Below are positions 1 to 64,000 of a stretch of 64,000 nucleotides of DNA, one piece after another (within the stretch, counting starts at the first letter, position 1; the number at the start of each line of letters is the position of its first letter). This stretch comes from Candidatus Phyllobacterium onerii (GTDB lineage Bacteria; Pseudomonadota; Alphaproteobacteria; Rhizobiales; Rhizobiaceae). Below the pieces are notes generated by a model. That model was not told the DNA's origin and ran no database searches. It saw only the letters and a list, made by a program, of their open reading frames with translations. Where the stretch lies: contig NZ_JAQMHX010000005.1 in NCBI RefSeq assembly GCF_028331445.1, positions 124,001-188,000 on the forward strand, given 5' to 3'. The translations under genes and the position numbers were made by a program.

Positions 1-257
1 CCGCTCCGGCTGCGGGGAGCTATCTCATCCAAATTGCCTCGCAACCGAATGTCGAGGGCGCGCAGAAGACATATGCTTCGCTCTCCCAGAAATATGCGGG
101 TGTGATCGGCGGCCGCGGTGTCGATATCAAACAGGCCGAGATTGCCGGCAAGGGCACATTCTTCCGTGTCCGCATTCCGGCTGGCTCCAAGAGCGATGCG
201 AACGCCCTGTGCGCGAAATACAAGACTGCAGGCGGCAGCTGCTTCGTTACGCAGTAA
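1..257 (+). CDS. SPOR-domain protein, C-terminal part
   Basis: The window opens inside this gene; the last 84 residues are visible (frame starting at base 3, TAA at 255-257). They make up a C-terminal SPOR domain: an SYLIQIAS strand, a helix (KTYASLSQKY), a FFRVRIP strand and a closing helix ending in CFVTQ, with two Cys that could pair. SPOR domains bind peptidoglycan glycan strands stripped of stem peptides, mainly at the division site, so the protein is expected to be membrane-anchored and periplasmic. In Rhizobiales a long SPOR protein commonly precedes nagZ and scpAB, which fits here. The N-terminus and anchor are outside the window. A strong terminator follows directly. Confidence 0.85.
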   Translation, partial: APAAGSYLIQIASQPNVEGAQKTYASLSQKYAGVIGGRGVDIKQAEIAGKGTFFRVRIPAGSKSDANALCAKYKTAGGSCFVTQ

Positions 258-281
258 AAACCTCGCGCATCTTATTGAAAA

Positions 282-308
282 GGCTCCGCCATTGGCGGAG
301 CCTTTTTG
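282..308 (+). terminator. Rho-independent terminator after SPOR gene
   Basis: A perfect 9-bp stem (GGCTCCGCC, 282-290, with GGCGGAGCC, 294-302) around an ATT loop is followed by five T. It lies 24 bases after the SPOR gene stop codon. Confidence 0.9.
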
Positions 309-419
309 TTTGCGCGAGTGCAATCGGCTGATAACCTGATCGAATATTGTTTGCTTTTTAGGCTGATGGAATTGTCATTACGCAGATTGTAAAACCCAAC
401 AGATGGGATTATATTTTTT

Positions 420-668
420 ATGGTTGTTATCCACCGTGCTTACGGATTTCGTTTTGTGATCTACACCGTCGACCACGAACCAGCACATATCCATATTATC
501 GGGACGGGCCAAGCGAAGATCAATCTCAATGGTTTGGGCGGTGCCCCCGAATTGATTTACAGCATAGGCATCAAGCGGTCGGACATGAAGCGGTTGATGG
601 CGGAGGTTTGCGAGCTCCGTGATATATTCAAACGGGAATGGGAGCGTATCCATGGCAGACTTGACTGA
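420..668 (+). CDS. DUF4160 family protein
   Basis: This 82-residue protein has the DUF4160 signature: an RFVIYTVDHEPAHIHI core with the HEPAHIHI stretch, then AKINL and a C-terminal helix rich in charged residues. The biochemical role is not established. Such genes very often sit directly before a DUF2442 gene, as here, where the two reading frames overlap by 17 bases. That arrangement resembles a two-gene toxin-antitoxin or regulatory module, but the toxin role is inference. It is separated from the conserved SPOR-nagZ block by a terminator, so it looks like an insertion into an otherwise constant gene order. Confidence 0.75.
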   Translation: MVVIHRAYGFRFVIYTVDHEPAHIHIIGTGQAKINLNGLGGAPELIYSIGIKRSDMKRLMAEVCELRDIFKREWERIHGRLD

Positions 669-1071
669 CGCGCAGTTCGATCTGGCAAATGCCAGGGGAC
701 AAGAAACACTAATGAGGGAACCTCGGGCGTCGCTGGCTCGATATGACAGTGCAACCCGGCGCGTGGTGTTAGATCTTATAAATGGATGCAGCTATGCATT
801 TCCATTCCATTTCGTGCAGGATTTGCAGAATGCGAGTGATGAGGACCTCGCTGATATCCGGGTCGATGGGGCTGGCCTGAACTTGCAGTGGCCCAAGCTG
901 GACGTTGATCTATATGTACCTGCTCTTGTGTCAGGCATTTTCGGTACACGGGCCTGGGTGACCCGGGAACTTGCTCGCGTGGCGGGCCAGGCCGTTTCAC
1001 CCGCAAAGTCGGCTGCAGCTAGGGCGAATGGTGCAAAGGGTGGGCGTCCGCGAAAAACGGCTAGCGGCTGA
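652..1071 (+). CDS. DUF2442 family protein
   Basis: This is a 139-residue protein starting at the ATG at 652, inside the end of the DUF4160 gene; an upstream in-frame ATG at 619 is less likely because it overlaps more. Residues 20-85 show the DUF2442 pattern: a strand-rich part (RRVVLDLINGCSYAFPF), then an ALxDI-like stretch and a GxGLxWPxLDVDLYVPAL segment. The C-terminus is basic and low in complexity (AARANGAKGGRPRK), like a nucleic-acid-binding tail. It is translationally coupled to the DUF4160 gene. Function is unknown; an antitoxin or DNA-binding role would be inference. Confidence 0.75.
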   Translation: MADLTDAQFDLANARGQETLMREPRASLARYDSATRRVVLDLINGCSYAFPFHFVQDLQNASDEDLADIRVDGAGLNLQWPKLDVDLYVPALVSGIFGTRAWVTRELARVAGQAVSPAKSAAARANGAKGGRPRKTASG

Positions 1072-1142
1072 TCTTGCTAAAGCTTTTGCAAATGTTCAGC
1101 GAAGCCTGTGCGATAGGCAGTGATTTGAAGTAGACTCCCGTT

Positions 1143-2162
1143 ATGAGCGAATCAAAAGCATGGATTGCCGGGATGACCGGTTTGAAACTGACCCCAGACG
1201 AAATCGCGTTCTTTCGCGATGAGCGGCCGTGGGGTTTTATTCTTTTTGCCCGCAATATCAGCGAGCCGGCACAGATCGAAGACCTGTGTGCGCATCTGCG
1301 TGATCTGGTGAACCGTGACGACGCACTGGTGCTGATTGACCAGGAAGGCGGGCGCGTGCAGCGCCTGCGACCGCCGCTCGTTCCGGATTATCCCTCAGGG
1401 TCGCAACTCGGCGCGCTTTTCCGGGAAAACGAGGAACTCGGATTGCGTTCCGCCTGGCTCCTGTCGCGCCTGCATGCGTTTGATCTCCTCAAGCTCGGAA
1501 TCAATGTCGATTGCCTGCCGGTGCTCGATGTTCCGGTCGAAGGCGCCAATGACGTTATTGGCACCCGCGCCTATGGCAAGCATCCTGAGATCGTGACGGC
1601 CATGGGCCGAGCCGCCGCAGATGGCTTGCTCGCAGGCGGCATGCTGCCAGTGATCAAGCACATACCTGGGCACGGCCGCGCCTTTGCCGACACGCATCAC
1701 GAATTGCCGACGGTCGCGACGGCGCTTGAGGAGCTTGCCGAACATGATTTCGCGCCGTTTCGGGCTTTGGCTGACCTGCCGATGGCGATGAGCGCGCATG
1801 TGATCTTTTCGGCCGTTGATCCAAAGAACCCGGCGACGACATCGGGCAAGGTGGTAGAGGAGATCATCCGGGACTATATAGGTTTCGACGGGCTGCTGAT
1901 GAGCGACGATGTCTCCATGAATGCACTTTCTGGGGATTATTTCGACCGGACCAAAGCAATCTTTGCGGCGGGGCTTGATATCGTGCTTCATTGCCACGGC
2001 ATCATGGATCAGATGAAGGCAGTTGCGGCTTGCACTCCGGAGCTTGAGGGCAAGGCGTTCGAGCGGGCGCAGCGAGCAATCGAATATCGAAAAGAACCGG
2101 ACACCTCCAACGAGGAAGAACTCCGGGAGGAGTTCCAGCGCACGTTCGAGGCGGTGGCATAG
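1143..2162 (+). CDS. nagZ: Beta-N-acetylhexosaminidase (NagZ, GH3)
   Basis: NagZ removes non-reducing N-acetylglucosamine from anhydro-muropeptides in the cytoplasm during peptidoglycan recycling. The 339-residue protein has the single TIM-barrel of short GH3 enzymes: IDQEGGRVQRL (residues 65-75), the flexible catalytic loop KHIPGHGRA (172-180) that carries the His acid/base dyad, and LLMSDDVSM (251-259) with the nucleophile Asp. There is no signal peptide, as expected for a cytosolic enzyme. The ATG at 1143 opens the conserved N-terminus (KAWIAGMTGL). It is the first gene of the nagZ-scpA-scpB run, with scpA beginning about 13 bases after its stop. Confidence 0.95.
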   Translation: MSESKAWIAGMTGLKLTPDEIAFFRDERPWGFILFARNISEPAQIEDLCAHLRDLVNRDDALVLIDQEGGRVQRLRPPLVPDYPSGSQLGALFRENEELGLRSAWLLSRLHAFDLLKLGINVDCLPVLDVPVEGANDVIGTRAYGKHPEIVTAMGRAAADGLLAGGMLPVIKHIPGHGRAFADTHHELPTVATALEELAEHDFAPFRALADLPMAMSAHVIFSAVDPKNPATTSGKVVEEIIRDYIGFDGLLMSDDVSMNALSGDYFDRTKAIFAAGLDIVLHCHGIMDQMKAVAACTPELEGKAFERAQRAIEYRKEPDTSNEEELREEFQRTFEAVA

Positions 2163-2175
2163 AAGCGAGAGAAAT

Positions 2176-3024
2176 TTGGCGAGCGAGCAAAAGATAAATG
2201 GCAACGACACGGCACCCATGGAAGCGCTGTGGGAAAGTCAGGTCGATCGCGCAGCCAGCGAACCATCGCTTGTTATTGATATCAAGGGGTTCGAAGGCCC
2301 GCTTGATCTATTGCTGCATCTGGCGCGCAATCAGCGCGTCGATCTTGCTCGCATTTCCGTGCTTGCGCTGGTCGAGCAGTATTTGATCTTCATCCGGCAG
2401 GCGCAGGCATTGCGACTTGAGCTTGCCGCTGATTATCTGGTCATGGCGGCGTGGCTTACCTACCTTAAATCCAAGCTTCTGATCCCCAAGGCGCCTGGCG
2501 ACGAAGGCGAAAGCGGTGAGGAGTTGGCGGCGACGCTGCAGTTCCGGCTGAAGCGGCTGGAAGCAATGCGCGACGCGGCAACGAAGCTCATTAACCGTAA
2601 CCGGCTCGGCCGCGATGTCTTTGCCCGTGGCATGCCCGAGGCTGTGATTGTCGATCAAACCAACGCCTATGCGGCGACGCTCTACGAGCTTTTGACCGCC
2701 TACGCTTCACAGCGGCAAAAGCGGGCCACTTCGCATGTGCAGATCGCGCGGCGTACGGTCTGGTCACTGAAGGATGCGCGCGAAATCCTGATGCGGCTTG
2801 TTGGTGAGATGAAGGATTGGACAGCGCTCGATCATTACCTGATGGAATTCATCTTTTCACCGGCGGAGCGGGCGACCGCCATGGCCAGCTCTTTTGCTGC
2901 CAGCCTGGAAATGGTCCGGGAAGGGCATCTGGAAATTCGCCAGACTGGCGCGTTCAACCCGATCTATCTGCGCAACAGGCTTGATAAGCAGACCGAGCCG
3001 CTGAAGGATGTGGCAAATGGCTGA
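2176..3024 (+). CDS. scpA: Segregation and condensation protein A
   Basis: ScpA is the kleisin subunit that bridges the two SMC heads in the bacterial condensin, working with ScpB in chromosome compaction and segregation. The hallmark FEGPLDLLLHLARNQ lies near the N-terminus, followed by VDLARISVLALVEQY and LAADYLVMAAWLTYLKSKLL. The C-terminal winged helix contains the DWTALDHYL stretch. I chose the TTG at 2176 because a purine-rich GCGAGAG precedes it and it lies just after nagZ; the ATG at 2218, which lacks a ribosome site, is the alternative and removes 14 residues. The gene overlaps scpB by 8 bases. Confidence 0.9.
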   Translation: MASEQKINGNDTAPMEALWESQVDRAASEPSLVIDIKGFEGPLDLLLHLARNQRVDLARISVLALVEQYLIFIRQAQALRLELAADYLVMAAWLTYLKSKLLIPKAPGDEGESGEELAATLQFRLKRLEAMRDAATKLINRNRLGRDVFARGMPEAVIVDQTNAYAATLYELLTAYASQRQKRATSHVQIARRTVWSLKDAREILMRLVGEMKDWTALDHYLMEFIFSPAERATAMASSFAASLEMVREGHLEIRQTGAFNPIYLRNRLDKQTEPLKDVANG

Positions 3025-3739
3025 TAGCATTCATAACATCGAAGATGATGAACTCGAGTTGCCGGCCGGCAACTGGAACTCAGCGGTTTCGCTTTCCGAT
3101 GCGCTGCGCATGGCCGAGGCCATATTGTTCGCATCGGCGGAGCCCGTAACGGAAAAGGCCCTGCGTGAGCGCCTGCCGTCCGGTGTCGACGTAGCTGCGC
3201 TACTTGGCGAATTGCAGGAGATCTATTCAAAGCGCGGCATCAATCTGCGGCAGACGGGTGGCGCATGGGCATTTCGCACGGCTGCCGATCTCGCCTTCCT
3301 GATGAACCGGGAGGCCGTGCAGCAAAAGAAGCTGTCGCGTGCAGCTCTCGAGGTCCTTGCGATCATCGCCTATCATCAGCCGGTGACACGCGCGGAGCTT
3401 GAAGATATTCGCGGTGTCGAGACTTCGAAGGGCACACTCGATGTGCTGATGGAAACGGGCTGGATCAAGTTCCGCGGGCGCCGCCGCACGCCCGGCCGTC
3501 CCATTACCTACGGGACCACTGCTTCATTCCTCGACCATTTCGGCCTGCAGGAAGTGCGCGATCTGCCGGGGATTGACGAGTTGCGCGGGGCCGGTCTGCT
3601 TTCGACGCGCATGCCGACGAATTTTGCCATCCCGATCCCGGTCAATGATCCGGATGAACTGACCGAGGATGAAGATCCACTGACGGACATCGACCTCGAG
3701 GAACTCGGTCTTTTGACGCCCCGCATCGAACATGATTGA
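3017..3739 (+). CDS. scpB: Segregation and condensation protein B
   Basis: ScpB binds the ScpA kleisin in the SMC complex. The protein shows the two winged-helix domains of the family: the first around AEAILFASAEPVTEKAL with a following helix-turn-helix, the second containing LEVLAIIAYHQPVTRAELE and the VxTSKGTLDVLMETGWIKF recognition region, then GRPITYGTT and FLDHFGL. The C-terminal extension is acidic (ELTEDEDPLTDIDLEELG). The start ATG at 3017 overlaps the end of scpA, indicating coupled translation; an in-frame ATG at 3008 is possible. The gap to tatA is 171 bases. Confidence 0.92.
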   Translation: MADSIHNIEDDELELPAGNWNSAVSLSDALRMAEAILFASAEPVTEKALRERLPSGVDVAALLGELQEIYSKRGINLRQTGGAWAFRTAADLAFLMNREAVQQKKLSRAALEVLAIIAYHQPVTRAELEDIRGVETSKGTLDVLMETGWIKFRGRRRTPGRPITYGTTASFLDHFGLQEVRDLPGIDELRGAGLLSTRMPTNFAIPIPVNDPDELTEDEDPLTDIDLEELGLLTPRIEHD

Positions 3740-3910
3740 GACAAGCTTTCTGTTATAATCGCTTGCCAACATCAAAATTCGTGACGCAGAGTTCACTTCG
3801 GACTTGCGCTGCGTTTACATGAATGTGAAAGAGCAGAAGAGACTTGTGTTTGAAAAGCACGGGGAAAAGACATAGATCAGCTCAAACTGTTGGGCGAATG
3901 TGAGGATCAA

Positions 3911-4138
3911 ATGGGTAGTTTTTCAATCTGGCACTGGCTTATCGTGCTTGCGGTCGTGCTCCTTCTTTTCGGTCGCGGCAAGATCCCGGAACTCATGGGT
4001 GACGTTGCCAAGGGTATCAAGAATTTCAAGAGCGGCATGAGCGACGATACGTCTGACACTGCCGACAATTCGAAAACGATTGATAATCAGACCAGCCAGC
4101 CGGTGAATTCAGTCAAGGAAAAGACTACAAAGTCTTGA
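3911..4138 (+). CDS. tatA: Twin-arginine translocase subunit TatA
   Basis: TatA oligomers form the size-variable transit path of the Tat system for folded proteins in the inner membrane. The 75-residue protein has the standard layout: a short N-terminus (MGSFSIWHW), one transmembrane helix ([12 protein letters not shown]), the [21 protein letters not shown] hinge and amphipathic helix, and a polar disordered tail. The ATG at 3911 is preferred to one at 3890 because GAGG precedes it and it gives the conserved start. It is the first gene of tatA-tatB-tatC. A TATAAT hexamer lies at about 3753-3758 but has no convincing -35 partner. Confidence 0.95.
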
Positions 4139-4200
4139 ATCCAAGGATAATCTTGTCCTTCGCGCGGGTGTGTTGCCGCGTCGTGGCTGGAGCATGATGA

Positions 4201-4842
4201 ATGTTTGAAGTTGGTTGGTCGGAAATCCTGGTGATCGTGATCGTCATGATCGTGGTGGTCGGACCGAAGGATTTGCCGAAGATGCTGCGTGCCTTCGGCA
4301 AGGCGACCGCAAAGTTTCGGGCAACGGCCGGCGAATTCCGCAAGCAGTTTGACGAGGCCTTGAAAGAGGCCGAGCTCGATGACGTACGTGAAATCATCAA
4401 TGATGCCAAGAGCCTCGATCCTCGCAACGACATTCGCAAGGTATTCGATCCTGTGCGCACGATCGGTGAGGAGATCCGTTCCACGCTGAAGGATGCGACA
4501 GTGACTGCAAAGGATAATGTCGCCGTGCCCGATCCAGCTGCGCCAGGGGCAACACAGTTGCAACCGCAGGTGATGGAACCCTTAGCCGCTTCGGCCGCGC
4601 CTGCCGCTGAAACAGCGACAAAGAAGCCTGCAAGGTCAAGACAGAAGCCGGTTGCGGCTGCCGCTGAAACCAAAGCCAAGCCGGCAGCGCCAGCCAAGAA
4701 AGTCGCAGACGCTTCGAAGGCTGCGTCCAAGAAAGGCGCTGCCCCTGCTGCAGAAGTTGCAACGGCTGCACCGACCAAAACACCTGCCAAAAGAACAGCG
4801 AAGCCGAAGGCCAAGGCTGTCGACACGGGGACAAAGAGTTGA
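4201..4842 (+). CDS. tatB: Sec-independent translocase subunit TatB
   Basis: TatB works with TatC as the receptor for twin-arginine signal peptides. The 213-residue protein begins with MFEVGWSEILVIVIVMIVVVGP, the single membrane helix containing the Glu typical of TatB, then KDLPKMLRAFGKATAKFR and the amphipathic helix. The long C-terminal half is a low-complexity Ala/Lys/Pro tail, common in alphaproteobacterial TatB. The last base pairs overlap the tatC start, so the two are translationally coupled. Confidence 0.94.
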   Translation: MFEVGWSEILVIVIVMIVVVGPKDLPKMLRAFGKATAKFRATAGEFRKQFDEALKEAELDDVREIINDAKSLDPRNDIRKVFDPVRTIGEEIRSTLKDATVTAKDNVAVPDPAAPGATQLQPQVMEPLAASAAPAAETATKKPARSRQKPVAAAAETKAKPAAPAKKVADASKAASKKGAAPAAEVATAAPTKTPAKRTAKPKAKAVDTGTKS

Positions 4843-5663
4843 GCAGCGCTGACGACGAAATCGATAAAAGCTCGGCCCCCTTGATGGAGCACCTGATCGA
4901 GTTACGCCGGCGCCTGATCTGGGCACTTCTGGCGTTCTTCATCGCGTTCCTCGTATGCTTTCATTTCGGCAAGCAGTTGTTCAACCTTTTGGTCATCCCG
5001 TATCAGTGGGCAATCTTGTGGGCGGGGTTCGATCCGGCCAAGGCGCAACTCATCTATACGGCCCCACAGGAATTCTTTTTCACGCAGGTGAAGGTCGCCA
5101 TGTTCGGCGGTATCGTCATCGCATTCCCGGTCATCGCATCGCAAATCTACAAGTTCGTGGCGCCCGGACTCTACCGCAACGAGAGAATGGCGTTTCTGCC
5201 ATTCCTGATTGCATCGCCGATCCTTTTCCTCATGGGCGGGGCACTTGTCTATTTCTTCTTCACGCCGATGGTCATGTGGTTCTTCCTGGCCATGCAGCAG
5301 ACTGGCGGAGCGGGTGAAGTCCAGATTTCGCTGTTGCCGAAGGTTTCCGAATATCTCAGCCTTATCATGACGCTGATTTTCGCATTCGGTCTGGTGTTTC
5401 AGCTCCCGGTTGTGACGACCCTCCTGGCGCGCGTCGGTCTCGTCGGTTACGAGGGGCTGAGGTCGAAGCGCAAATACGCCATCATCATTGCGTTTATCGT
5501 GGCCGCCGTTATCACGCCGCCCGATCCGATCAGCCAGATCGGTCTTGCACTCCCGACGATCCTTCTCTACGAGGTTTCGATCTGGATGGCGCGTCTGGTC
5601 GAAAAGAAGCGTGCGGCAGATGAGGCTGAAGCAAAATCAGAGTCCAGCGAAGTCTCGTCCTGA
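4839..5663 (+). CDS. tatC: Twin-arginine translocase subunit TatC
   Basis: TatC is the polytopic core of the Tat receptor and contacts the twin-arginine motif. The 274-residue protein shows the conserved cytoplasmic N-terminus PLMEHLIELRRRLIW and about six membrane helices, with the EFFFTQVKVAMFGG and AFGLVFQLPVV segments typical of the family. The start is the TTG at 4839, which overlaps the tatB stop codon (TTGA); no ATG fits the conserved N-terminus before residue 16. The C-terminal tail is charged (EKKRAADEAEAKSES). Confidence 0.93.
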   Translation: MSSADDEIDKSSAPLMEHLIELRRRLIWALLAFFIAFLVCFHFGKQLFNLLVIPYQWAILWAGFDPAKAQLIYTAPQEFFFTQVKVAMFGGIVIAFPVIASQIYKFVAPGLYRNERMAFLPFLIASPILFLMGGALVYFFFTPMVMWFFLAMQQTGGAGEVQISLLPKVSEYLSLIMTLIFAFGLVFQLPVVTTLLARVGLVGYEGLRSKRKYAIIIAFIVAAVITPPDPISQIGLALPTILLYEVSIWMARLVEKKRAADEAEAKSESSEVSS

Positions 5664-5729
5664 CGGTCATCGTTTCGCCGGGCCTTTACGCCTAAATTTC
5701 TTTGCTCACACCAATACGGCTTTATTCCC

Positions 5730-7013
5730 ATGCTCGATATCAAATGGATCCGAGAGAATCCGCAAGCGCTTGATGCAGCTCTGGCCAAAAGAGGCAACGA
5801 GCCGGCATCGTCCCGTTTGATCGAGCTCGACGAAAAGCGCCGTCAGCACATCGCCAAATTGCAAGAAGCGCAGGAACGCCGCAACGCCGCCTCGAAGGAG
5901 ATCGGCAAGGCGATGGGTGCCAAGGATCAGGCAACCGCCGATCGTCTGAAGGCCGAAGTTGCGGAGATCAAGCTATTCCTGACGTCAGCGGAAGAAGAAG
6001 AGCGCCAGCTCGATGGAGCGCTGAGCGCTGCATTGTCGGTGCTTCCCAACATCCCGCTTGCTGACGTGCCGGTTGGCAAGGACGAGGCCAGCAATGTCGA
6101 AACGCGCCGCGTCGGACACCTCAAGAATTTTTCCTTCGAGCCGAAAGAGCATTTCGAGATCGGCGAAAAGCTCGGCTACATGGATTTCGAGCGTGCGGCA
6201 AAAATTGCTGGTAGCCGCTTTACCGTATTGAAGAGCCAATTGGCACGGCTCGAACGTGCGCTCGGGCAGTTCATGCTCGATCTGCACACGACCGAACATG
6301 GCTATACCGAGGTAAGCCCGCCGCTGCTGGTCAATGACGACGTGCTCTATGGCACAGGCCAGCTTCCGAAGTTCGCCGAAGATCTGTTCCGTACCACTGA
6401 TGGCCGCTACTTGATCCCGACCGCCGAGGTGCCGCTGACCAATCTGGTGCGCGAGGAAATTCTCGACATTCGCGATCTGCCAATCCGCATGACGGCGCTG
6501 ACGGCGTGCTTCCGTTCGGAAGCGGGTTCGGCCGGACGGGATACGCGCGGCATGCTGCGCCAGCACCAGTTCATGAAGGTGGAACTGGTATCGATCACCG
6601 ACGCCGAGCATGCCATCGAGGAACATGAGCGGATGACATCGTGTGCCGAGGAAGTTTTGAAGCGGCTCGACCTGTCGTTCCGCACCATGACGCTGTGCAC
6701 CGGCGACATGGGCTTTGGCGCGCAGAAGACATATGACCTGGAAGTCTGGCTGCCGGGACAGAAGGCGTATCGCGAGATCTCCAGCTGCTCGGTATGCGGT
6801 GATTTCCAGGCGCGCCGCATGAATGCCCGCTACCGGCCTGAAGGCGAGAAGTCGACGCGTTTCGTTCATACGCTCAACGGTTCAGGCACCGCTGTGGGGC
6901 GCGCCCTGATTGCCGTTGTCGAAAATTATCAGAATGAGGACGGCAGCGTAACAATTCCTGAAGCCCTTGTACCCTATATGGGTGGACTGAAGCGGATCGA
7001 AAAAGCAGCATAA
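5730..7013 (+). CDS. serS: Serine--tRNA ligase
   Basis: Seryl-tRNA synthetase charges tRNA-Ser (and tRNA-Sec) with serine. Length (427 residues) is normal. Residues 1-105 form the N-terminal coiled-coil arm that grips the long variable arm of tRNA-Ser. The class II core follows, with TAEVPLTNL, motif 2 ([17 protein letters not shown]) and motif 3 ([18 protein letters not shown]). The ATG at 5730 opens [11 protein letters not shown], the conserved start. It is part of the tat-serS-surE-pcm run, 67 bases after tatC and 16 bases before surE. Confidence 0.97.
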
Positions 7014-7028
7014 GAGGGACTGGGGCAA

Positions 7029-7787
7029 ATGCGCATTCTTCTGACCAACGATGATGGTATTCATGCGGAAGGTCTGAGCGTGCTTGAACGCATTGCCCGC
7101 CAGCTCTCGGATAATATCTGGGTGGTTGCGCCGGAAACGGACCAGAGTGGTCTGGCGCACTCGCTGACGCTGTCCAACCCGTTGCGTCTGCGCAAAATCG
7201 ATGACCGGCACTTTGCCGTACGCGGCACGCCGACCGATTGCGTTATCATGGGCGTCAAGCATCTGATGCCAGACGCACCTGATCTGATCCTTTCCGGTGT
7301 GAATTCCGGCTCGAACATGGCCGATGACGTCACCTATTCGGGCACTGTGGCAGGCGCCATCGAGGGCACGTTGCTCGGCATCAAGTCCATTGCCTTGTCG
7401 CAGGAGTATAATCTGGATGGCGGCGCACGCGTGCTGCCATGGGAGGTCGTCGAGGAGAGGGCGCCCGCGATCCTGAAAAAGGTGCTTGATGTCGAACTGC
7501 CAAAGACCATTCTCATCAATATCAACTTCCCGAGTTGCAGCGCTGAGGAGATCGCCGGAACGCGGGTTACGGCGCAGGGCAAGCTTTCGCATGGCCTCAC
7601 CATAGAAGAGCGCCATGATGGACGCGGCTTACCTTATTACTGGCTGCGCTATGGCCGCGGCAAGGATGTGCCGGCCGAAAACAGCGATGTGGCCGCACTC
7701 GCCAAGAACTTCATTTCGGTCACGCCGCTGCAGCTCGACCTGACGGCGCATGACACGCTCGCAACCCTTGCGAGTGCCATTGCATGA
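7029..7787 (+). CDS. surE: 5'/3'-nucleotidase SurE
   Basis: SurE is a metal-dependent nucleoside-monophosphate phosphatase linked to stationary-phase survival. The N-terminus [15 protein letters not shown] carries the paired Asp metal ligands, and [19 protein letters not shown] is the second conserved active-site block, with VINFP-like ININFP further on. Length (252 residues) is typical. Its last four bases overlap the start of pcm (ATGA), the usual surE-pcm coupling in proteobacteria. Confidence 0.95.
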
Positions 7788-8437
7788 AGGTTGCGATGTC
7801 TGAACGTGAAGGATTTGCGGCTTTCGTACTGCGCATGCGCGCCTTGGGCCTGTCGGATCAGCGTCTGATCAGCGCCTTTGAGGCGACGCCCCGCATGGCC
7901 TTTATCAACGGCAATCTAGGCAACCTTGCCTACGGCGCCGGGACGCTGCCGATCGAATGCGGTGAGTTCATCGAAGCGCTCGATCTGCAGGCGCAGCTGA
8001 TCAATTCCCTTGATCTTGAGCCTACGCACCGTGTGCTGGAAATCGGCACCGGTTCTGGCTTTACAGCGGCCGTGATGGCGCGGCTAGCGGGCCGTGTTCT
8101 GTCGCTCGAGCGTTATCGCACTCTGGTTGAACTGGCGCATCAGCGGCTTCAGGCTCTGAAAATCGAAAATACTTTCGTCAAGCATGCGGATGGCAGGCAC
8201 GGCCTTGTACATGACGGTCCATTTGACCGTATCATCGTCTGGGGTGCTTTCGAAAGTATGCCGCGCCAGTTCGTCGATCTCCTGTCGTCAAACGGCGTCA
8301 TGATTGCACCGATCGGCCCGCTCGATGGCAGACAGGTAATGGCGCGGCTGTCGAAAATCGGCAGCCGTTTTGAGCGCCACGATTTGATGCCCGTGCGCCT
8401 ATTGCCCCTGATGGAGGGTGTCGCCTCGGCGCTCTGA
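7784..8437 (+). CDS. pcm: Protein-L-isoaspartate O-methyltransferase
   Basis: This enzyme methylates isoaspartyl residues of age-damaged proteins to start their repair. The 217-residue protein has the Rossmann methyltransferase motif [17 protein letters not shown] (residues 85-100), post-[11 protein letters not shown], and the ADGRHGL motif; [10 protein letters not shown] stands where typical enzymes have a TISQPY-type substrate loop, so this belongs to the divergent alphaproteobacterial branch. Start is the ATG overlapping surE; a second ATG four codons on is possible. It closes the block before a non-coding gap. Confidence 0.88.
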
Positions 8438-8481
8438 GCGTTTACGAGTTTGGTGAATTTTTTACAAATTTTATTCGCTCT

Positions 8482-8502
8482 TTAACGGTCGAGTAACATT
8501 AA
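8482..8502. promoter_or_regulatory. Possible CtrA-type site
   Basis: Upstream of the LysM/LytM gene lies TTAA-N7-GTAA (8482-8496), one base from the CtrA consensus TTAA-N7-TTAA, with another TTAA at 8499. CtrA controls many envelope and division genes in Alphaproteobacteria, so the position is sensible, but a one-mismatch match in AT-rich intergenic DNA is weak evidence. Confidence 0.3.
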
Positions 8503-8553
8503 CGCGATCTAATGAGTCCAATATTCTTGTATTGAGTACGGGCGGGATATGCG

Positions 8554-9867
8554 ATGCGTTTGAGTACACTAGACAAAGCGTCACGGCGGCTGGCTCTGAA
8601 TGCCGCCATTCTCTCGATAGCCGGTATCGCGGCAGGCTGCAGCTCGGGCGTGCAGCGTTTCACCAGTGCCGATTTCAGTTCCGGCTATAGCGACAATCAA
8701 CGATCAGTCATGCAAGCGTCCAACAACACGCTACAACCTTATACACCTCCCGTCGATTCAACGCAGACCGCTTCTGTCAGCCGCAGCGGCGGTGTCCAGC
8801 GCAGCAGCCTGCCGCCCGTCGGGGCTGCAAGCACTTCGGCGCTGCCGCCAGTCTCCTCGCAGCCAACGCGCCCGGCACTTGCACCTGTCGCCAGCGCCGC
8901 TCCACTGCGCCAGCAGCAGGTCGCTTCAGCGCAGCCAATGCAGGCCGCACCGTTGGGGTCGGCTTCGGGTACGCTGAAAACTCCGGATGGCCGTGAAGCA
9001 AAGATGCCTGTAAAGCCCGCTCCGGTGCATTCGAACAACGTCGCCGTCATACAGACGCCGCAGGCGACCAAGCAGGTAGCTACCGCGACCACTGTTGCAA
9101 AGCCAACCGGCCAGGGCTCATATACAGTCCAGAGCGGTGACACGTTGCATGCGATCTCGCGCAAGACCGGTAGCAATGTCGAGGCGATCAAGCAGGCGAA
9201 CAACATGAAGGATGGCACCGTCCGTGTTGGTCAGGCTCTCATCATTCCACCGTCCAATTCCGCGCTTGCTCAGAATGTCGCCAACACCATGAAGCCGAAG
9301 GGCGGAACGGTCGATCAGGTCAAGACAGCTTCGACACCGCCTGCAGAACAGCCGAAGGTGGTCGCAAGTGCCGCGACGCAGGCTGCTGCAGCTCCGCAAG
9401 CCGATACTTCGGCCAAGCCTTATACGCCGCCACAGGCCAGCGAGAAGGTGATCGAGAACGCGGATAAGGACAAGGATGTTGCCGCAGCACCGTCGGCTAC
9501 CGGCGTTTCGGGTATGCGCTGGCCGGTTCGCGGCCGGGTTGTCGCCAACTATGGCAAGGGCAGCGACGGGATCAACATCTCTGTGCCTGAGGGTACGCCG
9601 ATCAAGGCGGCTGAAAACGGCGTGGTCATCTACTCCGGCGATGGCCTGAAGGAATTCGGCAACACGGTGCTGGTGCGCCATGACAACGGCCTTGTGACCG
9701 TATATGGCAATGCCAGCAAGCTCGATGTCCAGCGCGGCCAGAAGGTCAAGCGGGGCGATCAGCTTGGCGTGTCGGGCATGACCGGCAACGCAACGACGCC
9801 GATGCTTCACTTCGAGGTTCGCAAGAACTCGACGCCGGTTGACCCGACGAAATATCTCGAATCCTGA
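8554..9867 (+). CDS. LysM/LytM lipoprotein, NlpD/DipM type
   Basis: This 437-residue protein is an envelope factor of the NlpD/DipM class, which stimulate peptidoglycan amidases or organise the division site rather than cut wall themselves. A basic N-terminus and hydrophobic stretch end in the lipobox IAAGC, so it is probably a lipoprotein. A long Pro/Ala/Gln/Ser linker follows. One LysM domain begins at YTVQSGDTLHAISRKTGS (about residue 190) and a LytM (M23) domain covers the last 120 residues. The zinc ligands are degraded: SDGINIS stands where HxGxD is expected, and MLHFEV keeps only one of the HxH pair, so catalysis is unlikely. The position after surE-pcm is the same as for nlpD in other proteobacteria. 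Confidence 0.9.
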   Translation: MRLSTLDKASRRLALNAAILSIAGIAAGCSSGVQRFTSADFSSGYSDNQRSVMQASNNTLQPYTPPVDSTQTASVSRSGGVQRSSLPPVGAASTSALPPVSSQPTRPALAPVASAAPLRQQQVASAQPMQAAPLGSASGTLKTPDGREAKMPVKPAPVHSNNVAVIQTPQATKQVATATTVAKPTGQGSYTVQSGDTLHAISRKTGSNVEAIKQANNMKDGTVRVGQALIIPPSNSALAQNVANTMKPKGGTVDQVKTASTPPAEQPKVVASAATQAAAAPQADTSAKPYTPPQASEKVIENADKDKDVAAAPSATGVSGMRWPVRGRVVANYGKGSDGINISVPEGTPIKAAENGVVIYSGDGLKEFGNTVLVRHDNGLVTVYGNASKLDVQRGQKVKRGDQLGVSGMTGNATTPMLHFEVRKNSTPVDPTKYLES

Positions 9868-9887
9868 TCGATCAGCAGATTGATTGA

Positions 9888-9916
9888 AGCCCGCGCCGAA
9901 AGGTGCGGGCTTTTTT
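9888..9916. terminator. Bidirectional Rho-independent terminator
   Basis: The inverted repeat AGCCCGC...GCGGGCT (9888-9911) has a T run on the plus strand and lies between two convergent genes, the LysM/LytM gene and the DUF815 ATPase. It probably serves mainly the plus-strand gene. Confidence 0.8.
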
Positions 9917-9921
9917 GCCGT

Positions 9922-10791
9922 CTAAAGTTTCTTGCCGAGACGTCCGGCAAGATCCTGGATGAATTGCCAGGCGACACGGCCGGACCGTGCCCCGCGTGTC
10001 GTGGACCACTCCAGCGCCTGCGCATGCAATTCCGGTTGCTTCATCGGCAGATCGAAATATGCCGCGTAGCCATCGATCATCGAGAGATAGTCGTCCTGGC
10101 TGCATTTATGGAAGCCCAACCAAAGTCCGAAGCGATCCGAAAGCGAAACTTTTTCTTCAACCGCTTCCGATGGATTAATCGCGGTCGAACGTTCGTTCTC
10201 GATCATGTCCCGCGGCAGAAGATGACGCCGGTTCGATGTGGCGTAGAAGATGACATTGTCCGGCCGGCCTTCGACGCCGCCTTCCAATGCTGCCTTCAAT
10301 GATTTGTAGGATGTGTCGTCGTGATCGAAGGAGAGGTCGTCGCAAAACAGGATGAACCGGTAATCCGTGTCCTTGATGGCCGCCATCAGGGCAGGAAGGC
10401 TGTCGATATCTTCGCGGTGGATTTCCACGAGTTTGAGCGGGTGGCCGCCGGTCGGTGCAGCAGCGTTGACAGAGGCATGCACCGCCTTGACCAGCGATGA
10501 TTTGCCCATGCCGCGCGCGCCCCACAGCAGCACATTGTTTGCCTGCAAACCGTCGGCAAAGCGTTTCGTATTGTCAAATAGGATATCACGGACATTGTCG
10601 ACACCGCGGATCAATGAAATGTCCACGCGGTTGACCTTGCTGACCGGGTCAAAGGTGAGCTTGTCGGGATTCCACACGAAGCAATCCGCCACATCGAGAT
10701 CGACCGGTTGAGCTTTTGGCGGTGCCATGCGCTCCAGCACCGCAATCAGCCGGTCAAGTTTATCTGTCAACAATTCATCGGACATACTCAT
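9922..10791 (-). CDS. DUF815 AAA-type ATPase
   Basis: This is a stand-alone P-loop ATPase of the DUF815 family, found next to yajC in many Alphaproteobacteria; its cellular role is not known. It has a Walker A (GARGMGKSS), a Walker B (FILFCDDLSF), a sensor-1-like VIFYATSNRRHLLPRDM and an arginine-rich C-terminal lid (WSTTRGARSGRVAWQF). The N-terminal 45 residues are helical and precede the CFVWNPD signature. I place the start at the ATG at 10791 because GAAGG precedes it; an ATG at 10812 adds seven residues. It is transcribed away from yajC, with the long palindrome in between. Confidence 0.88.
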   Translation of the reverse strand: MSMSDELLTDKLDRLIAVLERMAPPKAQPVDLDVADCFVWNPDKLTFDPVSKVNRVDISLIRGVDNVRDILFDNTKRFADGLQANNVLLWGARGMGKSSLVKAVHASVNAAAPTGGHPLKLVEIHREDIDSLPALMAAIKDTDYRFILFCDDLSFDHDDTSYKSLKAALEGGVEGRPDNVIFYATSNRRHLLPRDMIENERSTAINPSEAVEEKVSLSDRFGLWLGFHKCSQDDYLSMIDGYAAYFDLPMKQPELHAQALEWSTTRGARSGRVAWQFIQDLAGRLGKKL

Positions 10792-10821
10792 CGAGCCTTC
10801 ATTTTCATGCATATATGCGAC

Positions 10822-11094
10822 TAGAGCAAGTTTTGTCTATTGAGAGCCGTTCTGTTTCGCGGATGGCGAGACAATCCATGCGGAAGGTGGCGAGGCCGAT
10901 GTTTATCCATCGGACGACGCCGCCTGACAAAGTGGGTGTCCGCCAGCCGGAAACCCGAAGGGCCGGGTGAATTTGCTCCAAATCCATAGGGCTTCGGCTT
11001 CGTCCGATGGAAAGGCATCGACCTCGCCAAATCCCTCGACTTTGAACCAAATTCTCTCCGGCAGAACGGTTCTGAATAGACAAAATTTGCTCTA
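10822..11094. repeat. Long imperfect palindrome (MITE/RIME-like element)
   Basis: The outer 33 bases (10822-10854) match the reverse complement of 11062-11094 at 30 of 33 positions. A second paired block lies inside: TGGCGAGG..CGATG plus TCCATCGGACGA (about 10888-10922) matches its complement at about 11005-11032. The element therefore can fold as a single hairpin of about 273 bases. It fills the gap between the DUF815 gene and yajC and contains no convincing gene. Length, terminal inverted repeats and intergenic position resemble rhizobial palindromic intergenic elements (RIME class) or a non-autonomous transposon. Its copy number elsewhere is unknown. Confidence 0.8.
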
Positions 11095-11217
11095 TCATGT
11101 TGAAGATAATTCGAAAAGCAGGACACACAGTTTTGTACGGTTGCTTTTGACGCCCCAAACATTGTATTGCGCTGGCTCAAGTTCTTTCAAATCTGGTTTT
11201 CTCTGGAGGTTGTCTCA

Positions 11218-11559
11218 ATGTTCGTAACTCCCGCATATGCACAGGCAACGGGTGTCGGCGGCGCGCCGGAAATGCTGATGAGCATCCTGCCGTTCATTCT
11301 GATCTTCGTGATCATGTACTTCTTGATCATTCGCCCACAGCGTACCGCTGCCAAGAAGCGCGAGGAGCAGCTGAAGAATATCCGCCGCGGTGACACGATC
11401 ATTACCGGTGGCGGTTTCATCGCCAAGGTTACCAAGGTCTATGAAGATACCGGCGAGCTGGATGTCGAAATCGGCGACGGCGTCAAGGCCCGCGTCCTGC
11501 GGGGAATGGTGGCCGACGTCCGGGTCAAAGGCGAGCCGGTTGCCGACAACAAGAAATAA
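11218..11559 (+). CDS. yajC: Preprotein translocase subunit YajC
   Basis: YajC is the small accessory membrane protein of the SecDF complex. The 113-residue protein has one transmembrane helix (ILPFILIFVIMYFLIIRPQ) with the family-defining RPQ motif, then a basic stretch and a beta-rich cytoplasmic domain (RRGDTIITGGGFIAKVTKV). The ATG at 11218 follows a good ribosome site (TGGAGG). An in-frame ATG at 11167 lacks one. It lies 62 bases ahead of secDF, the usual pairing. Confidence 0.95.
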   Translation: MFVTPAYAQATGVGGAPEMLMSILPFILIFVIMYFLIIRPQRTAAKKREEQLKNIRRGDTIITGGGFIAKVTKVYEDTGELDVEIGDGVKARVLRGMVADVRVKGEPVADNKK

Positions 11560-11621
11560 GGCATAGTGAGGGGGCGGCCAATGAGCCGCCCTTCTGATTC
11601 TAGTTCCAAGGTTGCGACTGC

Positions 11622-13889
11622 ATGCTCTATTTTAGCCGCTGGAAGACTGTACTCATCTGGGCTGTTGTTCTAGCAGGCGTTGTTCTGGCGCTGCCAAATC
11701 TCTTCACACAGGATCAATTGGTGACCTTGCCGGACTGGCTGCCGAAGAAGCAGCTGGCGCTGGGTCTCGACCTTGAAGGTGGTTCGCGGCTACGCCTGCA
11801 GGTCGACAAGGACCATCTGCCCGACACCGACGCAACGATCGCAATCCTGAACCGCCGTCTCAGTGAGCTCGGCTACACCAATCCAAACGTCGAAGGCCAG
11901 CGGAATGGCCGTGTACTCGTCGAAGTCCCCGGGCTCTACGACTCGCAACTGCTCAAGGACATCCTGAGCCTCACCGGCGAACTGCATTTCCAGATGGTCG
12001 ACGATTCCGTACCGGTTCAGCAGGCGATCGACGGCACGCCGCCGGAAGGAGATGAGGTGGTGTATTCGTTCGACGATCCGCCCGTTGCCTATCTGGTCAA
12101 GAAAGAACCGCTTGTCTCAAACAAGAATTTCGTCGATGCGCAGGCCGGGATAGATACGTCCACCCAAGAGCCTGTGATCACCTTCAGACTGGACAGCATT
12201 GGCGCTGACCGGTTCTCGAAGGCGACCAAGGCGAATGTCGGCAAATCCTTCGCTATCGTTCTCGACAATCAGGTGCTTTCAGCTCCGGTCATCAGTGAGG
12301 AAATACCCGGGAATACAGGTCAGATTTCCGGCAATTTCGACCTTTCGGGCGCAAGTAACCTGGCGCTTGTGATGCGGGCAGGCGCGCTGCCGGCGAGTGT
12401 CACCGTGCTCGAAGAGAGAACGATCGGCACTGATCTCGGAGCGGCTGCGGTAGCCTCTGGCAAGATTGCTGCTCTTATTGGCGCAGTTCTCGTCATCGTT
12501 TTCATGCTTTTGACCTATGGCCTTCTCGGGGTCATCGCCAACATTGCCCTTGTCGTCAATGTGATCCTGATACTGGCAGTGCTGACGCTCTTCGGTGCGC
12601 CGCTGACGCTCGCGGGTGTTGCCGGTATCGTGCTTACCATCGGCATGGCCGTCGATTCCAACGTGCTCATCTATGAACGCATTCGCGAGGACAGGCGCGC
12701 TGGCTTTTCCGTTATTCAGGCTATCGATTCGGGATTTTCGCGGGCGCTTGCAACAATCGTCGACGCCAATGTCACCACACTGATCGCGGCACTCGTGCTT
12801 TTCATTCTCGGCTCGGGGCCGGTGCACGGTTTCGCGCTGACGGTGACGATCGGTATCGTCACGACACTATTCACGACCTTCACGCTGACACGCTGGCTGG
12901 TATCCGTGTGGGTTCAATGGGCGCGTCCGAAGGAAGTTCCCGGCGCACTCCTGAAGCTCGTTCCAAATGATACGAAAATCCCGTTCATGAAGCTGCGTTT
13001 TCTGACGCTCGGCTTTTCGGCGCTGTCGAGCATTGCGGCGATCGTGCTTTTCGCCATTGTCGGCATGAATTTCGGTATCGATTTCAAGGGCGGCACGATG
13101 GTCGAGATTCAATCGCACGAGGGTGCGATCGATCTCGACGATGTCTATAGCCGACTGGAAGATTTGAACATTGGCGACATCAAGATCGAACCATTCAAAT
13201 CGGATGATCGCGCCCTGATTACTGTGGGCAGCCAGGGTGAGGGCGAGGATGCCGAGCAGACCGTCGGTGTCAAAATCCGGGGTGAATTGCAGGACGACTT
13301 CGATTTCCGCCGCATTGACGTCATCGGGCCATCCGTATCGAGTGAACTGTCACACGCCGGAATGCTCGCTGTCGGACTCTCCTTGGCGGTGATCTTTGTC
13401 TATGTGTGGTTGCGCTTTGAATGGCATTTCGCACTTGGCGCCATTCTCGCAACAATCCACGACGTACTGCTACTGCTTGGTATGTTCATCGTCTTCCAGA
13501 TGGAGTTCAACCTCTGGAGTATCGCCGCTTTGCTCGCGATAGTCGGCTACTCACTCAACGATACGGTCGTCATCTACGACCGCGTGCGCGAAAATTTGCG
13601 ACGATACGGCAACAGCATGTCGCTGTCGGCGCTTCTCGATGCATCGATCAACCAGACCCTGTCGCGCACGATTCTGACATCGCTTGCAACGTTTCTGGCG
13701 TTGATCGTTCTCTATCTCTATGGTGGAGATGACGTGAAATCATTCTCGCTGGTCCTCGGAGTCGGCATCATCGTCGCAACCTACTCGTCGATCTTCGTTG
13801 CCGGCCCCTTGCTGATGCTGTTTGGCCTCAGGGGCAGGGATGTCGCGGAAAACGGACCGTCGGCGGTGTCCGGCCAGAATGGAGCGTAA
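11622..13889 (+). CDS. secDF: Fused protein translocase SecDF
   Basis: SecD and SecF use the proton gradient to pull proteins released by SecYEG into the periplasm. Here both are one 755-residue protein. The SecD half has helix 1 (WKTVLIWAVVLAGVVLALP), the GLDLEGGSRLRLQVD motif and a shortened P1 domain, then five helices containing GMAVDSNVLIYERIRED. The SecF half begins near residue 460 with helix, FGIDFKGGTMVEI and ends with GYSLNDTVVIYDRVREN. Both halves keep the conserved D-x-N/T-V motifs in helix 4. A fused form is common in Rhizobiales. Confidence 0.95.
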   Translation: MLYFSRWKTVLIWAVVLAGVVLALPNLFTQDQLVTLPDWLPKKQLALGLDLEGGSRLRLQVDKDHLPDTDATIAILNRRLSELGYTNPNVEGQRNGRVLVEVPGLYDSQLLKDILSLTGELHFQMVDDSVPVQQAIDGTPPEGDEVVYSFDDPPVAYLVKKEPLVSNKNFVDAQAGIDTSTQEPVITFRLDSIGADRFSKATKANVGKSFAIVLDNQVLSAPVISEEIPGNTGQISGNFDLSGASNLALVMRAGALPASVTVLEERTIGTDLGAAAVASGKIAALIGAVLVIVFMLLTYGLLGVIANIALVVNVILILAVLTLFGAPLTLAGVAGIVLTIGMAVDSNVLIYERIREDRRAGFSVIQAIDSGFSRALATIVDANVTTLIAALVLFILGSGPVHGFALTVTIGIVTTLFTTFTLTRWLVSVWVQWARPKEVPGALLKLVPNDTKIPFMKLRFLTLGFSALSSIAAIVLFAIVGMNFGIDFKGGTMVEIQSHEGAIDLDDVYSRLEDLNIGDIKIEPFKSDDRALITVGSQGEGEDAEQTVGVKIRGELQDDFDFRRIDVIGPSVSSELSHAGMLAVGLSLAVIFVYVWLRFEWHFALGAILATIHDVLLLLGMFIVFQMEFNLWSIAALLAIVGYSLNDTVVIYDRVRENLRRYGNSMSLSALLDASINQTLSRTILTSLATFLALIVLYLYGGDDVKSFSLVLGVGIIVATYSSIFVAGPLLMLFGLRGRDVAENGPSAVSGQNGA

Positions 13890-13894
13890 TTTAA

Positions 13895-14284
13895 TTGGTC
13901 AAAGGCATTGAAATTCGGGATGCGCACTTTCCTGGGCGTGCACCCATCGATGCCTATGGCAATGGCGGCTTTCGCTTCGCGGATATGTCGCATCGCGGCT
14001 CCATACTCTGTCTCCCATCCGGCATTCATGGCTGGCAGCCGAAAACCCTGCCACTCCTGACGATCGCCGATTTCTCGCTTGTGCTTGAACAAGCTGACGA
14101 TATCGAAATTTTGCTGGTGGGGATGGGGACCGACTTGCGGCGGCTGCCGCAGGAACTGCGCGACGAATTGCGCAAGCACCGTATATCGTCCGATCCGATG
14201 AGCACGGGTGCAGCAGTGCGGACTTACAATGTGCTGTTGGCGGAGGATCGCGCAGTGGCCGCTGCGTTGATTGCAGTGGAATAA
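13895..14284 (+). CDS. Mth938-like (DUF498) domain protein
   Basis: This 129-residue protein belongs to the Mth938/DUF498 family, which includes mitochondrial NDUFAF3, an assembly factor of respiratory complex I; the bacterial role is unproven. Visible family features are GNGGFRFADMSHRGSIL near the start, the FSLVLEQADDIEILLVGMGTD core and the MSTGAAVRTYNVLLAEDRAVAAALI end. Translation starts at TTG 13895, six bases after secDF, with GGAG about ten bases upstream. It sits with the next gene, a relative of NDUFAF6, which makes a link to complex I assembly an attractive inference. Confidence 0.88.
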   Translation: MVKGIEIRDAHFPGRAPIDAYGNGGFRFADMSHRGSILCLPSGIHGWQPKTLPLLTIADFSLVLEQADDIEILLVGMGTDLRRLPQELRDELRKHRISSDPMSTGAAVRTYNVLLAEDRAVAAALIAVE

Positions 14285-14311
14285 CCCAGCGCATCTCTAT
14301 ATCTCAGCATT

Positions 14312-15148
14312 ATGAACGCCAATGAAACTCACTGCCTGCAATTGTTGCGAGCTGCCGATCCGGATCGCTACCTTTCCGTGCTCTATGCACCGGAAGACAA
14401 GCGTGGGGGATTGGCAGCGCTCTTTGCCTTCAACACTGAAATTGCCCGCATTCGTGATCTGATTCATGACCCGTTGCCGGGTGAAATCCGGCTGCAATGG
14501 TGGCGCGATCTCATCAATGGAACGGAGCCTGGTGAAGCGTCGGGGAATCCCGTCGCCGCGGCGCTTTTGGGTACGATCAAAACATATGATCTGCCGCGTA
14601 CTGCCTTCGACAATTATTGTGAGGCGCGGATATTCGACCTCTACAATGACCCGATGCCAAGCCGCAACGATCTGGAAGGATATTGCGGCGAGACGGCTTC
14701 GGCGCTGATCCAACTCGCCTCCCTGATCCTGGATGCCGCCAAGGCGCCTCAACACGCCAACGTGGCTGGCCATGCCGGCGTCGCGCAGGCGATCACAGGT
14801 CTGCTGCGCCTCTTGCCACTGCATCGCCGCCGCGGTCAGATTTACATTCCCGCCGATATTCTGGTGGCCGTTGGCTGCAGTGGGACGGTGTTGCTGGATG
14901 GCTCCGATCAATCAGCGGTCACACGTGCGATCGACGCGATGATCGCGCTTGCCGGGGATCATTTCGCAAAATTCGAAAACGCTGCGAAGACGTTGCCGGC
15001 GACACTTCGCCCGGCCTATCTGCCAGCCTCGATTACCCCGACCTATCTGAGGAAGCTGAAAGCCAGCGGCATGAATGCTGCCACGGAAATTGCCGACATC
15101 TCGCCGCTCCGCCGCCAATGGGCGATGTTCAGGGCGTCTACTCGTTAG
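14312..15148 (+). CDS. Squalene/phytoene synthase-like protein (NDUFAF6-like)
   Basis: The 278-residue all-helical protein belongs to the squalene/phytoene synthase superfamily. Recognisable are RYLSVLYAPEDKRGGLAALFAFN, the LPGEIRLQWWRDLI segment and CGETASALIQLA, which replaces the second Asp-rich motif of true synthases; the first DxxxD is likewise not intact (FNTEIARIRD). The branch corresponds to NDUFAF6, an assembly factor for complex I, rather than to carotenoid enzymes, and no carotenoid genes are nearby. It lies 27 bases after the Mth938-like gene on the same strand and converges on trmFO with a 3-base gap. Confidence 0.85.
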   Translation: MNANETHCLQLLRAADPDRYLSVLYAPEDKRGGLAALFAFNTEIARIRDLIHDPLPGEIRLQWWRDLINGTEPGEASGNPVAAALLGTIKTYDLPRTAFDNYCEARIFDLYNDPMPSRNDLEGYCGETASALIQLASLILDAAKAPQHANVAGHAGVAQAITGLLRLLPLHRRRGQIYIPADILVAVGCSGTVLLDGSDQSAVTRAIDAMIALAGDHFAKFENAAKTLPATLRPAYLPASITPTYLRKLKASGMNAATEIADISPLRRQWAMFRASTR

Positions 15149-15151
15149 GAC

Positions 15152-16561
15152 CTATTCCGCGGCTTCTGCAATTGCCGGTAGGCCGAGCCATGTACGGCAG
15201 TCAGCCAGCGCACGCGCGCTCATGGCGCGTTTCTTGGCATTCGACTTCTCCTTGCCGCGCAGACGCTTGCCTTCAATCTTCGGCGCCTCCATTGGCGGAA
15301 ACAGCCCGTAATTGACATTCATCGGCTGGAATGAGCGCTTGCCCTGTTCTTCATCGGTCACGAGATGCCCGCCAGTGATATGGCCGAGGAGCGCGCCGAA
15401 AGCTGTCGTCAAAGGCGGAGGCGTGTAGGCTTGGCCAAGCCTTTCAGCCGCGGTAAACCGGCCCGCCAGCAGACCGATGGCGGCGGATTCGACATAGCCC
15501 TCGCACCCGGTGATCTGGCCGGCAAAACGCAAGCCCGGCCGCGTTTTAAGCTGCAGGGTCGGATCGAGCAGAAGTGGCGAATTCAGATATGTGTTGCGGT
15601 GCAGCCCGCCAAGCCGTGCGAACTCGGCGTTCTCCAGCCCCGGGATCATTCTGAAGATGTCGGTCTGGGCGCCATATTTCAACTTGGTCTGGAATCCGAC
15701 CATGTTGTAGAGCGTCCCGAGGGCATTGTCCTGGCGTAGCTGAACGACTGCATAGGCTTTGACAGTGGGATTGTGCGCATTGGTCAGGCCCATCGGTTTC
15801 ATCGGGCCATGGCGCAAGGTTTCCGGTCCGCGCTCGGCCATGACCTCAATCGGCAGGCAGCCGTCGAAATAAGGCGTGCCTTCCCATTCCTTGAACTCGG
15901 TCTTGTCGCCTGTGACAAGCGCTTGAATGAACGCCTCGTACTGCTCCTTGGTCATCGGGCAGTTGATGTAGTCCTTGCCATTGCCGCCCGGTCCAACCTT
16001 GTCATAGCGAGACTGGAACCAACAGGTATCCATATCGATGGAATCGAAATGCACGATTGGCGCAATAGCGTCGAAAAAGGCGAGGGCGTCGGCGCCGGTT
16101 TCGTTGCCGATGGCTTCGGCAAGCGATGGCGCTGTCAGCGGGCCGGTAGCGATGATAATCTTGTCCCAGTCAGCCGGCGGTAGACCGGTGATTTCCTCAC
16201 GCTGGATGGTGATCAGGGGATGCGCTTCAATGCGCGCGGTGACGGCCTCAGCAAAGCCATCGCGATCGACAGCCAGCGCACTGCCGGCCGGCACCTGGTT
16301 CGCATCGGCACAAGCCATTATCAGCGAATTGGCGAGGCGCATCTCCGCATGCAGGACACCGACCGCATTGGTTTCGGCGTCATCGGAGCGGAACGAATTG
16401 GAACAGACGAGTTCTGCCAGATCCTGTGTCTTGTGTGCATCCGTGCCGCGAACTGGGCGCATCTCGTGCAGGATCACGGGAATACCCGCCTCGGCAAGCT
16501 GCCATGATGCTTCGGAACCGGCGAGACCGCCGCCAACGATATGAACTGGTTTGTGTGACAT
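15152..16561 (-). CDS. trmFO: tRNA m5U54 methyltransferase TrmFO (folate/FAD-dependent)
   Basis: TrmFO makes 5-methyluridine at position 54 of tRNA using methylenetetrahydrofolate and reduced FAD. The 469-residue protein begins with the dinucleotide fold [21 protein letters not shown] and [14 protein letters not shown], followed by [11 protein letters not shown], which carries a conserved cysteine of the catalytic region. [10 protein letters not shown] and [22 protein letters not shown] are further family blocks. The end is Lys/Arg-rich. The gene is convergent with the phytoene-synthase-like gene and is followed upstream by an aldo/keto reductase gene on the same strand, separated by a terminator. 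Confidence 0.96.
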
Positions 16562-16600
16562 GCGCTTCCAATAGACGTTTTGGTGCCGCGCTTCAATGCA

Positions 16601-16633
16601 AAAGCCGCCGCAACTTAACTGAGCGGCGGCTTT
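16601..16633 (-). terminator. Rho-independent terminator of aldo/keto reductase gene
   Basis: A perfect 11-bp stem (AAAGCCGCCGC, 16601-16611, with GCGGCGGCTTT, 16623-16633) lies just downstream of the aldo/keto reductase stop on the minus strand and ends in a T run there. Confidence 0.85.
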
Positions 16634-16648
16634 GATAATCGGGATGGA

Positions 16649-17596
16649 TCAGGCGCTGGCTTGGTCGAGTTCCGCCACGTCGTTGCTGTCGAGCTTCAGT
16701 GCTGCGGCACGGATGAGGCTTTCCAGCTGTTCGAGGGAGGTGGCGCTGGCAATCGGTGCCGTGACACCCTTGCGCTGGATGATCCACGCAATCGCGACTT
16801 CGGCTGGCTTGGCGTTGTGCTTGGCCGATACCTTGTCCAGTGCTGTGAGAATGCGAGTACCACGCGGGTTGAGATACTGCTTGATGCCGTCGCCGCGCTG
16901 GCTTTTACCCAAGTCGGTTTCGCTGCGATATTTGCCCGAAAGAAAGCCTCTGGCGAGCCCGAAATACGTGATGACGCCAATGTTTTCGGAGATGCAGAGA
17001 TCGCGCAACTTGCCTTCGAACTCGCTACGATCGTAGAGGTTGTAGCCGGGCTGCAGCACATTGTAACGCGGCAGGTCTTTGGTTTCCGAGACATCGATCG
17101 CTGCCCGAAGCTGGTCCGCATCGAGATTGGAGGCGCCGATCGATTTGATCTTTCCCTCTCTCAGCAACTTCTGGTAGGCGCCGAGTGTTTCCTCGTAAGG
17201 TGTATCGGGATCAGGCCAGTGCGACAGGTAAAGATCGATTGCATCGATCTGCAGACGCTTCAGCGATGCCTCGACTGCCTTGGCGATGTAAGCGGCAGAC
17301 AGATCTTTCTTGCCTTGACCCATGTCGGAGCCGACTTTGGTAATGATAACGACCTTGTCGCGCGCATTACGTGCTTTGACCCATTCCCCGATGATCGTTT
17401 CGGATTCGCCGCCTTCATGTCCGGGCACCCAGCGAGAATAGCCATCCGCCGTGTCGATCGCATTGAAACCGGCATCGACAAAGCGGTCAAGCAGATCGAA
17501 GGAGGTCTTTTTGTCGGCAGTCCAGCCGAAAACGTTACCTCCCAAAACCAATGGCGCAATGGACAGGCCTTTGCGGCCAAGACGACGTTTTTCCAT
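16649..17596 (-). CDS. Aldo/keto reductase
   Basis: This is a 315-residue NADPH-dependent oxidoreductase of the aldo/keto reductase superfamily, Tas/YajO-like branch. All four catalytic residues are in place: Asp48 and Tyr53 (IDTADGYSRW), Lys87 (VIITKVG) and His126 (YLSHWPDP). GKIKSIGASN and the C-terminal cofactor segment IASATSLEQLESL are also typical. A GGAG ribosome site precedes the ATG at 17596. Substrate cannot be told from sequence. It appears to be a single-gene unit closed by its own terminator. Confidence 0.92.
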   Translation of the reverse strand: MEKRRLGRKGLSIAPLVLGGNVFGWTADKKTSFDLLDRFVDAGFNAIDTADGYSRWVPGHEGGESETIIGEWVKARNARDKVVIITKVGSDMGQGKKDLSAAYIAKAVEASLKRLQIDAIDLYLSHWPDPDTPYEETLGAYQKLLREGKIKSIGASNLDADQLRAAIDVSETKDLPRYNVLQPGYNLYDRSEFEGKLRDLCISENIGVITYFGLARGFLSGKYRSETDLGKSQRGDGIKQYLNPRGTRILTALDKVSAKHNAKPAEVAIAWIIQRKGVTAPIASATSLEQLESLIRAAALKLDSNDVAELDQASA

Positions 17597-17673
17597 ATTT
17601 TTTACTCCGGGAGATTAAAGCTGGTTATGCAAACTGTAGGCCCGTTTGGAGCATGTTTCCAGCGTTGTGGAAA

Positions 17674-18087
17674 TCACGAGGCCTTACGGGTCTTTGACTC
17701 GTTCAACGCTATTGCGGCGCGGATGAGCGCCTTGAATGCGTCCTCATCGATTTCTTCCGCCTCGTGCAAGTCGATAGCGCGCCTGGTGTTGCCTTCAAGG
17801 CTGGAGTTGAACAGCCTCGAAGCATCTTCGAGCGAAGCGCCCTTGGCGAAAGTTAGCTTCACCACGCTCTTATAGGTCTCACCGGTGCAGATTATTCCAT
17901 CGTGAGACCAGACCGGAACGCCTCGCCACTTCCATTCCTCGACCACGTCAGGGTCGGTCTGTTTGATGAGCGCGCGGACATGGGAGAGTGTCTTGCCCCG
18001 CCAATCGCTCAGCTCCTTGATTCTCGCATCTATCAGCTGGGAGGGGGAGTGCCCTCCTTCTCCGTCCTTCAGGTCGCTCTTCTTCAT
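17674..18087 (-). CDS. DUF1801 domain protein
   Basis: This 137-residue protein belongs to the DUF1801 (YdhG-like) group, small cytosolic proteins of unknown function. The core is DPDVVEEWKWRGVPVWSHDG, followed by ICTGETYKSVVKLTFAKGASL and the C-terminal DEDAFKALIRAAIALNE helix. I place the start at 18087 because GGGAGGCG lies eight bases upstream; the longer frame to 18120 has no ribosome site. It is followed upstream by a second, divergent DUF1801 gene on the same strand, so the pair probably arose by duplication or co-transfer. Confidence 0.85.
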   Translation of the reverse strand: MKKSDLKDGEGGHSPSQLIDARIKELSDWRGKTLSHVRALIKQTDPDVVEEWKWRGVPVWSHDGIICTGETYKSVVKLTFAKGASLEDASRLFNSSLEGNTRRAIDLHEAEEIDEDAFKALIRAAIALNESKTRKAS

Positions 18088-18134
18088 CGGTATCGCCTCC
18101 CTCGTGTGGTTGTCATGCAATCAGGTCGTTTTGC

Positions 18135-18617
18135 TCACATTTTTTCGCCGGGTAGTTGGCTGGCCTGCTTCACCCAGTCGACGAACTGCTCTTCGTCGAG
18201 CTGGCCCTCATAAATGTTGAGATACCGCACTTCTTTGTGCTTGGATTCGCCGGGCGGGACGGGAGTGAGCGACGTACCACGAAAGAAAGTCACCTGGACG
18301 TACTTCGTGTAGCAATGCAGACAAAGGAACCAGGTCTTTTCCTCCAACCCGTAGAAGGGCGAGTTCCATTTGACTGCCTTGTGCACGCTGTGCACGCTGG
18401 GCACGCTGTGCACGCTGCGCACGATGAGCGCGTCGAGACGGCGTCCGACATCGCTTTTCCAGCCCGGCATGGCAGCGATGTAGGCCTGCACCGGGGCGTC
18501 GCCGTAGCCTTTTGCGATCTGAGGATTACCGCCTGAGAGGAGGACCGGCTGCGTCGTTGGCGTGGGGTTCTTGCTCTTGGCAAGCAAGGAAGAGTTTTCG
18601 CTCTCTCTCGTTTTCAT
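18135..18617 (-). CDS. DUF1801 domain protein with internal repeat
   Basis: The second DUF1801 gene encodes about 160 residues. Family features are PVQAYIAAMPGWKSDVGRRLDALI, AVKWNSPFYG, then the beta strands with TKYVQVTFFRGTSL and the EEQFVDWVKQAS helix. The ATG at 18617 follows GGAGGA. Between the first helix and the KWNSPFYG strand lies a run of Ser-Val-His/Pro triplets encoded by a 9-bp tandem repeat, which probably lengthens a loop. The N-terminal 40 residues are polar and likely disordered. Function is unknown. Confidence 0.82.
   Translation of the reverse strand: MKTRESENSSLLAKSKNPTPTTQPVLLSGGNPQIAKGYGDAPVQAYIAAMPGWKSDVGRRLDALIVRSVHSVPSVHSVHKAVKWNSPFYGLEEKTWFLCLHCYTKYVQVTFFRGTSLTPVPPGESKHKEVRYLNIYEGQLDEEQFVDWVKQASQLPGEKM
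18381..18425. repeat. Five-copy 9-bp tandem repeat inside a DUF1801 gene
   Basis: Five consecutive 9-base units (GTGCACGCT, GTGCACGCT, GGGCACGCT, GTGCACGCT, GCGCACGAT) keep the reading frame and encode repeated Ser-Val-His or Ser-Val-Pro on the minus strand. Copy number can change without shifting the frame. Confidence 0.9.
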
Positions 18618-18699
18618 GTTGCTTCCTCCGCTTTTAGTACGGCAACCATAAACAGCGAATCCTGTAGGTTTCAAGAATAAGTCCCGTTACAGTCGTCCC

Positions 18700-19263
18700 A
18701 TGCGTACCATGACCCCGTGTTTAACCCTGTTTCTGTTCGCTGCGTTGTACGGGCATGCCGAGGCGCAAAGTTTCCGCGTCTGCAACGGTTATGGCTGTAC
18801 CTTTCAAACGCCGGTGACATTGACACCGGCAGATCGCTCGCGGATTGCTTCCATCATGGCGGGAGGACGCGTTTCGCCTGCGGCCGAACGCGCTGCTGTT
18901 CGCCGTGCGGTGCAAATATTTGAGCAGCGCAGCGTCGCTGTTATCGGGGTCGTCGATCGGCCAAAGATGGATTTTGGCAAGGGTCGCGAGAGAGGCCAGA
19001 TGGATTGTGTCGATGAGTCGACCAATACGGACCATTTTCTCCGCTACCTGCAAGGCGCCGGACTATTGCACCATCATCGCGTTGCAAGGAGAGATTCGCG
19101 CGGGAGTTTCGTCGACGGCCGCTACCCACATTTTACCGCCGTTCTCAAAGATGATTCTGGAACGTCGTGGGCCGTCGACTCCTGGTATGAACCGGGAGGC
19201 GGACCGCCTGACGTGATGCTTTTGTCGGAATGGCACCGCCGAGGATATGGCGGGCAGAGATAG
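18700..19263 (+). CDS. Secreted protein of unknown function, possible Cys-His-Asp enzyme
   Basis: I do not recognise a named family. The 187-residue protein starts with a signal peptide (hydrophobic LTLFLFAALYGHA, cleavage near AEA-QS). The N-terminal part has a Cys pair (RVCNGYGCTF). The second half reads like a transglutaminase- or papain-like core: MDCVDESTNTDHFLRYL with Cys103 at a helix start, then HFTAVLKDD with His144, and WAVDSWYEPGG with Asp160, in the order Cys-His-Asp. This triad is inferred from pattern only. The gene stands alone, convergent with the DUF1127/hairpin locus. Confidence 0.75.
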   Translation: MRTMTPCLTLFLFAALYGHAEAQSFRVCNGYGCTFQTPVTLTPADRSRIASIMAGGRVSPAAERAAVRRAVQIFEQRSVAVIGVVDRPKMDFGKGRERGQMDCVDESTNTDHFLRYLQGAGLLHHHRVARRDSRGSFVDGRYPHFTAVLKDDSGTSWAVDSWYEPGGGPPDVMLLSEWHRRGYGGQR

Positions 19264-19283
19264 ACAGTAGAGAGTTTCAGAAA

Positions 19284-19320
19284 CAACAACACCCACCGCG
19301 GGAGGAGGTGCGGTGGGTGT
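19284..19320 (-). ncRNA. CCUCCUCCC hairpin RNA, third unit and terminator
   Basis: On the minus strand an 11-bp perfect stem (ACACCCACCGC...GCGGTGGGTGT, 19289-19320) displays CCTCCTCCC in its loop and is followed by a T-rich tail, so it can also end transcription. With two neighbouring hairpins of the same loop downstream of a DUF1127 gene it matches the cuckoo/CcsR class of alphaproteobacterial RNAs, whose loop is complementary to ribosome-binding sites. Confidence 0.75.
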
Positions 19321-19329
19321 CGTTTTGTA

Positions 19330-19360
19330 AAGACCGGCCGGGAGGAGGAGTGCCGGTCTT
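19330..19360 (-). ncRNA. CCUCCUCCC hairpin RNA, second unit
   Basis: A 9-bp perfect stem (AAGACCGGC with GCCGGTCTT) on the minus strand presents CTCCTCCTCCCG in the loop. It sits 9 bases from the next unit, and the spacing and loop motif match CcsR/cuckoo arrays that are processed from a longer DUF1127 transcript. Confidence 0.72.
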
Positions 19361-19367
19361 CGATCGC

Positions 19368-19394
19368 GGGAACTTTGGGAGGAGGATAAAGCCC
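19368..19394 (-). ncRNA. CCUCCUCCC hairpin RNA, first unit
   Basis: Closest to the DUF1127 stop codon, a weaker stem (GGGCTTT with AAAGTTCC, including G-U pairs) again exposes ATCCTCCTCCC in its loop on the minus strand. It is less stable than the other two and is called mainly because of the shared loop and spacing. Confidence 0.55.
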
Positions 19395-19414
19395 GGCGAT
19401 ATTCTTGTATTCGA

Positions 19415-19561
19415 TTAGCGTACTGCAGACTTCTTGGCGACGAACGGGATGTCCGAACGGGCAATGCCCAGATCGCTGAGTTCGCGGGTCGACAGACGGT
19501 TCAGCTCGGAAACCGTGTCACGATAACGGCGCCAGTTGCTGTAAGAGCGGATAAGGTTCAT
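19415..19561 (-). CDS. DUF1127 small protein
   Basis: This is a 48-residue basic protein (pI clearly high) of the DUF1127 family: MNLIRSYSNWRRYRDTVSEL, then LNRLSTRELSDLGIARSDI and a KKSAVR end. Small DUF1127 proteins in Alphaproteobacteria are stress-induced and can affect RNA turnover and phosphate or carbon metabolism. The gene directly precedes three CCUCCUCCC hairpins on the same strand, the arrangement known for RSP_6037-CcsR in Rhodobacter. The ATG at 19561 gives the standard N-terminus. I could not identify a clear heat-shock sigma promoter in the upstream 100 bases. Confidence 0.9.
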   Translation of the reverse strand: MNLIRSYSNWRRYRDTVSELNRLSTRELSDLGIARSDIPFVAKKSAVR

Positions 19562-19814
19562 TTCATTTCACCACTTCGGTTTTTTGTTTGATTGATCACT
19601 CTTGATCGTTGAGTGGAAGATAGTGGATGACGTCCCGAAGTTGCAGAGCCAAGTTTGCAGGTCAGCTATGCAATTGCTGCATTGCAACATTAATTCGCGT
19701 TAATTGTTGCGGCGCACCAGAGGCGGTTTTGAGTTGAATTTGTGCACCGCCGTGCAATTGCGTTTTCGTAGTCAGTCGCGTTACCTTCACCTGAGTAGAC
19801 TCAAGGGAGCATCC

Positions 19815-20942
19815 GTGGCACTCACCATTGGATTGAGGAAACATATCGCGCGCTGGCAGCGGGACGGGGTGATCGATGAGATCGTCGCCGAACGGCTTCG
19901 CAAAGACCTAGACGATCATCGCTCCGGCTTTGGCCTTGGAGGTATCCTCGCGGTGCTCGGTGCGGTTCTTCTCGGTGCGGCGATCATCTCGCTCGTCGCG
20001 GCGAATTGGGAGGCGATGCCCCGGCTGTTTCGCGTTGGCCTGATCATATCGGTGCTCTGGCTCGGTTATGTTGGCGGCGCGTGGCGGGAAAGTCTCGGCG
20101 ACCGGCGCTTCGGTCAGGCGCTTTACCTGATCGCCGCGATCACGTTTGGTGCCGGAATTGCGCTGATTGGCCAAATGTACCACCTGTCGGGCGATGTATC
20201 GGATGCCGTGCTCCTCTGGGTCGCCGGCACGATGGTTGCGGCATTGTTCCTGCGCTCGCCCGTGCTTGTCTCGGCGGGCGTCGCCATTACAGGCCTTTAT
20301 CTGTTCTCTTCGCTCGATCGGTCCACGGGCGAGCCTTTCAACTATGTCTGGCTGGTGCCCGTCCTGCTTTTCATCAGTGCAGGGCTGATCTGGTACACGA
20401 AGGGCAGGGCCGCACAGCATCTCATCGCCCTGTTGCTCATCACCTACGTGCTTGTCGTCCGAATCGACCTCAACGAGGTCATGGTCTTGTGGGTGGCGGG
20501 GCTGATCGGTGCCATATGCTTCATGATGGACGCCGTGCGCCCCGGTCTCCTGGACCGGATGACCGGCTGGACAGAGCCCCTGGGCGCGTATGGCTTCTTC
20601 ATGGTGCTCGTGGCGCTGTTGTTCTTCCAATTCGATATCGCCAGCAATGAATTTGCCGACGAAGCGATTCCCGGTCAGGTCCTGATAGGATTTGCGATCC
20701 TCGGCTGCTCGATCGCGGGTCTTGTGCTTTCGGGCCACCGTAATCTTGCGGTGCGGTGGATTGCCTATACGGTCTTCTCGCTGGAAGTTCTCTATCTGGC
20801 TTTCGAGACTATCGGCACGATGATCGGGACCGCGAGCTTCTTCCTGAGCGCCGGTGTGCTGGTTCTGCTTCTCGCCGCCTTTGTCATCCGCATGGAGCGG
20901 CGTCTTCAGAAAAGGAATCCGAAAAGGCAGACAACGGCATGA
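19815..20942 (+). CDS. DUF2157 polytopic membrane protein
   Basis: The 375-residue protein belongs to the DUF2157 family of integral membrane proteins of unknown function. A soluble N-terminus (LRKHIARWQRDGVIDEIVAE) carries the family signature, then about ten to twelve membrane helices follow, beginning with GGILAVLGAVLLGAAIISLVA and AANWEAMP. The GTG at 19815 is the likely start: GGGAG precedes it and it opens the conserved segment. The end overlaps the next gene by four bases (ATGA); that neighbour, a GDYXXLXY protein, is the regular partner of DUF2157, so the two probably act together in the inner membrane. Confidence 0.9.
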   Translation: MALTIGLRKHIARWQRDGVIDEIVAERLRKDLDDHRSGFGLGGILAVLGAVLLGAAIISLVAANWEAMPRLFRVGLIISVLWLGYVGGAWRESLGDRRFGQALYLIAAITFGAGIALIGQMYHLSGDVSDAVLLWVAGTMVAALFLRSPVLVSAGVAITGLYLFSSLDRSTGEPFNYVWLVPVLLFISAGLIWYTKGRAAQHLIALLLITYVLVVRIDLNEVMVLWVAGLIGAICFMMDAVRPGLLDRMTGWTEPLGAYGFFMVLVALLFFQFDIASNEFADEAIPGQVLIGFAILGCSIAGLVLSGHRNLAVRWIAYTVFSLEVLYLAFETIGTMIGTASFFLSAGVLVLLLAAFVIRMERRLQKRNPKRQTTA

Positions 20943-21514
20943 CAATAAAGATCAATCGCCTCCTCTGGCTAGGTGCCGCAGTGGCGCTTATGCAGTCCGG
21001 TGTGCTCTACGCCATGGTCCAGCAGCACGTTTCGATTCTGCGCGATGGCACCGACATCACATTGCAAAGCGAACCCGTCGATCCGCACGATTTTTTGCGC
21101 GGCGACTATGTCACGCTTCGCTATGCCATCTCCAATATCGAGGCGGGCAAGATCAGCGGAACGATTCCCGCAACCGATGGACCTGCCGATGTCTATGTAA
21201 CTGTGAAAGAGGGCGACGGCGGCGTGTGGACGTTCGCTGGCGCCTCATGGCAGGAGCGCAAGGACGTGCCATCTGGCGAAGTGCAGCTGCGTGGCCGCAC
21301 GTCCAGCTTTGCCAATGCGGCGGCCTATAGCCCTCTCCGCGTCACCTATGGCATCGAGCGCTACTATGTGCCGGAAGGCCAGGGACGGGCGATCGAAGCT
21401 CAACAACAGGAACGAAAGATCGAGGCGGTGGTTGCCGTCTCAAGCGCGGGCGATGCGCAGATCCGCGCGTTGAAAGACAATGGCAACATACTCTACGAAG
21501 AGCCCATTTATTAG
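20939..21514 (+). CDS. GDYXXLXY domain protein
   Basis: This 191-residue protein is anchored by one N-terminal membrane helix (LLWLGAAVALMQSGVLYAMV) and carries the defining FLRGDYVTLRY motif at about residues 55-65 in a beta-rich extracytoplasmic domain; VTYGIERYYVPEGQG and AVVAVSSAGDAQI complete the family pattern. Function is unknown. It is translationally coupled to the DUF2157 gene, its usual partner. Confidence 0.9.
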   Translation: MTIKINRLLWLGAAVALMQSGVLYAMVQQHVSILRDGTDITLQSEPVDPHDFLRGDYVTLRYAISNIEAGKISGTIPATDGPADVYVTVKEGDGGVWTFAGASWQERKDVPSGEVQLRGRTSSFANAAAYSPLRVTYGIERYYVPEGQGRAIEAQQQERKIEAVVAVSSAGDAQIRALKDNGNILYEEPIY

Positions 21515-21722
21515 GTTCGAGAACCGAACGTTAAATGTGAAGTTTCGTTCAGAGGGCAGTGCCAATATCTGCTCGAAATTATGCGCTGACATGGTGCGGA
21601 GCATGAGCACTGCTCACTCGCGGCAGCTAAGGACTTTGCTTCGAGGAACTGACTAACGGCGATGGTCTCTAGGCCGTGCTTGAATCTTCTCGGAAATCTA
21701 GGCGGAGCGAACTCGAAAACTA

Positions 21723-21805
21723 TGGTGCGGATAGAGGGACTCGAACCCCCACGGTCTCCCGCCAGAACCTAAATCTGGTGCGTCTACCAATTTCGCCATA
21801 TCCGC
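21723..21805 (-). tRNA. tRNA-Leu (anticodon UAG)
   Basis: The minus strand folds as a complete 83-base tRNA with encoded CCA (21723-21725): acceptor GCGGATA/TATCCGC, a D-arm with GGTAG, anticodon stem CCAGA/TCTGG with loop TTTAGGT (anticodon TAG), an 11-base variable region as in class II tRNAs, and T-arm loop TTCGAGT. The long variable arm and the anticodon both point to leucine. Confidence 0.95.
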
Positions 21806-22005
21806 AGATGAAGCATGAGCCTCAAGCGCCGGTCCCTATATCACCCTCTTTCCAAGGGTCAAAGGAAAAAGCCTGACTTCCGGCAGAATTTATCGAATGT
21901 GCACGCGGTCGGGCCAGCATGGAACGGGGGTGGGTGAAGTGATCGTTTCATCTCTGCAAGAACCAACTTGTGAGCCGCAGCAAAGCGTTCTAGCGTCAAA
22001 GGCAG

Positions 22006-23517
22006 ATGACATTTTTTGAGCTGATCACCGATCCGATCATTCAGGCAGGGACCCTAGCGGCAGTCGGGGCTTTCGTCTCGCGGGTGGCGCTGCGCAACAA
22101 TCCGCGATTGCACCTTACTTTTCAGGTAACGTTCTTTATCGTCCTGACCACCCTGCTGCTTTATCACGGCATTGTTCCCTACGAGGCGGGACCAGCTACA
22201 GCCTCGGCTGTCCAGAAAGTTTTCATCGGGATTGCAAAGGTGATCTGGTGGATCAACGCCGCCTGGGCCCTTGTCGGTTTTGCGCGCGTGTTCCTGATCT
22301 TTGAAAGGCGTCCGCGGGAGGGGAGGCTTATCCAGGACCTGGTCGTCGGCATTATCTATCTTGGAGCGGTCCTCTCAGTCGTTGCCAACGTCTTCAGCCT
22401 GCCGGTGGGCACACTGATCGCGACATCCGGTGTGCTTGCCATTATTCTTGGCCTGGCACTGCAAAGCACCCTGAGCGACGTCTTTTCCGGCATCGCCCTC
22501 AATCTCGGCAGGCCCTATGTCATTGGAGATCTGATCGTTCTCGGCGACGGCACCGAGGGCAGGGTAGTTGAAACCAATTGGCGGGCAACGCACCTGCTGA
22601 ACGCTAAAAACGACCTCGTCGTTGTCCCCAATAGCGACTTGGCCAAGGCAAGGCTTATCAACGTAAGCAACCCCGATCGCAGCCACGGGGTCAGCCTTAC
22701 CGTGCGCTTCGCGGCAACGACGGCGCCGGGGGCCATCGTGGATATTATGCGCGCTGTCCTTTTGAGTTCAACGACGATATTGAATGTGCCGGAACCGAGC
22801 ATCCAGATAAAATCGCTGGACGGCTCAGCCGTCGAGCTGGAGCTGTCGTTCCGGGTTGCGGATATCGCTCTGGCGGGGACTGCCCAGAACGAAATATTCG
22901 ATCTGATCTATCGCCACAGCCTGGCGGCTGGCATGCCCTTGGCAACGTCCATCGTTCAACCAGCATCTGGCGCAAAGACGGAACCTGCCACGAGCAGCCG
23001 CTCCAGCCAAATGCGACTCCTCGACGCCCTTCCGCTTTTCAAAACGCTCACCGACGACGAAAAGGAAGTTCTTGCCAAATCCATGTCGCGTCGAACCTTC
23101 CGTAAATCGGATGTGATTGCTGAGCAGGGCAGTGAGATGAAGTCGCTGGTGATCGTTCGAAGCGGAGTTCTGGCCGTCACACGCGAAGAAGGCCACAGGC
23201 AGCTTCAACTCGCCAAACTGGCGCCGGGCGATTATTTCGGCGAGGCCAGCCTTCTGGCTGGCGCGGGGGAGCCGGGCACGGTGCGTGCGCTCGCCTCTAC
23301 AGTTGTTTATGAAATCGAGAAATCGACCTTGGCGCCGCTGCTCCATGACAGGCCAAGTCTCGTCGATGAACTCAGCCTCATTTTGTGCAGACGAGCAGAG
23401 GCAGAAAAGCATTTGTTCGAGAACAGTACTGAGATTGCCGGCATCCATGCCATGCCCGGACTGGTTAAAAAGATCAGGCATTTATTTGAGATCTCGCATG
23501 TCGAGAGAACCGAGTAG
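22006..23517 (+). CDS. MscS-type channel with C-terminal cyclic-nucleotide-binding domain
   Basis: The 503-residue protein joins an MscS-family pore to a CAP-like ligand domain, as in the bacterial cyclic nucleotide-gated (bCNG) branch. Four to five membrane helices lead to the pore-lining helix (GVLAIILGLALQSTLSDVFSG) and the beta domain (GRPYVIGDLIVLGDGTEGRVVE with NAKNDLVVVPNSDLAK). From about residue 345 a cNMP-binding fold follows (FRKSDVIAEQGSEMKSLVIV). Its phosphate-binding cassette reads GDYFGEASLLAGAGEPGTVRA and lacks the Arg normally found two residues before the final TxRA, so nucleotide binding may be weak. The channel sits alone after tRNA-Leu. Confidence 0.9.
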   Translation: MTFFELITDPIIQAGTLAAVGAFVSRVALRNNPRLHLTFQVTFFIVLTTLLLYHGIVPYEAGPATASAVQKVFIGIAKVIWWINAAWALVGFARVFLIFERRPREGRLIQDLVVGIIYLGAVLSVVANVFSLPVGTLIATSGVLAIILGLALQSTLSDVFSGIALNLGRPYVIGDLIVLGDGTEGRVVETNWRATHLLNAKNDLVVVPNSDLAKARLINVSNPDRSHGVSLTVRFAATTAPGAIVDIMRAVLLSSTTILNVPEPSIQIKSLDGSAVELELSFRVADIALAGTAQNEIFDLIYRHSLAAGMPLATSIVQPASGAKTEPATSSRSSQMRLLDALPLFKTLTDDEKEVLAKSMSRRTFRKSDVIAEQGSEMKSLVIVRSGVLAVTREEGHRQLQLAKLAPGDYFGEASLLAGAGEPGTVRALASTVVYEIEKSTLAPLLHDRPSLVDELSLILCRRAEAEKHLFENSTEIAGIHAMPGLVKKIRHLFEISHVERTE

Positions 23518-23674
23518 TGCTACAATCCAAATTCGCAAAAAATTGCCTTTTATCGGCATTTTCAAACTAACGTTTATCGACGGTGATCGGTTTTGAACGA
23601 AACCGGCATCAGGATGAAGTGCAACCAAACTGACGTGGGCGCTCGAGTAACCAGATCGCGGAAGGGGATGTGAC

Positions 23675-24661
23675 GTGGTGGATTCTGATCGGATTGACAA
23701 CCTGATCGCAGCGGTGCCCCGCGCATTGGCACTTCGCGCCGGGCTGGACCTTGGCATCTTCACTTGGCTCGGTCGCAGCGCTATGACTGCTGACACGCTT
23801 GGGGCCGCACTCAAAATCGAGCCCGACCGTCTATCGCGGCTCCTCTACGCGCTCGCCAGCATCGGCCTCCTCGAAGTCAAGGACGGTCAATTTCGCAACG
23901 GAGCCGAAGCCTTGGCCTTCCTCGACGCGTCCAAGCCGACCTATCGTGGCGGCGATCATGCGCTCCTGCGCGAGCTCTGGGGAGCCGACCTGCTGACCGC
24001 AGAGTCGCTGCGACAGAACCGGCCGGCTGCGCTGCACGACTTTTCCGAAGCGGGGCCTGAGGCCGCGGTGGCCTTCAGCCGCATGCTCGCACCGGGCGGG
24101 GTGATTTTCGGCCGACATCTTGCCCAAGTGATGGACCTCTCGGGGATCGGTTCGGTGATTGACATCGGCGGGGGCGCCGGGACCATTCTCGTCGGACTTC
24201 GCGAGGGGCGGCCGCAGATTGCGGCGACGCTGATGGAACTCCCAACGGTCGCGGCCGTCGCGCCAGCTATCCTGTCAGAATACGGTGCCGACGACGTGGT
24301 TGTCGAAGAGGGAGACATAACTGTCGCACCATCGATCGGTCGGCACGATCTGGCGATCCTGAAGGCTGTAGTCCAGGTCTTGCCGCCGGACCAAGCGCGT
24401 AGTTCGATCCTGAACGCCGCGCGTTGCCTCACACCAGGGGGCGAGATCGCAATTGCGGGGTGGGGCGTCGTCGATGATGACCGCCTCGGCCCGCCTGAGG
24501 GTGTCTTTTTGAATCTCACATTCTTGAACCTCTATCGCCACGGCGAATCGTACACCGAAGGTCAGTATCGCGCGTGGATGACCGAGGCTGGATTCCGGGA
24601 TATCTCCAGGTCGCGCCTGACGGACGGCTGTACGTTGTTTCGCGCGCGCCTCACGGGCTGA
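23675..24661 (+). CDS. SAM-dependent O-methyltransferase-like protein
   Basis: The 328-residue protein has the two-domain layout of small-molecule O-methyltransferases related to hydroxyindole OMT: an N-terminal winged-helix dimerisation domain (ALRAGLDLGIFTWLG, LSRLLYALASIGLLE) and a Rossmann domain with the SAM motif VIDIGGGAGTILVGL. The usual catalytic His in the L-K-x-x-L-H-x-W block is absent; here the segment is ILKAVVQVLPPDQ, so either another residue acts or it is not a standard OMT. The GTG at 23675 follows GGGGATG. It appears to be a single gene, and its 3' end converges on the GntR regulator. Confidence 0.85.
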   Translation: MVDSDRIDNLIAAVPRALALRAGLDLGIFTWLGRSAMTADTLGAALKIEPDRLSRLLYALASIGLLEVKDGQFRNGAEALAFLDASKPTYRGGDHALLRELWGADLLTAESLRQNRPAALHDFSEAGPEAAVAFSRMLAPGGVIFGRHLAQVMDLSGIGSVIDIGGGAGTILVGLREGRPQIAATLMELPTVAAVAPAILSEYGADDVVVEEGDITVAPSIGRHDLAILKAVVQVLPPDQARSSILNAARCLTPGGEIAIAGWGVVDDDRLGPPEGVFLNLTFLNLYRHGESYTEGQYRAWMTEAGFRDISRSRLTDGCTLFRARLTG

Positions 24662-24717
24662 TCGTGGCTGGCAGCCGTGTGTAAGATTTGGGTATTCGTA
24701 AGCAGCACTGTACGGCG

Positions 24718-25434
24718 CTATTCGAACAGCTCACGATTGTCAGATTCGATCTGTGGTAGATCATTCAGAATGCCGTTCAGATGCGCTCTCATGGCATCGG
24801 CTGCAGCATCGGCGTTTCGGGCGTCGATGGCGGTGACGATCTTCTCGTGCTGCTCGATAAGGTTGTTCATAGAGGCCGGGTTGCGAAGCTGCAGATTGCA
24901 AACCCGATCCATATGCGCCTTGATGTCTGAAATCGCGTTCCAAGCGAGACCGCAGCCGGCGCCTTCTGCAATCGCGATATGAAACTGTTCGTCCTCCCGG
25001 CGAAAGGCATTGTGATCCTGGTCGGTCATTGCCACTCGCTGGCGCTCGAGGATGCTGTCGATCTTTCGCCGCGTCCACGTATCGAAGCTTTCGCTGGCGC
25101 GCCGGACAACAGCAACCTCGATCGCCTCGCGCACGAAGCGGGCCTCCATCATCTGGCGCGCCGAGATGCGGACCACGACGGTTCCGCGATTGGGGCGGAT
25201 TTCGACGAGCTTGGATTTTCCAAGGGCGATCAGCGCCTCGCGGACCGGCTGGCGGGAAACGCCGAGACGAGACGCGATCTCCTGCTCGGACAGGCGTGAA
25301 CCGGGCGCGAGATCGAGACGGATGATTGCCTCGCGCAAATCCCGTTCGACCTGCGCGGCGGTCGTTTCCCCCGTCTCGATCTTCATCGGCTCGATCTTCA
25401 ATGTCTCAAGGTTCATGCTTTTCGCTACCGTCAT
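24718..25434 (-). CDS. GntR-family regulator, FadR/FCD type
   Basis: This 238-residue DNA-binding regulator has an N-terminal winged helix (LREAIIRLDLAPGSRLSEQE, then IASRLGVSRQPVREAL and RPNRGTVVVRIS) and a C-terminal all-helical FCD ligand domain (EARFVREAIEVAVVRRA, EDEQFHIAIAEGAG, EQHEKIVTAIDARNADAAADAM). FCD regulators usually sense organic or sugar acids. It is divergent from the aldehyde dehydrogenase gene and presumably controls the uronate locus that follows it. Start at 25434 is uncertain; the ATG at 25416 is six residues later. A direct repeat in the intergenic region is a candidate operator. Confidence 0.9.
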   Translation of the reverse strand: MTVAKSMNLETLKIEPMKIETGETTAAQVERDLREAIIRLDLAPGSRLSEQEIASRLGVSRQPVREALIALGKSKLVEIRPNRGTVVVRISARQMMEARFVREAIEVAVVRRASESFDTWTRRKIDSILERQRVAMTDQDHNAFRREDEQFHIAIAEGAGCGLAWNAISDIKAHMDRVCNLQLRNPASMNNLIEQHEKIVTAIDARNADAAADAMRAHLNGILNDLPQIESDNRELFE

Positions 25435-25458
25435 CTCGTTGACATTTGTTTTTAACCA

Positions 25459-25476
25459 CCATACAGTACCATACAA
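25459..25476. promoter_or_regulatory. Candidate GntR operator (direct repeat)
   Basis: The intergenic region between the GntR gene and the dehydrogenase contains CCATACAG-TA-CCATACAA, two near-identical 8-base units ten bases apart, i.e. on the same helix face. It lies 25 bases from the regulator start. This is inferred from position only. Confidence 0.45.
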
Positions 25477-25554
25477 CATAGCGGCAGCACAAGCACGGCG
25501 CTCGACATGCCGAGCCAGGATGGAGGAGCCGGGGCGATAAATCCCGGTTGGTTG

Positions 25555-27075
25555 ATGACGATACAATCTAATTTCATAAGCCCCAACTCTAGTGATCCGC
25601 GTTTGCAGAGTAAATCCCGCTACCGGATGCTTGTCGATGGCAAGTCTGTAGATGCAACCTCGGGCAAGATCATAGATCGGGTAAGCCCGGGCCATGCCGG
25701 CATCGTGGTCGGTACTTGGCCGGACGCGTCTGCCGACGATGTTCGCGCAGCGATCGCGGCCGCCCGCCGCGCCTTTGACATGGGGCCATGGCCGCGCATG
25801 TCGGGCGCCGAACGGTCGCGCCTGATGTTCAAGACGGCAGAGCTCATTCTTGCCCATGTGGAAGAGATCGCCCTGATCGAAAGCCTCGAGGTTGGCAAGC
25901 CGATCGCCCAGGCACGCGGCGAAATCGCCTTCTGCGCCGATCTCTGGTCGTATGCGGCGGGTCAGGCACGGGCTCTGGAAGGCCAAACCCACAATAATAT
26001 CGGTGACAACCGTCTCGGGCTTGTGCTGAGAGAGCCTGTTGGTGTGGTCGGCATCATCACGCCTTGGAACTTCCCCTTCATCATCGCCTCCGAGCGGGTG
26101 CCATGGGCGATTGGTGGTGGCTGCACGGTGGTGCTGAAGCCGTCCGAATTCACCTCCGGCACCTCTATCCGCATGGCGGAACTGGCCCGCGAAGCCGGTA
26201 TTCCGGATGGCGTCTTCAACGTCGTTACTGGCTACGGCGATCCGGCCGGCCAAATCCTGGCGGAAGATCCCGGTACAGACATGGTCGCCTTCACGGGGTC
26301 TGTGAGGGTCGGCACGAAGCTTGGCGAGATCGCCGCGCGCAGCGTCAAGCGCGTAGGCCTGGAACTGGGCGGCAAGGGCCCTCAAATCGTTTTTGCCGAT
26401 GCCGACCTGGAGGCAGCGGCCGACGGCATTGCTTATGGCGTCTACCACAATGCCGGGCAATGCTGTATTTCCGGAAGCCGCCTTCTGGTGCAGGAGGACA
26501 TCCGCGATGCGCTCCTCGACCGTCTCCTCGATATTTCCCGCAAGGTCTCTTTCGGTGATCCTTTGAACGAGCGAACGAAAATCGGCGCCATGATCTCGGA
26601 AGCACATGCCGCCAAAGTGCACTCCTATGTCGAAGCAGGACAGGCCGAGGGCGCTGAGCTGTTGCTCGGCGGTGCACGGGTCGGAGAGGGCGCTGGAATC
26701 TACTATGCCCCCACGGTTTTTTCCGGTGTCACCGCCGACATGTCGATTGCCCGCGAAGAAATCTTCGGACCGGTTCTGTCGACGCTGACGTTCAGGACGG
26801 CGGATGAGGCGGTCGCCTTGGCGAATGCATCGGAGTTCGGCCTGTCGGCCGGCGTCTGGTCCACAAATCTGGAGAATGCGCTCCAGAGCATCCGGCGCAT
26901 TCGGGCCGGGCGTTGCTGGATCAACAGCGTCATCGACGGCGCGCCCGAGCTGCCCATCGGCGGCTACAAGAAGAGTGGTCTTGGGCGCGAGCTAGGCCGC
27001 TACGGTTTTGATGAGTATTCGCAGTTCAAGGGCATTCACGTGACCTTGGGCCGGCCGGATCCTTGGTTCGGGTGA
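25555..27075 (+). CDS. NAD(P)-dependent aldehyde dehydrogenase
   Basis: The 506-residue protein is a class-3-fold aldehyde dehydrogenase of the betaine/gamma-aminobutyraldehyde type. It shows IITPWNFPFIIASERV, KPSEFTSGTSIRMAEL, the nucleotide loop FTGSVRVGTKLGE, the general base Glu in VGLELGGKGPQIV, and the catalytic Cys in HNAGQCCISGSRL. Substrate is not determined; being first in the uronate operon, it may oxidise a uronate- or pectin-derived aldehyde, which is inference. The ATG at 25555 is chosen because an earlier ATG (25507) has no ribosome site. It is divergent from its likely regulator. Confidence 0.9.
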   Translation: MTIQSNFISPNSSDPRLQSKSRYRMLVDGKSVDATSGKIIDRVSPGHAGIVVGTWPDASADDVRAAIAAARRAFDMGPWPRMSGAERSRLMFKTAELILAHVEEIALIESLEVGKPIAQARGEIAFCADLWSYAAGQARALEGQTHNNIGDNRLGLVLREPVGVVGIITPWNFPFIIASERVPWAIGGGCTVVLKPSEFTSGTSIRMAELAREAGIPDGVFNVVTGYGDPAGQILAEDPGTDMVAFTGSVRVGTKLGEIAARSVKRVGLELGGKGPQIVFADADLEAAADGIAYGVYHNAGQCCISGSRLLVQEDIRDALLDRLLDISRKVSFGDPLNERTKIGAMISEAHAAKVHSYVEAGQAEGAELLLGGARVGEGAGIYYAPTVFSGVTADMSIAREEIFGPVLSTLTFRTADEAVALANASEFGLSAGVWSTNLENALQSIRRIRAGRCWINSVIDGAPELPIGGYKKSGLGRELGRYGFDEYSQFKGIHVTLGRPDPWFG

Positions 27076-27200
27076 GGTAGCTCGCCGGAAATTGAGGTAG
27101 AGGAGGAAAATCTCGGCTGGCGCGATCTTTGGTCGGAGCCCGCCAGCCGAGACATGGGGTCTTTCGACCCCGATTGCACATCCAAAGGGAGGATACGCAA

Positions 27201-28151
27201 ATGAAATTGACCAGACTGAAAACCGCAATGCTTGCGGCGTGCGCAACTATGGCTTTCACATCCGCCGCCCTTGCGGCCGACGTCAAGGCAACGATGATTA
27301 TCTACCTTGATCCGAGTGTCCAGTTCTTTAACCCCGTCGTCAAAGGCGCACAAGATGCCGCGGCTCAGTTCGGCGTCGATCTCGACGTGCAATATGCCAA
27401 CAACGATCCAGTCCGTCAGAACGACCTGATCGAGAGCGCTACGGTCAGCGGCGTCGACGGCATAGCCGTCGCAATCTCCAGTTCGGATGCTTTCGATGCC
27501 AGCATTTGCGCCGCCGTCAAGGCGGGCATCATCGTCATCGGTTTCAACAATGACGACTTGGAGGGCGCCAAGGGCAATTGCCGCCAGGCTTATGTCGGCA
27601 TGAACGAGTTTGCCTCCGGCGTCGAGCTTGGCAATCGCATGATCGAGCAGTTCGGCCTGAAGGAAGGCGACGTCGTCTTCAATCCGCGCGAGATTCCCGA
27701 AGCCAGCTTCGCGGTTGCGCGTGGTGGTGGCATTGAGAAGGCGATGAAGGAAAAGGGCATTAAGGTGGAGACTGTTCGTTCCGGGCTTGACCCGGCCGAA
27801 GCACAGAACATCATCGCCCAGTTCCTTATCGCCAACCCGACAGTCAAGGCGCTGTTCGGCACGGGATCTGTTACCTCGACTGTCGGCGCAGGCGCCATCA
27901 AGGATGCTGGCGTCAAGATCCCCTTTGGCGGCTTCGATCTCGCGGTCGAAATCGTCAATGCCGTGGAATCCGGCGCCATGTTCGCGACGATGGACCAGCA
28001 GCCTTACCTGCAGGGGTACTATCCGATTGCCCAGATCGCGCTGGCAAAAAAATACGGTCTGACCCCGACCGATGTCGATACGGGCCAAGGCGCCTTTCTC
28101 GATAAATCGCGCATCAGCTCGGTCAAGCCGCTGATCGGCAGCTACCGATAG
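27201..28151 (+). CDS. Sugar-type ABC transporter substrate-binding protein
   Basis: The 316-residue periplasmic protein starts with a signal peptide (LAACATMAFTSAALA, cleavage after ALA) and has the type I periplasmic-binding fold of the ribose/fructose (CUT2) class: FFNPVVKGAQDAAAQFGV, then GVDGIAVAISSSDAFD and PFGGFDLAVEIVNAVESG. Good ribosome site (AAAGGGAGGA) before the ATG at 27201. A stable stem-loop just downstream and separation from the permease are typical of binding proteins made in excess of the membrane components. Ligand is probably a uronate or short oligouronide by context. Confidence 0.9.
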   Translation: MKLTRLKTAMLAACATMAFTSAALAADVKATMIIYLDPSVQFFNPVVKGAQDAAAQFGVDLDVQYANNDPVRQNDLIESATVSGVDGIAVAISSSDAFDASICAAVKAGIIVIGFNNDDLEGAKGNCRQAYVGMNEFASGVELGNRMIEQFGLKEGDVVFNPREIPEASFAVARGGGIEKAMKEKGIKVETVRSGLDPAEAQNIIAQFLIANPTVKALFGTGSVTSTVGAGAIKDAGVKIPFGGFDLAVEIVNAVESGAMFATMDQQPYLQGYYPIAQIALAKKYGLTPTDVDTGQGAFLDKSRISSVKPLIGSYR

Positions 28152-28168
28152 AGCGCAGCGCGTGAAGA

Positions 28169-28190
28169 CCTTCCGGCGACAGCCGGAAGG
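28169..28190 (+). promoter_or_regulatory. Intercistronic stem-loop after binding-protein gene
   Basis: A perfect 9-bp stem (CCTTCCGGC, 28169-28177, with GCCGGAAGG, 28182-28190) with a 4-base GACA loop sits 17 bases after the stop codon without a T run. Such structures stabilise the upstream binding-protein mRNA or attenuate read-through in ABC operons. Confidence 0.65.
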
Positions 28191-28220
28191 CCCGCTTATC
28201 CCTGGAACAGAGTAACGACA

Positions 28221-29240
28221 GTGACCTACGCCATGACCGACAGTGCCGTGCCGAAATCGCGCACGAAAAAACAATCGCTGCTGAAGCAGATCATGACCAT
28301 GCCGGCCGGAGCCATTCTCCTGGTTTTCGCGACCCTCCAAATCGTCTGCATCGTCGGTGCGCTCGCCTATCCCGACGACTTCCGTTACCTGTCACCGCAG
28401 AATCTGACGATTCTGATGAAGGCCATTCCGGTGTTGGGCTGCCTTGCGCTGGGTGCTGGCATCCTGATGATTGCTGGTGAGTTCGATCTATCCGTCGGCT
28501 CCGTCTACACATTGACGGCGGTCCTGATGGCGAGCCTCGTCGATGGCGGCATGAGTGCTTTCATTGCAGCGCCGCTCGGCATTCTGTTGGGGGTGATGAT
28601 CGGACTTCTCAACGGTACGATCACGTTGCGCTTGGGCCTGCCATCCTTCATCGTCACGCTAGGCGGCCTGCTGTTCTGGCGCGGCGCAGTGCTGCTCTAC
28701 AACGGCGCCGTTCAGGTGCGTTTTGATCCGGAACCTGCCTTTTCGAGCCTTTTTGCCGGGACACTCCTTGGCATCAATGCCGCCTTCATCTGGATCGTCC
28801 TGTTCGTTGTCGGCTTCTATTTGCTGCTGCACCGTCACAAATTCGGCAATCATGTGTTCGCCACTGGTGGTAATCCTGCCGCGGCAACGGCCATCGGCAT
28901 CAACACTGACCGCGTCAAGCTGGTTGCCTTCGCCATTGCCGGTGGCATGGCGGCGGTCGCCGGCATCATCGCCACGGCGCGTGTCGGAAGCGTCCAGCCG
29001 GGGCAGGGCGCCGGGCTGGAGCTTCAGGCGATTGCCGCCTGTGTCATCGGCGGGCTTTCCCTGCGCGGTGGCCGCGGCTCGATCATCGGCATCTTCCTTG
29101 GGGTCATGCTGATCCACACAATCACCGATGTGCTTCTGTTGCTCAGGGCCCCCGGCTTCTATCTCGACATGTTCATCGCAACGCTGATCGTGATCGCCGC
29201 CGCCTTCAATCATCTCATCGAACGTCGGGGGACCGCATGA
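28221..29240 (+). CDS. Sugar-type ABC transporter permease
   Basis: This 339-residue inner-membrane permease of the CUT2 (RbsC/FrcC) family has about ten hydrophobic helices. The signature region AGEFDLSVGSVYTL lies near residue 90, followed by LGLPSFIVTLGGLLFWRG and, toward the end, AIAACVIGGLSLRGGRGS, the segment that contacts the ATPase. Start at the GTG 28221; an ATG four codons later is possible. It overlaps the ATPase gene by four bases. Confidence 0.92.
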   Translation: MTYAMTDSAVPKSRTKKQSLLKQIMTMPAGAILLVFATLQIVCIVGALAYPDDFRYLSPQNLTILMKAIPVLGCLALGAGILMIAGEFDLSVGSVYTLTAVLMASLVDGGMSAFIAAPLGILLGVMIGLLNGTITLRLGLPSFIVTLGGLLFWRGAVLLYNGAVQVRFDPEPAFSSLFAGTLLGINAAFIWIVLFVVGFYLLLHRHKFGNHVFATGGNPAAATAIGINTDRVKLVAFAIAGGMAAVAGIIATARVGSVQPGQGAGLELQAIAACVIGGLSLRGGRGSIIGIFLGVMLIHTITDVLLLLRAPGFYLDMFIATLIVIAAAFNHLIERRGTA

Positions 29241-29977
29241 TGTCGGCACCCAATCTTCTCGAACTGCACAATATCTCCAAGAGCTTTGGAGCGCTGACGG
29301 CGCTTAGGGACTTGAGCTTCCACATCGGCTCAAGCGAAGTCGTCGGCCTTCTGGGCGACAATGGCGCCGGCAAGTCGACTACCGTGAACCTCATTTCGGG
29401 GATATATAAGCCGACCTCCGGCTACTTGAGCGTCGACGGCGAAAAGACATTGTTCACCTGCCGGTCCGACTCCGCCGATGCGGGCATCGAAACGATCTAC
29501 CAGAATACCGCGCTGGTCGACTCGCTCTCGATTACCCGCAATATCTTCATGGGCCGCGAGCGCACCGATGCCTTCGGCTTTCTTAAACAGGTCGAGATGC
29601 GCGATATCGCTATGGAGGTGCTGGAAAAGGCTGTCCACATTTCCGGTATCGATTCTCCCGATAAGCTGGTAGGGGACCTATCCGGCGGGCAGAAGCAGGC
29701 CGTCGCCATCGCGCGCGCGGTCTTTTTCAAGCGGCGAGTTCTGCTTCTCGATGAACCGACCTCGGCACTGTCCGTGCGCGAAACGGAAGCCCTGCTGGCG
29801 CAGGTGCTGAAGCTGAAAGCTGAGGGAGTGTCGAGCGTGCTGGTGACGCACAATCTCTACCACGCCTACCAGGTATGCGACCGGTTTGTGATCATGAGCC
29901 ATGGGACTAAAGTGTTCGATGTGAACAAGGCGGACACCACCATCAGCCAACTCACCGAATATGTCGTCCTCACCTGA
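29237..29977 (+). CDS. Sugar-type ABC transporter ATP-binding protein
   Basis: This single-domain ATPase (246 residues) has Walker A GDNGAGKST, the signature LSGGQKQAVAIARA and Walker B VLLLDEPTSAL. Most CUT2 importers use a duplicated ~500-residue ATPase; a half-size form as in FrcA means a homodimer is needed. It follows the permease with an ATGA overlap, completing the importer of this locus. Confidence 0.93.
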   Translation: MMSAPNLLELHNISKSFGALTALRDLSFHIGSSEVVGLLGDNGAGKSTTVNLISGIYKPTSGYLSVDGEKTLFTCRSDSADAGIETIYQNTALVDSLSITRNIFMGRERTDAFGFLKQVEMRDIAMEVLEKAVHISGIDSPDKLVGDLSGGQKQAVAIARAVFFKRRVLLLDEPTSALSVRETEALLAQVLKLKAEGVSSVLVTHNLYHAYQVCDRFVIMSHGTKVFDVNKADTTISQLTEYVVLT

Positions 29978-30007
29978 CCTTCCATCAAACTGCAAGAGGC
30001 AAATGCT

Positions 30008-30850
30008 GTGATAATTTCCGTAAACGTGCGCCAGGTCGTTGGTCCAGAAGACGCTGCCAAGCGCGACACGCAAGGCCTGCGCAAGGACTTCCTGATTGAG
30101 GGGCTTTTTTCGAAAGGCCAGATCAATCTCACCTACAGCCATCTCGACCGGATGATCGTGGGTGGTATCGTCCCGGCGGGGGAAGACCTCGTGATCGACC
30201 AGGTCAAGGAAACCGGGACCAGCCAGTTCCTTGAACGCCGCGAGGCCGCCATTCTCAACATCGGCGGCAAGGGCACGGTGATTGTCGGCGGCGTCGACTA
30301 TCCGCTCGGCTTCCAGGACGCGCTCTATGTCGGCATGGGGCAGGGTACGTTGTCGTTCCGCAGCGACGATCCGGCAAATCCGGCCGAATTCTATCTCCTG
30401 AGTGCGCCGGCACATCGCGCCTGTCCGACCGTTCTGATCAAGCTCGACATGGCCAAGAAGGTGCGCACGGGCTCGACTGAGGAAGCCAATGCCCGCACGA
30501 TCAACCAATATGTGCATCCGGATGTTTGTGAAAGCTGCCAGCTTCTGGTCGGTCTGACGACATTTGAGCCCGGCTCCGTCTGGAACACCATGCCCGCCCA
30601 TGTGCATGACCGGCGCATGGAGGTCTATCTCTACTTCGGCATGGAGGAGGCGACTCGTGTCTTCCATTTTATGGGTGAACCGCACGAAACACGGCATCTC
30701 GTACTGAAAAGCCATGATGCGGTGCTGTCGCCCGGGTGGTCCATTCACTCCGGTGCCGGCACCGGGCGGTATTCCTTCATCTGGGCGATGGCCGGAGATA
30801 ACATGAGCTTCACCGACATGGACAAGGTCCCGATGGAAAGTTTGAGATGA
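30008..30850 (+). CDS. kduI: 5-keto-4-deoxyuronate isomerase (4-deoxy-L-threo-5-hexosulose-uronate ketol-isomerase)
   Basis: KduI converts 5-keto-4-deoxyuronate, from unsaturated pectin or glycan disaccharides, to 2,5-diketo-3-deoxygluconate. The 280-residue cupin-like enzyme begins with RDTQGLRKDFLIEGLF and shows the metal-binding site MPAHVHDRRMEVYLYF (His, His, Glu). SPGWSIHSGAGTGRYSFIWAMAGDN is the family C-terminal block. The start is the GTG at 30008. It overlaps kduD by four bases, as expected for consecutive steps in the pathway. Confidence 0.96.
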   Translation: MIISVNVRQVVGPEDAAKRDTQGLRKDFLIEGLFSKGQINLTYSHLDRMIVGGIVPAGEDLVIDQVKETGTSQFLERREAAILNIGGKGTVIVGGVDYPLGFQDALYVGMGQGTLSFRSDDPANPAEFYLLSAPAHRACPTVLIKLDMAKKVRTGSTEEANARTINQYVHPDVCESCQLLVGLTTFEPGSVWNTMPAHVHDRRMEVYLYFGMEEATRVFHFMGEPHETRHLVLKSHDAVLSPGWSIHSGAGTGRYSFIWAMAGDNMSFTDMDKVPMESLR

Positions 30851-31602
30851 ACCCGTTTGATCTCTCCGGCCGATGCGCCATCGTCACCGGTGCCAACACG
30901 GGCATCGGCCAGGCGATTGCGGTCGGTCTAGCAGGTGCCGGCGCAGACATCATCGGCGTCGGGCGCTCGCCGATGGAAGAAACCGCAGCCCTCGTAACAG
31001 CCGGCGGCCGGTCGTTTCATCCTCTTCTGGCCGACCTCTCCAGGATGGACGATGTGCGCACTGTCGTCGAGCGAGCAGCAGCCATTCGAAAGGGACCGGA
31101 TATTCTGGTCAACAATGCCGGGATCATACGCCGGGCCGATACGATCGATTTTACCGAGGAGGACTGGGATGCCGTCATGGACACCAATCTGAAATCGGCG
31201 TTCTTTCTCTGCCAGTCCTTCGCCAGGATGGCGATGGCGGAGAAGGGGCCTGCCAAGATCATCAACATCGCCTCGCTCCTGTCGTTCCAGGGCGGCATTC
31301 GTGTTGCATCCTACACGGCGGCAAAGAGCGGCCTTGCAGGCCTGACGCGGCTGATGGCAAACGAGTGGGCAGCCCATGGTATCAACGTCAACGCCATTGC
31401 CCCTGGCTATGTCGAGACCAACAACACCGCGGCGCTGCGGGCGGATGCCGAACGCAATGCCGATATCCTGAAACGCATTCCGGCCGGACGTTGGGCGCAG
31501 GCGGACGATATGGCTGGAGCGGCCGTCTTCCTTGCATCCCACGCTTCGGACTATGTGCACGGCACGGTCCTTCCCGTCGACGGCGGATGGCTGGCGCGAT
31601 AA
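30847..31602 (+). CDS. kduD: 2-dehydro-3-deoxy-D-gluconate 5-dehydrogenase (SDR)
   Basis: KduD reduces 2,5-diketo-3-deoxygluconate to 2-keto-3-deoxygluconate (KDG), which then enters the Entner-Doudoroff route. The 251-residue short-chain dehydrogenase has the cofactor motif TGANTGIGQAIAVGLA, NNAGIIRR, a catalytic Ser in IASLLSFQGG and the Tyr/Lys pair in SYTAAKSG. GYVETNNTAALRAD is characteristic of KduD. It is translationally coupled to kduI and, by a one-base overlap, to the cupin gene. Confidence 0.94.
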   Translation: MNPFDLSGRCAIVTGANTGIGQAIAVGLAGAGADIIGVGRSPMEETAALVTAGGRSFHPLLADLSRMDDVRTVVERAAAIRKGPDILVNNAGIIRRADTIDFTEEDWDAVMDTNLKSAFFLCQSFARMAMAEKGPAKIINIASLLSFQGGIRVASYTAAKSGLAGLTRLMANEWAAHGINVNAIAPGYVETNNTAALRADAERNADILKRIPAGRWAQADDMAGAAVFLASHASDYVHGTVLPVDGGWLAR

Positions 31603-31943
31603 TGAGAGTACAGATGTCTAACTATCACACCTTGCCTGACGACTTGGCCTGGACGGAAACCTCGCCCGGCAATCGCCGCGCCGTTCTTTCGCATCGCCCG
31701 GAAATGATGCTCGTCGCCTTCAGCTTCGACAAGGGCGCGATCGGCGCGCTCCATTCCCATCCGCATACCCAGGTGAGTTATGTGGCGAAAGGTGCCTTCG
31801 AGGTGACTGTCGATGGCGTGACCACGACGCTGCCCACCGGCAGCAGCTTCATCGTCGCCCCTAATCTCGTTCACGGCGTTGTGGCGCTTGAGGATGGTTT
31901 GCTGATTGACACGTTCACGCCGAGACGGGACGATTTTCTGTAA
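31602..31943 (+). CDS. kdgF: KdgF-like cupin
   Basis: This 113-residue single-cupin protein matches KdgF, which speeds conversion of 4,5-unsaturated galacturonate to the linear 5-keto form, the step just before KduI. The metal-binding motif ALHSHPHTQVSYV carries three His and a Gln, with PNLVHGVV supplying the fourth ligand; the end DTFTPRRDDFL is typical. The ATG at 31602 overlaps the kduD stop (TAATG); an ATG four codons later is possible. With kduI and kduD it forms a complete unsaturated-uronate branch. Confidence 0.82.
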   Translation: MRVQMSNYHTLPDDLAWTETSPGNRRAVLSHRPEMMLVAFSFDKGAIGALHSHPHTQVSYVAKGAFEVTVDGVTTTLPTGSSFIVAPNLVHGVVALEDGLLIDTFTPRRDDFL

Positions 31944-32201
31944 GGCGTCCGAAACCGTTTTTTCACTCACCGGGGCGACGGGTACCGTCGAGTACGGATG
32001 TTAGTGGGCATGGTTCGATTGGGGTCAGTTTCCTTAATGCGATCGGGCTTCTCCCGTCAAATATCGCAACCGGGGTTGTGTCAGGCACCAAATGCAATGT
32101 AGTTTGCCGCCTTGGTACAGTCTTGCTTTTCATGGGGAGCATACAGAAAAGATTTATGCCTGACTTTGGTCACTAGGCAAATTAAATAGAGGATTCTCAC
32201 G

Positions 32202-32486
32202 ATGTCCAATGCGGTTTCAGATTCATCCAATACTTCCAAAAATCTCTCCAAGAGCCGGATTTTGCTATTTGTTATTCCAATACTGTTCCTCGCGGCATGC
32301 GCGTCTTCCGAGAAGAAGTGGGTCCATAGCGAAGAGCCTGTCACACCCGCGAACAAGGATATGGCGGAATGCAAATATCAGGCTGCCGGTTCAACCGCTG
32401 CCCTAGCCACTGACGGTTCTGCCAGAGCTAAGGAACAGGCCAATCTTGTCAGTGCATGCATGCAGGCAAAGGGTTATAAGCAATAG
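32202..32486 (+). CDS. Small lipoprotein
   Basis: This 94-residue protein has a basic N-terminus, a hydrophobic segment (ILLFVIPILFLAA) and the lipobox FLAAC, so it is probably an outer- or inner-membrane lipoprotein. The mature part contains two Cys (ECKYQA, SACMQAKGY) that could pair, and a Lys/Gln end. No named family is recognised, although small lipoproteins with a final MxxKGY motif are common in Rhizobiales. It is 258 bases after the uronate operon and convergent with the next gene. Confidence 0.8.
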   Translation: MSNAVSDSSNTSKNLSKSRILLFVIPILFLAACASSEKKWVHSEEPVTPANKDMAECKYQAAGSTAALATDGSARAKEQANLVSACMQAKGYKQ

Positions 32487-32490
32487 CATG

Positions 32491-33126
32491 CTAGGCTTTT
32501 GAGACCGTTGCCGGCCGATACCTCAGAAAAACGTCCCCGGCTTTTAGCGCCGTTGCTTCGACGAGGTTTAGCTTGAGCTTGTCTGTCAGGTTTCTGAAAA
32601 GTGGTTTGCCATCGCCCAGCGCCTCTGGTTCTACGACGAGCTGATATTCATCGATCAGATTGAGCCGCGCCAGATTTTGCGCTGTCCTCACGCCGCCATG
32701 GAATACAATGTTCTTGCCAGGCTGCCGCTTGAGCGCCGAAACGGTCCGCACCATGTCTTCATCATTCTTTACCAGCAGCAGCTCGCTATTCTCCCAAGGC
32801 AGCCGCTCCTCGGTGTTTGAGATGACTGCCTTGTGTGCGCCTGTTGCCCAGCGGGCATAGGCACGGTAGCCGCTCGATAGATCGGGATATTTGGTTTCCG
32901 CTGTCAGCCAATAGCCGAGCAGTTCGTCTGCCACGAGCCGCCCGAGCAGCAGTGTGTCCGAGCCGCTGGTCAGCTTGGGTACTACCGTGTCCATGATGCC
33001 TTGATCATCGACCGTGCCATCATCCTCAGATCCGCTATCGCCACCTGCGGTTGGCTGCGAGGTCTTTTCAGCGGCAGCAACGTAGCCGTCCAGAGATATG
33101 TGCATGAACAAAATCAGCTCTCTCAT
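32491..33126 (-). CDS. Dihydrofolate reductase family protein (RibD C-terminal type)
   Basis: The 211-residue protein belongs to the RibD C-terminal/DHFR-like reductases: MRELILFMHISLDGYVAAAE at the start, DTLLLGRLVADEL, then KNIVFHGGVRTAQNL and LVVEPEALGDGKPLF. These enzymes reduce small heterocycles with NADPH, but many relatives have unknown substrates. The loop around residues 25-45 is low in complexity (TAGGDSGSEDDGTVDD). GGAGG precedes the ATG at 33126. It is a single gene convergent with the lipoprotein. Confidence 0.85.
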   Translation of the reverse strand: MRELILFMHISLDGYVAAAEKTSQPTAGGDSGSEDDGTVDDQGIMDTVVPKLTSGSDTLLLGRLVADELLGYWLTAETKYPDLSSGYRAYARWATGAHKAVISNTEERLPWENSELLLVKNDEDMVRTVSALKRQPGKNIVFHGGVRTAQNLARLNLIDEYQLVVEPEALGDGKPLFRNLTDKLKLNLVEATALKAGDVFLRYRPATVSKA

Positions 33127-33220
33127 TTTTCCTCCTTCAGGCGGGCTTCATTCGCGCCTGTTGTCCGGCAAAGGACGTGTCGAGGCCTCCGATCCCGACA
33201 TTCATTGAGAAAAAATTTGC

Positions 33221-34450
33221 TCAGTGGCCGCCCAATACCAAGGTCTGGACGGGCAGCATCAGTGCCTGCATTCGAATGATCATGGCATGCACGACGGCGA
33301 CGGTGTCGACCATGTGGAGGAACAACCATTTCCCCGTGCCGATATCCTTTGCCGCAAGCGCGTCGTGGTTATTGGTATAGGCATTGGCAATGCAACTGCT
33401 GCCAGGCGGAATTCCATCGAGCGCACCGGCATAAAGCGGCTGCAGAAATACCGTCAGTGAACCTCCTTTGGCAATCTGCTGCACGTCTATCAGTTGGTCT
33501 GATGCGCGGAGTTGCCCGGCGGCAATCACATCCTGAACGTCGGTCACCACCATGGGAATGATCGTAAAGGGTTTGCCAATACATGTGGCCTCGGCAATCA
33601 TGCCTTTTTTCATCACCTGAGCCTCTATCTGGCCAAAGCCGGCAACCAGGTTCACGCGTCCAGCTTCCTCCGGAACAAGGATGCCGGCCGGCCGTATCAT
33701 CGTGTTTACGATATCGCCAGGCCGCAGCACGAACTGCTGGACGGTACCTGCGACACCCGCCCGAACCAGCGTTTTGTCGATCTCTACTTGTGCCTGCGCA
33801 AGCGCTGCTTCTGCACTTGCCTTCTGCGCCGGGAGGAGGGATGAGAGCTTGATCTCGATGGTGCTTTTGTTGGCGATAGCAGCGTCGAGCGCTCCCTTTC
33901 GACCGTCAGCGGTGATTTGCAACCGCTCGACCTCTCGAACCGAGACGTCTGCCTTGCGCCGTAAAAGCTCTTGCCTGGTCGCCAGCTCATCCAGAGCCTG
34001 CTGGTATGCGCCTTGCGCCTGCTGAATGAGCCCATCCGCTGCCGCCAGTTCCGTTCGTGCAACCGCCATCGCGGCAGTTGCTTCGTCAATGGCGCGCTGT
34101 GCCGTTTCGTGCGCCGCTTCCTGTGCCGAACTATCAAGCCGGAACAGTGCGTCCCCAGCTTCCACCTTTGAATTGAGGCCCACGAACACTTCGGCGACAC
34201 GGCCGGTGGCTTCGGGAAGGATGCTCACGGTGCGGAATATCGCGGTGACGTTCTTGGTTGATGGATGATAGTAAAAAATAACGGTAATCAACGATACCGT
34301 CAGCAGGAGACACGCAGTGATGCCCCAGCGAAGCTCGTACCACACCGTATAAAGAGTAATCTCGCGACCGAGACGTCTTCCCTGGGCATAACGGCGGAAA
34401 AGATAGTCCGGAAAGACTGTGAGCAGCGAACAGAGAAGTAGCTCTAACAT
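33221..34450 (-). CDS. HlyD/EmrA-family membrane fusion protein
   Basis: The 409-residue periplasmic adaptor protein is anchored near its N-terminus by one membrane helix (WGITACLLLTVSLITVIFYY). A lipoyl-type domain starts at SILPEATGRVAEVFVGLNSKV, followed by a long coiled coil (about residues 105-225) and the second lipoyl half (KTLVRAGVAGTVQQFVLRPGD). The unusual first 50 residues (LLLCSLLTVFPDYLFRRYA) include an extra hydrophobic segment. No transporter gene is adjacent, so its partner is unknown; the small membrane protein immediately upstream is a probable functional companion. Confidence 0.88.
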   Translation of the reverse strand: MLELLLCSLLTVFPDYLFRRYAQGRRLGREITLYTVWYELRWGITACLLLTVSLITVIFYYHPSTKNVTAIFRTVSILPEATGRVAEVFVGLNSKVEAGDALFRLDSSAQEAAHETAQRAIDEATAAMAVARTELAAADGLIQQAQGAYQQALDELATRQELLRRKADVSVREVERLQITADGRKGALDAAIANKSTIEIKLSSLLPAQKASAEAALAQAQVEIDKTLVRAGVAGTVQQFVLRPGDIVNTMIRPAGILVPEEAGRVNLVAGFGQIEAQVMKKGMIAEATCIGKPFTIIPMVVTDVQDVIAAGQLRASDQLIDVQQIAKGGSLTVFLQPLYAGALDGIPPGSSCIANAYTNNHDALAAKDIGTGKWLFLHMVDTVAVVHAMIIRMQALMLPVQTLVLGGH

Positions 34451-34453
34451 AAC

Positions 34454-34876
34454 TCAGATACCCCCGCCTGTTGTGTCAGATTTCAGCTCGGGTTCGGGGG
34501 ACGAGACGATAGCCTGCTCCTCGCTGGTTCTATCGCGACCAGAGAGTTTCTCGAGCGACTGTGCAATTGAAACCATCGGCGAGGAGAAATCCGGAAAATC
34601 AATCAATGCCAGCAACAGGCCGGCGATCCAGAAGATATGGTTGTGGGTAAACAAGGAAATAAGCGCAAGGACCGCTACAATCTCCATTTGCACTTTTTTC
34701 CCACGATGCGCCATTTGCTCGGGTAGGGCATGCAGCCGGAAGTAGAAATTGCCGACGATGAGGACCATTGCCAACAGGAATATGACGACCACGTTGAACA
34801 GCCAGTCGGTTTGACCAGGGGCGGTGATAAAAACCGGCAGGTGTTCTATCGCTGCCGGGTGTATTGCGTCGGCCAT
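34454..34876 (-). CDS. Small membrane protein paired with HlyD-like adaptor
   Basis: This 140-residue protein has two membrane helices, one near residues 26-45 (LFNVVVIFLLAMVLIVGNFY) and one pair around VAVLALISLFTHNHIFWIAGLLLALIDF, then a polar C-terminal tail. It recalls the YibI-type partners of YibH-like adaptors, but the assignment is by arrangement. The ATG at 34876 follows GAGGGGAAC. It lies three bases ahead of the adaptor gene, indicating one operon. Confidence 0.75.
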   Translation of the reverse strand: MADAIHPAAIEHLPVFITAPGQTDWLFNVVVIFLLAMVLIVGNFYFRLHALPEQMAHRGKKVQMEIVAVLALISLFTHNHIFWIAGLLLALIDFPDFSSPMVSIAQSLEKLSGRDRTSEEQAIVSSPEPELKSDTTGGGI

Positions 34877-35003
34877 TTGTTCCGTTCCCCTCGGTGCTTC
34901 GTGGCCGCAATCGACCATTCATCCCGCGCGGCCAATATTGTCCGTGCAAGCGCAGCATGCATGTTGATGAATTTCGAAGAAAGTACGTAACAGTAACTAA
35001 GCG

Positions 35004-35029
35004 GGGAGCAGCTGTTGGGAGCAGCTGTT
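35004..35029. repeat. Tandem 13-bp duplication
   Basis: GGGAGCAGCTGTT occurs twice back to back (35004-35016 and 35017-35029) between the membrane-protein gene and the efflux pump. Function is not apparent. Confidence 0.85.
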
Positions 35030-35034
35030 TAGCG

Positions 35035-35059
35035 GCGCGAGGCTCGAAAAGCCTCGCGC
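35035..35059. terminator. Hairpin after RND pump, possible weak terminator
   Basis: A 10-bp perfect stem (GCGCGAGGCT with AGCCTCGCGC) with a short CGAAA loop lies eight bases past the efflux gene's stop on the minus strand. There is a partial T run on the plus side but not on the minus side, so termination of the pump operon here is only possible. Confidence 0.5.
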
Positions 35060-35066
35060 TATTTTG

Positions 35067-38000
35067 TTAGTGCGCGGCGGGGGCTTCTTCCACCACCACT
35101 TTACGTTTGCGGCCGAAAGACCGGAGTGCGACGTAGAACACCGGTGTCAGGAACAGGCCGAAGAACGTAACGCCGAGCATGCCGGAAAATACCGCCGTAC
35201 CGAGCGACTGGCGCATTTCGGCACCTGGTCCCTGTGCGATCATCAGCGGAACAACGCCGAAGATGAAGGCGAAGGCGGTCATGAGGATCGGACGCAGGCG
35301 CAGACGGCTGGCCTCGATAGCCGCTTCGACCGGGGTGGCACCATCCTCCTGGTGTTGCCGGGCGAATTCGACGATGAGAATCGCGTTCTTCGCCGCCAGA
35401 CCAATCAGGACGACGAGCCCGATCTGCGTCAGGATATTGTTATCCATACCTCGCAGGTGCACGCCGATGAGTGCAGCCAGCACGGCCAATGGAACGATCA
35501 GAATGATCGCCAGCGGTAGAACCCAGCTTTCATATTGCGCGGCCAGCGCAAGAAAGACGAAGACCACGGAAAGTCCGAAAATCAGTATCGCTGTGTTCCC
35601 CGTGCTTCTCTCCTGCAATGCAAGCTCGGTCCAGTTGAAGGTTGTGCCGGGCGGCAAGGTTTTCGCCGCGAGCTCCTCCATCTTATCGAGCCCTGTACCG
35701 GTAGAAACCCCGGGGGCAGAATTGCCCTGGAGCGGCACCGACACGTACATATTGTAGCGCTGCACGAGCGATGGACCGGTTGTATCCCTGATTTCGACAA
35801 GCGTACCCAACGGGACCAGCGCGCCAGTCGCCGAGCGAACTTTCAGCGCGAGAATGTCCGCGCGATCCACGCGGAATTGCTGATCGGCCTGCGCGCGTAC
35901 TTGATAAACACGGCCGTAAGCGTTGAAATCGTTCACATAAGACGTACCGAGATTGATCGATAGCGCCTCGAAGATGTTCGGAATGGGCACGTTCAACGCC
36001 CGAGCCTTGTCGCGGTCGATATTAAGGAAGTATTGCGGGCTTGAGGCGGAGAACGTCGTGTAGACGCCGGTAAGACCTGGTGTCTGGTTGGCTTCTCCCA
36101 TCATCTGTTGGGCCAGGCCCAGAACGCGGCGCATATCGGAACTGTCGCGATCGAGGAGCTGCATCTTGAAACCACCGGCGTTGCCGACACCGCGAATGGA
36201 TGGCGGCGGCACGGCGATGATGAAGGCTTCCTGAATGCTCTGCAGACTTCCATAGATTTGGCCAATGATCGAAGTCGCCGACTGCCCGTTCTTGATCCGC
36301 TCGTCAAACGGCTGGAACGGCGCGAAAACGACGCCGGCATTCGAAGCATTGGTGAAGGTCGCGCCACTGAAGCCGGCGAAGGCGACCGAGTTTCTGACGC
36401 CGGGGATGCCACGGATAATCTTCGAAGCCTCCTGGACCACCGCATCTGTGCGGGCGAGGGAAGCTCCGTCCGGCAGCTGGATAACGACGATGGCATAGCC
36501 CTGATCCATCTGGGGAATGAAGCCGCGCGGCACCAGATTGGACATGTACCATGTGGCTCCGAGCAGTCCGACGAACACGAGAAGCGAAGCGAGGAGGCCG
36601 AGCGTTGATCCCACAAGGTGCCTCACGATCCAGGAATAGCCCGATGCCATTCTATCGAAGCCTCTGTTGAAGCCGTTGGCGAGGCTTCGCCCGAAACGCG
36701 CGAGCGGATTGTTGGAAACCGCGTGATCGTGTGGACGCAGGACAATTGCTGCCAGGGCGGGCGAAAGCGTGAGCGAGTTGAGAGCCGAAATCGCTGTCGC
36801 CGCAGAAATCGTCACGGCAAACTGCAGGTAGAACTGGCCGGAAATGCCGGGAATGAAAGCTGTCGGCACGAACACTGCGATCAGTACCAGCGAGATGGCG
36901 ATCACAGCGGTACCGACTTCATCCATGGTGGTATGTGCCGCCTGCTTTGGCGTCATGCCGGAGGCAAGGTTTCGTTCCACGTTTTCGACGACGACAATCG
37001 CATCGTCGACGACGATACCGATGGCGAGAACGAGACCGAACAAGGTCAGCATATTCAGCGAAAAGCCGAATGCCAGAAGAATGGCGAACGTGCCGATCAA
37101 CGAGACCGGGATCGCAACGATGGGAATGATTGCGGTACGCCACGATTGCAGGAAGACGAGCACGACAAGCGCGACGAGAATTATTGCTTCGAAGATCGTC
37201 GTGTAAACATCGTTGATCGACTCAGCGATGAATTCCGTCGGATCATAGACGATGTCGTATTTGAGGCCTGGAGGGAAATCCTTGGCAAGCTCCTGCATCG
37301 TCGATTTGATGGTCGCCGCAGCTGCAAGCGCATTGGTGCCGGGCCGGCTAAAAATGCCGAGCGCAACGGCGGGACTGCCATCGAGGTAGCTGTTGGTCAC
37401 ATAGTCCTTCGCACCAAGTTCAATGCGGGCTACATCCTGCAACTGGACGAGGCGACCATCTGCGCCAGTCTTGACGATCACATAGCGAAATTGCCTGGCA
37501 TCCTCGAACCGGCCCTGCATCGTGACAGTATACTGAAAGGCGTTTGTGCCAGACGTTGGCGGGCCGCCGATTTCACCGCCATTGACCTGTACGTTCTGGT
37601 CACGCAAGGCCTGCACCACATCGCCCGATGTCATGCTATAGGCGGCCAGTTTCTGCGGATCGAGCCAGACGCGCATCGAATATTGGCGCTCACCGAAAAT
37701 GGTGATGTCGCCGACGCCGTCGAGCCGTAGCAGCACGTCGCGGATGCGGGTGTTGGCATAGTTCGACGCGTAGAGCTGGTCATAGCGGTTATCCGGCGAA
37801 AGCACGTGCACGACCATCATCAGGTCGGGCGAGCTTTTCGTCGTGGTTATGCCGTTGCGCTGGACATCTTCCGGCAGCTGCGGCACGGCGATCGCGACGC
37901 GGTTCTGCACAAGGACCTGTGCCTTGTCGAGATCGGTACCAAGCTTGAAGGTGATGGTCAGCGACATCGAGCCGTCGGCTGTCGAATAGGATGACATGTA

Positions 38001-38234
38001 AAGCATGTCCTCGACGCCGTTGATCTGCTGCTCGATCGGCGTCGCCACCGTATTCGCTATGGTTTCCGCATCGGCGCCCGGATAGGACGTGCGCACCACG
38101 ATGGTCGGCGGAGCGATTTCTGGATATTGGGCGACGGGGAGCTGTGTATAGGCAATGCTGCCGACAAGCAGCAGTACGATCGAAAGGACAGATGCAAAGA
38201 TCGGCCGATCGATGAAGAAATGCGCAAACCTCAT
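35067..38234 (-). CDS. RND multidrug efflux transporter (HAE1, AcrB/Bep type)
   Basis: This 1055-residue inner-membrane pump belongs to the hydrophobe/amphiphile efflux RND class. It begins MRFAHFFIDRPIFASVLSI, with the canonical 12-helix layout and two large periplasmic loops. The proton-relay Asp pair is in IVVDDAIVVVENVERN (helix 4), and the essential Lys is in GLAAKNAILIVEF (helix 10). The protein drives drug export in antiport with protons and needs an adaptor, encoded just upstream with a four-base overlap, and an outer-membrane channel that is not in this cluster. Confidence 0.96.
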   Translation of the reverse strand: MRFAHFFIDRPIFASVLSIVLLLVGSIAYTQLPVAQYPEIAPPTIVVRTSYPGADAETIANTVATPIEQQINGVEDMLYMSSYSTADGSMSLTITFKLGTDLDKAQVLVQNRVAIAVPQLPEDVQRNGITTTKSSPDLMMVVHVLSPDNRYDQLYASNYANTRIRDVLLRLDGVGDITIFGERQYSMRVWLDPQKLAAYSMTSGDVVQALRDQNVQVNGGEIGGPPTSGTNAFQYTVTMQGRFEDARQFRYVIVKTGADGRLVQLQDVARIELGAKDYVTNSYLDGSPAVALGIFSRPGTNALAAAATIKSTMQELAKDFPPGLKYDIVYDPTEFIAESINDVYTTIFEAIILVALVVLVFLQSWRTAIIPIVAIPVSLIGTFAILLAFGFSLNMLTLFGLVLAIGIVVDDAIVVVENVERNLASGMTPKQAAHTTMDEVGTAVIAISLVLIAVFVPTAFIPGISGQFYLQFAVTISAATAISALNSLTLSPALAAIVLRPHDHAVSNNPLARFGRSLANGFNRGFDRMASGYSWIVRHLVGSTLGLLASLLVFVGLLGATWYMSNLVPRGFIPQMDQGYAIVVIQLPDGASLARTDAVVQEASKIIRGIPGVRNSVAFAGFSGATFTNASNAGVVFAPFQPFDERIKNGQSATSIIGQIYGSLQSIQEAFIIAVPPPSIRGVGNAGGFKMQLLDRDSSDMRRVLGLAQQMMGEANQTPGLTGVYTTFSASSPQYFLNIDRDKARALNVPIPNIFEALSINLGTSYVNDFNAYGRVYQVRAQADQQFRVDRADILALKVRSATGALVPLGTLVEIRDTTGPSLVQRYNMYVSVPLQGNSAPGVSTGTGLDKMEELAAKTLPPGTTFNWTELALQERSTGNTAILIFGLSVVFVFLALAAQYESWVLPLAIILIVPLAVLAALIGVHLRGMDNNILTQIGLVVLIGLAAKNAILIVEFARQHQEDGATPVEAAIEASRLRLRPILMTAFAFIFGVVPLMIAQGPGAEMRQSLGTAVFSGMLGVTFFGLFLTPVFYVALRSFGRKRKVVVEEAPAAH

Positions 38235-39412
38235 TGACTGGCCTCCGCCGTCTTCGCCTCTGGCGGAAGCTGGACGAGTTCGGGTTTAACCTTGCCGCCT
38301 GGGCGAACGCGCATCAACCCATTGATGACGATTGTTTCGTCGCCGGTCAGCCCCTCGCGAATGACGCGGTAGCCATAAAGCTTGGGACCCGGGCGAACCG
38401 GCTTGCTCGTGACGGTACCGTCCTCAGCGACGACAAAGACAACACGTTCATTCTGGTCTGAGCCGACGGCTTCGTCAGGAACCAAAATCCCCTTATAGGT
38501 GTTCGAAGCGGCCACTTCGACACGACCGAAAAGCCCTGGCTGCAGGATGAAATTGGGGTTGGCGAAGCGTGCGCGAACCCGCATCGTGCCTGTCGCGTCA
38601 TCAAGCCGATTTTCAGCAAAGTCGAGTTTGCCCTTCACCGGCGGTTCGTTGGTGTCAGTGAGTGTGACAGTAACGTCGAGGCCGCCACCGCCTTCCTGCA
38701 AGTTGCTACCACGCTCGCGCGCCGTCCGCGCGTAGTTGAGCAGGTTCCGCTCGTCGACGTCGAAATAGAAATCGATCGGGTCAAGTGAGACAATCGTGGT
38801 CAGGATCGTGTCATTGGCATTGACCAGATTGCCCACTGAAATTAACCGGCGATCGATGCGCCCATCCTGCGGGGCAGTGATCTGAGTATATGTAAGATTG
38901 AGCTGGGCACCGTCGACAGCCGCCTGAGCGCCGGCCACACTGGCCTGGCCCGCCAGGAAAGCGCGCCGCTGGTCATCGAGCGTCGATACTGACAGCGTGC
39001 CGCTGCCGGTGAGCGACTGCGTCCGCTTGTACTGTGCCTCAGCATAAGTCAACGTTGTCTTGGCAACTTCGAGCGACGATTTGGCCTGCTCCAGCGCGGT
39101 GACATAAGGCCGCTGATCAATTGTGAAAAGCGGGTCGCCTTTCTTTACCAAAGCGCCATCGGTGAAATGAACCGTATCGAGATAGCCATCGATGCGTGAA
39201 CGGACGGCAACCTGGTCGACGGCTTCAAAGCGGCCGATAAACTCATCGCTGTCTACTACGTCGCGCACGACCGGCTTTGCAACGGTCACAGTCGGAGGAG
39301 GCGGTGGAGCCGCGGCTTCCTGAGCGAGAGCTACCGATGCCGACAACGCGGCGGCGGTAAAACCAAGTTTTAAGGCTGTAAACAACGCGCGTGACAAGGG
39401 ATAGGCCTCCAT
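38231..39412 (-). CDS. RND efflux periplasmic adaptor (MFP, AcrA type)
   Basis: The 393-residue adaptor links the RND pump to a TolC-type channel. It has a signal peptide (LGFTAAALSASVALAQ, no lipobox Cys), the beta-barrel and lipoyl start AVRSRIDGYLDTVHF with GALVKKGDPLFTID, a helical hairpin with repeats of SLEVAKTTLTYAEAQYK, then LNLTYTQITAPQDGRID and a C-terminal membrane-proximal domain (FGRVEVAASNTYKGILVPDEA). The ATG at 39412 fits the signal peptide; the frame extends to 39505 but those residues do not. Its stop overlaps the transporter start. Confidence 0.93.
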   Translation of the reverse strand: MEAYPLSRALFTALKLGFTAAALSASVALAQEAAAPPPPPTVTVAKPVVRDVVDSDEFIGRFEAVDQVAVRSRIDGYLDTVHFTDGALVKKGDPLFTIDQRPYVTALEQAKSSLEVAKTTLTYAEAQYKRTQSLTGSGTLSVSTLDDQRRAFLAGQASVAGAQAAVDGAQLNLTYTQITAPQDGRIDRRLISVGNLVNANDTILTTIVSLDPIDFYFDVDERNLLNYARTARERGSNLQEGGGGLDVTVTLTDTNEPPVKGKLDFAENRLDDATGTMRVRARFANPNFILQPGLFGRVEVAASNTYKGILVPDEAVGSDQNERVVFVVAEDGTVTSKPVRPGPKLYGYRVIREGLTGDETIVINGLMRVRPGGKVKPELVQLPPEAKTAEASQ

Positions 39413-39967
39413 GGCAATGAGACTTCCTGTGTGTCGTACGGGGAAAAATGCCAATCTGCTCAATCGATTGAAATAGCTCGAAGACAGGTTTCCACGGACG
39501 ATCAATCTAATTATTGCAAGTCAATTCAAAGGGCTTCGACCTGATTTAAATACGACGACTTTCGGCCAAGGCGTAGTCATAATTGATCTGTCGCAAAACC
39601 CCGTAAGGGCAGATTTGCACAGTTCGATTTCGTTGTCACCCTGCAATCGCGGGTGGCAATGGGCTGGTGACAAGCAATTTCATCCCCCGCAAAGGCTCTA
39701 CCATTGATTTTTATACGTAAGGCAAGTAAAGGGAGCGACCAGTCGGTAAGGGTACTGTTTCTTCCGTAACTTTGTGCCGGATTGTGTGGTACAATCGATG
39801 CTATAAAACGAAGTTGAGTTAGAAATAAACCAATAAAATCAACGCGGATGGCGGAGCTTGGCTCACTCCATCCGAACCAGAAGCCACGACGGCATGAGTT
39901 TTTCTCCCGCAATTTGGCGAAAGAGCCGGTGACGGCGGGACGAATGTTAAAAAGTGAAGGTTTGGAC
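39413..39967. other. Intergenic region between efflux adaptor and tig
   Basis: No gene is apparent in these 555 bases. They hold two overlapping inverted repeats: TTGTCACC/GGTGACAA (39633-39640 and 39666-39673) and, using part of the same arm, CACCC/GGGTG (39637-39641 and 39651-39655), so only one hairpin can form at a time. Possible promoter-like hexamers occur near 39785-39812 ahead of tig. There is no efflux-regulator gene in this gap. Confidence 0.6.
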
Positions 39968-41392
39968 ATGCAGGTTACTGAAACGCTCAATGAAGGGCTG
40001 AAGCGCGAGATCAAGGTCGTTGTTCCGGCCAAGGATCTGGAAGCAAAGCTTTCCGAACGCCTACAAGGCGCCAGCGCAAAAGCGCGCATCAATGGTTTCC
40101 GTCCAGGCAAAGTGCCTATGGCGCACCTGCGCAAGATGTACGGCAAGTCATTCATGGCTGAAGTCGTCAACGAGATTTTGAGCGATTCTTCACGCACGAT
40201 CCTTGCCGAGCGCAATGAAAAGTCGGCTACCCAGCCTGAGGTCGTCATGACCGAAGACGAGAAGGAAGCGGACAAGGTATTGAGCGGTCAGGCCGATTTC
40301 GAATTCTCGTTGAATTATGAAGTTCTGCCTGCCATCGAGATCAAGGACACCTCCAAGATCAACGTCACGCGCGAAGTTGTTGACGTCTCCGACGAGGAAG
40401 TCGAAGAGCAGGTCAAGCGTGTTGCGAGCTCTGCCCAGACGTTCGAGACGAAGAAGGGCAAAGCTGAAAGCGGCGACCGCATCACGATGGACTACCTCGG
40501 CAAGGTCGACGACGTTCCTTTCGATGGTGGCGCGGACAGCGATGCGACGCTGGTCCTCGGTTCCGGCCAGTTCATCCCGGGCTTCGAAGATCAGTTGATC
40601 GGAACCAAGGCCGGCGATGAAAAGCAGATCAAGGTCACGTTCCCGGCCGAATATCAGGCCGCGCATCTTGCAGGCAAGGATGCGACCTTCGACGTAACTG
40701 TCAAGGAAGTTGCCAAGCCGGGCGAACTCGAAATCAACGACGAGACTGCCAAGAAGCTCGGCATCGAAAGCGCCGACCGCCTGCGTCAGGTCATCCGCGA
40801 GCAGATCGAAAGCCAGTACGGCAAGTTCACCCGTCAAAAGGTGAAGCGCCAGATACTTGACGCGCTCGACAGCGAATATCAGTTCGAGTCGCCGGAACGT
40901 CTGGTCAATGCCGAGTTCAACAACATCTGGGCACAGATCGGTCACGACCTGCAGGAAGCTGGCAAGACCTTCGAAGACGAAGACACCACGGAAGAAGAGG
41001 CTCGCGACGAGTATCGCAAGCTGGCTGAACGCCGCGTGCGTCTCGGTCTCGTTCTTTCAGAAATCGGCAACAAGGCTGGTATCGAAGTGACCGAAGACGA
41101 GCTGCAGCGCGCTGTTTACGATCAGGTTCGCCAGTATCCCGGTCAGGAACAGCAGATCTATGAATTCTTCCGCAAGACGCCGGAAGCAGTCAACAATCTG
41201 CGCGCTCCGATCTTCGAGGAAAAGGTAGTCGATCACCTTTTGTCGAACATCAACGTCACCGACAAGAAGGTGACCAAGGAAGCGCTGATGGCCGATGACG
41301 AGGCTGACGCCAAGTCGGATGAAGCCAAGAAGCCTGCCAAGAAGGCGGCGCCGAAAAAGGCCGCGAAGAAGAAGACAGACGACGAGGCATAA
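39968..41392 (+). CDS. tig: Trigger factor
   Basis: Trigger factor binds the ribosome beside the exit tunnel and folds nascent chains. The 474-residue protein shows the N-terminal ribosome-binding domain with the GFRPGKVP loop (residues 44-51; signature GFRxGKxP), the FKBP-type peptidyl-prolyl isomerase domain ([19 protein letters not shown], then [15 protein letters not shown]) and the long helical C-domain. The end is a Lys/Ala/Pro tail ([20 protein letters not shown]), common in rhizobial trigger factors. The ATG at 39968 opens the conserved [16 protein letters not shown] strong terminator follows. Confidence 0.97.
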
Positions 41393-41410
41393 GCCCTCTC
41401 CACAGCATCC

Positions 41411-41438
41411 AAAAAAGGCCGCTTCAAGCGGCCTTTTT
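41411..41438. terminator. Rho-independent terminator of tig
   Basis: A perfect stem (GGCCGC...GCGGCC) with a run of T after it on the plus strand and A before it starts 18 bases after the tig stop codon; the symmetry could let it work from both sides. Confidence 0.9.
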
Positions 41439-41507
41439 TATGTCCGGATAGCGCAGCGTTCATGCATGATACGGGAACCTCTTCATTTGATTCCCGGATC
41501 GCACCAT

Positions 41508-42152
41508 ATGACCATTGCCGCGTTTGCGCCGTATCAAACTCTTGCCGAGGGCCTTTTGCCCCACACGCTTGATGGCTCAAGCGATGGTTCGCATGATTTT
41601 TCACATCTTTTGCGCGTGTGGAAAAACGCGCAGGCAATTCAGGCTGCGGAAGGAGGCAATCAGGAAATATTGGTGGCGGCGACGCTCCTGCACGACTGCA
41701 TTTCGGTTGAGAAGAACTCACCCTTGCGCGCTCAGGCCTCAAGATTTGCTGCGGAAAAAGCGTCCAGAGTGCTTGTTGATCTTGGTTGGTCTTTGTCGCA
41801 GGTAGCGGCCACAGCACATGCTATTGAGGCGCACAGTTTCTCTGCCGGTATCAAGCCGACGACGCTGGAAGCGAAAATCGTGCAGGACGCCGACAGACTC
41901 GATGCAATTGGCATGGTTGGCGTGGCGCGATGTTTCTACATTGCCGGCAGGATGAGTAGCGGTCTTTACGATCCGGATGATCCGCAAGCGTTTGATCGTG
42001 GCTTTGACGACAGGCGTTTCGCCCTGGACCATTTCCACACCAAACTTTTTAAATTGGTGGCAGGCTTCAATACCGAAACGGGTGCAAAAATTGCGCAGGC
42101 GCGGCAGCAACGGCTTCGCCGCTTCTTTGATGAATTTCTCGAAGAAATTTAG
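41508..42152 (+). CDS. HD-domain phosphohydrolase
   Basis: The 214-residue metal-dependent hydrolase has the HD superfamily pattern: SHDFSHLLRVWKNA (first His-Asp), ATLLHDCISV (HD doublet), HAIEAHSFSAG, and QDADRLDAIG (distal Asp). It is the YedJ/uncharacterised HD type; substrates may be phosphorylated nucleotides but are not known. The ATG at 41508 opens the domain; the frame runs longer upstream but overlaps the tig terminator. It converges on the DUF849 gene. Confidence 0.88.
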   Translation: MTIAAFAPYQTLAEGLLPHTLDGSSDGSHDFSHLLRVWKNAQAIQAAEGGNQEILVAATLLHDCISVEKNSPLRAQASRFAAEKASRVLVDLGWSLSQVAATAHAIEAHSFSAGIKPTTLEAKIVQDADRLDAIGMVGVARCFYIAGRMSSGLYDPDDPQAFDRGFDDRRFALDHFHTKLFKLVAGFNTETGAKIAQARQQRLRRFFDEFLEEI

Positions 42153-42162
42153 GCCATCTCGA

Positions 42163-42882
42163 TCAGGCTGGATTTAGCATCATCATGGCGGCATGGACGA
42201 TATCGGCATTGTCGGTGGCCATCTTGCCAGAAGGCAACAGCCTGCCGTCCTCAAGGCCAATGCGGCTGTCATAGCCGCGTGCCATCGCCTCTCTGAACAT
42301 CGGCCATACACTGGCTTCATCGCCATGCAACAGAATTGGAAGCGTAAAATCGGCTTTCTCGAGGACGGATATGATGCCGGTTGCGGCGGAGAGACCTTCT
42401 TCGGCGTCCTGTTCATTGATTTCGATCAACACGCGCAGGCATCTAGGGGCGGTGGATAAAGCAATAAAGCGTTCCGCATCGCTCACGGACCACAGGCCTG
42501 CTTCGATGCCCATGCCTTTACCCAGGACAAGCGAGATCAATTCCGCTGCGTCCTCTTCAATGAGGTTGATGGAAACGTAATCCGGCAGCACAGACCATCG
42601 CTCGATCGGCTTTTGCCGAGCCTTGCCCCCGGGCGGAATGCGCCAGTGGGTGGATAGTCCGACGGGAACACCGGGGACGCTGGTGCGGATTGCCAGAATT
42701 GCCTCTGCGACATCATCGGGCTCGAGGCTCTCGGCACCATCCGCACCGCGTGGGTGTACATGAAGTTCCCGTGCGCCAGCAGCAACGCTTTGCGCCGCAT
42801 CATGGGCGAGTTCTGCCGCGGTAAAAGGGACAGCAGCATGAAAGTCGCGGGTTCGTCCGCCGTTCAAACAGGCTTGCAGCAT
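42163..42882 (-). CDS. BKACE/DUF849 family beta-keto acid cleavage protein
   Basis: The 239-residue TIM-barrel protein belongs to the beta-keto acid cleavage enzymes (DUF849), which use a Zn ion and acetyl-CoA to cut beta-keto acids such as 3-keto-5-aminohexanoate. Recognisable is ACLNGGRTR at the start and ELHVHPRG with the Zn-binding His pair near residues 45-50, later LLHGDEASVWPMF. At about 240 residues it is shorter than the usual ~300, so a short subfamily is likely. The ATG at 42882 follows CGGAGTG. Substrate is unknown. Confidence 0.85.
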   Translation of the reverse strand: MLQACLNGGRTRDFHAAVPFTAAELAHDAAQSVAAGARELHVHPRGADGAESLEPDDVAEAILAIRTSVPGVPVGLSTHWRIPPGGKARQKPIERWSVLPDYVSINLIEEDAAELISLVLGKGMGIEAGLWSVSDAERFIALSTAPRCLRVLIEINEQDAEEGLSAATGIISVLEKADFTLPILLHGDEASVWPMFREAMARGYDSRIGLEDGRLLPSGKMATDNADIVHAAMMMLNPA

Positions 42883-42968
42883 GATTTGCACTCCGATGAG
42901 ATCTCGACGGGATTTATCATAGCGGAATTCGTATCGACCGCACATTTTTGATCGCGTTTGCGGTTGCG

Positions 42969-43772
42969 TCAGAAAAGTTTAAGGCCCTTCAGGCTGGCAT
43001 GGCCGTTCTTGCCGATGATGATGTGATCATGCACGATAATACCCATTTGTGCTCCGATATTGGCGATCGTCCTCGTCATTTCGATATCGGCTTTTGAGGG
43101 GGTAGGGTCACCGGAAGGGTGGTTGTGCGCGAGGATGATGCCACTAGCAGCGAGTTGCAGCGCTCGCGCAATGACCTCGCGCGGATAGACTGGTGTATGG
43201 TCGACCGTCCCGACCTGTTGCACTTCATCGGCGATCAAAGCATTTTTCTTGTCCAAAAACAGGATGCGAAATTGTTCGCGGGACTCATATGCCATCGCAG
43301 CGACGCAATAATCCATGACCTTACTCCATGAGCTTAGCACCGTCTTTTCGCGAATGTCACTGCGGATCACGCGGTGGGTCAGCGCGGCAACGAGCTTGAG
43401 GTCGAAGGCTACCGCCGGACCGCATCCTTTCACTTCGCGCAAAAGATGTTCCGGAGCGCCAAGGACCTCTGCCAGTGATCCGAAGCGAGCCAGGAGGGCC
43501 TTGGCCAAGGGCTTCGTATCGCCTTGCCTGATCGAGCGGTACAGCAATATTTCCAGCATCTCGTAGTCGGCAAATCCCGCATGCCCGACTTTTTGAAACC
43601 GCTGTCTTACCCGCTCGCGGTGCCCATGGTAGTGCGGAAGCTCCTCTTCAGGATCGCTCTTCTGCTCCGCGTTGCGGACAGCACTATCGGCTGCAACGGG
43701 TGGTTGTTTGGGGGAGAGTTTTGCGGAGGGCTCGTTGAGGAAGAAAGTCTGTTCCGGCTTTTCTTCGCTCAT
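42969..43772 (-). CDS. radC: RadC-like JAB-domain protein (UPF0758)
   Basis: RadC-type proteins carry a JAMM metalloprotease-like domain; the earlier DNA repair role is doubtful and function remains unclear. The 267-residue protein has [17 protein letters not shown], a helix-hairpin-helix region ([20 protein letters not shown]) and the Zn-binding motif [19 protein letters not shown] (HxH...D). The last gene of the sfsA-map-radC run; its start lies 12 bases after the map stop. Confidence 0.92.
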
Positions 43773-43784
43773 TGAGCTACCATC

Positions 43785-44615
43785 CTATTCGAGTTTCAGG
43801 CCCGGCGCGAACAGGCCGGCAGGAGACAGGGTGAAAACCTCGCAGCCGTCCTTGGTGACACCGACCGTATGCTCATATTGCGCGGTAAGCGAACGATCGC
43901 GCGTAACGGCTGTCCAGCCATCGGCGAGCACTTTCACATGCGGACGGCCGAGATTGATCATTGGCTCGATGGTGAAGATCATGCCCTCGCGCAGTTCGAC
44001 GCCTTCATTCGACGTGCCGTAATGCAGAATGTTCGGCGCGTCGTGGAAAAGCCGGCCGACACCATGGCCGCAGAAATCCCGCACAACCGAGCAACGTTCT
44101 GCTTCCGCATAGGTCTGGATGGCTGCGCCGATAGCGCCGGTGCGTGCGCCAGGACGCACGGCCGCAATGCCGCGCATCAGGCTCTCATGCGTGACTTCCA
44201 TCAGACGCTCGGCCGCGCGCTTGATTTCGCCAACCGGGTACATGCGGCTGGAATCGCCATGCCAGCCATCGAGGATATAGGTCACGTCGATATTGACGAT
44301 ATCGCCTTCCCGCAGCGGCTTGTCGTCGGGGATACCGTGGCAGACCACGTGATTGATCGAGGTACAGCTGGACTTCGTATAACCGCGATAATTGAGCGTG
44401 GCAGGCAGAGCACCATGATCCGCACCGAACTCGAAGACAAAACGATCGATGGTGTTGGTCGTGACGCCCGGCGCAACGATGGACGCGAGTTCATCTAGGC
44501 AGCGTGCGGTTAGCAGGCAAGCCTTGCGCATGGCCTCAAACCCTTCCGGGCCGTGCAGCCTGATTTGCCCGGTATTTTTCAAGGGTGCGCTCTGTGCGTC
44601 GAGATAGGTGACCAT
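43785..44615 (-). CDS. map: Type I methionine aminopeptidase
   Basis: Removes the N-terminal methionine from nascent proteins. The 276-residue protein shows all metal ligands: Asp and Asp in DIVNIDVTYILDGWHGDSSR, His in CGHGVGRLFHD, Glu in MIFTIEPMIN and Glu in QYEHTVGVTK. TSINHVVCHGIPDD is also conserved. I place the start at 44615 because CGGAAAG precedes it and it lies 17 bases after the sfsA stop; the longer frame to 44690 overlaps sfsA. It is essential in bacteria that have a single copy. Confidence 0.95.
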   Translation of the reverse strand: MVTYLDAQSAPLKNTGQIRLHGPEGFEAMRKACLLTARCLDELASIVAPGVTTNTIDRFVFEFGADHGALPATLNYRGYTKSSCTSINHVVCHGIPDDKPLREGDIVNIDVTYILDGWHGDSSRMYPVGEIKRAAERLMEVTHESLMRGIAAVRPGARTGAIGAAIQTYAEAERCSVVRDFCGHGVGRLFHDAPNILHYGTSNEGVELREGMIFTIEPMINLGRPHVKVLADGWTAVTRDRSLTAQYEHTVGVTKDGCEVFTLSPAGLFAPGLKLE

Positions 44616-44632
44616 ATTCTTTCCGGTTGGCG

Positions 44633-45334
44633 TCAATCTATAATTGGCATCGTGCTGATAGCAGCGATACCCCTGGGTGTGATGTGGCATTTTACTGCGT
44701 AAGCTTCAACCCCACGCCGCATCGCCCGTTCGAAAGCCGCTGCATAAACAGGATCGAGATCGCCGCAGATTTTCAAACGTTCGCAGTCTCCGCGCTGGAT
44801 GACATAGAGCATGATACCACGATGACCGTTTTCAACCATGTTGCCAAGCTCATCCAGATGTTTTGCGCCTCGTGCGGTTGGAGAATCGGGAAATTCTGCA
44901 AGTCCGGCAGACCTTGAAAAATGTACGTTCTTGACCTCGACATAGGCGTCGGGACGATTTGGGTCACGCAAGAGTATATCGATGCGCGAATTCGAGCCGT
45001 ATCTTTGCTCGCGTTTTAACTCCGCATAGCCACTCAATGAGGGCAGGAGACCCGACAGGATCGCTTCTTCGGCAATGCGGTTTGGCAGGCCCGTATTGAT
45101 GCCAACCATGATGCCTTGCGCTTCAACCAGCTGCAAAGTGTGCGGATATTTGCGTTTCAAGCCATCTGAAATCGACAGCCACACCCTGATGCCCGGGTCC
45201 GTCAGGCCAAGCATGGAGCCGGTATTGGGAACTGAACTCGTGATCGGGTTGCCGTCGTCAAGAATAATGTCAGCGAGAAAACGCTTGTAGCGTTGAACCA
45301 GCCTGCCGGTGACGAGAGGGGAAGCGAATATCAT
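44633..45334 (-). CDS. sfsA: Sugar fermentation stimulation protein homolog
   Basis: The SfsA family is found in most proteobacteria; it has been described as a DNA-binding protein affecting maltose use and resembles restriction-type nucleases. The 233-residue protein has the family N-terminus [29 protein letters not shown], then [19 protein letters not shown] and [11 protein letters not shown]. The ATG at 45334 is the conserved start; no strong ribosome site is seen. It heads the sfsA-map-radC run, about 50 bases downstream of a probable small RNA gene on the same strand. Confidence 0.93.
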
Positions 45335-45387
45335 GCGGAGGATGTAGCCGACATGATGGACCGCGACAACGCCCCGGCACGGCGTAT

Positions 45388-45520
45388 AAAAAAACCTGCC
45401 TCTGAAAGGCAGGTTGAGTTTGCTCTGGGGTGGGAGAATCGGGCCAGCTTGGAGGTCTAACTGGACCCTGCTGCCGCAAATCAATGTGGCAGTGCTGAGA
45501 TAATAGGTCAGCTGCCGATT
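45388..45520 (-). ncRNA. Candidate small RNA upstream of sfsA
   Basis: On the minus strand a predicted promoter (45527-45555), a structured segment and an intrinsic terminator follow in order. The RNA start near 45520 begins with the 5' arm of a closing stem (GAATCGG, pairing with CCGATTC about 80 bases later), encloses a CTGCC/GGCAG hairpin and a GACC/GGTC pairing, and ends with AACCTGCCT-loop-AGGCAGGTT followed by about seven T. It contains no reading frame of note. The length (~133 nt) is in the sRNA range. Family is not recognised; it could also be a leader/attenuator for sfsA. Confidence 0.7.
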
Positions 45521-45526
45521 CGGGTC

Positions 45527-45555
45527 TCATAACTTTGTCTAACAGGCGGTGACAA
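45527..45555 (-). promoter_or_regulatory. Predicted sigma-70 type promoter for the small RNA
   Basis: On the minus strand, -35 TTGTCA (45550-45555) and -10 TTATGA (45527-45532) are separated by exactly 17 bases. Transcription would begin about seven bases later, at the base of the structured RNA. The region lies back-to-back with the lipoprotein gene on the plus strand. Confidence 0.6.
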
Positions 45556-45637
45556 AGCTTGAAAGAACCGGGCTGTTCTAATCAGCAAGAGTGTCACATG
45601 CTACGCAAAGGGACGAAACTCATCAGGAGGAGACGTG

Positions 45638-45817
45638 ATGAAACTCAAGTTTTTCCTACCGTTTGTTGCTCTCGCTGCACTTGGTTTGGCAGCCTGCGAC
45701 AACAAGCCATCTGAAGGTAATGCCACGCCGCCCGCGACGACATCTGAACCGGCAGCACCTGCTCCGGCACCAGCCACACCCGCCCCGGATCCTGCAAAAC
45801 CAGCGCCTGCCAACTAG
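45638..45817 (+). CDS. Small Pro/Ala-rich lipoprotein
   Basis: This 59-residue lipoprotein precursor has a basic start, hydrophobic FLPFVALAALG and lipobox LAAC, leaving a short tail made almost only of Pro, Ala, Thr and Glu (PAPAPATPAPDPAKPA). Such short lipoproteins are common in Rhizobiales; function is unknown. The ATG at 45638 follows GGAGGAGACGTG; a GTG at 45635 is the alternative. It is followed by its own terminator. Confidence 0.82.
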   Translation: MKLKFFLPFVALAALGLAACDNKPSEGNATPPATTSEPAAPAPAPATPAPDPAKPAPAN

Positions 45818-45838
45818 GCTGCAGCAAGACAACACCAG

Positions 45839-45867
45839 ACGGCCAGCTCACCCGGAGTTGGCCGTTT
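45839..45867 (+). terminator. Rho-independent terminator after lipoprotein gene
   Basis: A stem (ACGGCCAGCT with AGTTGGCCGT, one G-U pair) around a CACCCGG loop and followed by TTTT sits about 20 bases after the small lipoprotein gene. Confidence 0.85.
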
Positions 45868-45936
45868 TCTGTTGCAGGCAAACATCCCGAGATGAGAGCT
45901 CTTGCAGGCAAGCAATTGAATTTTCGAGAGAAAACC

Positions 45937-46010
45937 TGGTACGCCCAAGGGGAATCGAACCCCTGTTTGCGCCGTGAAAGGGCGCGCTGTCCGACCTAGA
46001 CGCGCGCCCG
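45937..46010 (-). tRNA. tRNA-Glu(UUC)-like 3' remnant, probable attL
   Basis: The minus strand shows an anticodon stem-loop (GCGCC-CTTTCAC-GGCGC, anticodon TTC), a perfect T-arm (AGGGG-TTCGATT-CCCCT) and an encoded CCA end, i.e. a tRNA-Glu 3' half. The acceptor fails: the 3' strand TGGGCGT needs ACGCCCA but the 5' side reads CGGGCGC, and the D-arm is short (7-base loop). This is what remains on the chromosomal side when a phage integrates in a tRNA gene and supplies a new 3' end at the other junction. The integrase gene starts about 150 bases away, supporting attL. A functional tRNA-Glu would be expected at attR, outside the window. Confidence 0.65.
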
Positions 46011-46158
46011 AATATCCACCAGTTTCCACATTTGTTTATCCTGTGTTCGCTTTCGGTTCTGGTTTCTGAGGGCGTTGTCTGCTATTGTTTTGCTGTGGCC
46101 GTGCGTGCTTATTACACGAATATTACACGGTTTTCCAAATCGCAGGATCAAGCGCGCA

Positions 46159-47514
46159 ATGGCAAAAAATCTAGTCGAGGCAATAGTTTCCACGCGAAAC
46201 TCAAGGTTGAAGCTGTCAGAGGGCGAGCATTGGCGTGCTCTGGATGCTGACGTGCACCTCGGCTACCGGCGCGGCAAACGTGCAGGGCGCTGGCTAGTCC
46301 GCTGGTACGGTGAAATTTACCGGAAGGGAAAGACCGTTGCCGAATTGGGATATCGACGTGAAACGCTGGCGGCGGCGGATGATGTGCTGGAAGCCGATGG
46401 CGTTGACTGTCTCAGCTTCGATCAAGCCAAGCTTGCAGCAATCAAAAAGGTAGAAACGATTCGCGCCTCTGAGCTTGCCAGCGCACGCGGTCCAGTGCTT
46501 ACCGTGAAATCAGCGGTGGATAACTACCTTCTGCTCCGAGAAGCCAAAGAGGCAAAGGGTGGGCGTCAACATGACGCAAAGCGGCGGCTGACAAAACACG
46601 TCCTGAAAGACCCGATTGCAGAGACCCCTCTGCATGTTTTGCTGGAGGATGATCTATCGGCATGGCGTCGTCGCCGTCCGGCTGACATTTCCGTTTCAAC
46701 CGTGCGCCGTATAATCAATGACCTGAAAGCTGCTCTCAACGGTGCTGCTGCTGCATACCGTACTCGACTTCCTGCGCAACTTCCTATCGTCATCAAGAAC
46801 GGGCTCTCTACGGAGGAAGCGACTGCTCCTATCGCTCGTGAAAAACAGGCCCTTACCGATAGTGAAATCCGCAAGCTGATAATCCAGTCGATGCGTGTTG
46901 ATGAAGAGGGCGGATGGGAAGGCGACCTGGCGCGCATGATCCTGGCGCTTGCTTCGACCGGGGCCCGCTTCTCTCAGGTTGCCCGCATGACGGTTGCCGA
47001 CCTCCAGCCGGGCAAGTCTCGGCTGATGGTGCCGACAAGCCGCAAGGGCAGGGGCGTAAAGACAAGCACGCACACAGCTATCCGAGTGGGATCTGATGTG
47101 ATCGACGCTCTGGTGCCTGCCGTCGCCGGTCGGCGCGGACCTGAGCCACTTCTGATGCGCTGGCGACACAAGCAAGTGAGCGGTGAAGACAGGAAGTTGG
47201 CTCGTTGGGTCAAGGATGAGCGCGGTCCTTGGCTCAACGCAACTGAGCTGTCACGGCCATGGCGCTTGATAGCGACCGCTGCGGGGCTGCCTATCGACGT
47301 GGTGCCTTACAGCTTCCGTCACTCTTCCATCGTTCGGCAGCTTCGCGCGGGGCTTCCTGTGCGGCTCGTAGCGGCCTTGCATGATACCAGCTCTGAGATG
47401 ATCGAAAGGCATTACTCGGCTGCTATTGTCGATGCTTTGGACACGCTGGCCGCTGGAGCTGTGATTGATCTAATGCCGGATCGTGACAACGTTGTTCGCA
47501 TTGCCGGGAAGTAA
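46159..47514 (+). CDS. int: Phage tyrosine integrase
   Basis: This 451-residue site-specific recombinase has an N-terminal arm-binding and core-binding part (residues 1-240) and a C-terminal catalytic domain with the tyrosine recombinase tetrad: Arg in STGARFSQVARM, His-x-x-Arg in YSFRHSSIVRQL, and the nucleophile Tyr in IERHYSAAIV. The conserved His/Lys of the beta-hairpin is probably in PTSRKGRGVKT. I place the start at the ATG at 46159 since upstream codons overlap the attachment region. It faces away from the tRNA-Glu remnant and is followed by a non-coding gap. Confidence 0.92.
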   Translation: MAKNLVEAIVSTRNSRLKLSEGEHWRALDADVHLGYRRGKRAGRWLVRWYGEIYRKGKTVAELGYRRETLAAADDVLEADGVDCLSFDQAKLAAIKKVETIRASELASARGPVLTVKSAVDNYLLLREAKEAKGGRQHDAKRRLTKHVLKDPIAETPLHVLLEDDLSAWRRRRPADISVSTVRRIINDLKAALNGAAAAYRTRLPAQLPIVIKNGLSTEEATAPIAREKQALTDSEIRKLIIQSMRVDEEGGWEGDLARMILALASTGARFSQVARMTVADLQPGKSRLMVPTSRKGRGVKTSTHTAIRVGSDVIDALVPAVAGRRGPEPLLMRWRHKQVSGEDRKLARWVKDERGPWLNATELSRPWRLIATAAGLPIDVVPYSFRHSSIVRQLRAGLPVRLVAALHDTSSEMIERHYSAAIVDALDTLAAGAVIDLMPDRDNVVRIAGK

Positions 47515-47683
47515 CGAAATACGTCCTGTATTCACAATATGTGGTAGTATTGTTAGTGTACAACGCTATGTCTATGGGTATGTGCCATTGACTTGTACAA
47601 AAAATTCGGTCATTTTCCTAAAATGCAGAGATTGTCTCGGGACTCACCCGTTACATTCTGAGCCGGGTAAATTGGAACGACAG

Positions 47684-47722
47684 GCGTCAGCGATCCTCAA
47701 CAGGACCACTGGCGCTTTTTTT
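47684..47722 (+). terminator. Terminator in leader upstream of the excisionase-like gene
   Basis: GCGTCAG (47684-47690) pairs with CTGGCGC (47709-47715) and seven T follow. It lies 25 bases ahead of the excisionase-like start codon, about 170 bases past the integrase stop, so it can end integrase transcription or act as an attenuator. A second short stem (ACCCG/CGGGT, 47646-47668) precedes it. Confidence 0.7.
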
Positions 47723-47747
47723 ATGGCTAATCGCCAGAAGGAACCAA

Positions 47748-47957
47748 ATGAACACGACTTCACCGAACAGCGGTCCAGCCGCTTTTACAGTCAACGACTT
47801 CTGCGCATGGGCAGGCATCTGCCGCGCGACACTCTACAAAGAAATGTCAGCAGGAAAGATTGTGCACCGGAAACTTGGACGCCGCACATTGATCTTGCGG
47901 ACTGACGCGGAGAAGTGGCTTGCCGCTCTTCCGGTAGGGGGCTCGCATGCAGCCTGA
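47748..47957 (+). CDS. Excisionase/AlpA-like DNA-binding protein
   Basis: This 69-residue protein has a MerR/excisionase-type winged helix: FTVNDFCAWAGICRATLYKEMSAGKI is the helix-turn-helix, followed by the wing (VHRKLGRRTLILRTDAEKWLAAL). Such proteins direct excision or activate phage genes. The position just after int supports that. A ribosome site AGAAGGA precedes the ATG. Confidence 0.85.
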   Translation: MNTTSPNSGPAAFTVNDFCAWAGICRATLYKEMSAGKIVHRKLGRRTLILRTDAEKWLAALPVGGSHAA

Positions 47958-48078
47958 CCGACAAACGAAAACTCTGCTGACAGCCGTCAAGTTTGGCGAC
48001 GTGAGGCTGTCAACAGAGCTGAAACCGAACTCTCCCCAAAAGAAAGAACAGCACAATGACACTAACACCCAATCGTGA
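47947..48078 (+). CDS. Possible 43-residue phage protein
   Basis: An ATG at 47947, overlapping the end of the excisionase-like gene by eleven bases, is preceded by TAGGGGG five bases away and opens a 43-codon frame ending inside the next gene (TGA 48076-48078). The product is polar (LLTAVKFGDVRLSTELKPN). The frame also contains a 14-bp inverted repeat (47972-47985 with 48005-48018, one G-U), so the RNA is strongly structured there. Whether the protein or the hairpin is the functional element is open. Confidence 0.5.
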   Translation: MQPDRQTKTLLTAVKFGDVRLSTELKPNSPQKKEQHNDTNTQS

Positions 48079-48376
48079 TTCTGGAAAGCCAAAGCGTGGC
48101 GGCTATTCCATCCGTGTCGTGATCGATCCGGATGGCCAGCCTATCACCCTCAAGGGCCGGTATGCCTGGATGATGCGCAACCTCATCGAGGTTGGCGACA
48201 AAGGCCTTACCTCCATCGAGCGCCCTGCGCCTCGCATAGCCCACTACGTGTTTTGGTGCCGACGACTCGGTTTTGCTATCGAGACGATAGACGAAAAACA
48301 TGACGGTCAATTTCCTGGGTCGCATGCTCGCTATCGCCTCCGCTCTTTAGTTCGCATTCTCGAAGACGCAGCTTGA
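48056..48376 (+). CDS. Winged-helix domain protein
   Basis: This 106-residue protein is typical of rhizobial prophages: GRYAWMMRNLIEVGDKGLTSIERPAPRI covers a helix-turn-helix, and HDGQFPGSHARYRLRSLV a beta-wing end. It probably binds DNA as a regulator. It follows the excisionase-like gene and the small frame on the same strand and is closed by a hairpin. Confidence 0.78.
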   Translation: MTLTPNRDSGKPKRGGYSIRVVIDPDGQPITLKGRYAWMMRNLIEVGDKGLTSIERPAPRIAHYVFWCRRLGFAIETIDEKHDGQFPGSHARYRLRSLVRILEDAA

Positions 48377-48383
48377 AAGATCG

Positions 48384-48408
48384 AAGGGCAAGCCAAAACT
48401 TGCCCTTT
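48384..48408 (+). terminator. Rho-independent terminator after winged-helix gene
   Basis: A perfect stem (AAGGGCAAG with CTTGCCCTT) with a short CCAAAA loop starts seven bases after the winged-helix stop; the T run is short (TTT). The next 210 bases up to 48616 contain no gene I can support. Confidence 0.7.
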
Positions 48409-48616
48409 AGATCTCTGAACATCGGTGTAACTGCTCAGCGAACGAAAACGGAACAGAATTGGTGCGAATGAACAGGGGATGATCACTCTGTTAGCCTTGT
48501 AAGAACATGATTTTCGTGTGCTTTTGTCCCATCTCATCATCACGCCATAGGGGCGAATAGGGCCAAGACTTCACCCATGTACCCACAGCAAGCCATCCTC
48601 GAGGGGACATTACTTT

Positions 48617-49768
48617 ATGGAAGCAAACGGTAGTCGGCTAGAACGGGATCGGCAGGTACCGCTTGTTCTCCGATGGAGGCATGAGGAGCATCTAGCAGAG
48701 CTCCGGCGGGAGTTCGGCGGTAGCGAAACCACAGCCTCCATTATAATGTCGCTGGCAACAGCTGATGGGCCGGTCTCGTACTCGCGCAACCGAAACTTTT
48801 ACACCAATCTCCCAAGATACCGCTGCAGGCTCTTTACCTACGCAAACGTGACCCAGTCCGTTGACTACATAGCAAACAGTCATCTCATTTTTCACGATAA
48901 AGTTCGTCCTGGTCACCGGCATTGGCAGAGCTCAATGACTCCGACACCGGAACTTGTCGCTCGGGCAAACAGCATTATCCAAAACGGCCCGCCATTGGAG
49001 TTAGCGATTCCGCGCGAAACGATCGAGCTGCGCGATGCCAACGGCATTCCAGCGGGCTATCAGGACTCGCCTGAGACCAAACGGATGCGCCAACGACTCA
49101 GGGAAATGAATGAAGCAATCAGGGCCACCCTATTCACCGGAGTTCTGCCGGGGGCGATGGTCCGTATTTTCAACCGAACGTTTAACAGGGGAGGTCGTTT
49201 CTATGCCCTTGGAGGAAGCTGGCAGTCAATGAACCAGGAAGCGAGAAAACAGATCACCATTGGTGGCGAACCAGTCATCGAGATTGACTACAAGACATTG
49301 CACCCAGCGATCCTGTATGCACAAGCCGGGGCTCCTCTGCCTGATGACTGCTATTCCATAGATGGTTGGCCTCGCAGATTGGTGAAAAGGGCTTTGTTGA
49401 TCCTTTTAAACGCGAAGACCAGAGGCAAGGCGCGAGATGCAATTGCGCACGCCAAAGAAATGGAAGTGGTCTGCGCTCCCGGGACTGACGACGCCAAGAA
49501 GGCCGCAACCGAATTGATGGGAGCCATCAAGAGTCGTCATCACCGTATCGCAAGCGCATTTCACACAGATAAGGGTGCTGAGTTGATGCGGCTCGACAGT
49601 GACCTAGCTGAGTCAGTCATGCATGTCATGATGATGGCCGGGGTAACAGTGCTTCCAGTCCATGACAGCTTTCTTGTTCAAGCGTCACAGGCTCAAAGGC
49701 TCGAAGAAACTATGTTGCGGATTGCTTATGAAGCGGGGTTCGAATCGCTCCAAGTGACCAGTAATTGA
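48617..49768 (+). CDS. Phage protein with polymerase-like palm motifs
   Basis: No named family is certain. In the C-terminal half of this 383-residue protein, IEIDYKTLHPAILYAQAG (residues 221-238) resembles polymerase motif A with Asp224, RRLVKRALLILLNAKTRGK (253-271) resembles motif B with Lys257, and LPVHDSFLV (346-354) resembles motif C of family A DNA polymerases or T7-type RNA polymerases (HDE/HDS). A basic NRTFNRGGRFYALGG stretch (186-200) precedes motif A. The first half (about residues 1-130) has no clear domain. It is far shorter than normal polymerases. The RNase HI gene follows, which suggests a replication role. Catalytic activity is inference. Confidence 0.65.
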   Translation: MEANGSRLERDRQVPLVLRWRHEEHLAELRREFGGSETTASIIMSLATADGPVSYSRNRNFYTNLPRYRCRLFTYANVTQSVDYIANSHLIFHDKVRPGHRHWQSSMTPTPELVARANSIIQNGPPLELAIPRETIELRDANGIPAGYQDSPETKRMRQRLREMNEAIRATLFTGVLPGAMVRIFNRTFNRGGRFYALGGSWQSMNQEARKQITIGGEPVIEIDYKTLHPAILYAQAGAPLPDDCYSIDGWPRRLVKRALLILLNAKTRGKARDAIAHAKEMEVVCAPGTDDAKKAATELMGAIKSRHHRIASAFHTDKGAELMRLDSDLAESVMHVMMMAGVTVLPVHDSFLVQASQAQRLEETMLRIAYEAGFESLQVTSN

Positions 49769-49987
49769 TGTGAGAATTATGTCGAGTATAATCAAAGACA
49801 TAACCTCAAAACGTCTTACATATGGAGAAGGTGTGGTATCTCCGCTCTCTTCCTATCTGGTTACTGTGTGTAGTTTGGACGGTCTTCGGGTCTATTGAGA
49901 CTGTTTTGGACCAAATTCGGTGCAGGAAGAGAAAATTTTGCAAAAATTTTCTGCCCTCGCTGACAATCTCCCAAAGAAAGGTAGAGC

Positions 49988-50815
49988 ATGAGTTACGAAT
50001 GGCCAGGTGGGCTCTTCCCGTTGCGCGATTGGCTTCGCGCTCAATCTGTCGATATCGGGTCAATCAAGACCGAGCGTCAGGCGGCCTTCTTTGTGCAGAA
50101 CCTCGCAAACCAGCGGCTCAAATTTCCACCTAAGGGAGAATCGTGTTTTCCGCTGATGCAGAAGCTACAGGGCATTATCTGTGCTGGCACCACGACCACC
50201 CGAGAGGTCCCGACACGTGGAAAGTCCCTCGGCAAGGCGAAGAAGAAAAAGGCCGAGCAGAAGCACATCACTGCGTTTTTGCCCATGGAAGGCTTGGTGA
50301 TCTATTGCGATGGCTGCTGCCACCCAAATCCCGGCGATGGGGGGTGGTCATTTGTCGTCTATCGGGATGGCAAGGAAATCCACTCCGAATACGGTGGGTT
50401 AAGAAACACCACAAACCAAGTCATGGAGCTCACGGCTGCTCTGCTGGCGCTGCGCTGGTTCATTGAGCAAGGAAAGGTCGAACCGGTCGCAATGCGTTCC
50501 GACAGCCTCTACACAGTCAATGGCTGCAACGACTGGCGCATCAAATGGGCCAAGATGGGCTGGAAGCGCAAAGGTGAGAATGCCGCACCCGAGAAACAGG
50601 CAATCGCGAACGTAGGCCTATGGCAAGCACTAGATGCGGCATTACAGCAGGCTCCGATCACGTTGCAGTGGGTGAAGGGACATGCCGGCATAGAAGGCAA
50701 TGAGCGTGCCGACGAGTTGGCGGATCTCGGTAGATTAGAAATGATCGACGCCCGGGAGGCAATCGACGGAGACCAGTTGTGTCTCCTTCGACAGCAACTA
50801 ACATACGTCCTCTAG
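49988..50815 (+). CDS. Phage RNase HI with N-terminal extension
   Basis: The C-terminal domain (from about residue 100) is RNase HI: LVIYCDGCCHPNPGDGGW (first Asp), NQVMELTAALLALR (Glu), MRSDSLYTVNG (Asp) and VKGHAGIEGNERADELA (His and final Asp). It would cut RNA in RNA-DNA hybrids. The first 95 residues form an unknown extension ending in a Lys-rich stretch (GKAKKKKAEQKH). The gene follows the polymerase-like gene by 219 bases; the gap holds a perfect 10-bp A/T-rich inverted repeat (49930-49952) but no gene I can support. Confidence 0.9.
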   Translation: MSYEWPGGLFPLRDWLRAQSVDIGSIKTERQAAFFVQNLANQRLKFPPKGESCFPLMQKLQGIICAGTTTTREVPTRGKSLGKAKKKKAEQKHITAFLPMEGLVIYCDGCCHPNPGDGGWSFVVYRDGKEIHSEYGGLRNTTNQVMELTAALLALRWFIEQGKVEPVAMRSDSLYTVNGCNDWRIKWAKMGWKRKGENAAPEKQAIANVGLWQALDAALQQAPITLQWVKGHAGIEGNERADELADLGRLEMIDAREAIDGDQLCLLRQQLTYVL

Positions 50816-50822
50816 TGTAATT

Positions 50823-51089
50823 CTACCTGCGGCGGTTCGGCTTTAAGACGCCAGCGATGCTATTAATCGAAGCGTGAATGATCCGCTTTATCGCCTCTTC
50901 TTCTTCAGGCGTTCGTTCCTCGTATTCCACCCCAATTTCTTGATTCTGCCGGTCCACCTCAATGGTGTATTCGAGACGCCGGATAATTTCAGCGTTCATC
51001 GAACTGGTACGAGCCGCCTCCGTAAGCTTCTCGTGAAGCTCGGGCGGTATCCTCAACGTAATCCGCGTCCATTCATCCTGTTTAGCCAT
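50823..51089 (-). CDS. Arc-type ribbon-helix-helix repressor
   Basis: This 88-residue protein has an N-terminal ribbon-helix-helix motif (EWTRITLRIPPELHEKLTEA, SSMNAEIIRRLEYTI) of the Arc kind and an acidic helical tail. It is the only minus-strand gene in the early module, and its upstream DNA carries three related operator-like repeats, so it probably regulates the divergent early promoter(s) and itself. The ATG at 51089 follows ACAGGGG. Confidence 0.85.
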   Translation of the reverse strand: MAKQDEWTRITLRIPPELHEKLTEAARTSSMNAEIIRRLEYTIEVDRQNQEIGVEYEERTPEEEEAIKRIIHASINSIAGVLKPNRRR

Positions 51090-51102
51090 CCCCTGTTCAT
51101 AA

Positions 51103-51156
51103 CACCATTCTGGTGTCAGTGTCTTGACACTAATTTGGTGTGACACTAATTTGGTG
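51103..51156. promoter_or_regulatory. Triple operator-like repeat of the Arc-type repressor
   Basis: Two identical 16-base units (TGACACTAATTTGGTG, 51125-51140 and 51141-51156) stand in tandem, and a third, inverted and partly diverged copy (CACC-N8-TGTCA) lies at about 51103-51118. The region is between the repressor gene and the divergent plus-strand gene, within reach of both promoters. Ribbon-helix-helix repressors bind such repeats cooperatively. Confidence 0.7.
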
Positions 51157-51200
51157 CATGGTGATTTGCACCGTTGAGAAACAGTGAGGACTAAGCATAC

Positions 51201-51755
51201 ATGGCCAGCCTAGACCTAGACATCGGCACACTGAAATCCCGCCTCGTTGAGGTGGAGGTTGATAACCCGCTTTATTCGCGCGCACATGATGGGAAGTCCG
51301 CTAACCCTCGGAAGACAACGGCACGGCTGAATGTATTGGAAAGCGCTATCGTCTCGATGCACAACAAGGGCAAGATAGACGACGTTCAATATGAGGCCGC
51401 TGGACGCTTCAGGGCCCTGGGCGAAACGTGCGGCGCTGCTGGAGCGCGAGCAATCGACTACAGCCAGGTCCGCGTGGACGGGGCGCGCTCAGGGGGCGGT
51501 ACCAGTGATCGACGGATCAACGCCCAGCAGCAGTTAGAGGACTGTCACAAATTCCTTGATAGGGCTGTCGGCCCTGATGCCTTCAAGATCCTCTGGGAGG
51601 TTGCGGTAAAGGGCAATGCGTTGTCCGAGCTTCGGCTACCTCGGCGGGCTACAGACAAGGCAGGGATCTTAGTACAAGTGAGCCTCAACAAGCTGGCGGA
51701 ACACTGGTGCCTTGCTCCCCGAACAAATCACGAACATTCCCGTCATGCCGCTTGA
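51201..51755 (+). CDS. Phage protein with DUF6456-like domain
   Basis: The 184-residue protein has a core matching the DUF6456-type pattern seen in rhizobial prophages: NVLESAIVSMHNKGKIDDVQYEAAGRFRALGE near the middle and CHKFLDRAVGPDAFKILWEV followed by LNKLAEHW at the end. The family has been tied to replication or regulation genes but has no proven function. The ATG at 51201 follows GAGG. It is the first gene under the divergent operator and ends at a terminator. Confidence 0.65.
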   Translation: MASLDLDIGTLKSRLVEVEVDNPLYSRAHDGKSANPRKTTARLNVLESAIVSMHNKGKIDDVQYEAAGRFRALGETCGAAGARAIDYSQVRVDGARSGGGTSDRRINAQQQLEDCHKFLDRAVGPDAFKILWEVAVKGNALSELRLPRRATDKAGILVQVSLNKLAEHWCLAPRTNHEHSRHAA

Positions 51756-51816
51756 TATTGTGTGCAAGTTCTGATAGGGTTTTAGTAGAATTGAGATAGT
51801 CATAACAATACGTTAG

Positions 51817-51852
51817 CCGGTTGTGTTGGGTCGATCCACACAGCCGGTTTTT
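51817..51852 (+). terminator. Rho-independent terminator of DUF6456-like gene
   Basis: CCGGTTGTGT pairs with ACACAGCCGG (one G-U) and is followed by TTTTT, 62 bases after the stop codon. The next 170 bases hold no gene I can support. Confidence 0.85.
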
Positions 51853-52020
51853 CGTTTGGTCGCTGGTGTCTAGCCATGTTCGCCAGTGTCCAAAATGGGC
51901 GGCGGCTTCAATGCCGTAAGTGTAAACCTTTGGCCAGCGGTGTGCCCGCTCTATCGCCGGTGATTCGTTCCGGCCTCTTTGCCAAAGGCATGCCGCAGTA
52001 ACGACCGGCCCGCCCATGTC

Positions 52021-52785
52021 CTATTCGTCTTCAGGCGGCTTTCCGTGTTTCCGCTTGAGAAGTTCGTTTCGATATGCTGGGGAGTTCATGAGGCGCAGCT
52101 TGTTTAGCGTCGCTGTCCGTTCCGCATTGTCGATTTTTGTGTTGATCAACCAATTCCAAACTTGTTTTTCGTCCGGATTAATTGTCGAGGGCACAAAATC
52201 ACTAGTCAGTGATCGAAGTCGGCGCATTTCAATCATCATTTCGGAAACTGCGTTCTCGATGTTTGAAAGTTTCTCGTTCTCGCTTTCCTTTTTTGCGGGT
52301 TTAGGTTCAGACAGATCGATCTGTTTGTAGGCGTCCAGAAAATCCGGCCAAAATTTGGCGAATGTTTTTTCAAGTCTTTTCGCATCGAGCGGGTTAGCAG
52401 TGAACGGATTGATCGATCTGAACATATCGAGCATTTCAGTTTCAATCACCCGGACGTATTGAAATTGTGACAAAGGGCTGTTGGCTGTCTCAATTTGATC
52501 GATGCCACAGAGCAGCGGAATCAACCGGCCCTTGACTGATTTGGACAATGCGCCAGCTTCAAACATTATCCAGGGCGCGGTGAGGTTTTTCTTGGTAACC
52601 ACAACGATGCCAAAATCAATCTCCGCAAGATTGTTACCAACATTGCTGAGCCAGCGCTCGCCCTTTGCAATGTCCTGGGAGGAAACATAGACCTCAACGT
52701 CCTGAATTACGCTGGGTACCCAGTCTCGTAACAGTTCGGCTACTTCTCGACTTTCGCTACCCGACCAGCTGGCAAACACCTTCAT
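52021..52785 (-). CDS. TIR-domain protein
   Basis: The first 95 residues are a bacterial TIR domain: MKVFASWSGSESREVAELL (strand A with the FxSW start), VEVYVSSQDIAKGERWLSNV, FGIVVVTKKNLTAPWIMFEAGAL with Glu76 in the position of the catalytic residue of NADase TIR domains, and GRLIPLLCGID. A helical region with a Lys/Glu-rich linker (residues 158-190) follows, and the last 50 residues are basic. The 254-residue protein starts at 52785 after GGGGGAG. TIR proteins often act in antiphage abortive infection by cleaving NAD; a prophage-borne copy may exclude other phages. No Thoeris-like partner is adjacent. Confidence 0.82.
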   Translation of the reverse strand: MKVFASWSGSESREVAELLRDWVPSVIQDVEVYVSSQDIAKGERWLSNVGNNLAEIDFGIVVVTKKNLTAPWIMFEAGALSKSVKGRLIPLLCGIDQIETANSPLSQFQYVRVIETEMLDMFRSINPFTANPLDAKRLEKTFAKFWPDFLDAYKQIDLSEPKPAKKESENEKLSNIENAVSEMMIEMRRLRSLTSDFVPSTINPDEKQVWNWLINTKIDNAERTATLNKLRLMNSPAYRNELLKRKHGKPPEDE

Positions 52786-52875
52786 TTCAACTCCCCCCGC
52801 ATAAGATTTGACCATTAATCGGCTGATCAGCCGACGGCAAGGCATTGGCACCGAATTAGTTAACGAGGCATCCAT

Positions 52876-53109
52876 ATGCGCGAACTGCTTACTATCATCG
52901 AGAGTGCCAAGTCTGCCATGATAGCGGAGGGCACAGACCGGTTGGCACTATACGAATGGGAAGCGGAAGCGCTCAAGAGAAGCGGCTGCCGTCTCCCTCA
53001 CAATGCAATCATCATTCCCAAGCAGATACCGCCGATAGCTGCAATCGATAATGGACCGGCTGGCCGCCGTGCACCCGCGATATGTGAGACCATCAGTTTT
53101 GAATTTTAA
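52876..53109 (+). CDS. Hypothetical small phage protein
   Basis: A 77-residue frame with GAGG seven bases before the ATG. It has a helical N-terminus (ELLTIIESAKSAMIAEGTD) and a basic Pro-rich end. No family is recognised. It lies divergent from the TIR gene, in a segment with several unknown small genes. Confidence 0.5.
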   Translation: MRELLTIIESAKSAMIAEGTDRLALYEWEAEALKRSGCRLPHNAIIIPKQIPPIAAIDNGPAGRRAPAICETISFEF

Positions 53110-53154
53110 TTATTACGTGTAATCCTCGCCAAGATTAATTTTGCGGGGGTGGTG

Positions 53155-53451
53155 ATGGACGAAACAACGGGTCTTTTGGACCAGAGTGACAAAGAGAAGC
53201 TTCTAAATTGGGTCAGTACGAAAGGTCACGGTGATCCAAAGTGCCCGGTTTGTTCAACAAACAAGTGGGGTGTAGCGAACCATCTTATTCGTGGCCCAAT
53301 ATATACCCCACGAACAACGTCTTTGGGTGGTCCCTCGTACCCATTTGTGGTCTTATTCTGTGACAACTGTGGGTATACGCGCTCATTTATGGCCGTGATG
53401 GTTGGGTTGGTTCCACCATCTTCCTCTGCAGGGAGCGGGGATGATGACTGA
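53155..53451 (+). CDS. Putative zinc-ribbon protein
   Basis: This 98-residue protein has two Cys pairs, CPVC (GDPKCPVCSTNKW) and CDNC (LFCDNCGYTRSF), arranged as a zinc ribbon. Between them lie about 40 mostly beta residues, and the C-terminus is hydrophobic (FMAVMVGLVP) then acidic. Its last codons overlap the next gene. Function is unknown. Confidence 0.65.
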   Translation: MDETTGLLDQSDKEKLLNWVSTKGHGDPKCPVCSTNKWGVANHLIRGPIYTPRTTSLGGPSYPFVVLFCDNCGYTRSFMAVMVGLVPPSSSAGSGDDD

Positions 53452-53827
53452 GCCAGCTGAGATAAATATCGACACTGGTCTTAGTTCCGCCATTCAGGTT
53501 TATACGGGTGTGCCAAAATACCTAATTCGCCACAGTATCTCAGATGAAGAGCTCACTATGCTTTGCGAAAAGACAAAGGATTTTGTAGACGAAATCATGT
53601 GGGCAGCAATTGGGGCGGTCGTGGGATCCGCGCCGAACGTAATAGCATCCTGGATGACCGTAGTTCCGGGTGCAGCGAGCGAAGGACGGGCACATAACTA
53701 TGTCTTCGTCGCAGCACTTGCTGTTGCCATCGTTACGGGTTGGATTCGCTTCAACCGAGGCAGACGGTCTACTTCGTTAGAAGAGCAAATCAGGAACCGT
53801 ACGAACGAGCAGCACGGACAGGCTTAA
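53441..53827 (+). CDS. Small membrane protein of unknown function
   Basis: This 128-residue protein starts inside the zinc-ribbon gene (ATG 53441, ribosome site GGAGCGGGG). An N-terminal soluble part (about 45 residues) is followed by two membrane helices (around IMWAAIGAVVGSAPNVI and NYVFVAALAVAIVTGWI) and a basic tail. Translational coupling to the zinc-ribbon gene suggests a joint role. It resembles no family I can name. Confidence 0.65.
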   Translation: MMTEPAEINIDTGLSSAIQVYTGVPKYLIRHSISDEELTMLCEKTKDFVDEIMWAAIGAVVGSAPNVIASWMTVVPGAASEGRAHNYVFVAALAVAIVTGWIRFNRGRRSTSLEEQIRNRTNEQHGQA

Positions 53828-53865
53828 GCAGTGCTCGGAGCAAGAGTTCTGGTCGAACAGTCTAG

Positions 53866-54168
53866 CTAGCTTCTAACTTGGCAGATGAATCGCTCTAAGC
53901 CTGCTTCGTTGTGCTTGTAACCTTTTCGAGGTGCATCAGAAATTTGATCCAAAAGGCGGACTGAGCTCATGTCCTTCACGCTCATCAGCCGCCAATCTGG
54001 CTCGTCGTTAATCTTGCTCATATTTCGAAGTTGCCAACCGAAAACTGCTTGGTGCTGATCCTTTTTAACACCGGCGGCATGCACTTCCACAATACGAGTC
54101 GTGCCTTTGTAATGAACCTCGAGGCACTTGCCTTCCCGCAAAGCCTGACAAGCTGTGTCGATAATCAT
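53866..54168 (-). CDS. Stand-alone WYL-like protein
   Basis: This 100-residue protein resembles the stand-alone WYL-type beta barrels seen on mobile elements: ALREGKCLEVHYKGTTRIVEVHAAG, then FGWQLRN, PDWRLMSVKDMSSVRLLD and APRKGYKHNEAGLERFICQ. WYL domains often bind nucleic acids or nucleotides and regulate defence genes. Ribosome site AGGGGGACG before the ATG at 54168. Confidence 0.65.
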   Translation of the reverse strand: MIIDTACQALREGKCLEVHYKGTTRIVEVHAAGVKKDQHQAVFGWQLRNMSKINDEPDWRLMSVKDMSSVRLLDQISDAPRKGYKHNEAGLERFICQVRS

Positions 54169-54192
54169 TCGTCCCCCTACGCATTTGTGTGA

Positions 54193-54396
54193 CTAAGCGA
54201 GTTGCCTCATGGCTTCGCCCCACTGAGTGGCGACAGCCTCTGGTTCCTCTTCCACCATAATGCAGAAGTGGCTCGGCGACTGGTTTCCCAGTGTGTGAAT
54301 TGTGGTGTGTTTAGAGTCGGAAAACTTTTCGACCGCAACAATCGTGTTTGGGTTTACATAAACAGCTTTTCCGTGCGCGGACGTAAATTTGAGCAT
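54193..54396 (-). CDS. Hypothetical small protein
   Basis: A 67-residue product with a regular beta-rich N-terminus (LKFTSAHGKAVYVNPNTIVAVEKF) and an acidic helical end. AAGGATG precedes the ATG at 54396. Function is unknown; it follows the next gene upstream on the same strand and leads into the WYL-like gene. Confidence 0.6.
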   Translation of the reverse strand: MLKFTSAHGKAVYVNPNTIVAVEKFSDSKHTTIHTLGNQSPSHFCIMVEEEPEAVATQWGEAMRQLA

Positions 54397-54414
54397 GCGA
54401 GCATCCTTCGTGGG

Positions 54415-54642
54415 TTAGAAAATGTTCCTGATAAAGGGTATGCCATCGCCACCTTGAGCGTCGGCCCTTGCCTTGTCCAACAACGTTTCTCGCCTCCTGC
54501 GTGAGCGTTTGGCAACCAGCTTCAATGCTGTTCGAGATATGCGGAAGCGACCGCAACTTGGGCAATCAAATTCTGCGTAATCGCCAACGGTCGGGATCAC
54601 CTCAACCGGTTCGTCTGAGATAGGGCATGTAGTGCTTGTCAT
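54415..54642 (-). CDS. Small zinc-finger-like protein
   Basis: This 75-residue protein has CPISDEPVEVIP and DCPSCGRFRIS, giving a four-Cys-like site (CxxS...CPSC), then an Arg-rich helix (AKRSRRRRETLL). It probably binds nucleic acid. The ATG at 54642 has a strong ribosome site (GGAGGAGG). It is divergent from the terminase genes. Confidence 0.65.
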   Translation of the reverse strand: MTSTTCPISDEPVEVIPTVGDYAEFDCPSCGRFRISRTALKLVAKRSRRRRETLLDKARADAQGGDGIPFIRNIF

Positions 54643-54710
54643 AGTCGGCCTCCTCCAAGGCCTTGAGGGCAATCAACAGCCTATCCACTAAGAAAGCAAG
54701 CGAGTTGCTA

Positions 54711-55166
54711 ATGGTTAGAACCAAGGAACCCGGCAAGCGCCCGCTGGAGTTCAAGCAACCAACTGCTGATATCATCTGCGAGCGTATAGCGTGCGGCCAG
54801 AGTGTCCGTGAGATTTGCCTGGATGAGAACATGCCGGCAATGTCCACGGTGTTTAAGTGGCTGTCTCGTGTGGAAGCCTTCGCGGAGCAATACGCGCGTG
54901 CGCGAGATGCCCAGGCTGACACGCTCTTCGATGAAATTCTGACGATTGCCGATGATGGTTCCAATGACTTCATGGAACGCAAGGACGGTGAGGGCGGAAC
55001 ACTCGGCTGGAAGGAAAACGGGGAAGCAATTCGCCGCTCCCAACTCCGTGTCGATGCCCGTAAGTGGATGGCCGGGAAGCTCCGTCCCAAGAAATATGGT
55101 GAGAAGCTGGATATCGAGCACTCCGGCATGGTTGTGACCATCGCGAAGGAAGACAGTGCCCTTTAA
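54711..55166 (+). CDS. Terminase small subunit
   Basis: The 151-residue protein fits the small-terminase group that recognises packaging DNA. The N-terminal helix-turn-helix is CERIACGQSVREICLDENM with PAMSTVFKWLSRVE, followed by a helical oligomerisation region (FAEQYARARDAQADTLFDEI) and LRVDARKWMAGKLRPKKYG. It overlaps the large subunit by eleven bases. The start at 54711 is chosen because the longer frame overlaps the divergent gene. Confidence 0.82.
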   Translation: MVRTKEPGKRPLEFKQPTADIICERIACGQSVREICLDENMPAMSTVFKWLSRVEAFAEQYARARDAQADTLFDEILTIADDGSNDFMERKDGEGGTLGWKENGEAIRRSQLRVDARKWMAGKLRPKKYGEKLDIEHSGMVVTIAKEDSAL

Positions 55167-56550
55167 GCTGACGGACAAGCAGAAGGTCCTGCGGGACAGT
55201 CTGCTCCTGAATGCTGCGAAGCACTCATTGATCTACGGGGGCTCACGCTCCGGCAAGACGTTCCTGTATTGCCACGGGATCAACACCCGAGCATTGCGGG
55301 CTGCAGGATCGCGTCACGGTATCTTCCGTAAGCATGGCGTTGCGGTCAAGCAATCGATCGGTGCCGACACCATGCCCAAGGCATTGGCGTTGGCCTATCC
55401 CGAGGTGAAGTACAAATATTATGAGCAGGACGGAATGTTCCTGTTTCCAAATGAATCTGAAATCTGGCTAGCTGGTCTGGATGACAAAGAGCGGGTTGAT
55501 AAGGTCCTCGGCAAGGAATACGCGACTATCTACGAGAATGAAGCGTCTGAGATAAGCTATGACGCACACACCACGCTTGCCTCTCGTTTGGCGCAAAAGG
55601 TCGAGGTGACCACAGGGCCTGACACCGGCTCATCGTTGCCTCTCAAGAGCTATGTGGATCTTAATCCGACAACTCAAGCCCATTGGACGCACAAGCTGTT
55701 CGTGCAGGGTGTCGAGCCTGAGAGTAAACGCCCGGTCAACCGCTTCGACTATGTGTTTGGCGTAGCCAATCCGGAGGACAACGAAGAGAACCTGCCTCCT
55801 GGCTACATCAATACGCTGGCGACAATGCCGGAAGCGGCAAGGCGTCGGTTCTATCTCGGTGAATACTCGGGTGATAGCAAAGACGCTCTCTGGAACCGTG
55901 CTTCAATTCAGAAGCTGTTCCTGCGGCATGACAATGAACTGCCAGTGTTCCGCCGTATCGTGGTTGCGATCGATCCTGCAGCCAAGTCGATACCGGGTTC
56001 TGATGAAACCGGCATTGTTGTCGTTGCGATAGACGAGAAGGGGCAGGGCTACGTACTGGCTGACGGGTCCGGGGTATTCAAGCCGGAAGATTGGGCGAAA
56101 GCCGCAATCACGCTCTACAAATATTACAAGGCTGACTGCATCGTTGCCGAGGTAAATCAAGGTGGTGAGATGGTCGAGGCTGTCATTCAGGCTCAGGCTC
56201 CCAATCTTACCGTCAAGATGGTTCATGCAACCCGTGGCAAGTATGTGAGGGCTGAACCTATTGCGGCGCTTTATGCTCGTGGCCGTATCCTGCATGTGGG
56301 TGACTTCGAAACGCTCGAAGACCAGATGTGCAATTTTACTGCCGACTTCGACCGGAACGGGCAGGGTTATTCACCTGACCGAATGGACGCACTCGTGTGG
56401 GGCTTCACTGAACTATTCCCCGGCCTCATCGAGGACCGGAGAGACCAGACACCAAGACAGGCTGTAGCTGAAGACTACGACCCGTTTCATCGGCCTAGCC
56501 AAGGTCACAACAGACCGGCCACGGCTGGCATGAACTACGAACCGTTTTGA
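55156..56550 (+). CDS. Terminase large subunit
   Basis: The packaging motor has an N-terminal ATPase with Walker A (LIYGGSRSGKTFLYCHG) and Walker B (YATIYENEASEI), and a C-terminal RNase H-type nuclease beginning at FRRIVVAIDPAAK with its metal-binding Asp and ending with SPDRMDALVWGF. The 464-residue protein starts at the GTG at 55156. It is the phage marker gene best suited to place this prophage. Confidence 0.93.
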   Translation: MPFKLTDKQKVLRDSLLLNAAKHSLIYGGSRSGKTFLYCHGINTRALRAAGSRHGIFRKHGVAVKQSIGADTMPKALALAYPEVKYKYYEQDGMFLFPNESEIWLAGLDDKERVDKVLGKEYATIYENEASEISYDAHTTLASRLAQKVEVTTGPDTGSSLPLKSYVDLNPTTQAHWTHKLFVQGVEPESKRPVNRFDYVFGVANPEDNEENLPPGYINTLATMPEAARRRFYLGEYSGDSKDALWNRASIQKLFLRHDNELPVFRRIVVAIDPAAKSIPGSDETGIVVVAIDEKGQGYVLADGSGVFKPEDWAKAAITLYKYYKADCIVAEVNQGGEMVEAVIQAQAPNLTVKMVHATRGKYVRAEPIAALYARGRILHVGDFETLEDQMCNFTADFDRNGQGYSPDRMDALVWGFTELFPGLIEDRRDQTPRQAVAEDYDPFHRPSQGHNRPATAGMNYEPF

Positions 56551-56823
56551 TTACTGGACGGTGACATTTTCCGGCGCGTCGGATTGACTGTTCGTACGAT
56601 CAATGTGGTCGAGAATAACTCTTGCCATTGTTGCTGCTGCCTCAGTTGGCATAACGAGCCGGCCAATTACAACGTGATCCAAAGAAGCCTTATCCGAATG
56701 GTTGCCACGTGTGACGGCAAATGTAACGCGAACGGTACCGTTCAAAATGTGGGTACCGATGGCATTGTCGGCAAATACGTCAGGCGTGTGGGGATTATAC
56801 AAGACTTTTGGTGGCGTTGCCAT
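56551..56823 (-). CDS. Antisense small gene in the head cassette
   Basis: This 90-residue protein is the only minus-strand gene between terminase and portal, a position typical of phage morons. The pattern ILNGTVRVTFAVTRGN, then VVIGRLVMPTEAAATMARVILDHI weakly resembles DUF3467. The ATG at 56823 follows ACGAGGAAC. Function is unknown. Confidence 0.6.
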   Translation of the reverse strand: MATPPKVLYNPHTPDVFADNAIGTHILNGTVRVTFAVTRGNHSDKASLDHVVIGRLVMPTEAAATMARVILDHIDRTNSQSDAPENVTVQ

Positions 56824-56854
56824 GCGCGTTCCTCGTTGTTGATGAGGCGAGTGT

Positions 56855-57394
56855 ATGACCGAATTGCCCAAAAGCAAGGGAACGGAGCGTTGTCCACTGA
56901 CCATTGACAGCCACAATACTAAAATGCGTTTGCAGCCGATTACCCGTTCTGACCTCGATTACGTCTGCTTGAAATTGCGGGAGAGTGACAAGCGGGAAAT
57001 CTTCGGCATTCGCAGCCATGACAATCCACTGTGGATCGCTGCTGAAACCCTTTGTGTGGCGTCCTATGGCAAGGCCGCAATAGCCTTTTACGATGGCAAA
57101 CCTGCCGCTGTGATTGGTGTATCTCCCAAGCCATGGCCTCACGTCTGGGATGCCTGGGCCTATGGTACTGACGACTTCAACAAGGTTGGCCTGTCACTGA
57201 CGCGCTATGCGCTGAAGGTGCTGAAGCCATACCTGCTGGCACGGCAAGTGCACCGCTTGGAAGCGCCAAGCCGCATGGATCACTCACAAGCGCATTCATG
57301 GCTTCGTGCCCTGGGTGCCACGGATGAAGCAATCCTTCGCTCCTACGGACGCGATGGGGCTGACTACGTCATGTTTAGCTGGACAAGGAAATAG
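56855..57394 (+). CDS. Acetyltransferase-like virion protein
   Basis: The 179-residue protein has a GNAT-like core: AAIAFYDGKPAAVIGVS, the WDAWAYGTDDF segment and a C-terminal SWLRALGATDEAILRSYG motif. Related proteins sit in podovirus head cassettes and in T7-type phages as small internal virion proteins. It may be packaged rather than an enzyme. The ATG at 56855 follows GAGGCGAG; a later ATG at 56924 is possible. Confidence 0.72.
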   Translation: MTELPKSKGTERCPLTIDSHNTKMRLQPITRSDLDYVCLKLRESDKREIFGIRSHDNPLWIAAETLCVASYGKAAIAFYDGKPAAVIGVSPKPWPHVWDAWAYGTDDFNKVGLSLTRYALKVLKPYLLARQVHRLEAPSRMDHSQAHSWLRALGATDEAILRSYGRDGADYVMFSWTRK

Positions 57395-57395
57395 C

Positions 57396-57638
57396 ATGAA
57401 TCACGAGCGTTACGCTGTCGCCCTGTGCCTTGTGTACGGGGCTTTAGGTGTTGGTGGCCTGATCCTGTTTCACTCCGTCAACGGCAATCCCTACGGCGCT
57501 GGTGCGGCGCTCCTGTCTGCCGCTGCTGCCTATGCCTCTTCCAATGCTCTGCTCGTTGGCAGGGCCTTTATGTACGAAGCCTGCGTGATTGCATCGCTGG
57601 TCTTCGCCGTCGCTTCCTTCTCATTGATGGTGTTCTGA
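57396..57638 (+). CDS. Small phage membrane protein
   Basis: An 80-residue protein that is nearly all hydrophobic, with three likely membrane helices (around VALCLVYGALGVGGLILF, GAALLSAAAAYASSNALL and ACVIASLVFAVASFSLMV). It may be a holin-like protein, but its position in the head cassette is unusual for one and no endolysin is adjacent. Confidence 0.6.
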   Translation: MNHERYAVALCLVYGALGVGGLILFHSVNGNPYGAGAALLSAAAAYASSNALLVGRAFMYEACVIASLVFAVASFSLMVF

Positions 57639-57639
57639 T

Positions 57640-57849
57640 ATGTGCTTCGCATCTTCTCCCAAGATACCTGAGGCCGCCAAGGCTCCTCCGCCTCCTGATC
57701 CGAACAAGGCAACACTGGAAGCGGCGAACACTGCTCGTGAGCGTGCGCTTGCTGGTTCGACCTCAGGCCGTGCTTCCACGATGCTGACCAATCTGACCGA
57801 TGCCGATGTTGCTGGCACCGCGAAGAAGAAAACCCTGTTGGGTCAATAG
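57640..57849 (+). CDS. Small phage protein preceding portal
   Basis: This 69-residue protein starts MCFASSPKIPEAAKAPPPPDP and continues with a helix. Similar small Cys-start proteins are regular neighbours of portal genes in podoviruses. It lies one base after the membrane protein gene and three bases before the portal gene. Function is unknown. Confidence 0.7.
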   Translation: MCFASSPKIPEAAKAPPPPDPNKATLEAANTARERALAGSTSGRASTMLTNLTDADVAGTAKKKTLLGQ

Positions 57850-57852
57850 AAC

Positions 57853-59463
57853 ATGAACGCAGAGACGCTATTCGCACGATTTGACGCGCTGAATAGCGAA
57901 CGTCAGACGTTTCTGTCTCACTGGCAGGAAGTGGCAGACTTCGTGTTTCCACGCCGTGCCGACTTCACCACGACCAGAACACCGGGTGAGAAGCGACAGA
58001 CGCACATCTTCGACGCAACTGGCACGAATGCGCTTGAGCTCCTGGCCGCTGGCTTGCATGGCATGGCGACAAACCCAGCATCACGCTGGTTTTCACTGAA
58101 GCTGCAGAACGCCGAGCTGATGGCAAACACTGCCGTCAAGCGGTACCTCGCTGACGTTGAAGATATCATTTTCGGCTACATGCACTCGCCGTCCTCCTCA
58201 ATCACGACGCACCTGCATGAGTTGTATCTGGACTATGCCGCCTTCGGTACTGCCGTCATGTTCATCGGCAAGGCGAAGAACGACAATCTGCTCTTTCAAA
58301 GCCGCTTCCTTGGTGAATGCGTCATTGATGAGAATGCAGAGGGCGTAGTCGATACCGTCATCCGCTGCTTCAAAATGACTGTTCGGCAATGTTTCCAGAC
58401 ATGGGGCGAAAAGTGCTCGGACGCTATCAAGAAGATGCATGCCGATGGCAAGGTGAACGAGAAGGTGGAGTTGCTGCACGCTGTCTGCCCTCGCGAAGAC
58501 CATGACTACACCAAGAAAGACGCACTCAACATGCCGTATGCCTCCATCTACATGGAGCGCAAGGCAAAGGCTGTCCTGAACGAAGGCGGGTTTGAAGAAT
58601 TCCCGTATGCCGTTCCTCGCTGGTACAAGGTTTCCGGCGAAGTCTATGGCCGCTCTCCTGCAATGTCGGCATTGCCCGATATCAAGATGCTGCAGGAGAT
58701 GATGAAAACCACCATCAAGGGTGCACAGAAGCAGGTCGATCCGCCTCTGCTGGTTCCTGATGATGGAATGCTAGGGCCTGTCCGGACTGTTCCTGGCGGG
58801 CTTAATTTTTATCGTGGCGAGCGTGAGATTACGCCGCTGCTGACTGGCGGTAACCTGAACATCTCGCTTGAGATGATGCAGGATCTTCGCAACCGGATCA
58901 TGACGACATTCTTTGTCGATCAGCTCCAGATGGTTGGCGACGCCAAGATGACCGCAACGGAAGTCACGCAGCGCACCGAAGAGCGCATGCGCCTTCTAGG
59001 CCCGATCCTTGGCCGCATGGAAAGTGAACTGCTCGGACCCATCATTAATCGGATCTTCGGTCTGCTGCTTCGCATGGGCAAGCTACCTGAACAGCCTGAA
59101 GAGCTCGATGACCAGGAATGGGTTGTTGAGTACGTTTCGCCTATTGCGCTGGCACAGCGTGGCCAAAAGGTCGAGCGTGTACTGAATGCCCTGACCATCG
59201 CCGGTCAAATGGCTGCTGTTGCCGATAGCGGATCGCCTTCGCTTTCCCGCTTGAAGGGTGATGCCATCCTGCCGTGGGTATTCACGGAACTGAATGCCGA
59301 TCCTGACTTGCTCGAAGACGATGAAGCCGTTGCGGCCAAAGCCCAGAACGGTGCGATGGCTGCTGCTGCCGGTCCTGCTGCGATGGCTGCTGATGCCTTC
59401 GCCAAGGTCGGGCAGGGTGCCAAGTCCTTCGCTGAAGCTCAGAACGCTGGCACTGTTCAATGA
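57853..59463 (+). CDS. Portal (head-to-tail connector) protein
   Basis: The 536-residue portal of the podovirus head-tail connector family (PF12236-type) forms the dodecameric channel for DNA. Typical segments are NSERQTFLSHWQEVADFVFP, then LAAGLHGMATNPASRWF, YLDYAAFGTAVMFIG, VYGRSPAMSALPDIK and MTATEVTQRTEERM. The Ala-rich C-terminus is normal. It overlaps the next gene by four bases. Confidence 0.93.
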   Translation: MNAETLFARFDALNSERQTFLSHWQEVADFVFPRRADFTTTRTPGEKRQTHIFDATGTNALELLAAGLHGMATNPASRWFSLKLQNAELMANTAVKRYLADVEDIIFGYMHSPSSSITTHLHELYLDYAAFGTAVMFIGKAKNDNLLFQSRFLGECVIDENAEGVVDTVIRCFKMTVRQCFQTWGEKCSDAIKKMHADGKVNEKVELLHAVCPREDHDYTKKDALNMPYASIYMERKAKAVLNEGGFEEFPYAVPRWYKVSGEVYGRSPAMSALPDIKMLQEMMKTTIKGAQKQVDPPLLVPDDGMLGPVRTVPGGLNFYRGEREITPLLTGGNLNISLEMMQDLRNRIMTTFFVDQLQMVGDAKMTATEVTQRTEERMRLLGPILGRMESELLGPIINRIFGLLLRMGKLPEQPEELDDQEWVVEYVSPIALAQRGQKVERVLNALTIAGQMAAVADSGSPSLSRLKGDAILPWVFTELNADPDLLEDDEAVAAKAQNGAMAAAAGPAAMAADAFAKVGQGAKSFAEAQNAGTVQ

Positions 59464-59729
59464 CCGAACGCAAGTGGGACAAGGAACAGGTGGCAATTGC
59501 TGCCCGTGTTGTGAACGGGACGCCCGAGGGTGAAATGCTCATCGGGTATCTGCTCGACTTCTGCCACATCTATCAGCCGTCATTCATGCCGGGTGACCCG
59601 CATGGCACTTCGTACAACGATGGTCAGCGTTCGCCGGGTATCGAACTGGTGTCTCTGCTCGTGAATGAGGCGGAGCGCTTCAAGGTAAAGAACCTCCGCA
59701 GGATAGCGGATCAAGCACAAGGAAACTAA
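59460..59729 (+). CDS. Bbp19-like phage protein
   Basis: An 89-residue protein with a conserved pattern around IAARVVNGTPEGEMLIGYLL and FMPGDPHGTSYNDGQRSPGI, similar to small genes placed between portal and scaffold in BPP-1-like phages. Function is unknown. It begins within the portal stop codon. Confidence 0.7.
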   Translation: MTERKWDKEQVAIAARVVNGTPEGEMLIGYLLDFCHIYQPSFMPGDPHGTSYNDGQRSPGIELVSLLVNEAERFKVKNLRRIADQAQGN

Positions 59730-59731
59730 CT

Positions 59732-60601
59732 TTGACCGATGTAACCACGTCCGCTGATGCGGGGAACGTGGCTGAAGCTGTTATAGCCGAGGCCGGTAAT
59801 ACGGTAGCAGAAACTGCTGCCACAACGACAACCTCCACGACAACGACCAACTGGCGGGATACCCTGCCGGAAGACATTCGTGCAAGTCCTTCGCTGACTA
59901 AATTTGAAACTCAGGAAGGTCTGGCCAAGAGCTATATCAACCTTGAGAAGATGTTGGGTACGGACAAGGTTGCTATACCGAAAGAAGGTGACCAGGAAGG
60001 ATGGGAACGGTGGGTTAAAGCCGCTGGCCGTCCTGACGATCCCAAGGATTACGGCTTCGAGCCTCCGAAGGAGTTGCCGGCTGGACTGGAATACTCTCCC
60101 GAGAATGACCAGCGCCTCGCTGCTGTCGTTCACAAGGCCGGATTGAACAAACATCAAGCGGGTCTGGTCCGTGAAGAGTTCATGAGGTGGATGGGCGAGG
60201 GCGCAGTTGCCAAGACGGATTTGTCGGCATCGACTGCGGCCACCCAGGAAACACAGCTTCGGACTGAATGGGGCCGTGCCTTCGACCAGAACCTGAAGGA
60301 AGCCAAGCTTGCGGTGAAGGAATACGGCGGTGATGAGTTCGCTGCGTATCTGGAAACCACAGGTCTCGGCAACCATCCGGCACTTGCCAAGGCCTTCCAT
60401 ACGATTGCCCGCAAGACCATGGGTGAAAGCCAGTTGATTGGGAACGGCGGTGAGCGCGAAAGCACTCCGGCTGACCTCGACAAGGCTATCACAGACTTCC
60501 GCAACACACACAGCGTTGCACTCTTCGACAAGGCTCATGCTGACCACGCACAACGTACGGCGGAATACACCCGCCTGTTCGAAAAGCGTCATGGCGACTG
60601 A
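59732..60601 (+). CDS. Capsid scaffolding-type protein
   Basis: Position between portal and major capsid, 289 residues, a low-complexity acidic N-terminus (Ala/Thr/Glu with a Thr run) and a charged helical body (NLEKMLGTDKVAIPKEGDQE, AGLVREEFMRWM) identify it as the scaffold or capsid assembly protein. Translation begins at the TTG 59732, preceded by AAGGAAAC. Confidence 0.82.
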   Translation: MTDVTTSADAGNVAEAVIAEAGNTVAETAATTTTSTTTTNWRDTLPEDIRASPSLTKFETQEGLAKSYINLEKMLGTDKVAIPKEGDQEGWERWVKAAGRPDDPKDYGFEPPKELPAGLEYSPENDQRLAAVVHKAGLNKHQAGLVREEFMRWMGEGAVAKTDLSASTAATQETQLRTEWGRAFDQNLKEAKLAVKEYGGDEFAAYLETTGLGNHPALAKAFHTIARKTMGESQLIGNGGERESTPADLDKAITDFRNTHSVALFDKAHADHAQRTAEYTRLFEKRHGD

Positions 60602-60794
60602 GACTGACATACGACTTGCCTGCCTGAAACTGGCACGGCCTGACGGGCTAATAAACCCCGATCCAACCGCAATTATAGACCGCGCTTCAGCGTTCTATGA
60701 CTTCGTGACGCAAGCCACGAAAACACCAGCAATACCAGCAGACAAGGCCGTTGCCCCTGCACTCAAGCCTGTACACAGGTCGCCGCGCTCGTAG
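60591..60794 (+). CDS. Small hypothetical phage protein
   Basis: A 67-residue frame overlaps the end of the scaffold gene by eleven bases (ATG 60591). The product has DIRLACLKLARPDGLINPDPTAI and FYDFVTQATKTPAIP, a polar Pro-rich sequence. Not assigned to a family; overlap with its neighbour supports its being translated. Confidence 0.6.
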   Translation: MATETDIRLACLKLARPDGLINPDPTAIIDRASAFYDFVTQATKTPAIPADKAVAPALKPVHRSPRS

Positions 60795-60875
60795 CGCAAT
60801 GTGACGCCCGGTTTCGAGCCGGACAACGTTCGACAAGCCCCCCAAACATCACCCGTTTTGAAAAGGATTGGACCC

Positions 60876-61787
60876 ATGTCCACTCAAATCACTACGGCGT
60901 TTGTCGAACAGTATAAGGCAAACGTCTATCATCTTGTGCAACAGAAGGGCTCCAAGCTCCGCAGCACTGTCCGTCTGGAAACCGTAGTCGGCAAGAATGC
61001 CTTCTTCGACCAGATTGGCGCTGTTGCCGCTCAGGTCCGCACCACTCGCCACGGCGACACTCCCCGCATGGATACTCCTCATTCCCGCCGTCGTGTATCG
61101 CTAGCCGACTACGACTGGGCTGATCTAATCGATCAGGAAGACCGTATCCGTATGCTCATCGACCCTGCTTCCGACTATTCGAAGGCAGCTATGTGGGCTC
61201 TCGGTCGCTCTATCGATGACGTTATCATCTCCGCTGTAGACAGCGTTGCTTATACCGGCGTTGATGGTTCCACCTCCACAGCGTTTGACAGTGGCATGAT
61301 TGTGCCAATTCAGACGGTCTGGCCTGGAGTGACTGCTGCAGATACCGGCTTGAATCTCGCCAAGTTGATCGAAGCCAAAAAGCTTCTTGGTCGCAACGAT
61401 GTCGATCCTGATGAAGAAGTATTTGTCCCCGTAAACGCAGATCAGATTTCTTCGCTCCTGAAGGATGAACGCGTTGTTTCCGGCGACTATAACAAAGCTC
61501 TCCCACTCGTGGATGGCATTGTTTCGCGCATCGGCGGCTGCACTCTCATCCCTTGCAACCGCCTCACCACAGATGCCAACGGCGATACGAAGGTTCCGTT
61601 CTACACGGCCTCCGGTCTTCTTCTTGCCCTCGGGCAGGACATGACGGCGAAAATTGGTGAGCGTGCCGACAAGAACTACGCCACACAGGTCTTCGCATCC
61701 ATGACCATTGGGGCAACCCGCATGGAAGAGAAGCGTGTTGGCTACATCCCTTGCGATCCGGGTGCAAACCCGATCCTCGACATTTAA
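60876..61787 (+). CDS. Major capsid protein
   Basis: The 303-residue protein is the main head subunit: an N-terminal arm (STQITTAFVEQYKANVYHLVQ), RGDTP-like RHGDTPRMDTPHSRRRVSL, and a repeated alternating strand-helix core, closing with ATQVFASMTIGATRMEEKRVG. It lies after the scaffold gene and carries a moderate ribosome site (AAAAGGA). It is the best protein for building a phage tree with terminase. Confidence 0.9.
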   Translation: MSTQITTAFVEQYKANVYHLVQQKGSKLRSTVRLETVVGKNAFFDQIGAVAAQVRTTRHGDTPRMDTPHSRRRVSLADYDWADLIDQEDRIRMLIDPASDYSKAAMWALGRSIDDVIISAVDSVAYTGVDGSTSTAFDSGMIVPIQTVWPGVTAADTGLNLAKLIEAKKLLGRNDVDPDEEVFVPVNADQISSLLKDERVVSGDYNKALPLVDGIVSRIGGCTLIPCNRLTTDANGDTKVPFYTASGLLLALGQDMTAKIGERADKNYATQVFASMTIGATRMEEKRVGYIPCDPGANPILDI

Positions 61788-61801
61788 GGAGGGCCTGCGA
61801 A

Positions 61802-62233
61802 ATGGCTAACACTTTCTCCACGGAAGCCGCTCTTTACCTGAACAACACTCCGGCAAAGATGGCAAATAGTGCGGTACACGGCGGTAACTCCCGCCGTTAC
61901 CGTGCGACTATCACGCTCGCATCGCAGGCTTCGGGTGACACAATCACCCTGGCCCGTATCCCTGTGGGTTCCTACTTCGATGGCGGCTCGATGGTGTCTA
62001 CCGTTACTCTCGGTACATCGACCGTCGCTATCGGTGTTGCCGGTACTGCTGCCAAGTATAAGGCCGCTGCTGTGTTTACCGCCGTAGATACTCCGACCGC
62101 GTTCGGCACTGCTGCACAGACTGGCAGTCAGACGGGTCTTACGGCCTACGAAGATATCATCCTAACCATCGGTGTCGCGGCCCTTCCGGCTGCCGGCACG
62201 CTGGTCGTGGACCTGTATTTCTCCGCAACGTAA
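61802..62233 (+). CDS. Small head or decoration protein
   Basis: This 143-residue beta-rich protein is Gly/Ala/Thr-rich (SVGSYFDGG-type VGSYFDGGSMVSTVTLGTST) and lies directly after the major capsid gene with a strong ribosome site (AGGAGGG). Such genes often encode decoration or minor head proteins. A terminator follows. Confidence 0.7.
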   Translation: MANTFSTEAALYLNNTPAKMANSAVHGGNSRRYRATITLASQASGDTITLARIPVGSYFDGGSMVSTVTLGTSTVAIGVAGTAAKYKAAAVFTAVDTPTAFGTAAQTGSQTGLTAYEDIILTIGVAALPAAGTLVVDLYFSAT

Positions 62234-62261
62234 GCAACCAAAACCACAAACGACAATGAAC

Positions 62262-62289
62262 AGGGCGGTCCTTCGGGGTCGCCCTTTTT
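62262..62289 (+). terminator. Rho-independent terminator in the structural cassette
   Basis: AGGGCG(G)TCC pairs with GG(G)TCGCCCT around a TTCGG loop and is followed by TTTTTC, 28 bases after the decoration-protein gene. It should reduce transcription into the tail genes. Confidence 0.85.
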
Positions 62290-62310
62290 CTTTGGCGTGA
62301 GGGCGATTGA

Positions 62311-62871
62311 ATGACTTCCCCCACTGAACTTTCCAACATTGCCGTGTCACGCCTCGGCGGTGAAGCCATCACCGATATTGGTGAGGGTTCGACCGGCGCT
62401 CGCCTGTGCTCGCTTCACTACGATATCGTTCTCAATTCGCTGCTGCGTGAGCACGAGTGGAACTTTGCTATAAAGCGCAAGTCTCTCGCTCTCGATGTAA
62501 CAGCGCCGGTCAACGGCTTTGCCCATCGATTTGCGCTGCCTGACGACTGGCTCAAGGTCGTTCGCATCAATGATGCCTATACCGATGATTACAGGATCGA
62601 GGGGCTCTTCCTCCTCTGTGACCTCTCGGTTGTTTACCTGGAATACATTGCCAAGGTCACTGACCCGAACCTCATGGACGCACAGTTCGTTGACGTGTTC
62701 GCACAGCGTCTTGCTGCTGAAATCGCATATCCGCTGACCAAAAATTCCACGCTGACGGAAAGCGCTTGGAAAATCTACAACGACAAGATCCGCATGGCGC
62801 GCACCATGGACGCCAAGGAAGGTCAGCCACGCAATATTGAGGCTGACACCTGGCTCGGGGCGCGCTTCTGA
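62311..62871 (+). CDS. Tail tubular protein A
   Basis: The 186-residue protein matches the T7 gp11-type tail tubular protein A: N-terminal LSNIAVSRLGGEAITDIGEG, CSLHYDIVLNSLLREHEWNFA and RFALPDDWLKVVRI. It joins the portal to the nozzle of the short tail. It overlaps the start of protein B by one base. Confidence 0.88.
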   Translation: MTSPTELSNIAVSRLGGEAITDIGEGSTGARLCSLHYDIVLNSLLREHEWNFAIKRKSLALDVTAPVNGFAHRFALPDDWLKVVRINDAYTDDYRIEGLFLLCDLSVVYLEYIAKVTDPNLMDAQFVDVFAQRLAAEIAYPLTKNSTLTESAWKIYNDKIRMARTMDAKEGQPRNIEADTWLGARF

Positions 62872-64000
62872 TGCCCGCTGTAACAGCCATCAAGACGAAC
62901 TTTTCGTCTGGTGAAACGTCGCCACTGCTGTTTGCCCGCGTTGATGTGGCGAAGTATGGCAATGGCTCGCAGGTCCTGCAGAACTTCATCGTTCAGCGTT
63001 ATGGCGGCATCTACAAGCGCGGTGGTCTTGAGTTCATCAACGAGGTCAAGGACTCATACAAGAACGTCCGCCTGATCCCGTTCATCTATTCCGTGACGCA
63101 GGCCTACATTCTTGAATTCGGTCACCTGTATGTGCGCTTCTATACCAATGGCGGTATAGTCGAGAGTTCTCCCGGCGTGCCGCTCGAAGTGGTGACACCG
63201 TGGGACCAGGACGACATTTGGCAGCTTCAGTATGCACAGTCGGCGGACGTTCTATATTTGACGCATCCGGACTTTGCCCCGCGCACACTCAGCCGCTTGT
63301 CCGCCATATCGTTCGCTCTCGCCACAATGGAATTTCAGGACGGGCCGTTCCTGGACCTGAACACCACGGCAACGTTTCTTACACCCGGCGATTACGCTTC
63401 TGCTGTTCCCAAGATGACCAGCAACACAGCGCCCTCCGGTACTGTATCGACAACAGCCGGTACTGACCCGTGGCGCATATTCGATGGTTCCAAATCGTCC
63501 GAGTTTGTTGACGGCTCCAACAACGCCGGGACGATTTCTTATGCCTTTCCGGGCGGTCAGAAGGTAGTCGATGCCTATTGGATTCGCTCCAGCATTATCG
63601 ATGAAACATCGACACCTGCTACTTGGGACATACGCGGTTGGAACGGCGTTGCCTGGGTCTCTCTAGATTCTCGTCAGGGTGAAACCGGATGGGCGCGCGG
63701 CGAACGCCGTTTCTACGAGTTCACCAACAAGACTGCCTATCAGCGCTATCAGATCGAATGGTACGGGACCAGCCGTACCTCTGGCAGCGAAACCCGCATC
63801 GCTGAAATCGGGTTTCATGAGTCCGGCGATACCCAGCCGGCCTTTCCTCTCACGGCGTCGAGCACAAACGGTATTAATGACGGGGCAGGGTTTCAAGCCT
63901 CCGATGTAGGCCGCTCCCTCCGATTGATGGGGCCTGATGGCAAATGGCGCTGGGCGCGTATCGTCTCGCGTTCGTCAGCCACCGTGGTGATGATCCGGCT
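62871..64000 (+). CDS. Tail tubular protein B, 5' part, with inserted discoidin-like domain
   Basis: The frame starts at the ATG 62871 and is open to the window end (376 codons seen). The nozzle protein pattern is clear: IKTNFSSGETSPLLFARVDV, then QRYGGIYKRGGLEFI, RLIPFIYSVTQAYILEFG and LQYAQSADVLYLTHPDF. From residue about 179 to 318 lies an extra domain (SNTAPSGTVSTTAGTDPWRI, then FYEFTNKTAYQRYQIEWY) resembling F5/8-type galactose-binding folds; after it the normal sequence resumes. The gene belongs to the T7 gp12-like class, and the insert may contact host surface sugars. Confidence 0.85.
   Translation, partial: MPAVTAIKTNFSSGETSPLLFARVDVAKYGNGSQVLQNFIVQRYGGIYKRGGLEFINEVKDSYKNVRLIPFIYSVTQAYILEFGHLYVRFYTNGGIVESSPGVPLEVVTPWDQDDIWQLQYAQSADVLYLTHPDFAPRTLSRLSAISFALATMEFQDGPFLDLNTTATFLTPGDYASAVPKMTSNTAPSGTVSTTAGTDPWRIFDGSKSSEFVDGSNNAGTISYAFPGGQKVVDAYWIRSSIIDETSTPATWDIRGWNGVAWVSLDSRQGETGWARGERRFYEFTNKTAYQRYQIEWYGTSRTSGSETRIAEIGFHESGDTQPAFPLTASSTNGINDGAGFQASDVGRSLRLMGPDGKWRWARIVSRSSATVVMIR

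What the first reader, a model, noticed from the sequence alone, without database searches (positions are those of the whole stretch)
19284..19561. DUF1127 gene followed by three CCUCCUCCC hairpins (cuckoo/CcsR-like RNA array)
Downstream of a 48-residue DUF1127 gene, on the same strand, three hairpins each expose CCTCCTCCC in the loop. Two have perfect stems of 9 and 11 bp and the last is followed by a T-rich tail. The layout matches the DUF1127-CcsR operon of Rhodobacter and the cuckoo RNA family, whose loops can pair with ribosome-binding sites. Seeing three units in one cluster, one with a weaker stem, is notable and is easily missed by gene finders.
Basis: partly seen in the sequence, partly recalled or inferred. 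Interest (0 to 1): 0.72.

Follow-up and report, generated by a model that had tools for sequence, protein, structure and literature searches.

The report
DUF1127 gene with ar14 regulatory RNA
A tiny protein gene and a three-hairpin regulatory RNA of an already known family (ar14/"cuckoo") appear to be read as one unit in a Phyllobacterium-like soil bacterium; the RNA probably switches off other genes by covering their ribosome-binding sites, so the finding is real but largely of a known kind.

Summary
On the minus strand, 10 nt after a 48-aa DUF1127 gene (19415-19561), lies a 121-nt RNA (19284-19404) whose three hairpins each expose CCUCCUCCC. It belongs to Rfam ar14 (RF02344; 107.5 bits, cut-off 58.8), not to the CcsR1 model (26.8, cut-off 65.3). 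Loops are nearly invariant in 17 Phyllobacterium-type loci, while sequence just outside the unit falls to about 55% identity; across 32 ar14 sequences 26 of 29 stem pairs show compensatory change. One close locus (L059), left out of the 17, keeps the gene but has lost most of the RNA.

79 of the 80 nearest DUF1127 relatives have an ar14-like RNA downstream on the same strand. The conserved promoter block lies before DUF1127 and holds TGCA-N6-GCAT about 70 nt before the predicted start, close to the published box of the LsrB-activated ar14 RNA NfeR1. Most likely one LsrB/VtlR-activated transcript yields a DUF1127 protein and a three-armed anti-Shine-Dalgarno sRNA.

The kind is known (ar14, cuckoo, CIN1 locus). 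Co-transcription and LsrB/VtlR control are inferred; no expression data were available.

The parts
19668..19681 (-). LysR-type box TGCA-N6-GCAT (TGCAGCAATTGCAT), 120 nt before the DUF1127 start codon and about 70 nt before the predicted transcription start
   Evidence: conserved in the 17 Phyllobacterium-type loci aligned; box and spacing close to those published for S. meliloti NfeR1; alone not rarer than chance in the window
19618..19646 (-). putative core promoter: CTGCAA (19641-19646), 17 nt spacer, CTATCT (19618-19623)
   Evidence: read from the sequence and the alignment printed; CTATCT position; not called by the sigma-70 scan
19415..19561 (-). DUF1127 protein, 48 aa
   Evidence: PF06568, 56.4 bits; identity at codon positions 1/2/3 0.965/0.987/0.849
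19284..19404 (-). ar14 family sRNA with three anti-Shine-Dalgarno hairpins, starting 10 nt after the DUF1127 stop codon
   Evidence: RF02344 107.5 bits, E 6.8e-19, model positions 1-123 of 123; covariation in the family
19363..19400 (-). hairpin 1 (weak, interrupted stem), loop CCUCCUCCC at 19377-19385
   Evidence: -9.9 kcal/mol
19329..19361 (-). hairpin 2 (10 pairs), loop CCUCCUCCC at 19340-19348
   Evidence: -14.2 kcal/mol for its 9-pair core
19285..19324 (-). hairpin 3 (15 pairs), loop CCUCCUCCC at 19300-19308; probable intrinsic terminator with a modest U tail
   Evidence: -23.0 kcal/mol for its 12-pair core; not called as a minus-strand terminator by the scan

Best explanation
One transcription unit of a Phyllobacterium-like bacterium. 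A LysR-type regulator, most likely LsrB/VtlR, binds a TGCA-N6-GCAT box about 70 nt upstream of the start and activates one transcript. That transcript carries the 48-aa DUF1127 reading frame and, 10 nt after its stop, an ar14 sRNA whose third hairpin ends transcription. The RNA is released by processing or works as a 3' part of the messenger. Its three exposed CCUCCUCCC loops pair with GGGAGGAGG-like ribosome-binding sites of other messengers, largely transporters by analogy with NfeR1, and block their translation. Shown here: family membership, structure supported by covariation, predicted open loops, conserved linkage, a conserved promoter block. Inferred: co-transcription, LsrB binding, processing, targets and repression.
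For: Rfam ar14 at 107.5 bits. Covariation: 26 of 29 pairs with two-sided change in 32 ar14 sequences, 95.1% of cells paired against 74.9% shuffled and 36-48% with slid partners. Loops 1.000, 0.987 and 1.000 mean pairwise identity in 17 loci (L059 left out), the rest of ar14 0.90, the first 100 nt after it 0.55, distal upstream 0.56. 79 of 80 DUF1127 relatives (the best 80 of 235 found) have an ar14-like hit of 23.5 to 115 bits downstream on the same strand, 71 of them at 47 bits or more. Two DUF1127-ar14 pairs in the own genome. The stretch between stop codon and RNA is poorly conserved (0.62 for the 10-nt bin there), so no second promoter is apparent at the junction. TGC-N7-GCA lies 100-155 nt upstream of the start codon in 53 of 80 loci; shuffled mean 2.8, maximum 9 in 200 rounds. 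The box is at -70 from the predicted start; the published LsrB-bound box of NfeR1 is at -72 to -60 (PMC10746234, passages). Of the 16 ar14 loci without DUF1127 within 1.5 kb, 10 have the box at -66 to -72: 9 of 12 from other genomes (L015, L018, L021, L023, L025, L026, L035, L037, L043) and 1 of 4 from the own genome, L002. A trxB gene with a LysR-type gene beside it is in the genome, the arrangement published for lsrB (PMC11975290, passage). VtlR binds and activates the promoter of a DUF1127-type gene, atu1667, in A. tumefaciens (PMC7486931, sections 9 and 10 and passages) and positively regulates three DUF1127 genes in B. melitensis (PMC12595884, passages).
Against: No transcript data for this genome. 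The box alone is not rarer than chance in the window (5 found, 4.1 expected). The window promoter is 4 mismatches from the Brucella VtlR 15-mer, as good as about one in seven shuffled upstream regions (113 of 800). 27 of 80 loci lack TGC-N7-GCA at the expected place, though 20 of these 27 are within 3 mismatches of the VtlR 15-mer. The spacer between box block and CTATCT is variable (0.49 in one bin). The sigma-70 scan finds no promoter, and the minus-strand terminator tail is modest. In L059 protein and box are kept while the RNA is largely lost. Three of the six own-genome ar14 copies (L003, L004, L006) show no TGC-N7-GCA within 330 nt upstream. The 80 loci are related, so counts are not independent, and the 32 aligned sequences were chosen by an ar14 search.
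Confidence: 0.8

Rival explanations
1. CcsR-type system in the strict sense: the hairpins are separate sRNAs cut from a stress-induced (RpoH) DUF1127 transcript, with the DUF1127 protein binding and maturing them.
For: Same order of DUF1127 gene and sRNA hairpins as ccaF1-CcsR1-4 in Rhodobacter (PMC10253847, passages); a sub-threshold CcsR1 match of 26.8 bits.
Against: CcsR1 cut-off not reached, ar14 matched full length; the conserved upstream block is of LysR type (RpoH not scanned); RNA binding is not found for Salmonella YjiS, another DUF1127 protein (PMC12501420, passages).
Confidence: 0.15
2. The hairpins act only in cis, as terminator and 3' shield of the DUF1127 messenger, without targets in trans.
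For: Hairpin 3 looks like a terminator, and scores as one on the + strand; the RNA directly follows the gene.
Against: The loops are more conserved than the rest of the RNA, and the loop cores TCCTCCC, CTCCTCCC and CTCCTCCC are invariant in all 32 aligned ar14 sequences, standalone ones included; a shield needs no fixed loop. Published action of NfeR1 on ntrB through these motifs (PMC10746234, passages).
Confidence: 0.07
3. The RNA has its own promoter inside the DUF1127 gene and is independent of it, as NfeR1 is independent.
For: Standalone ar14 copies have the box directly upstream, including one in this genome (L002, box at -72).
Against: Directly upstream of this copy lies the DUF1127 coding region; its only TGC-N7-GCA within 330 nt is at -277, before DUF1127 (L001); the junction is poorly conserved.
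Confidence: 0.1

Closest known systems
ar14 sRNA family (Rfam RF02344), with NfeR1/Smr14C2 of Sinorhizobium meliloti
   Same: Full-length match above cut-off; three hairpins; CCUCCUCCC loops; upstream TGCA-N6-GCAT box at a similar distance from the start
   Different: NfeR1 has its own promoter; here box and promoter lie before a DUF1127 gene and the RNA follows the gene by 10 nt
ccaF1-CcsR1-4 operon of Rhodobacter sphaeroides (CcsR1, RF02791)
   Same: DUF1127 gene followed on the same strand by sRNA hairpins of the CCUCCUCCC kind and a terminator
   Different: Below the CcsR1 cut-off; one three-hairpin ar14 RNA instead of four CcsR RNAs; DUF1127 of 48 instead of 71 aa; LysR-type box found, while Rhodobacter has an RpoHI/RpoHII promoter
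Cuckoo RNA family and CIN1 locus (Reinkensmeier and Giegerich 2015, paper not held; known here through PMC10253847)
   Same: CCUCCUCCC hairpins next to a short DUF1127 gene
   Different: No difference seen, but the original definition could not be applied
VtlR/LsrB-activated DUF1127 genes (atu1667 of Agrobacterium, three genes of Brucella)
   Same: Short DUF1127 gene; LysR-type box upstream in the window
   Different: In the passages seen no ar14 RNA behind these genes is mentioned; PMC7486931 leaves open whether atu1667 makes a small protein or a regulatory RNA

Membership tests
ar14 (RF02344) | covariance model score above the gathering score of 58.8 bits | tested here: met
   107.5 bits, positions 1-123 of 123
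ar14 (RF02344) | three hairpins with unpaired CCUCCUCCC and variable stems | tested here: met
ar14 (RF02344) | expressed trans-acting sRNA that represses through the loops | not testable with these tools
   no expression data or bench work
CcsR1 (RF02791) | covariance model score above 65.3 bits | tested here: not met
   26.8 and 16.5 bits
CcsR1 (RF02791) | RpoHI/RpoHII promoter before the DUF1127 gene | not tested
   no RpoH scan was run; the conserved block found is of LysR type
Cuckoo RNA / CIN1 locus | CCUCCUCCC hairpins associated with a short DUF1127 gene | tested here: met
Cuckoo RNA / CIN1 locus | match to the published thermodynamic matcher | not testable with these tools
   paper not held, program not on hand
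LsrB/VtlR regulon | TGCA-N6-GCAT box near the published distance from the start | tested here: met
   box at -70 from a predicted, unmapped start; box alone at chance level in the window
LsrB/VtlR regulon | match to the Brucella VtlR 15-mer | tested here: inconclusive
   window 4 mismatches; 49 of 80 relatives at 3 or fewer against 20 of 800 shuffled
LsrB/VtlR regulon | regulator binds and activates | not testable with these tools
   needs gel shift and deletion
NfeR1 orthologue | standalone gene with its own promoter directly upstream | tested here: not met
   DUF1127 directly upstream, nearest box at -277 before DUF1127; L002 fits this better

The most novel reading that the evidence does not exclude
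A conserved dual-output operon: LsrB/VtlR switches on, from one promoter, both a DUF1127 protein and an anti-Shine-Dalgarno RNA with three or more arms, in Phyllobacterium-, Ochrobactrum/Brucella- and Aurantimonas-type bacteria. If so, effects of VtlR or of the DUF1127 loci that were credited to the small proteins may be partly due to the RNA behind them.
Probability: 0.55. Interest if true: 0.5.

Novelty: new member of a known kind. Interest (0 to 1): 0.33.

Why it matters
It places two separately published threads on one transcript: LsrB/VtlR control of small DUF1127 proteins, and LsrB control of the anti-Shine-Dalgarno ar14 RNA NfeR1. Anyone who deletes or overexpresses such a DUF1127 gene should check that the RNA close behind it (10 nt in the window, often up to about 90 nt in relatives) is left as it was. 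The element itself is an ordinary family member.

Tried and rejected
Strict CcsR membership: rejected, below cut-off. Chance or GC-rich artefact: rejected. A small protein instead of an RNA: a 62-aa + strand frame crosses the stretch (19230-19418); stem covariation and fixed loops point to an RNA on the minus strand, and that frame was not tested further. 6C RNA: 32.8 bits against a cut-off of 47. Autoregulation through the DUF1127 ribosome-binding site: the sequence before its start codon has no GGAGG (read), so simple loop pairing is unlikely. Attenuation by an upstream frame, as reported for an S. meliloti DUF1127 gene (PMC12218461, passages): the predicted leader here is only about 50 nt; not tested further.

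Target search: GGAGGAGG-N4-9-ATG gives 31 places in the own genome against 7 for the reversed pattern. Such motifs are ribosome-binding sites anyway, so this is no evidence of targeting. 30 of the 31 were fetched and translated, 18 with frames of 100 aa or more; I chose 9 of these for Pfam after looking at them, and 7 of the 9 were transport proteins. The choice was not blind, so no enrichment is claimed.

Plasmid records: a distant search with the unit found 21 records, none covering 80% of the query, identity 60-80%; it added nothing and was not followed.

Literature: the cuckoo paper and the CcaF1 paper are not held. A search for ar14, sRNA and Sinorhizobium together found 0 papers. No paper joining LsrB/VtlR, DUF1127 and ar14 turned up in the listings; of the papers cited I saw passages, and of PMC7486931 also two whole sections, never a whole text.

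Rows dropped before counts: L059 was left out of the conservation profile and of the 20-row alignment, because its RNA is degenerate; L003, L004 and L006 were left out of the 32-row alignment.

Full report
What is there. On the minus strand a 48-residue DUF1127 gene occupies 19561-19415. Ten nucleotides after its stop codon a 121-nt RNA element begins and runs to 19284. Rfam assigns it to ar14 (RF02344) over the full model with 107.5 bits against a cut-off of 58.8. CcsR1 reaches only 26.8 of 65.3 bits, and 6C RNA 32.8 of 47. The stretch folds into three hairpins with z = -6.3 and 0 of 200 shuffles as stable. Each loop shows CCUCCUCCC, unpaired with mean probability 0.995-1.0, also when a 346-nt stretch from the leader to past the terminator (19615-19270) is folded. 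The motif as such is common: 47 copies in the 6.0-Mb genome against 46 for the reversed motif. Three within about 90 nt are not, with about 3e-6 expected per genome.

Is it conserved as an RNA? I aligned 32 ar14 sequences: the window copy, 29 high-scoring hits from 29 other genomes of the family, and 2 of the 5 other copies in the own genome (L003, L004 and L006 left out). 26 of 29 stem pairs show changes on both sides that keep the pair; 95.1% of cells are paired against 74.9% in shuffles and 36-48% with slid partners. These sequences were chosen by an ar14 search and so lean towards the structure. In 17 Phyllobacterium-type loci (window, L044-L058, L109) the loops have mean pairwise identities of 1.000, 0.987 and 1.000 (L054 has one change in loop 2), the rest of the RNA 0.90, the coding region 0.93 (third codon positions 0.85), and the 100 nt after the RNA 0.55. 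One exception: L059, a second copy in a genome whose first copy (L050) is intact, keeps DUF1127 (94% identity) and the box but only a remnant of the RNA (23.5 bits). I left it out of the 17.

Whose genome? Of 7 loci with an identical DUF1127 protein, 6 are in named Phyllobacterium and 1 in a record called Rhizobiales bacterium (L045-L051). The own genome holds 6 ar14 matches, 5 above the cut-off, and 8 DUF1127 matches, 7 above it. In 2 of the 6, DUF1127 lies directly upstream on the same strand. The window copy is the only one of the six with the exact nonamer in all three loops.

Linkage. With a model built from those 32 sequences, 79 of 80 DUF1127 relatives have a match downstream on the same strand, 71 at 47 bits or more; the weaker 8 are seven loci of the Pseudochrobactrum type and L059; the exception, L120, has it on the other strand. 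The 80 are the best of 235 relatives found, so close relatives are favoured. Starting from ar14 instead, 19 of 35 loci have DUF1127 within 1.5 kb, 7 of them upstream as in the window and 12 downstream only. In the wider family, 116 of 121 genomes have ar14 and 116 of 121 have DUF1127.

Control region. The conserved unit begins about 160 nt before the start codon and ends with the third hairpin, with a variable spacer inside the promoter. It contains TGCAGCAATTGCAT at 19668-19681, about 70 nt before the start predicted from a conserved CTATCT. For S. meliloti NfeR1, an ar14 RNA, the published LsrB site is TGCA-N6-GCAT at -72 to -60 (PMC10746234, passages). TGC-N7-GCA is found 100-155 nt upstream of the start codon in 53 of 80 DUF1127 loci against a shuffled mean of 2.8. 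Among 16 ar14 loci without DUF1127 nearby, 9 of the 12 from other genomes have the box at -66 or -67, and 1 of the 4 from the own genome, L002, at -72. Some DUF1127 loci match the Brucella VtlR 15-mer quoted in PMC12595884 instead, two of them exactly (L107, L112); the window does not match it well, with 4 mismatches. The box alone is no rarer than chance in the window; the case rests on position and conservation. The genome has a trxB gene with a LysR-type gene beside it, the arrangement reported for lsrB in Rhizobiales (PMC11975290, passage). That this LysR protein is LsrB rests on this arrangement alone.

How it most likely works. LsrB/VtlR activates one transcript that gives the DUF1127 protein and the RNA; the loops then cover ribosome-binding sites of other messengers. 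The last step is published for NfeR1 and ntrB and is carried over here by analogy. What the DUF1127 protein does is open: RNA binding is reported for CcaF1, and contact with the kinase PhoR for Agrobacterium (PMC12501420, passages).

Verdict. The element is a new member of a known kind. The layout has a name in print, CIN1 locus (PMC10253847, passage). What I did not find in the listings is a paper that puts the LsrB/VtlR box, the DUF1127 gene and the ar14 RNA together as one unit; two key originals were not available to me, so this is not a claim of priority.

Noticed in passing
window 19592-19612 (-): The predicted 5' leader of DUF1127 holds an almost invariant TCAACGATCAAGAGTGATCAA with a small palindrome (GATCA...TGATC) in 17 Phyllobacterium-type loci. 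Its role is unknown.
   Followed up: no
window 19289-19320 (+) and 18700-19263 (+): Hairpin 3 also scores as a terminator on the + strand, where a 187-aa frame without a Pfam hit ends shortly before: probably a terminator shared by convergent genes.
   Followed up: partly
L063, L065, L066, L075 and others; L097, L102, L103, L116; G040:C10:168153-168757: Longer arrays: four CCTCCTCCC in several Ochrobactrum/Brucella-type loci, five to eight in Jiella/Aurantimonas-type loci, and three tandem ar14 behind one DUF1127 in G040.
   Followed up: partly
L083 and L064: Records titled Bacillus subtilis SK6B4 and a Xylophilus MAG hold DUF1127 loci like those of Pseudochrobactrum and Brucella-type bacteria; contamination or wrong labels are likely.
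   Followed up: no
L039, L041, L042 just upstream of the ar14 match: A further CCTCCTCCC precedes the three-hairpin element (last 100 nt printed); PMC3927594 (passage) describes a four-hairpin relative, SmelA099.
   Followed up: no
window 45940-46003 (-): A weak tRNA match, 30.8 bits against a cut-off of 29, possibly a tRNA remnant.
   Followed up: no
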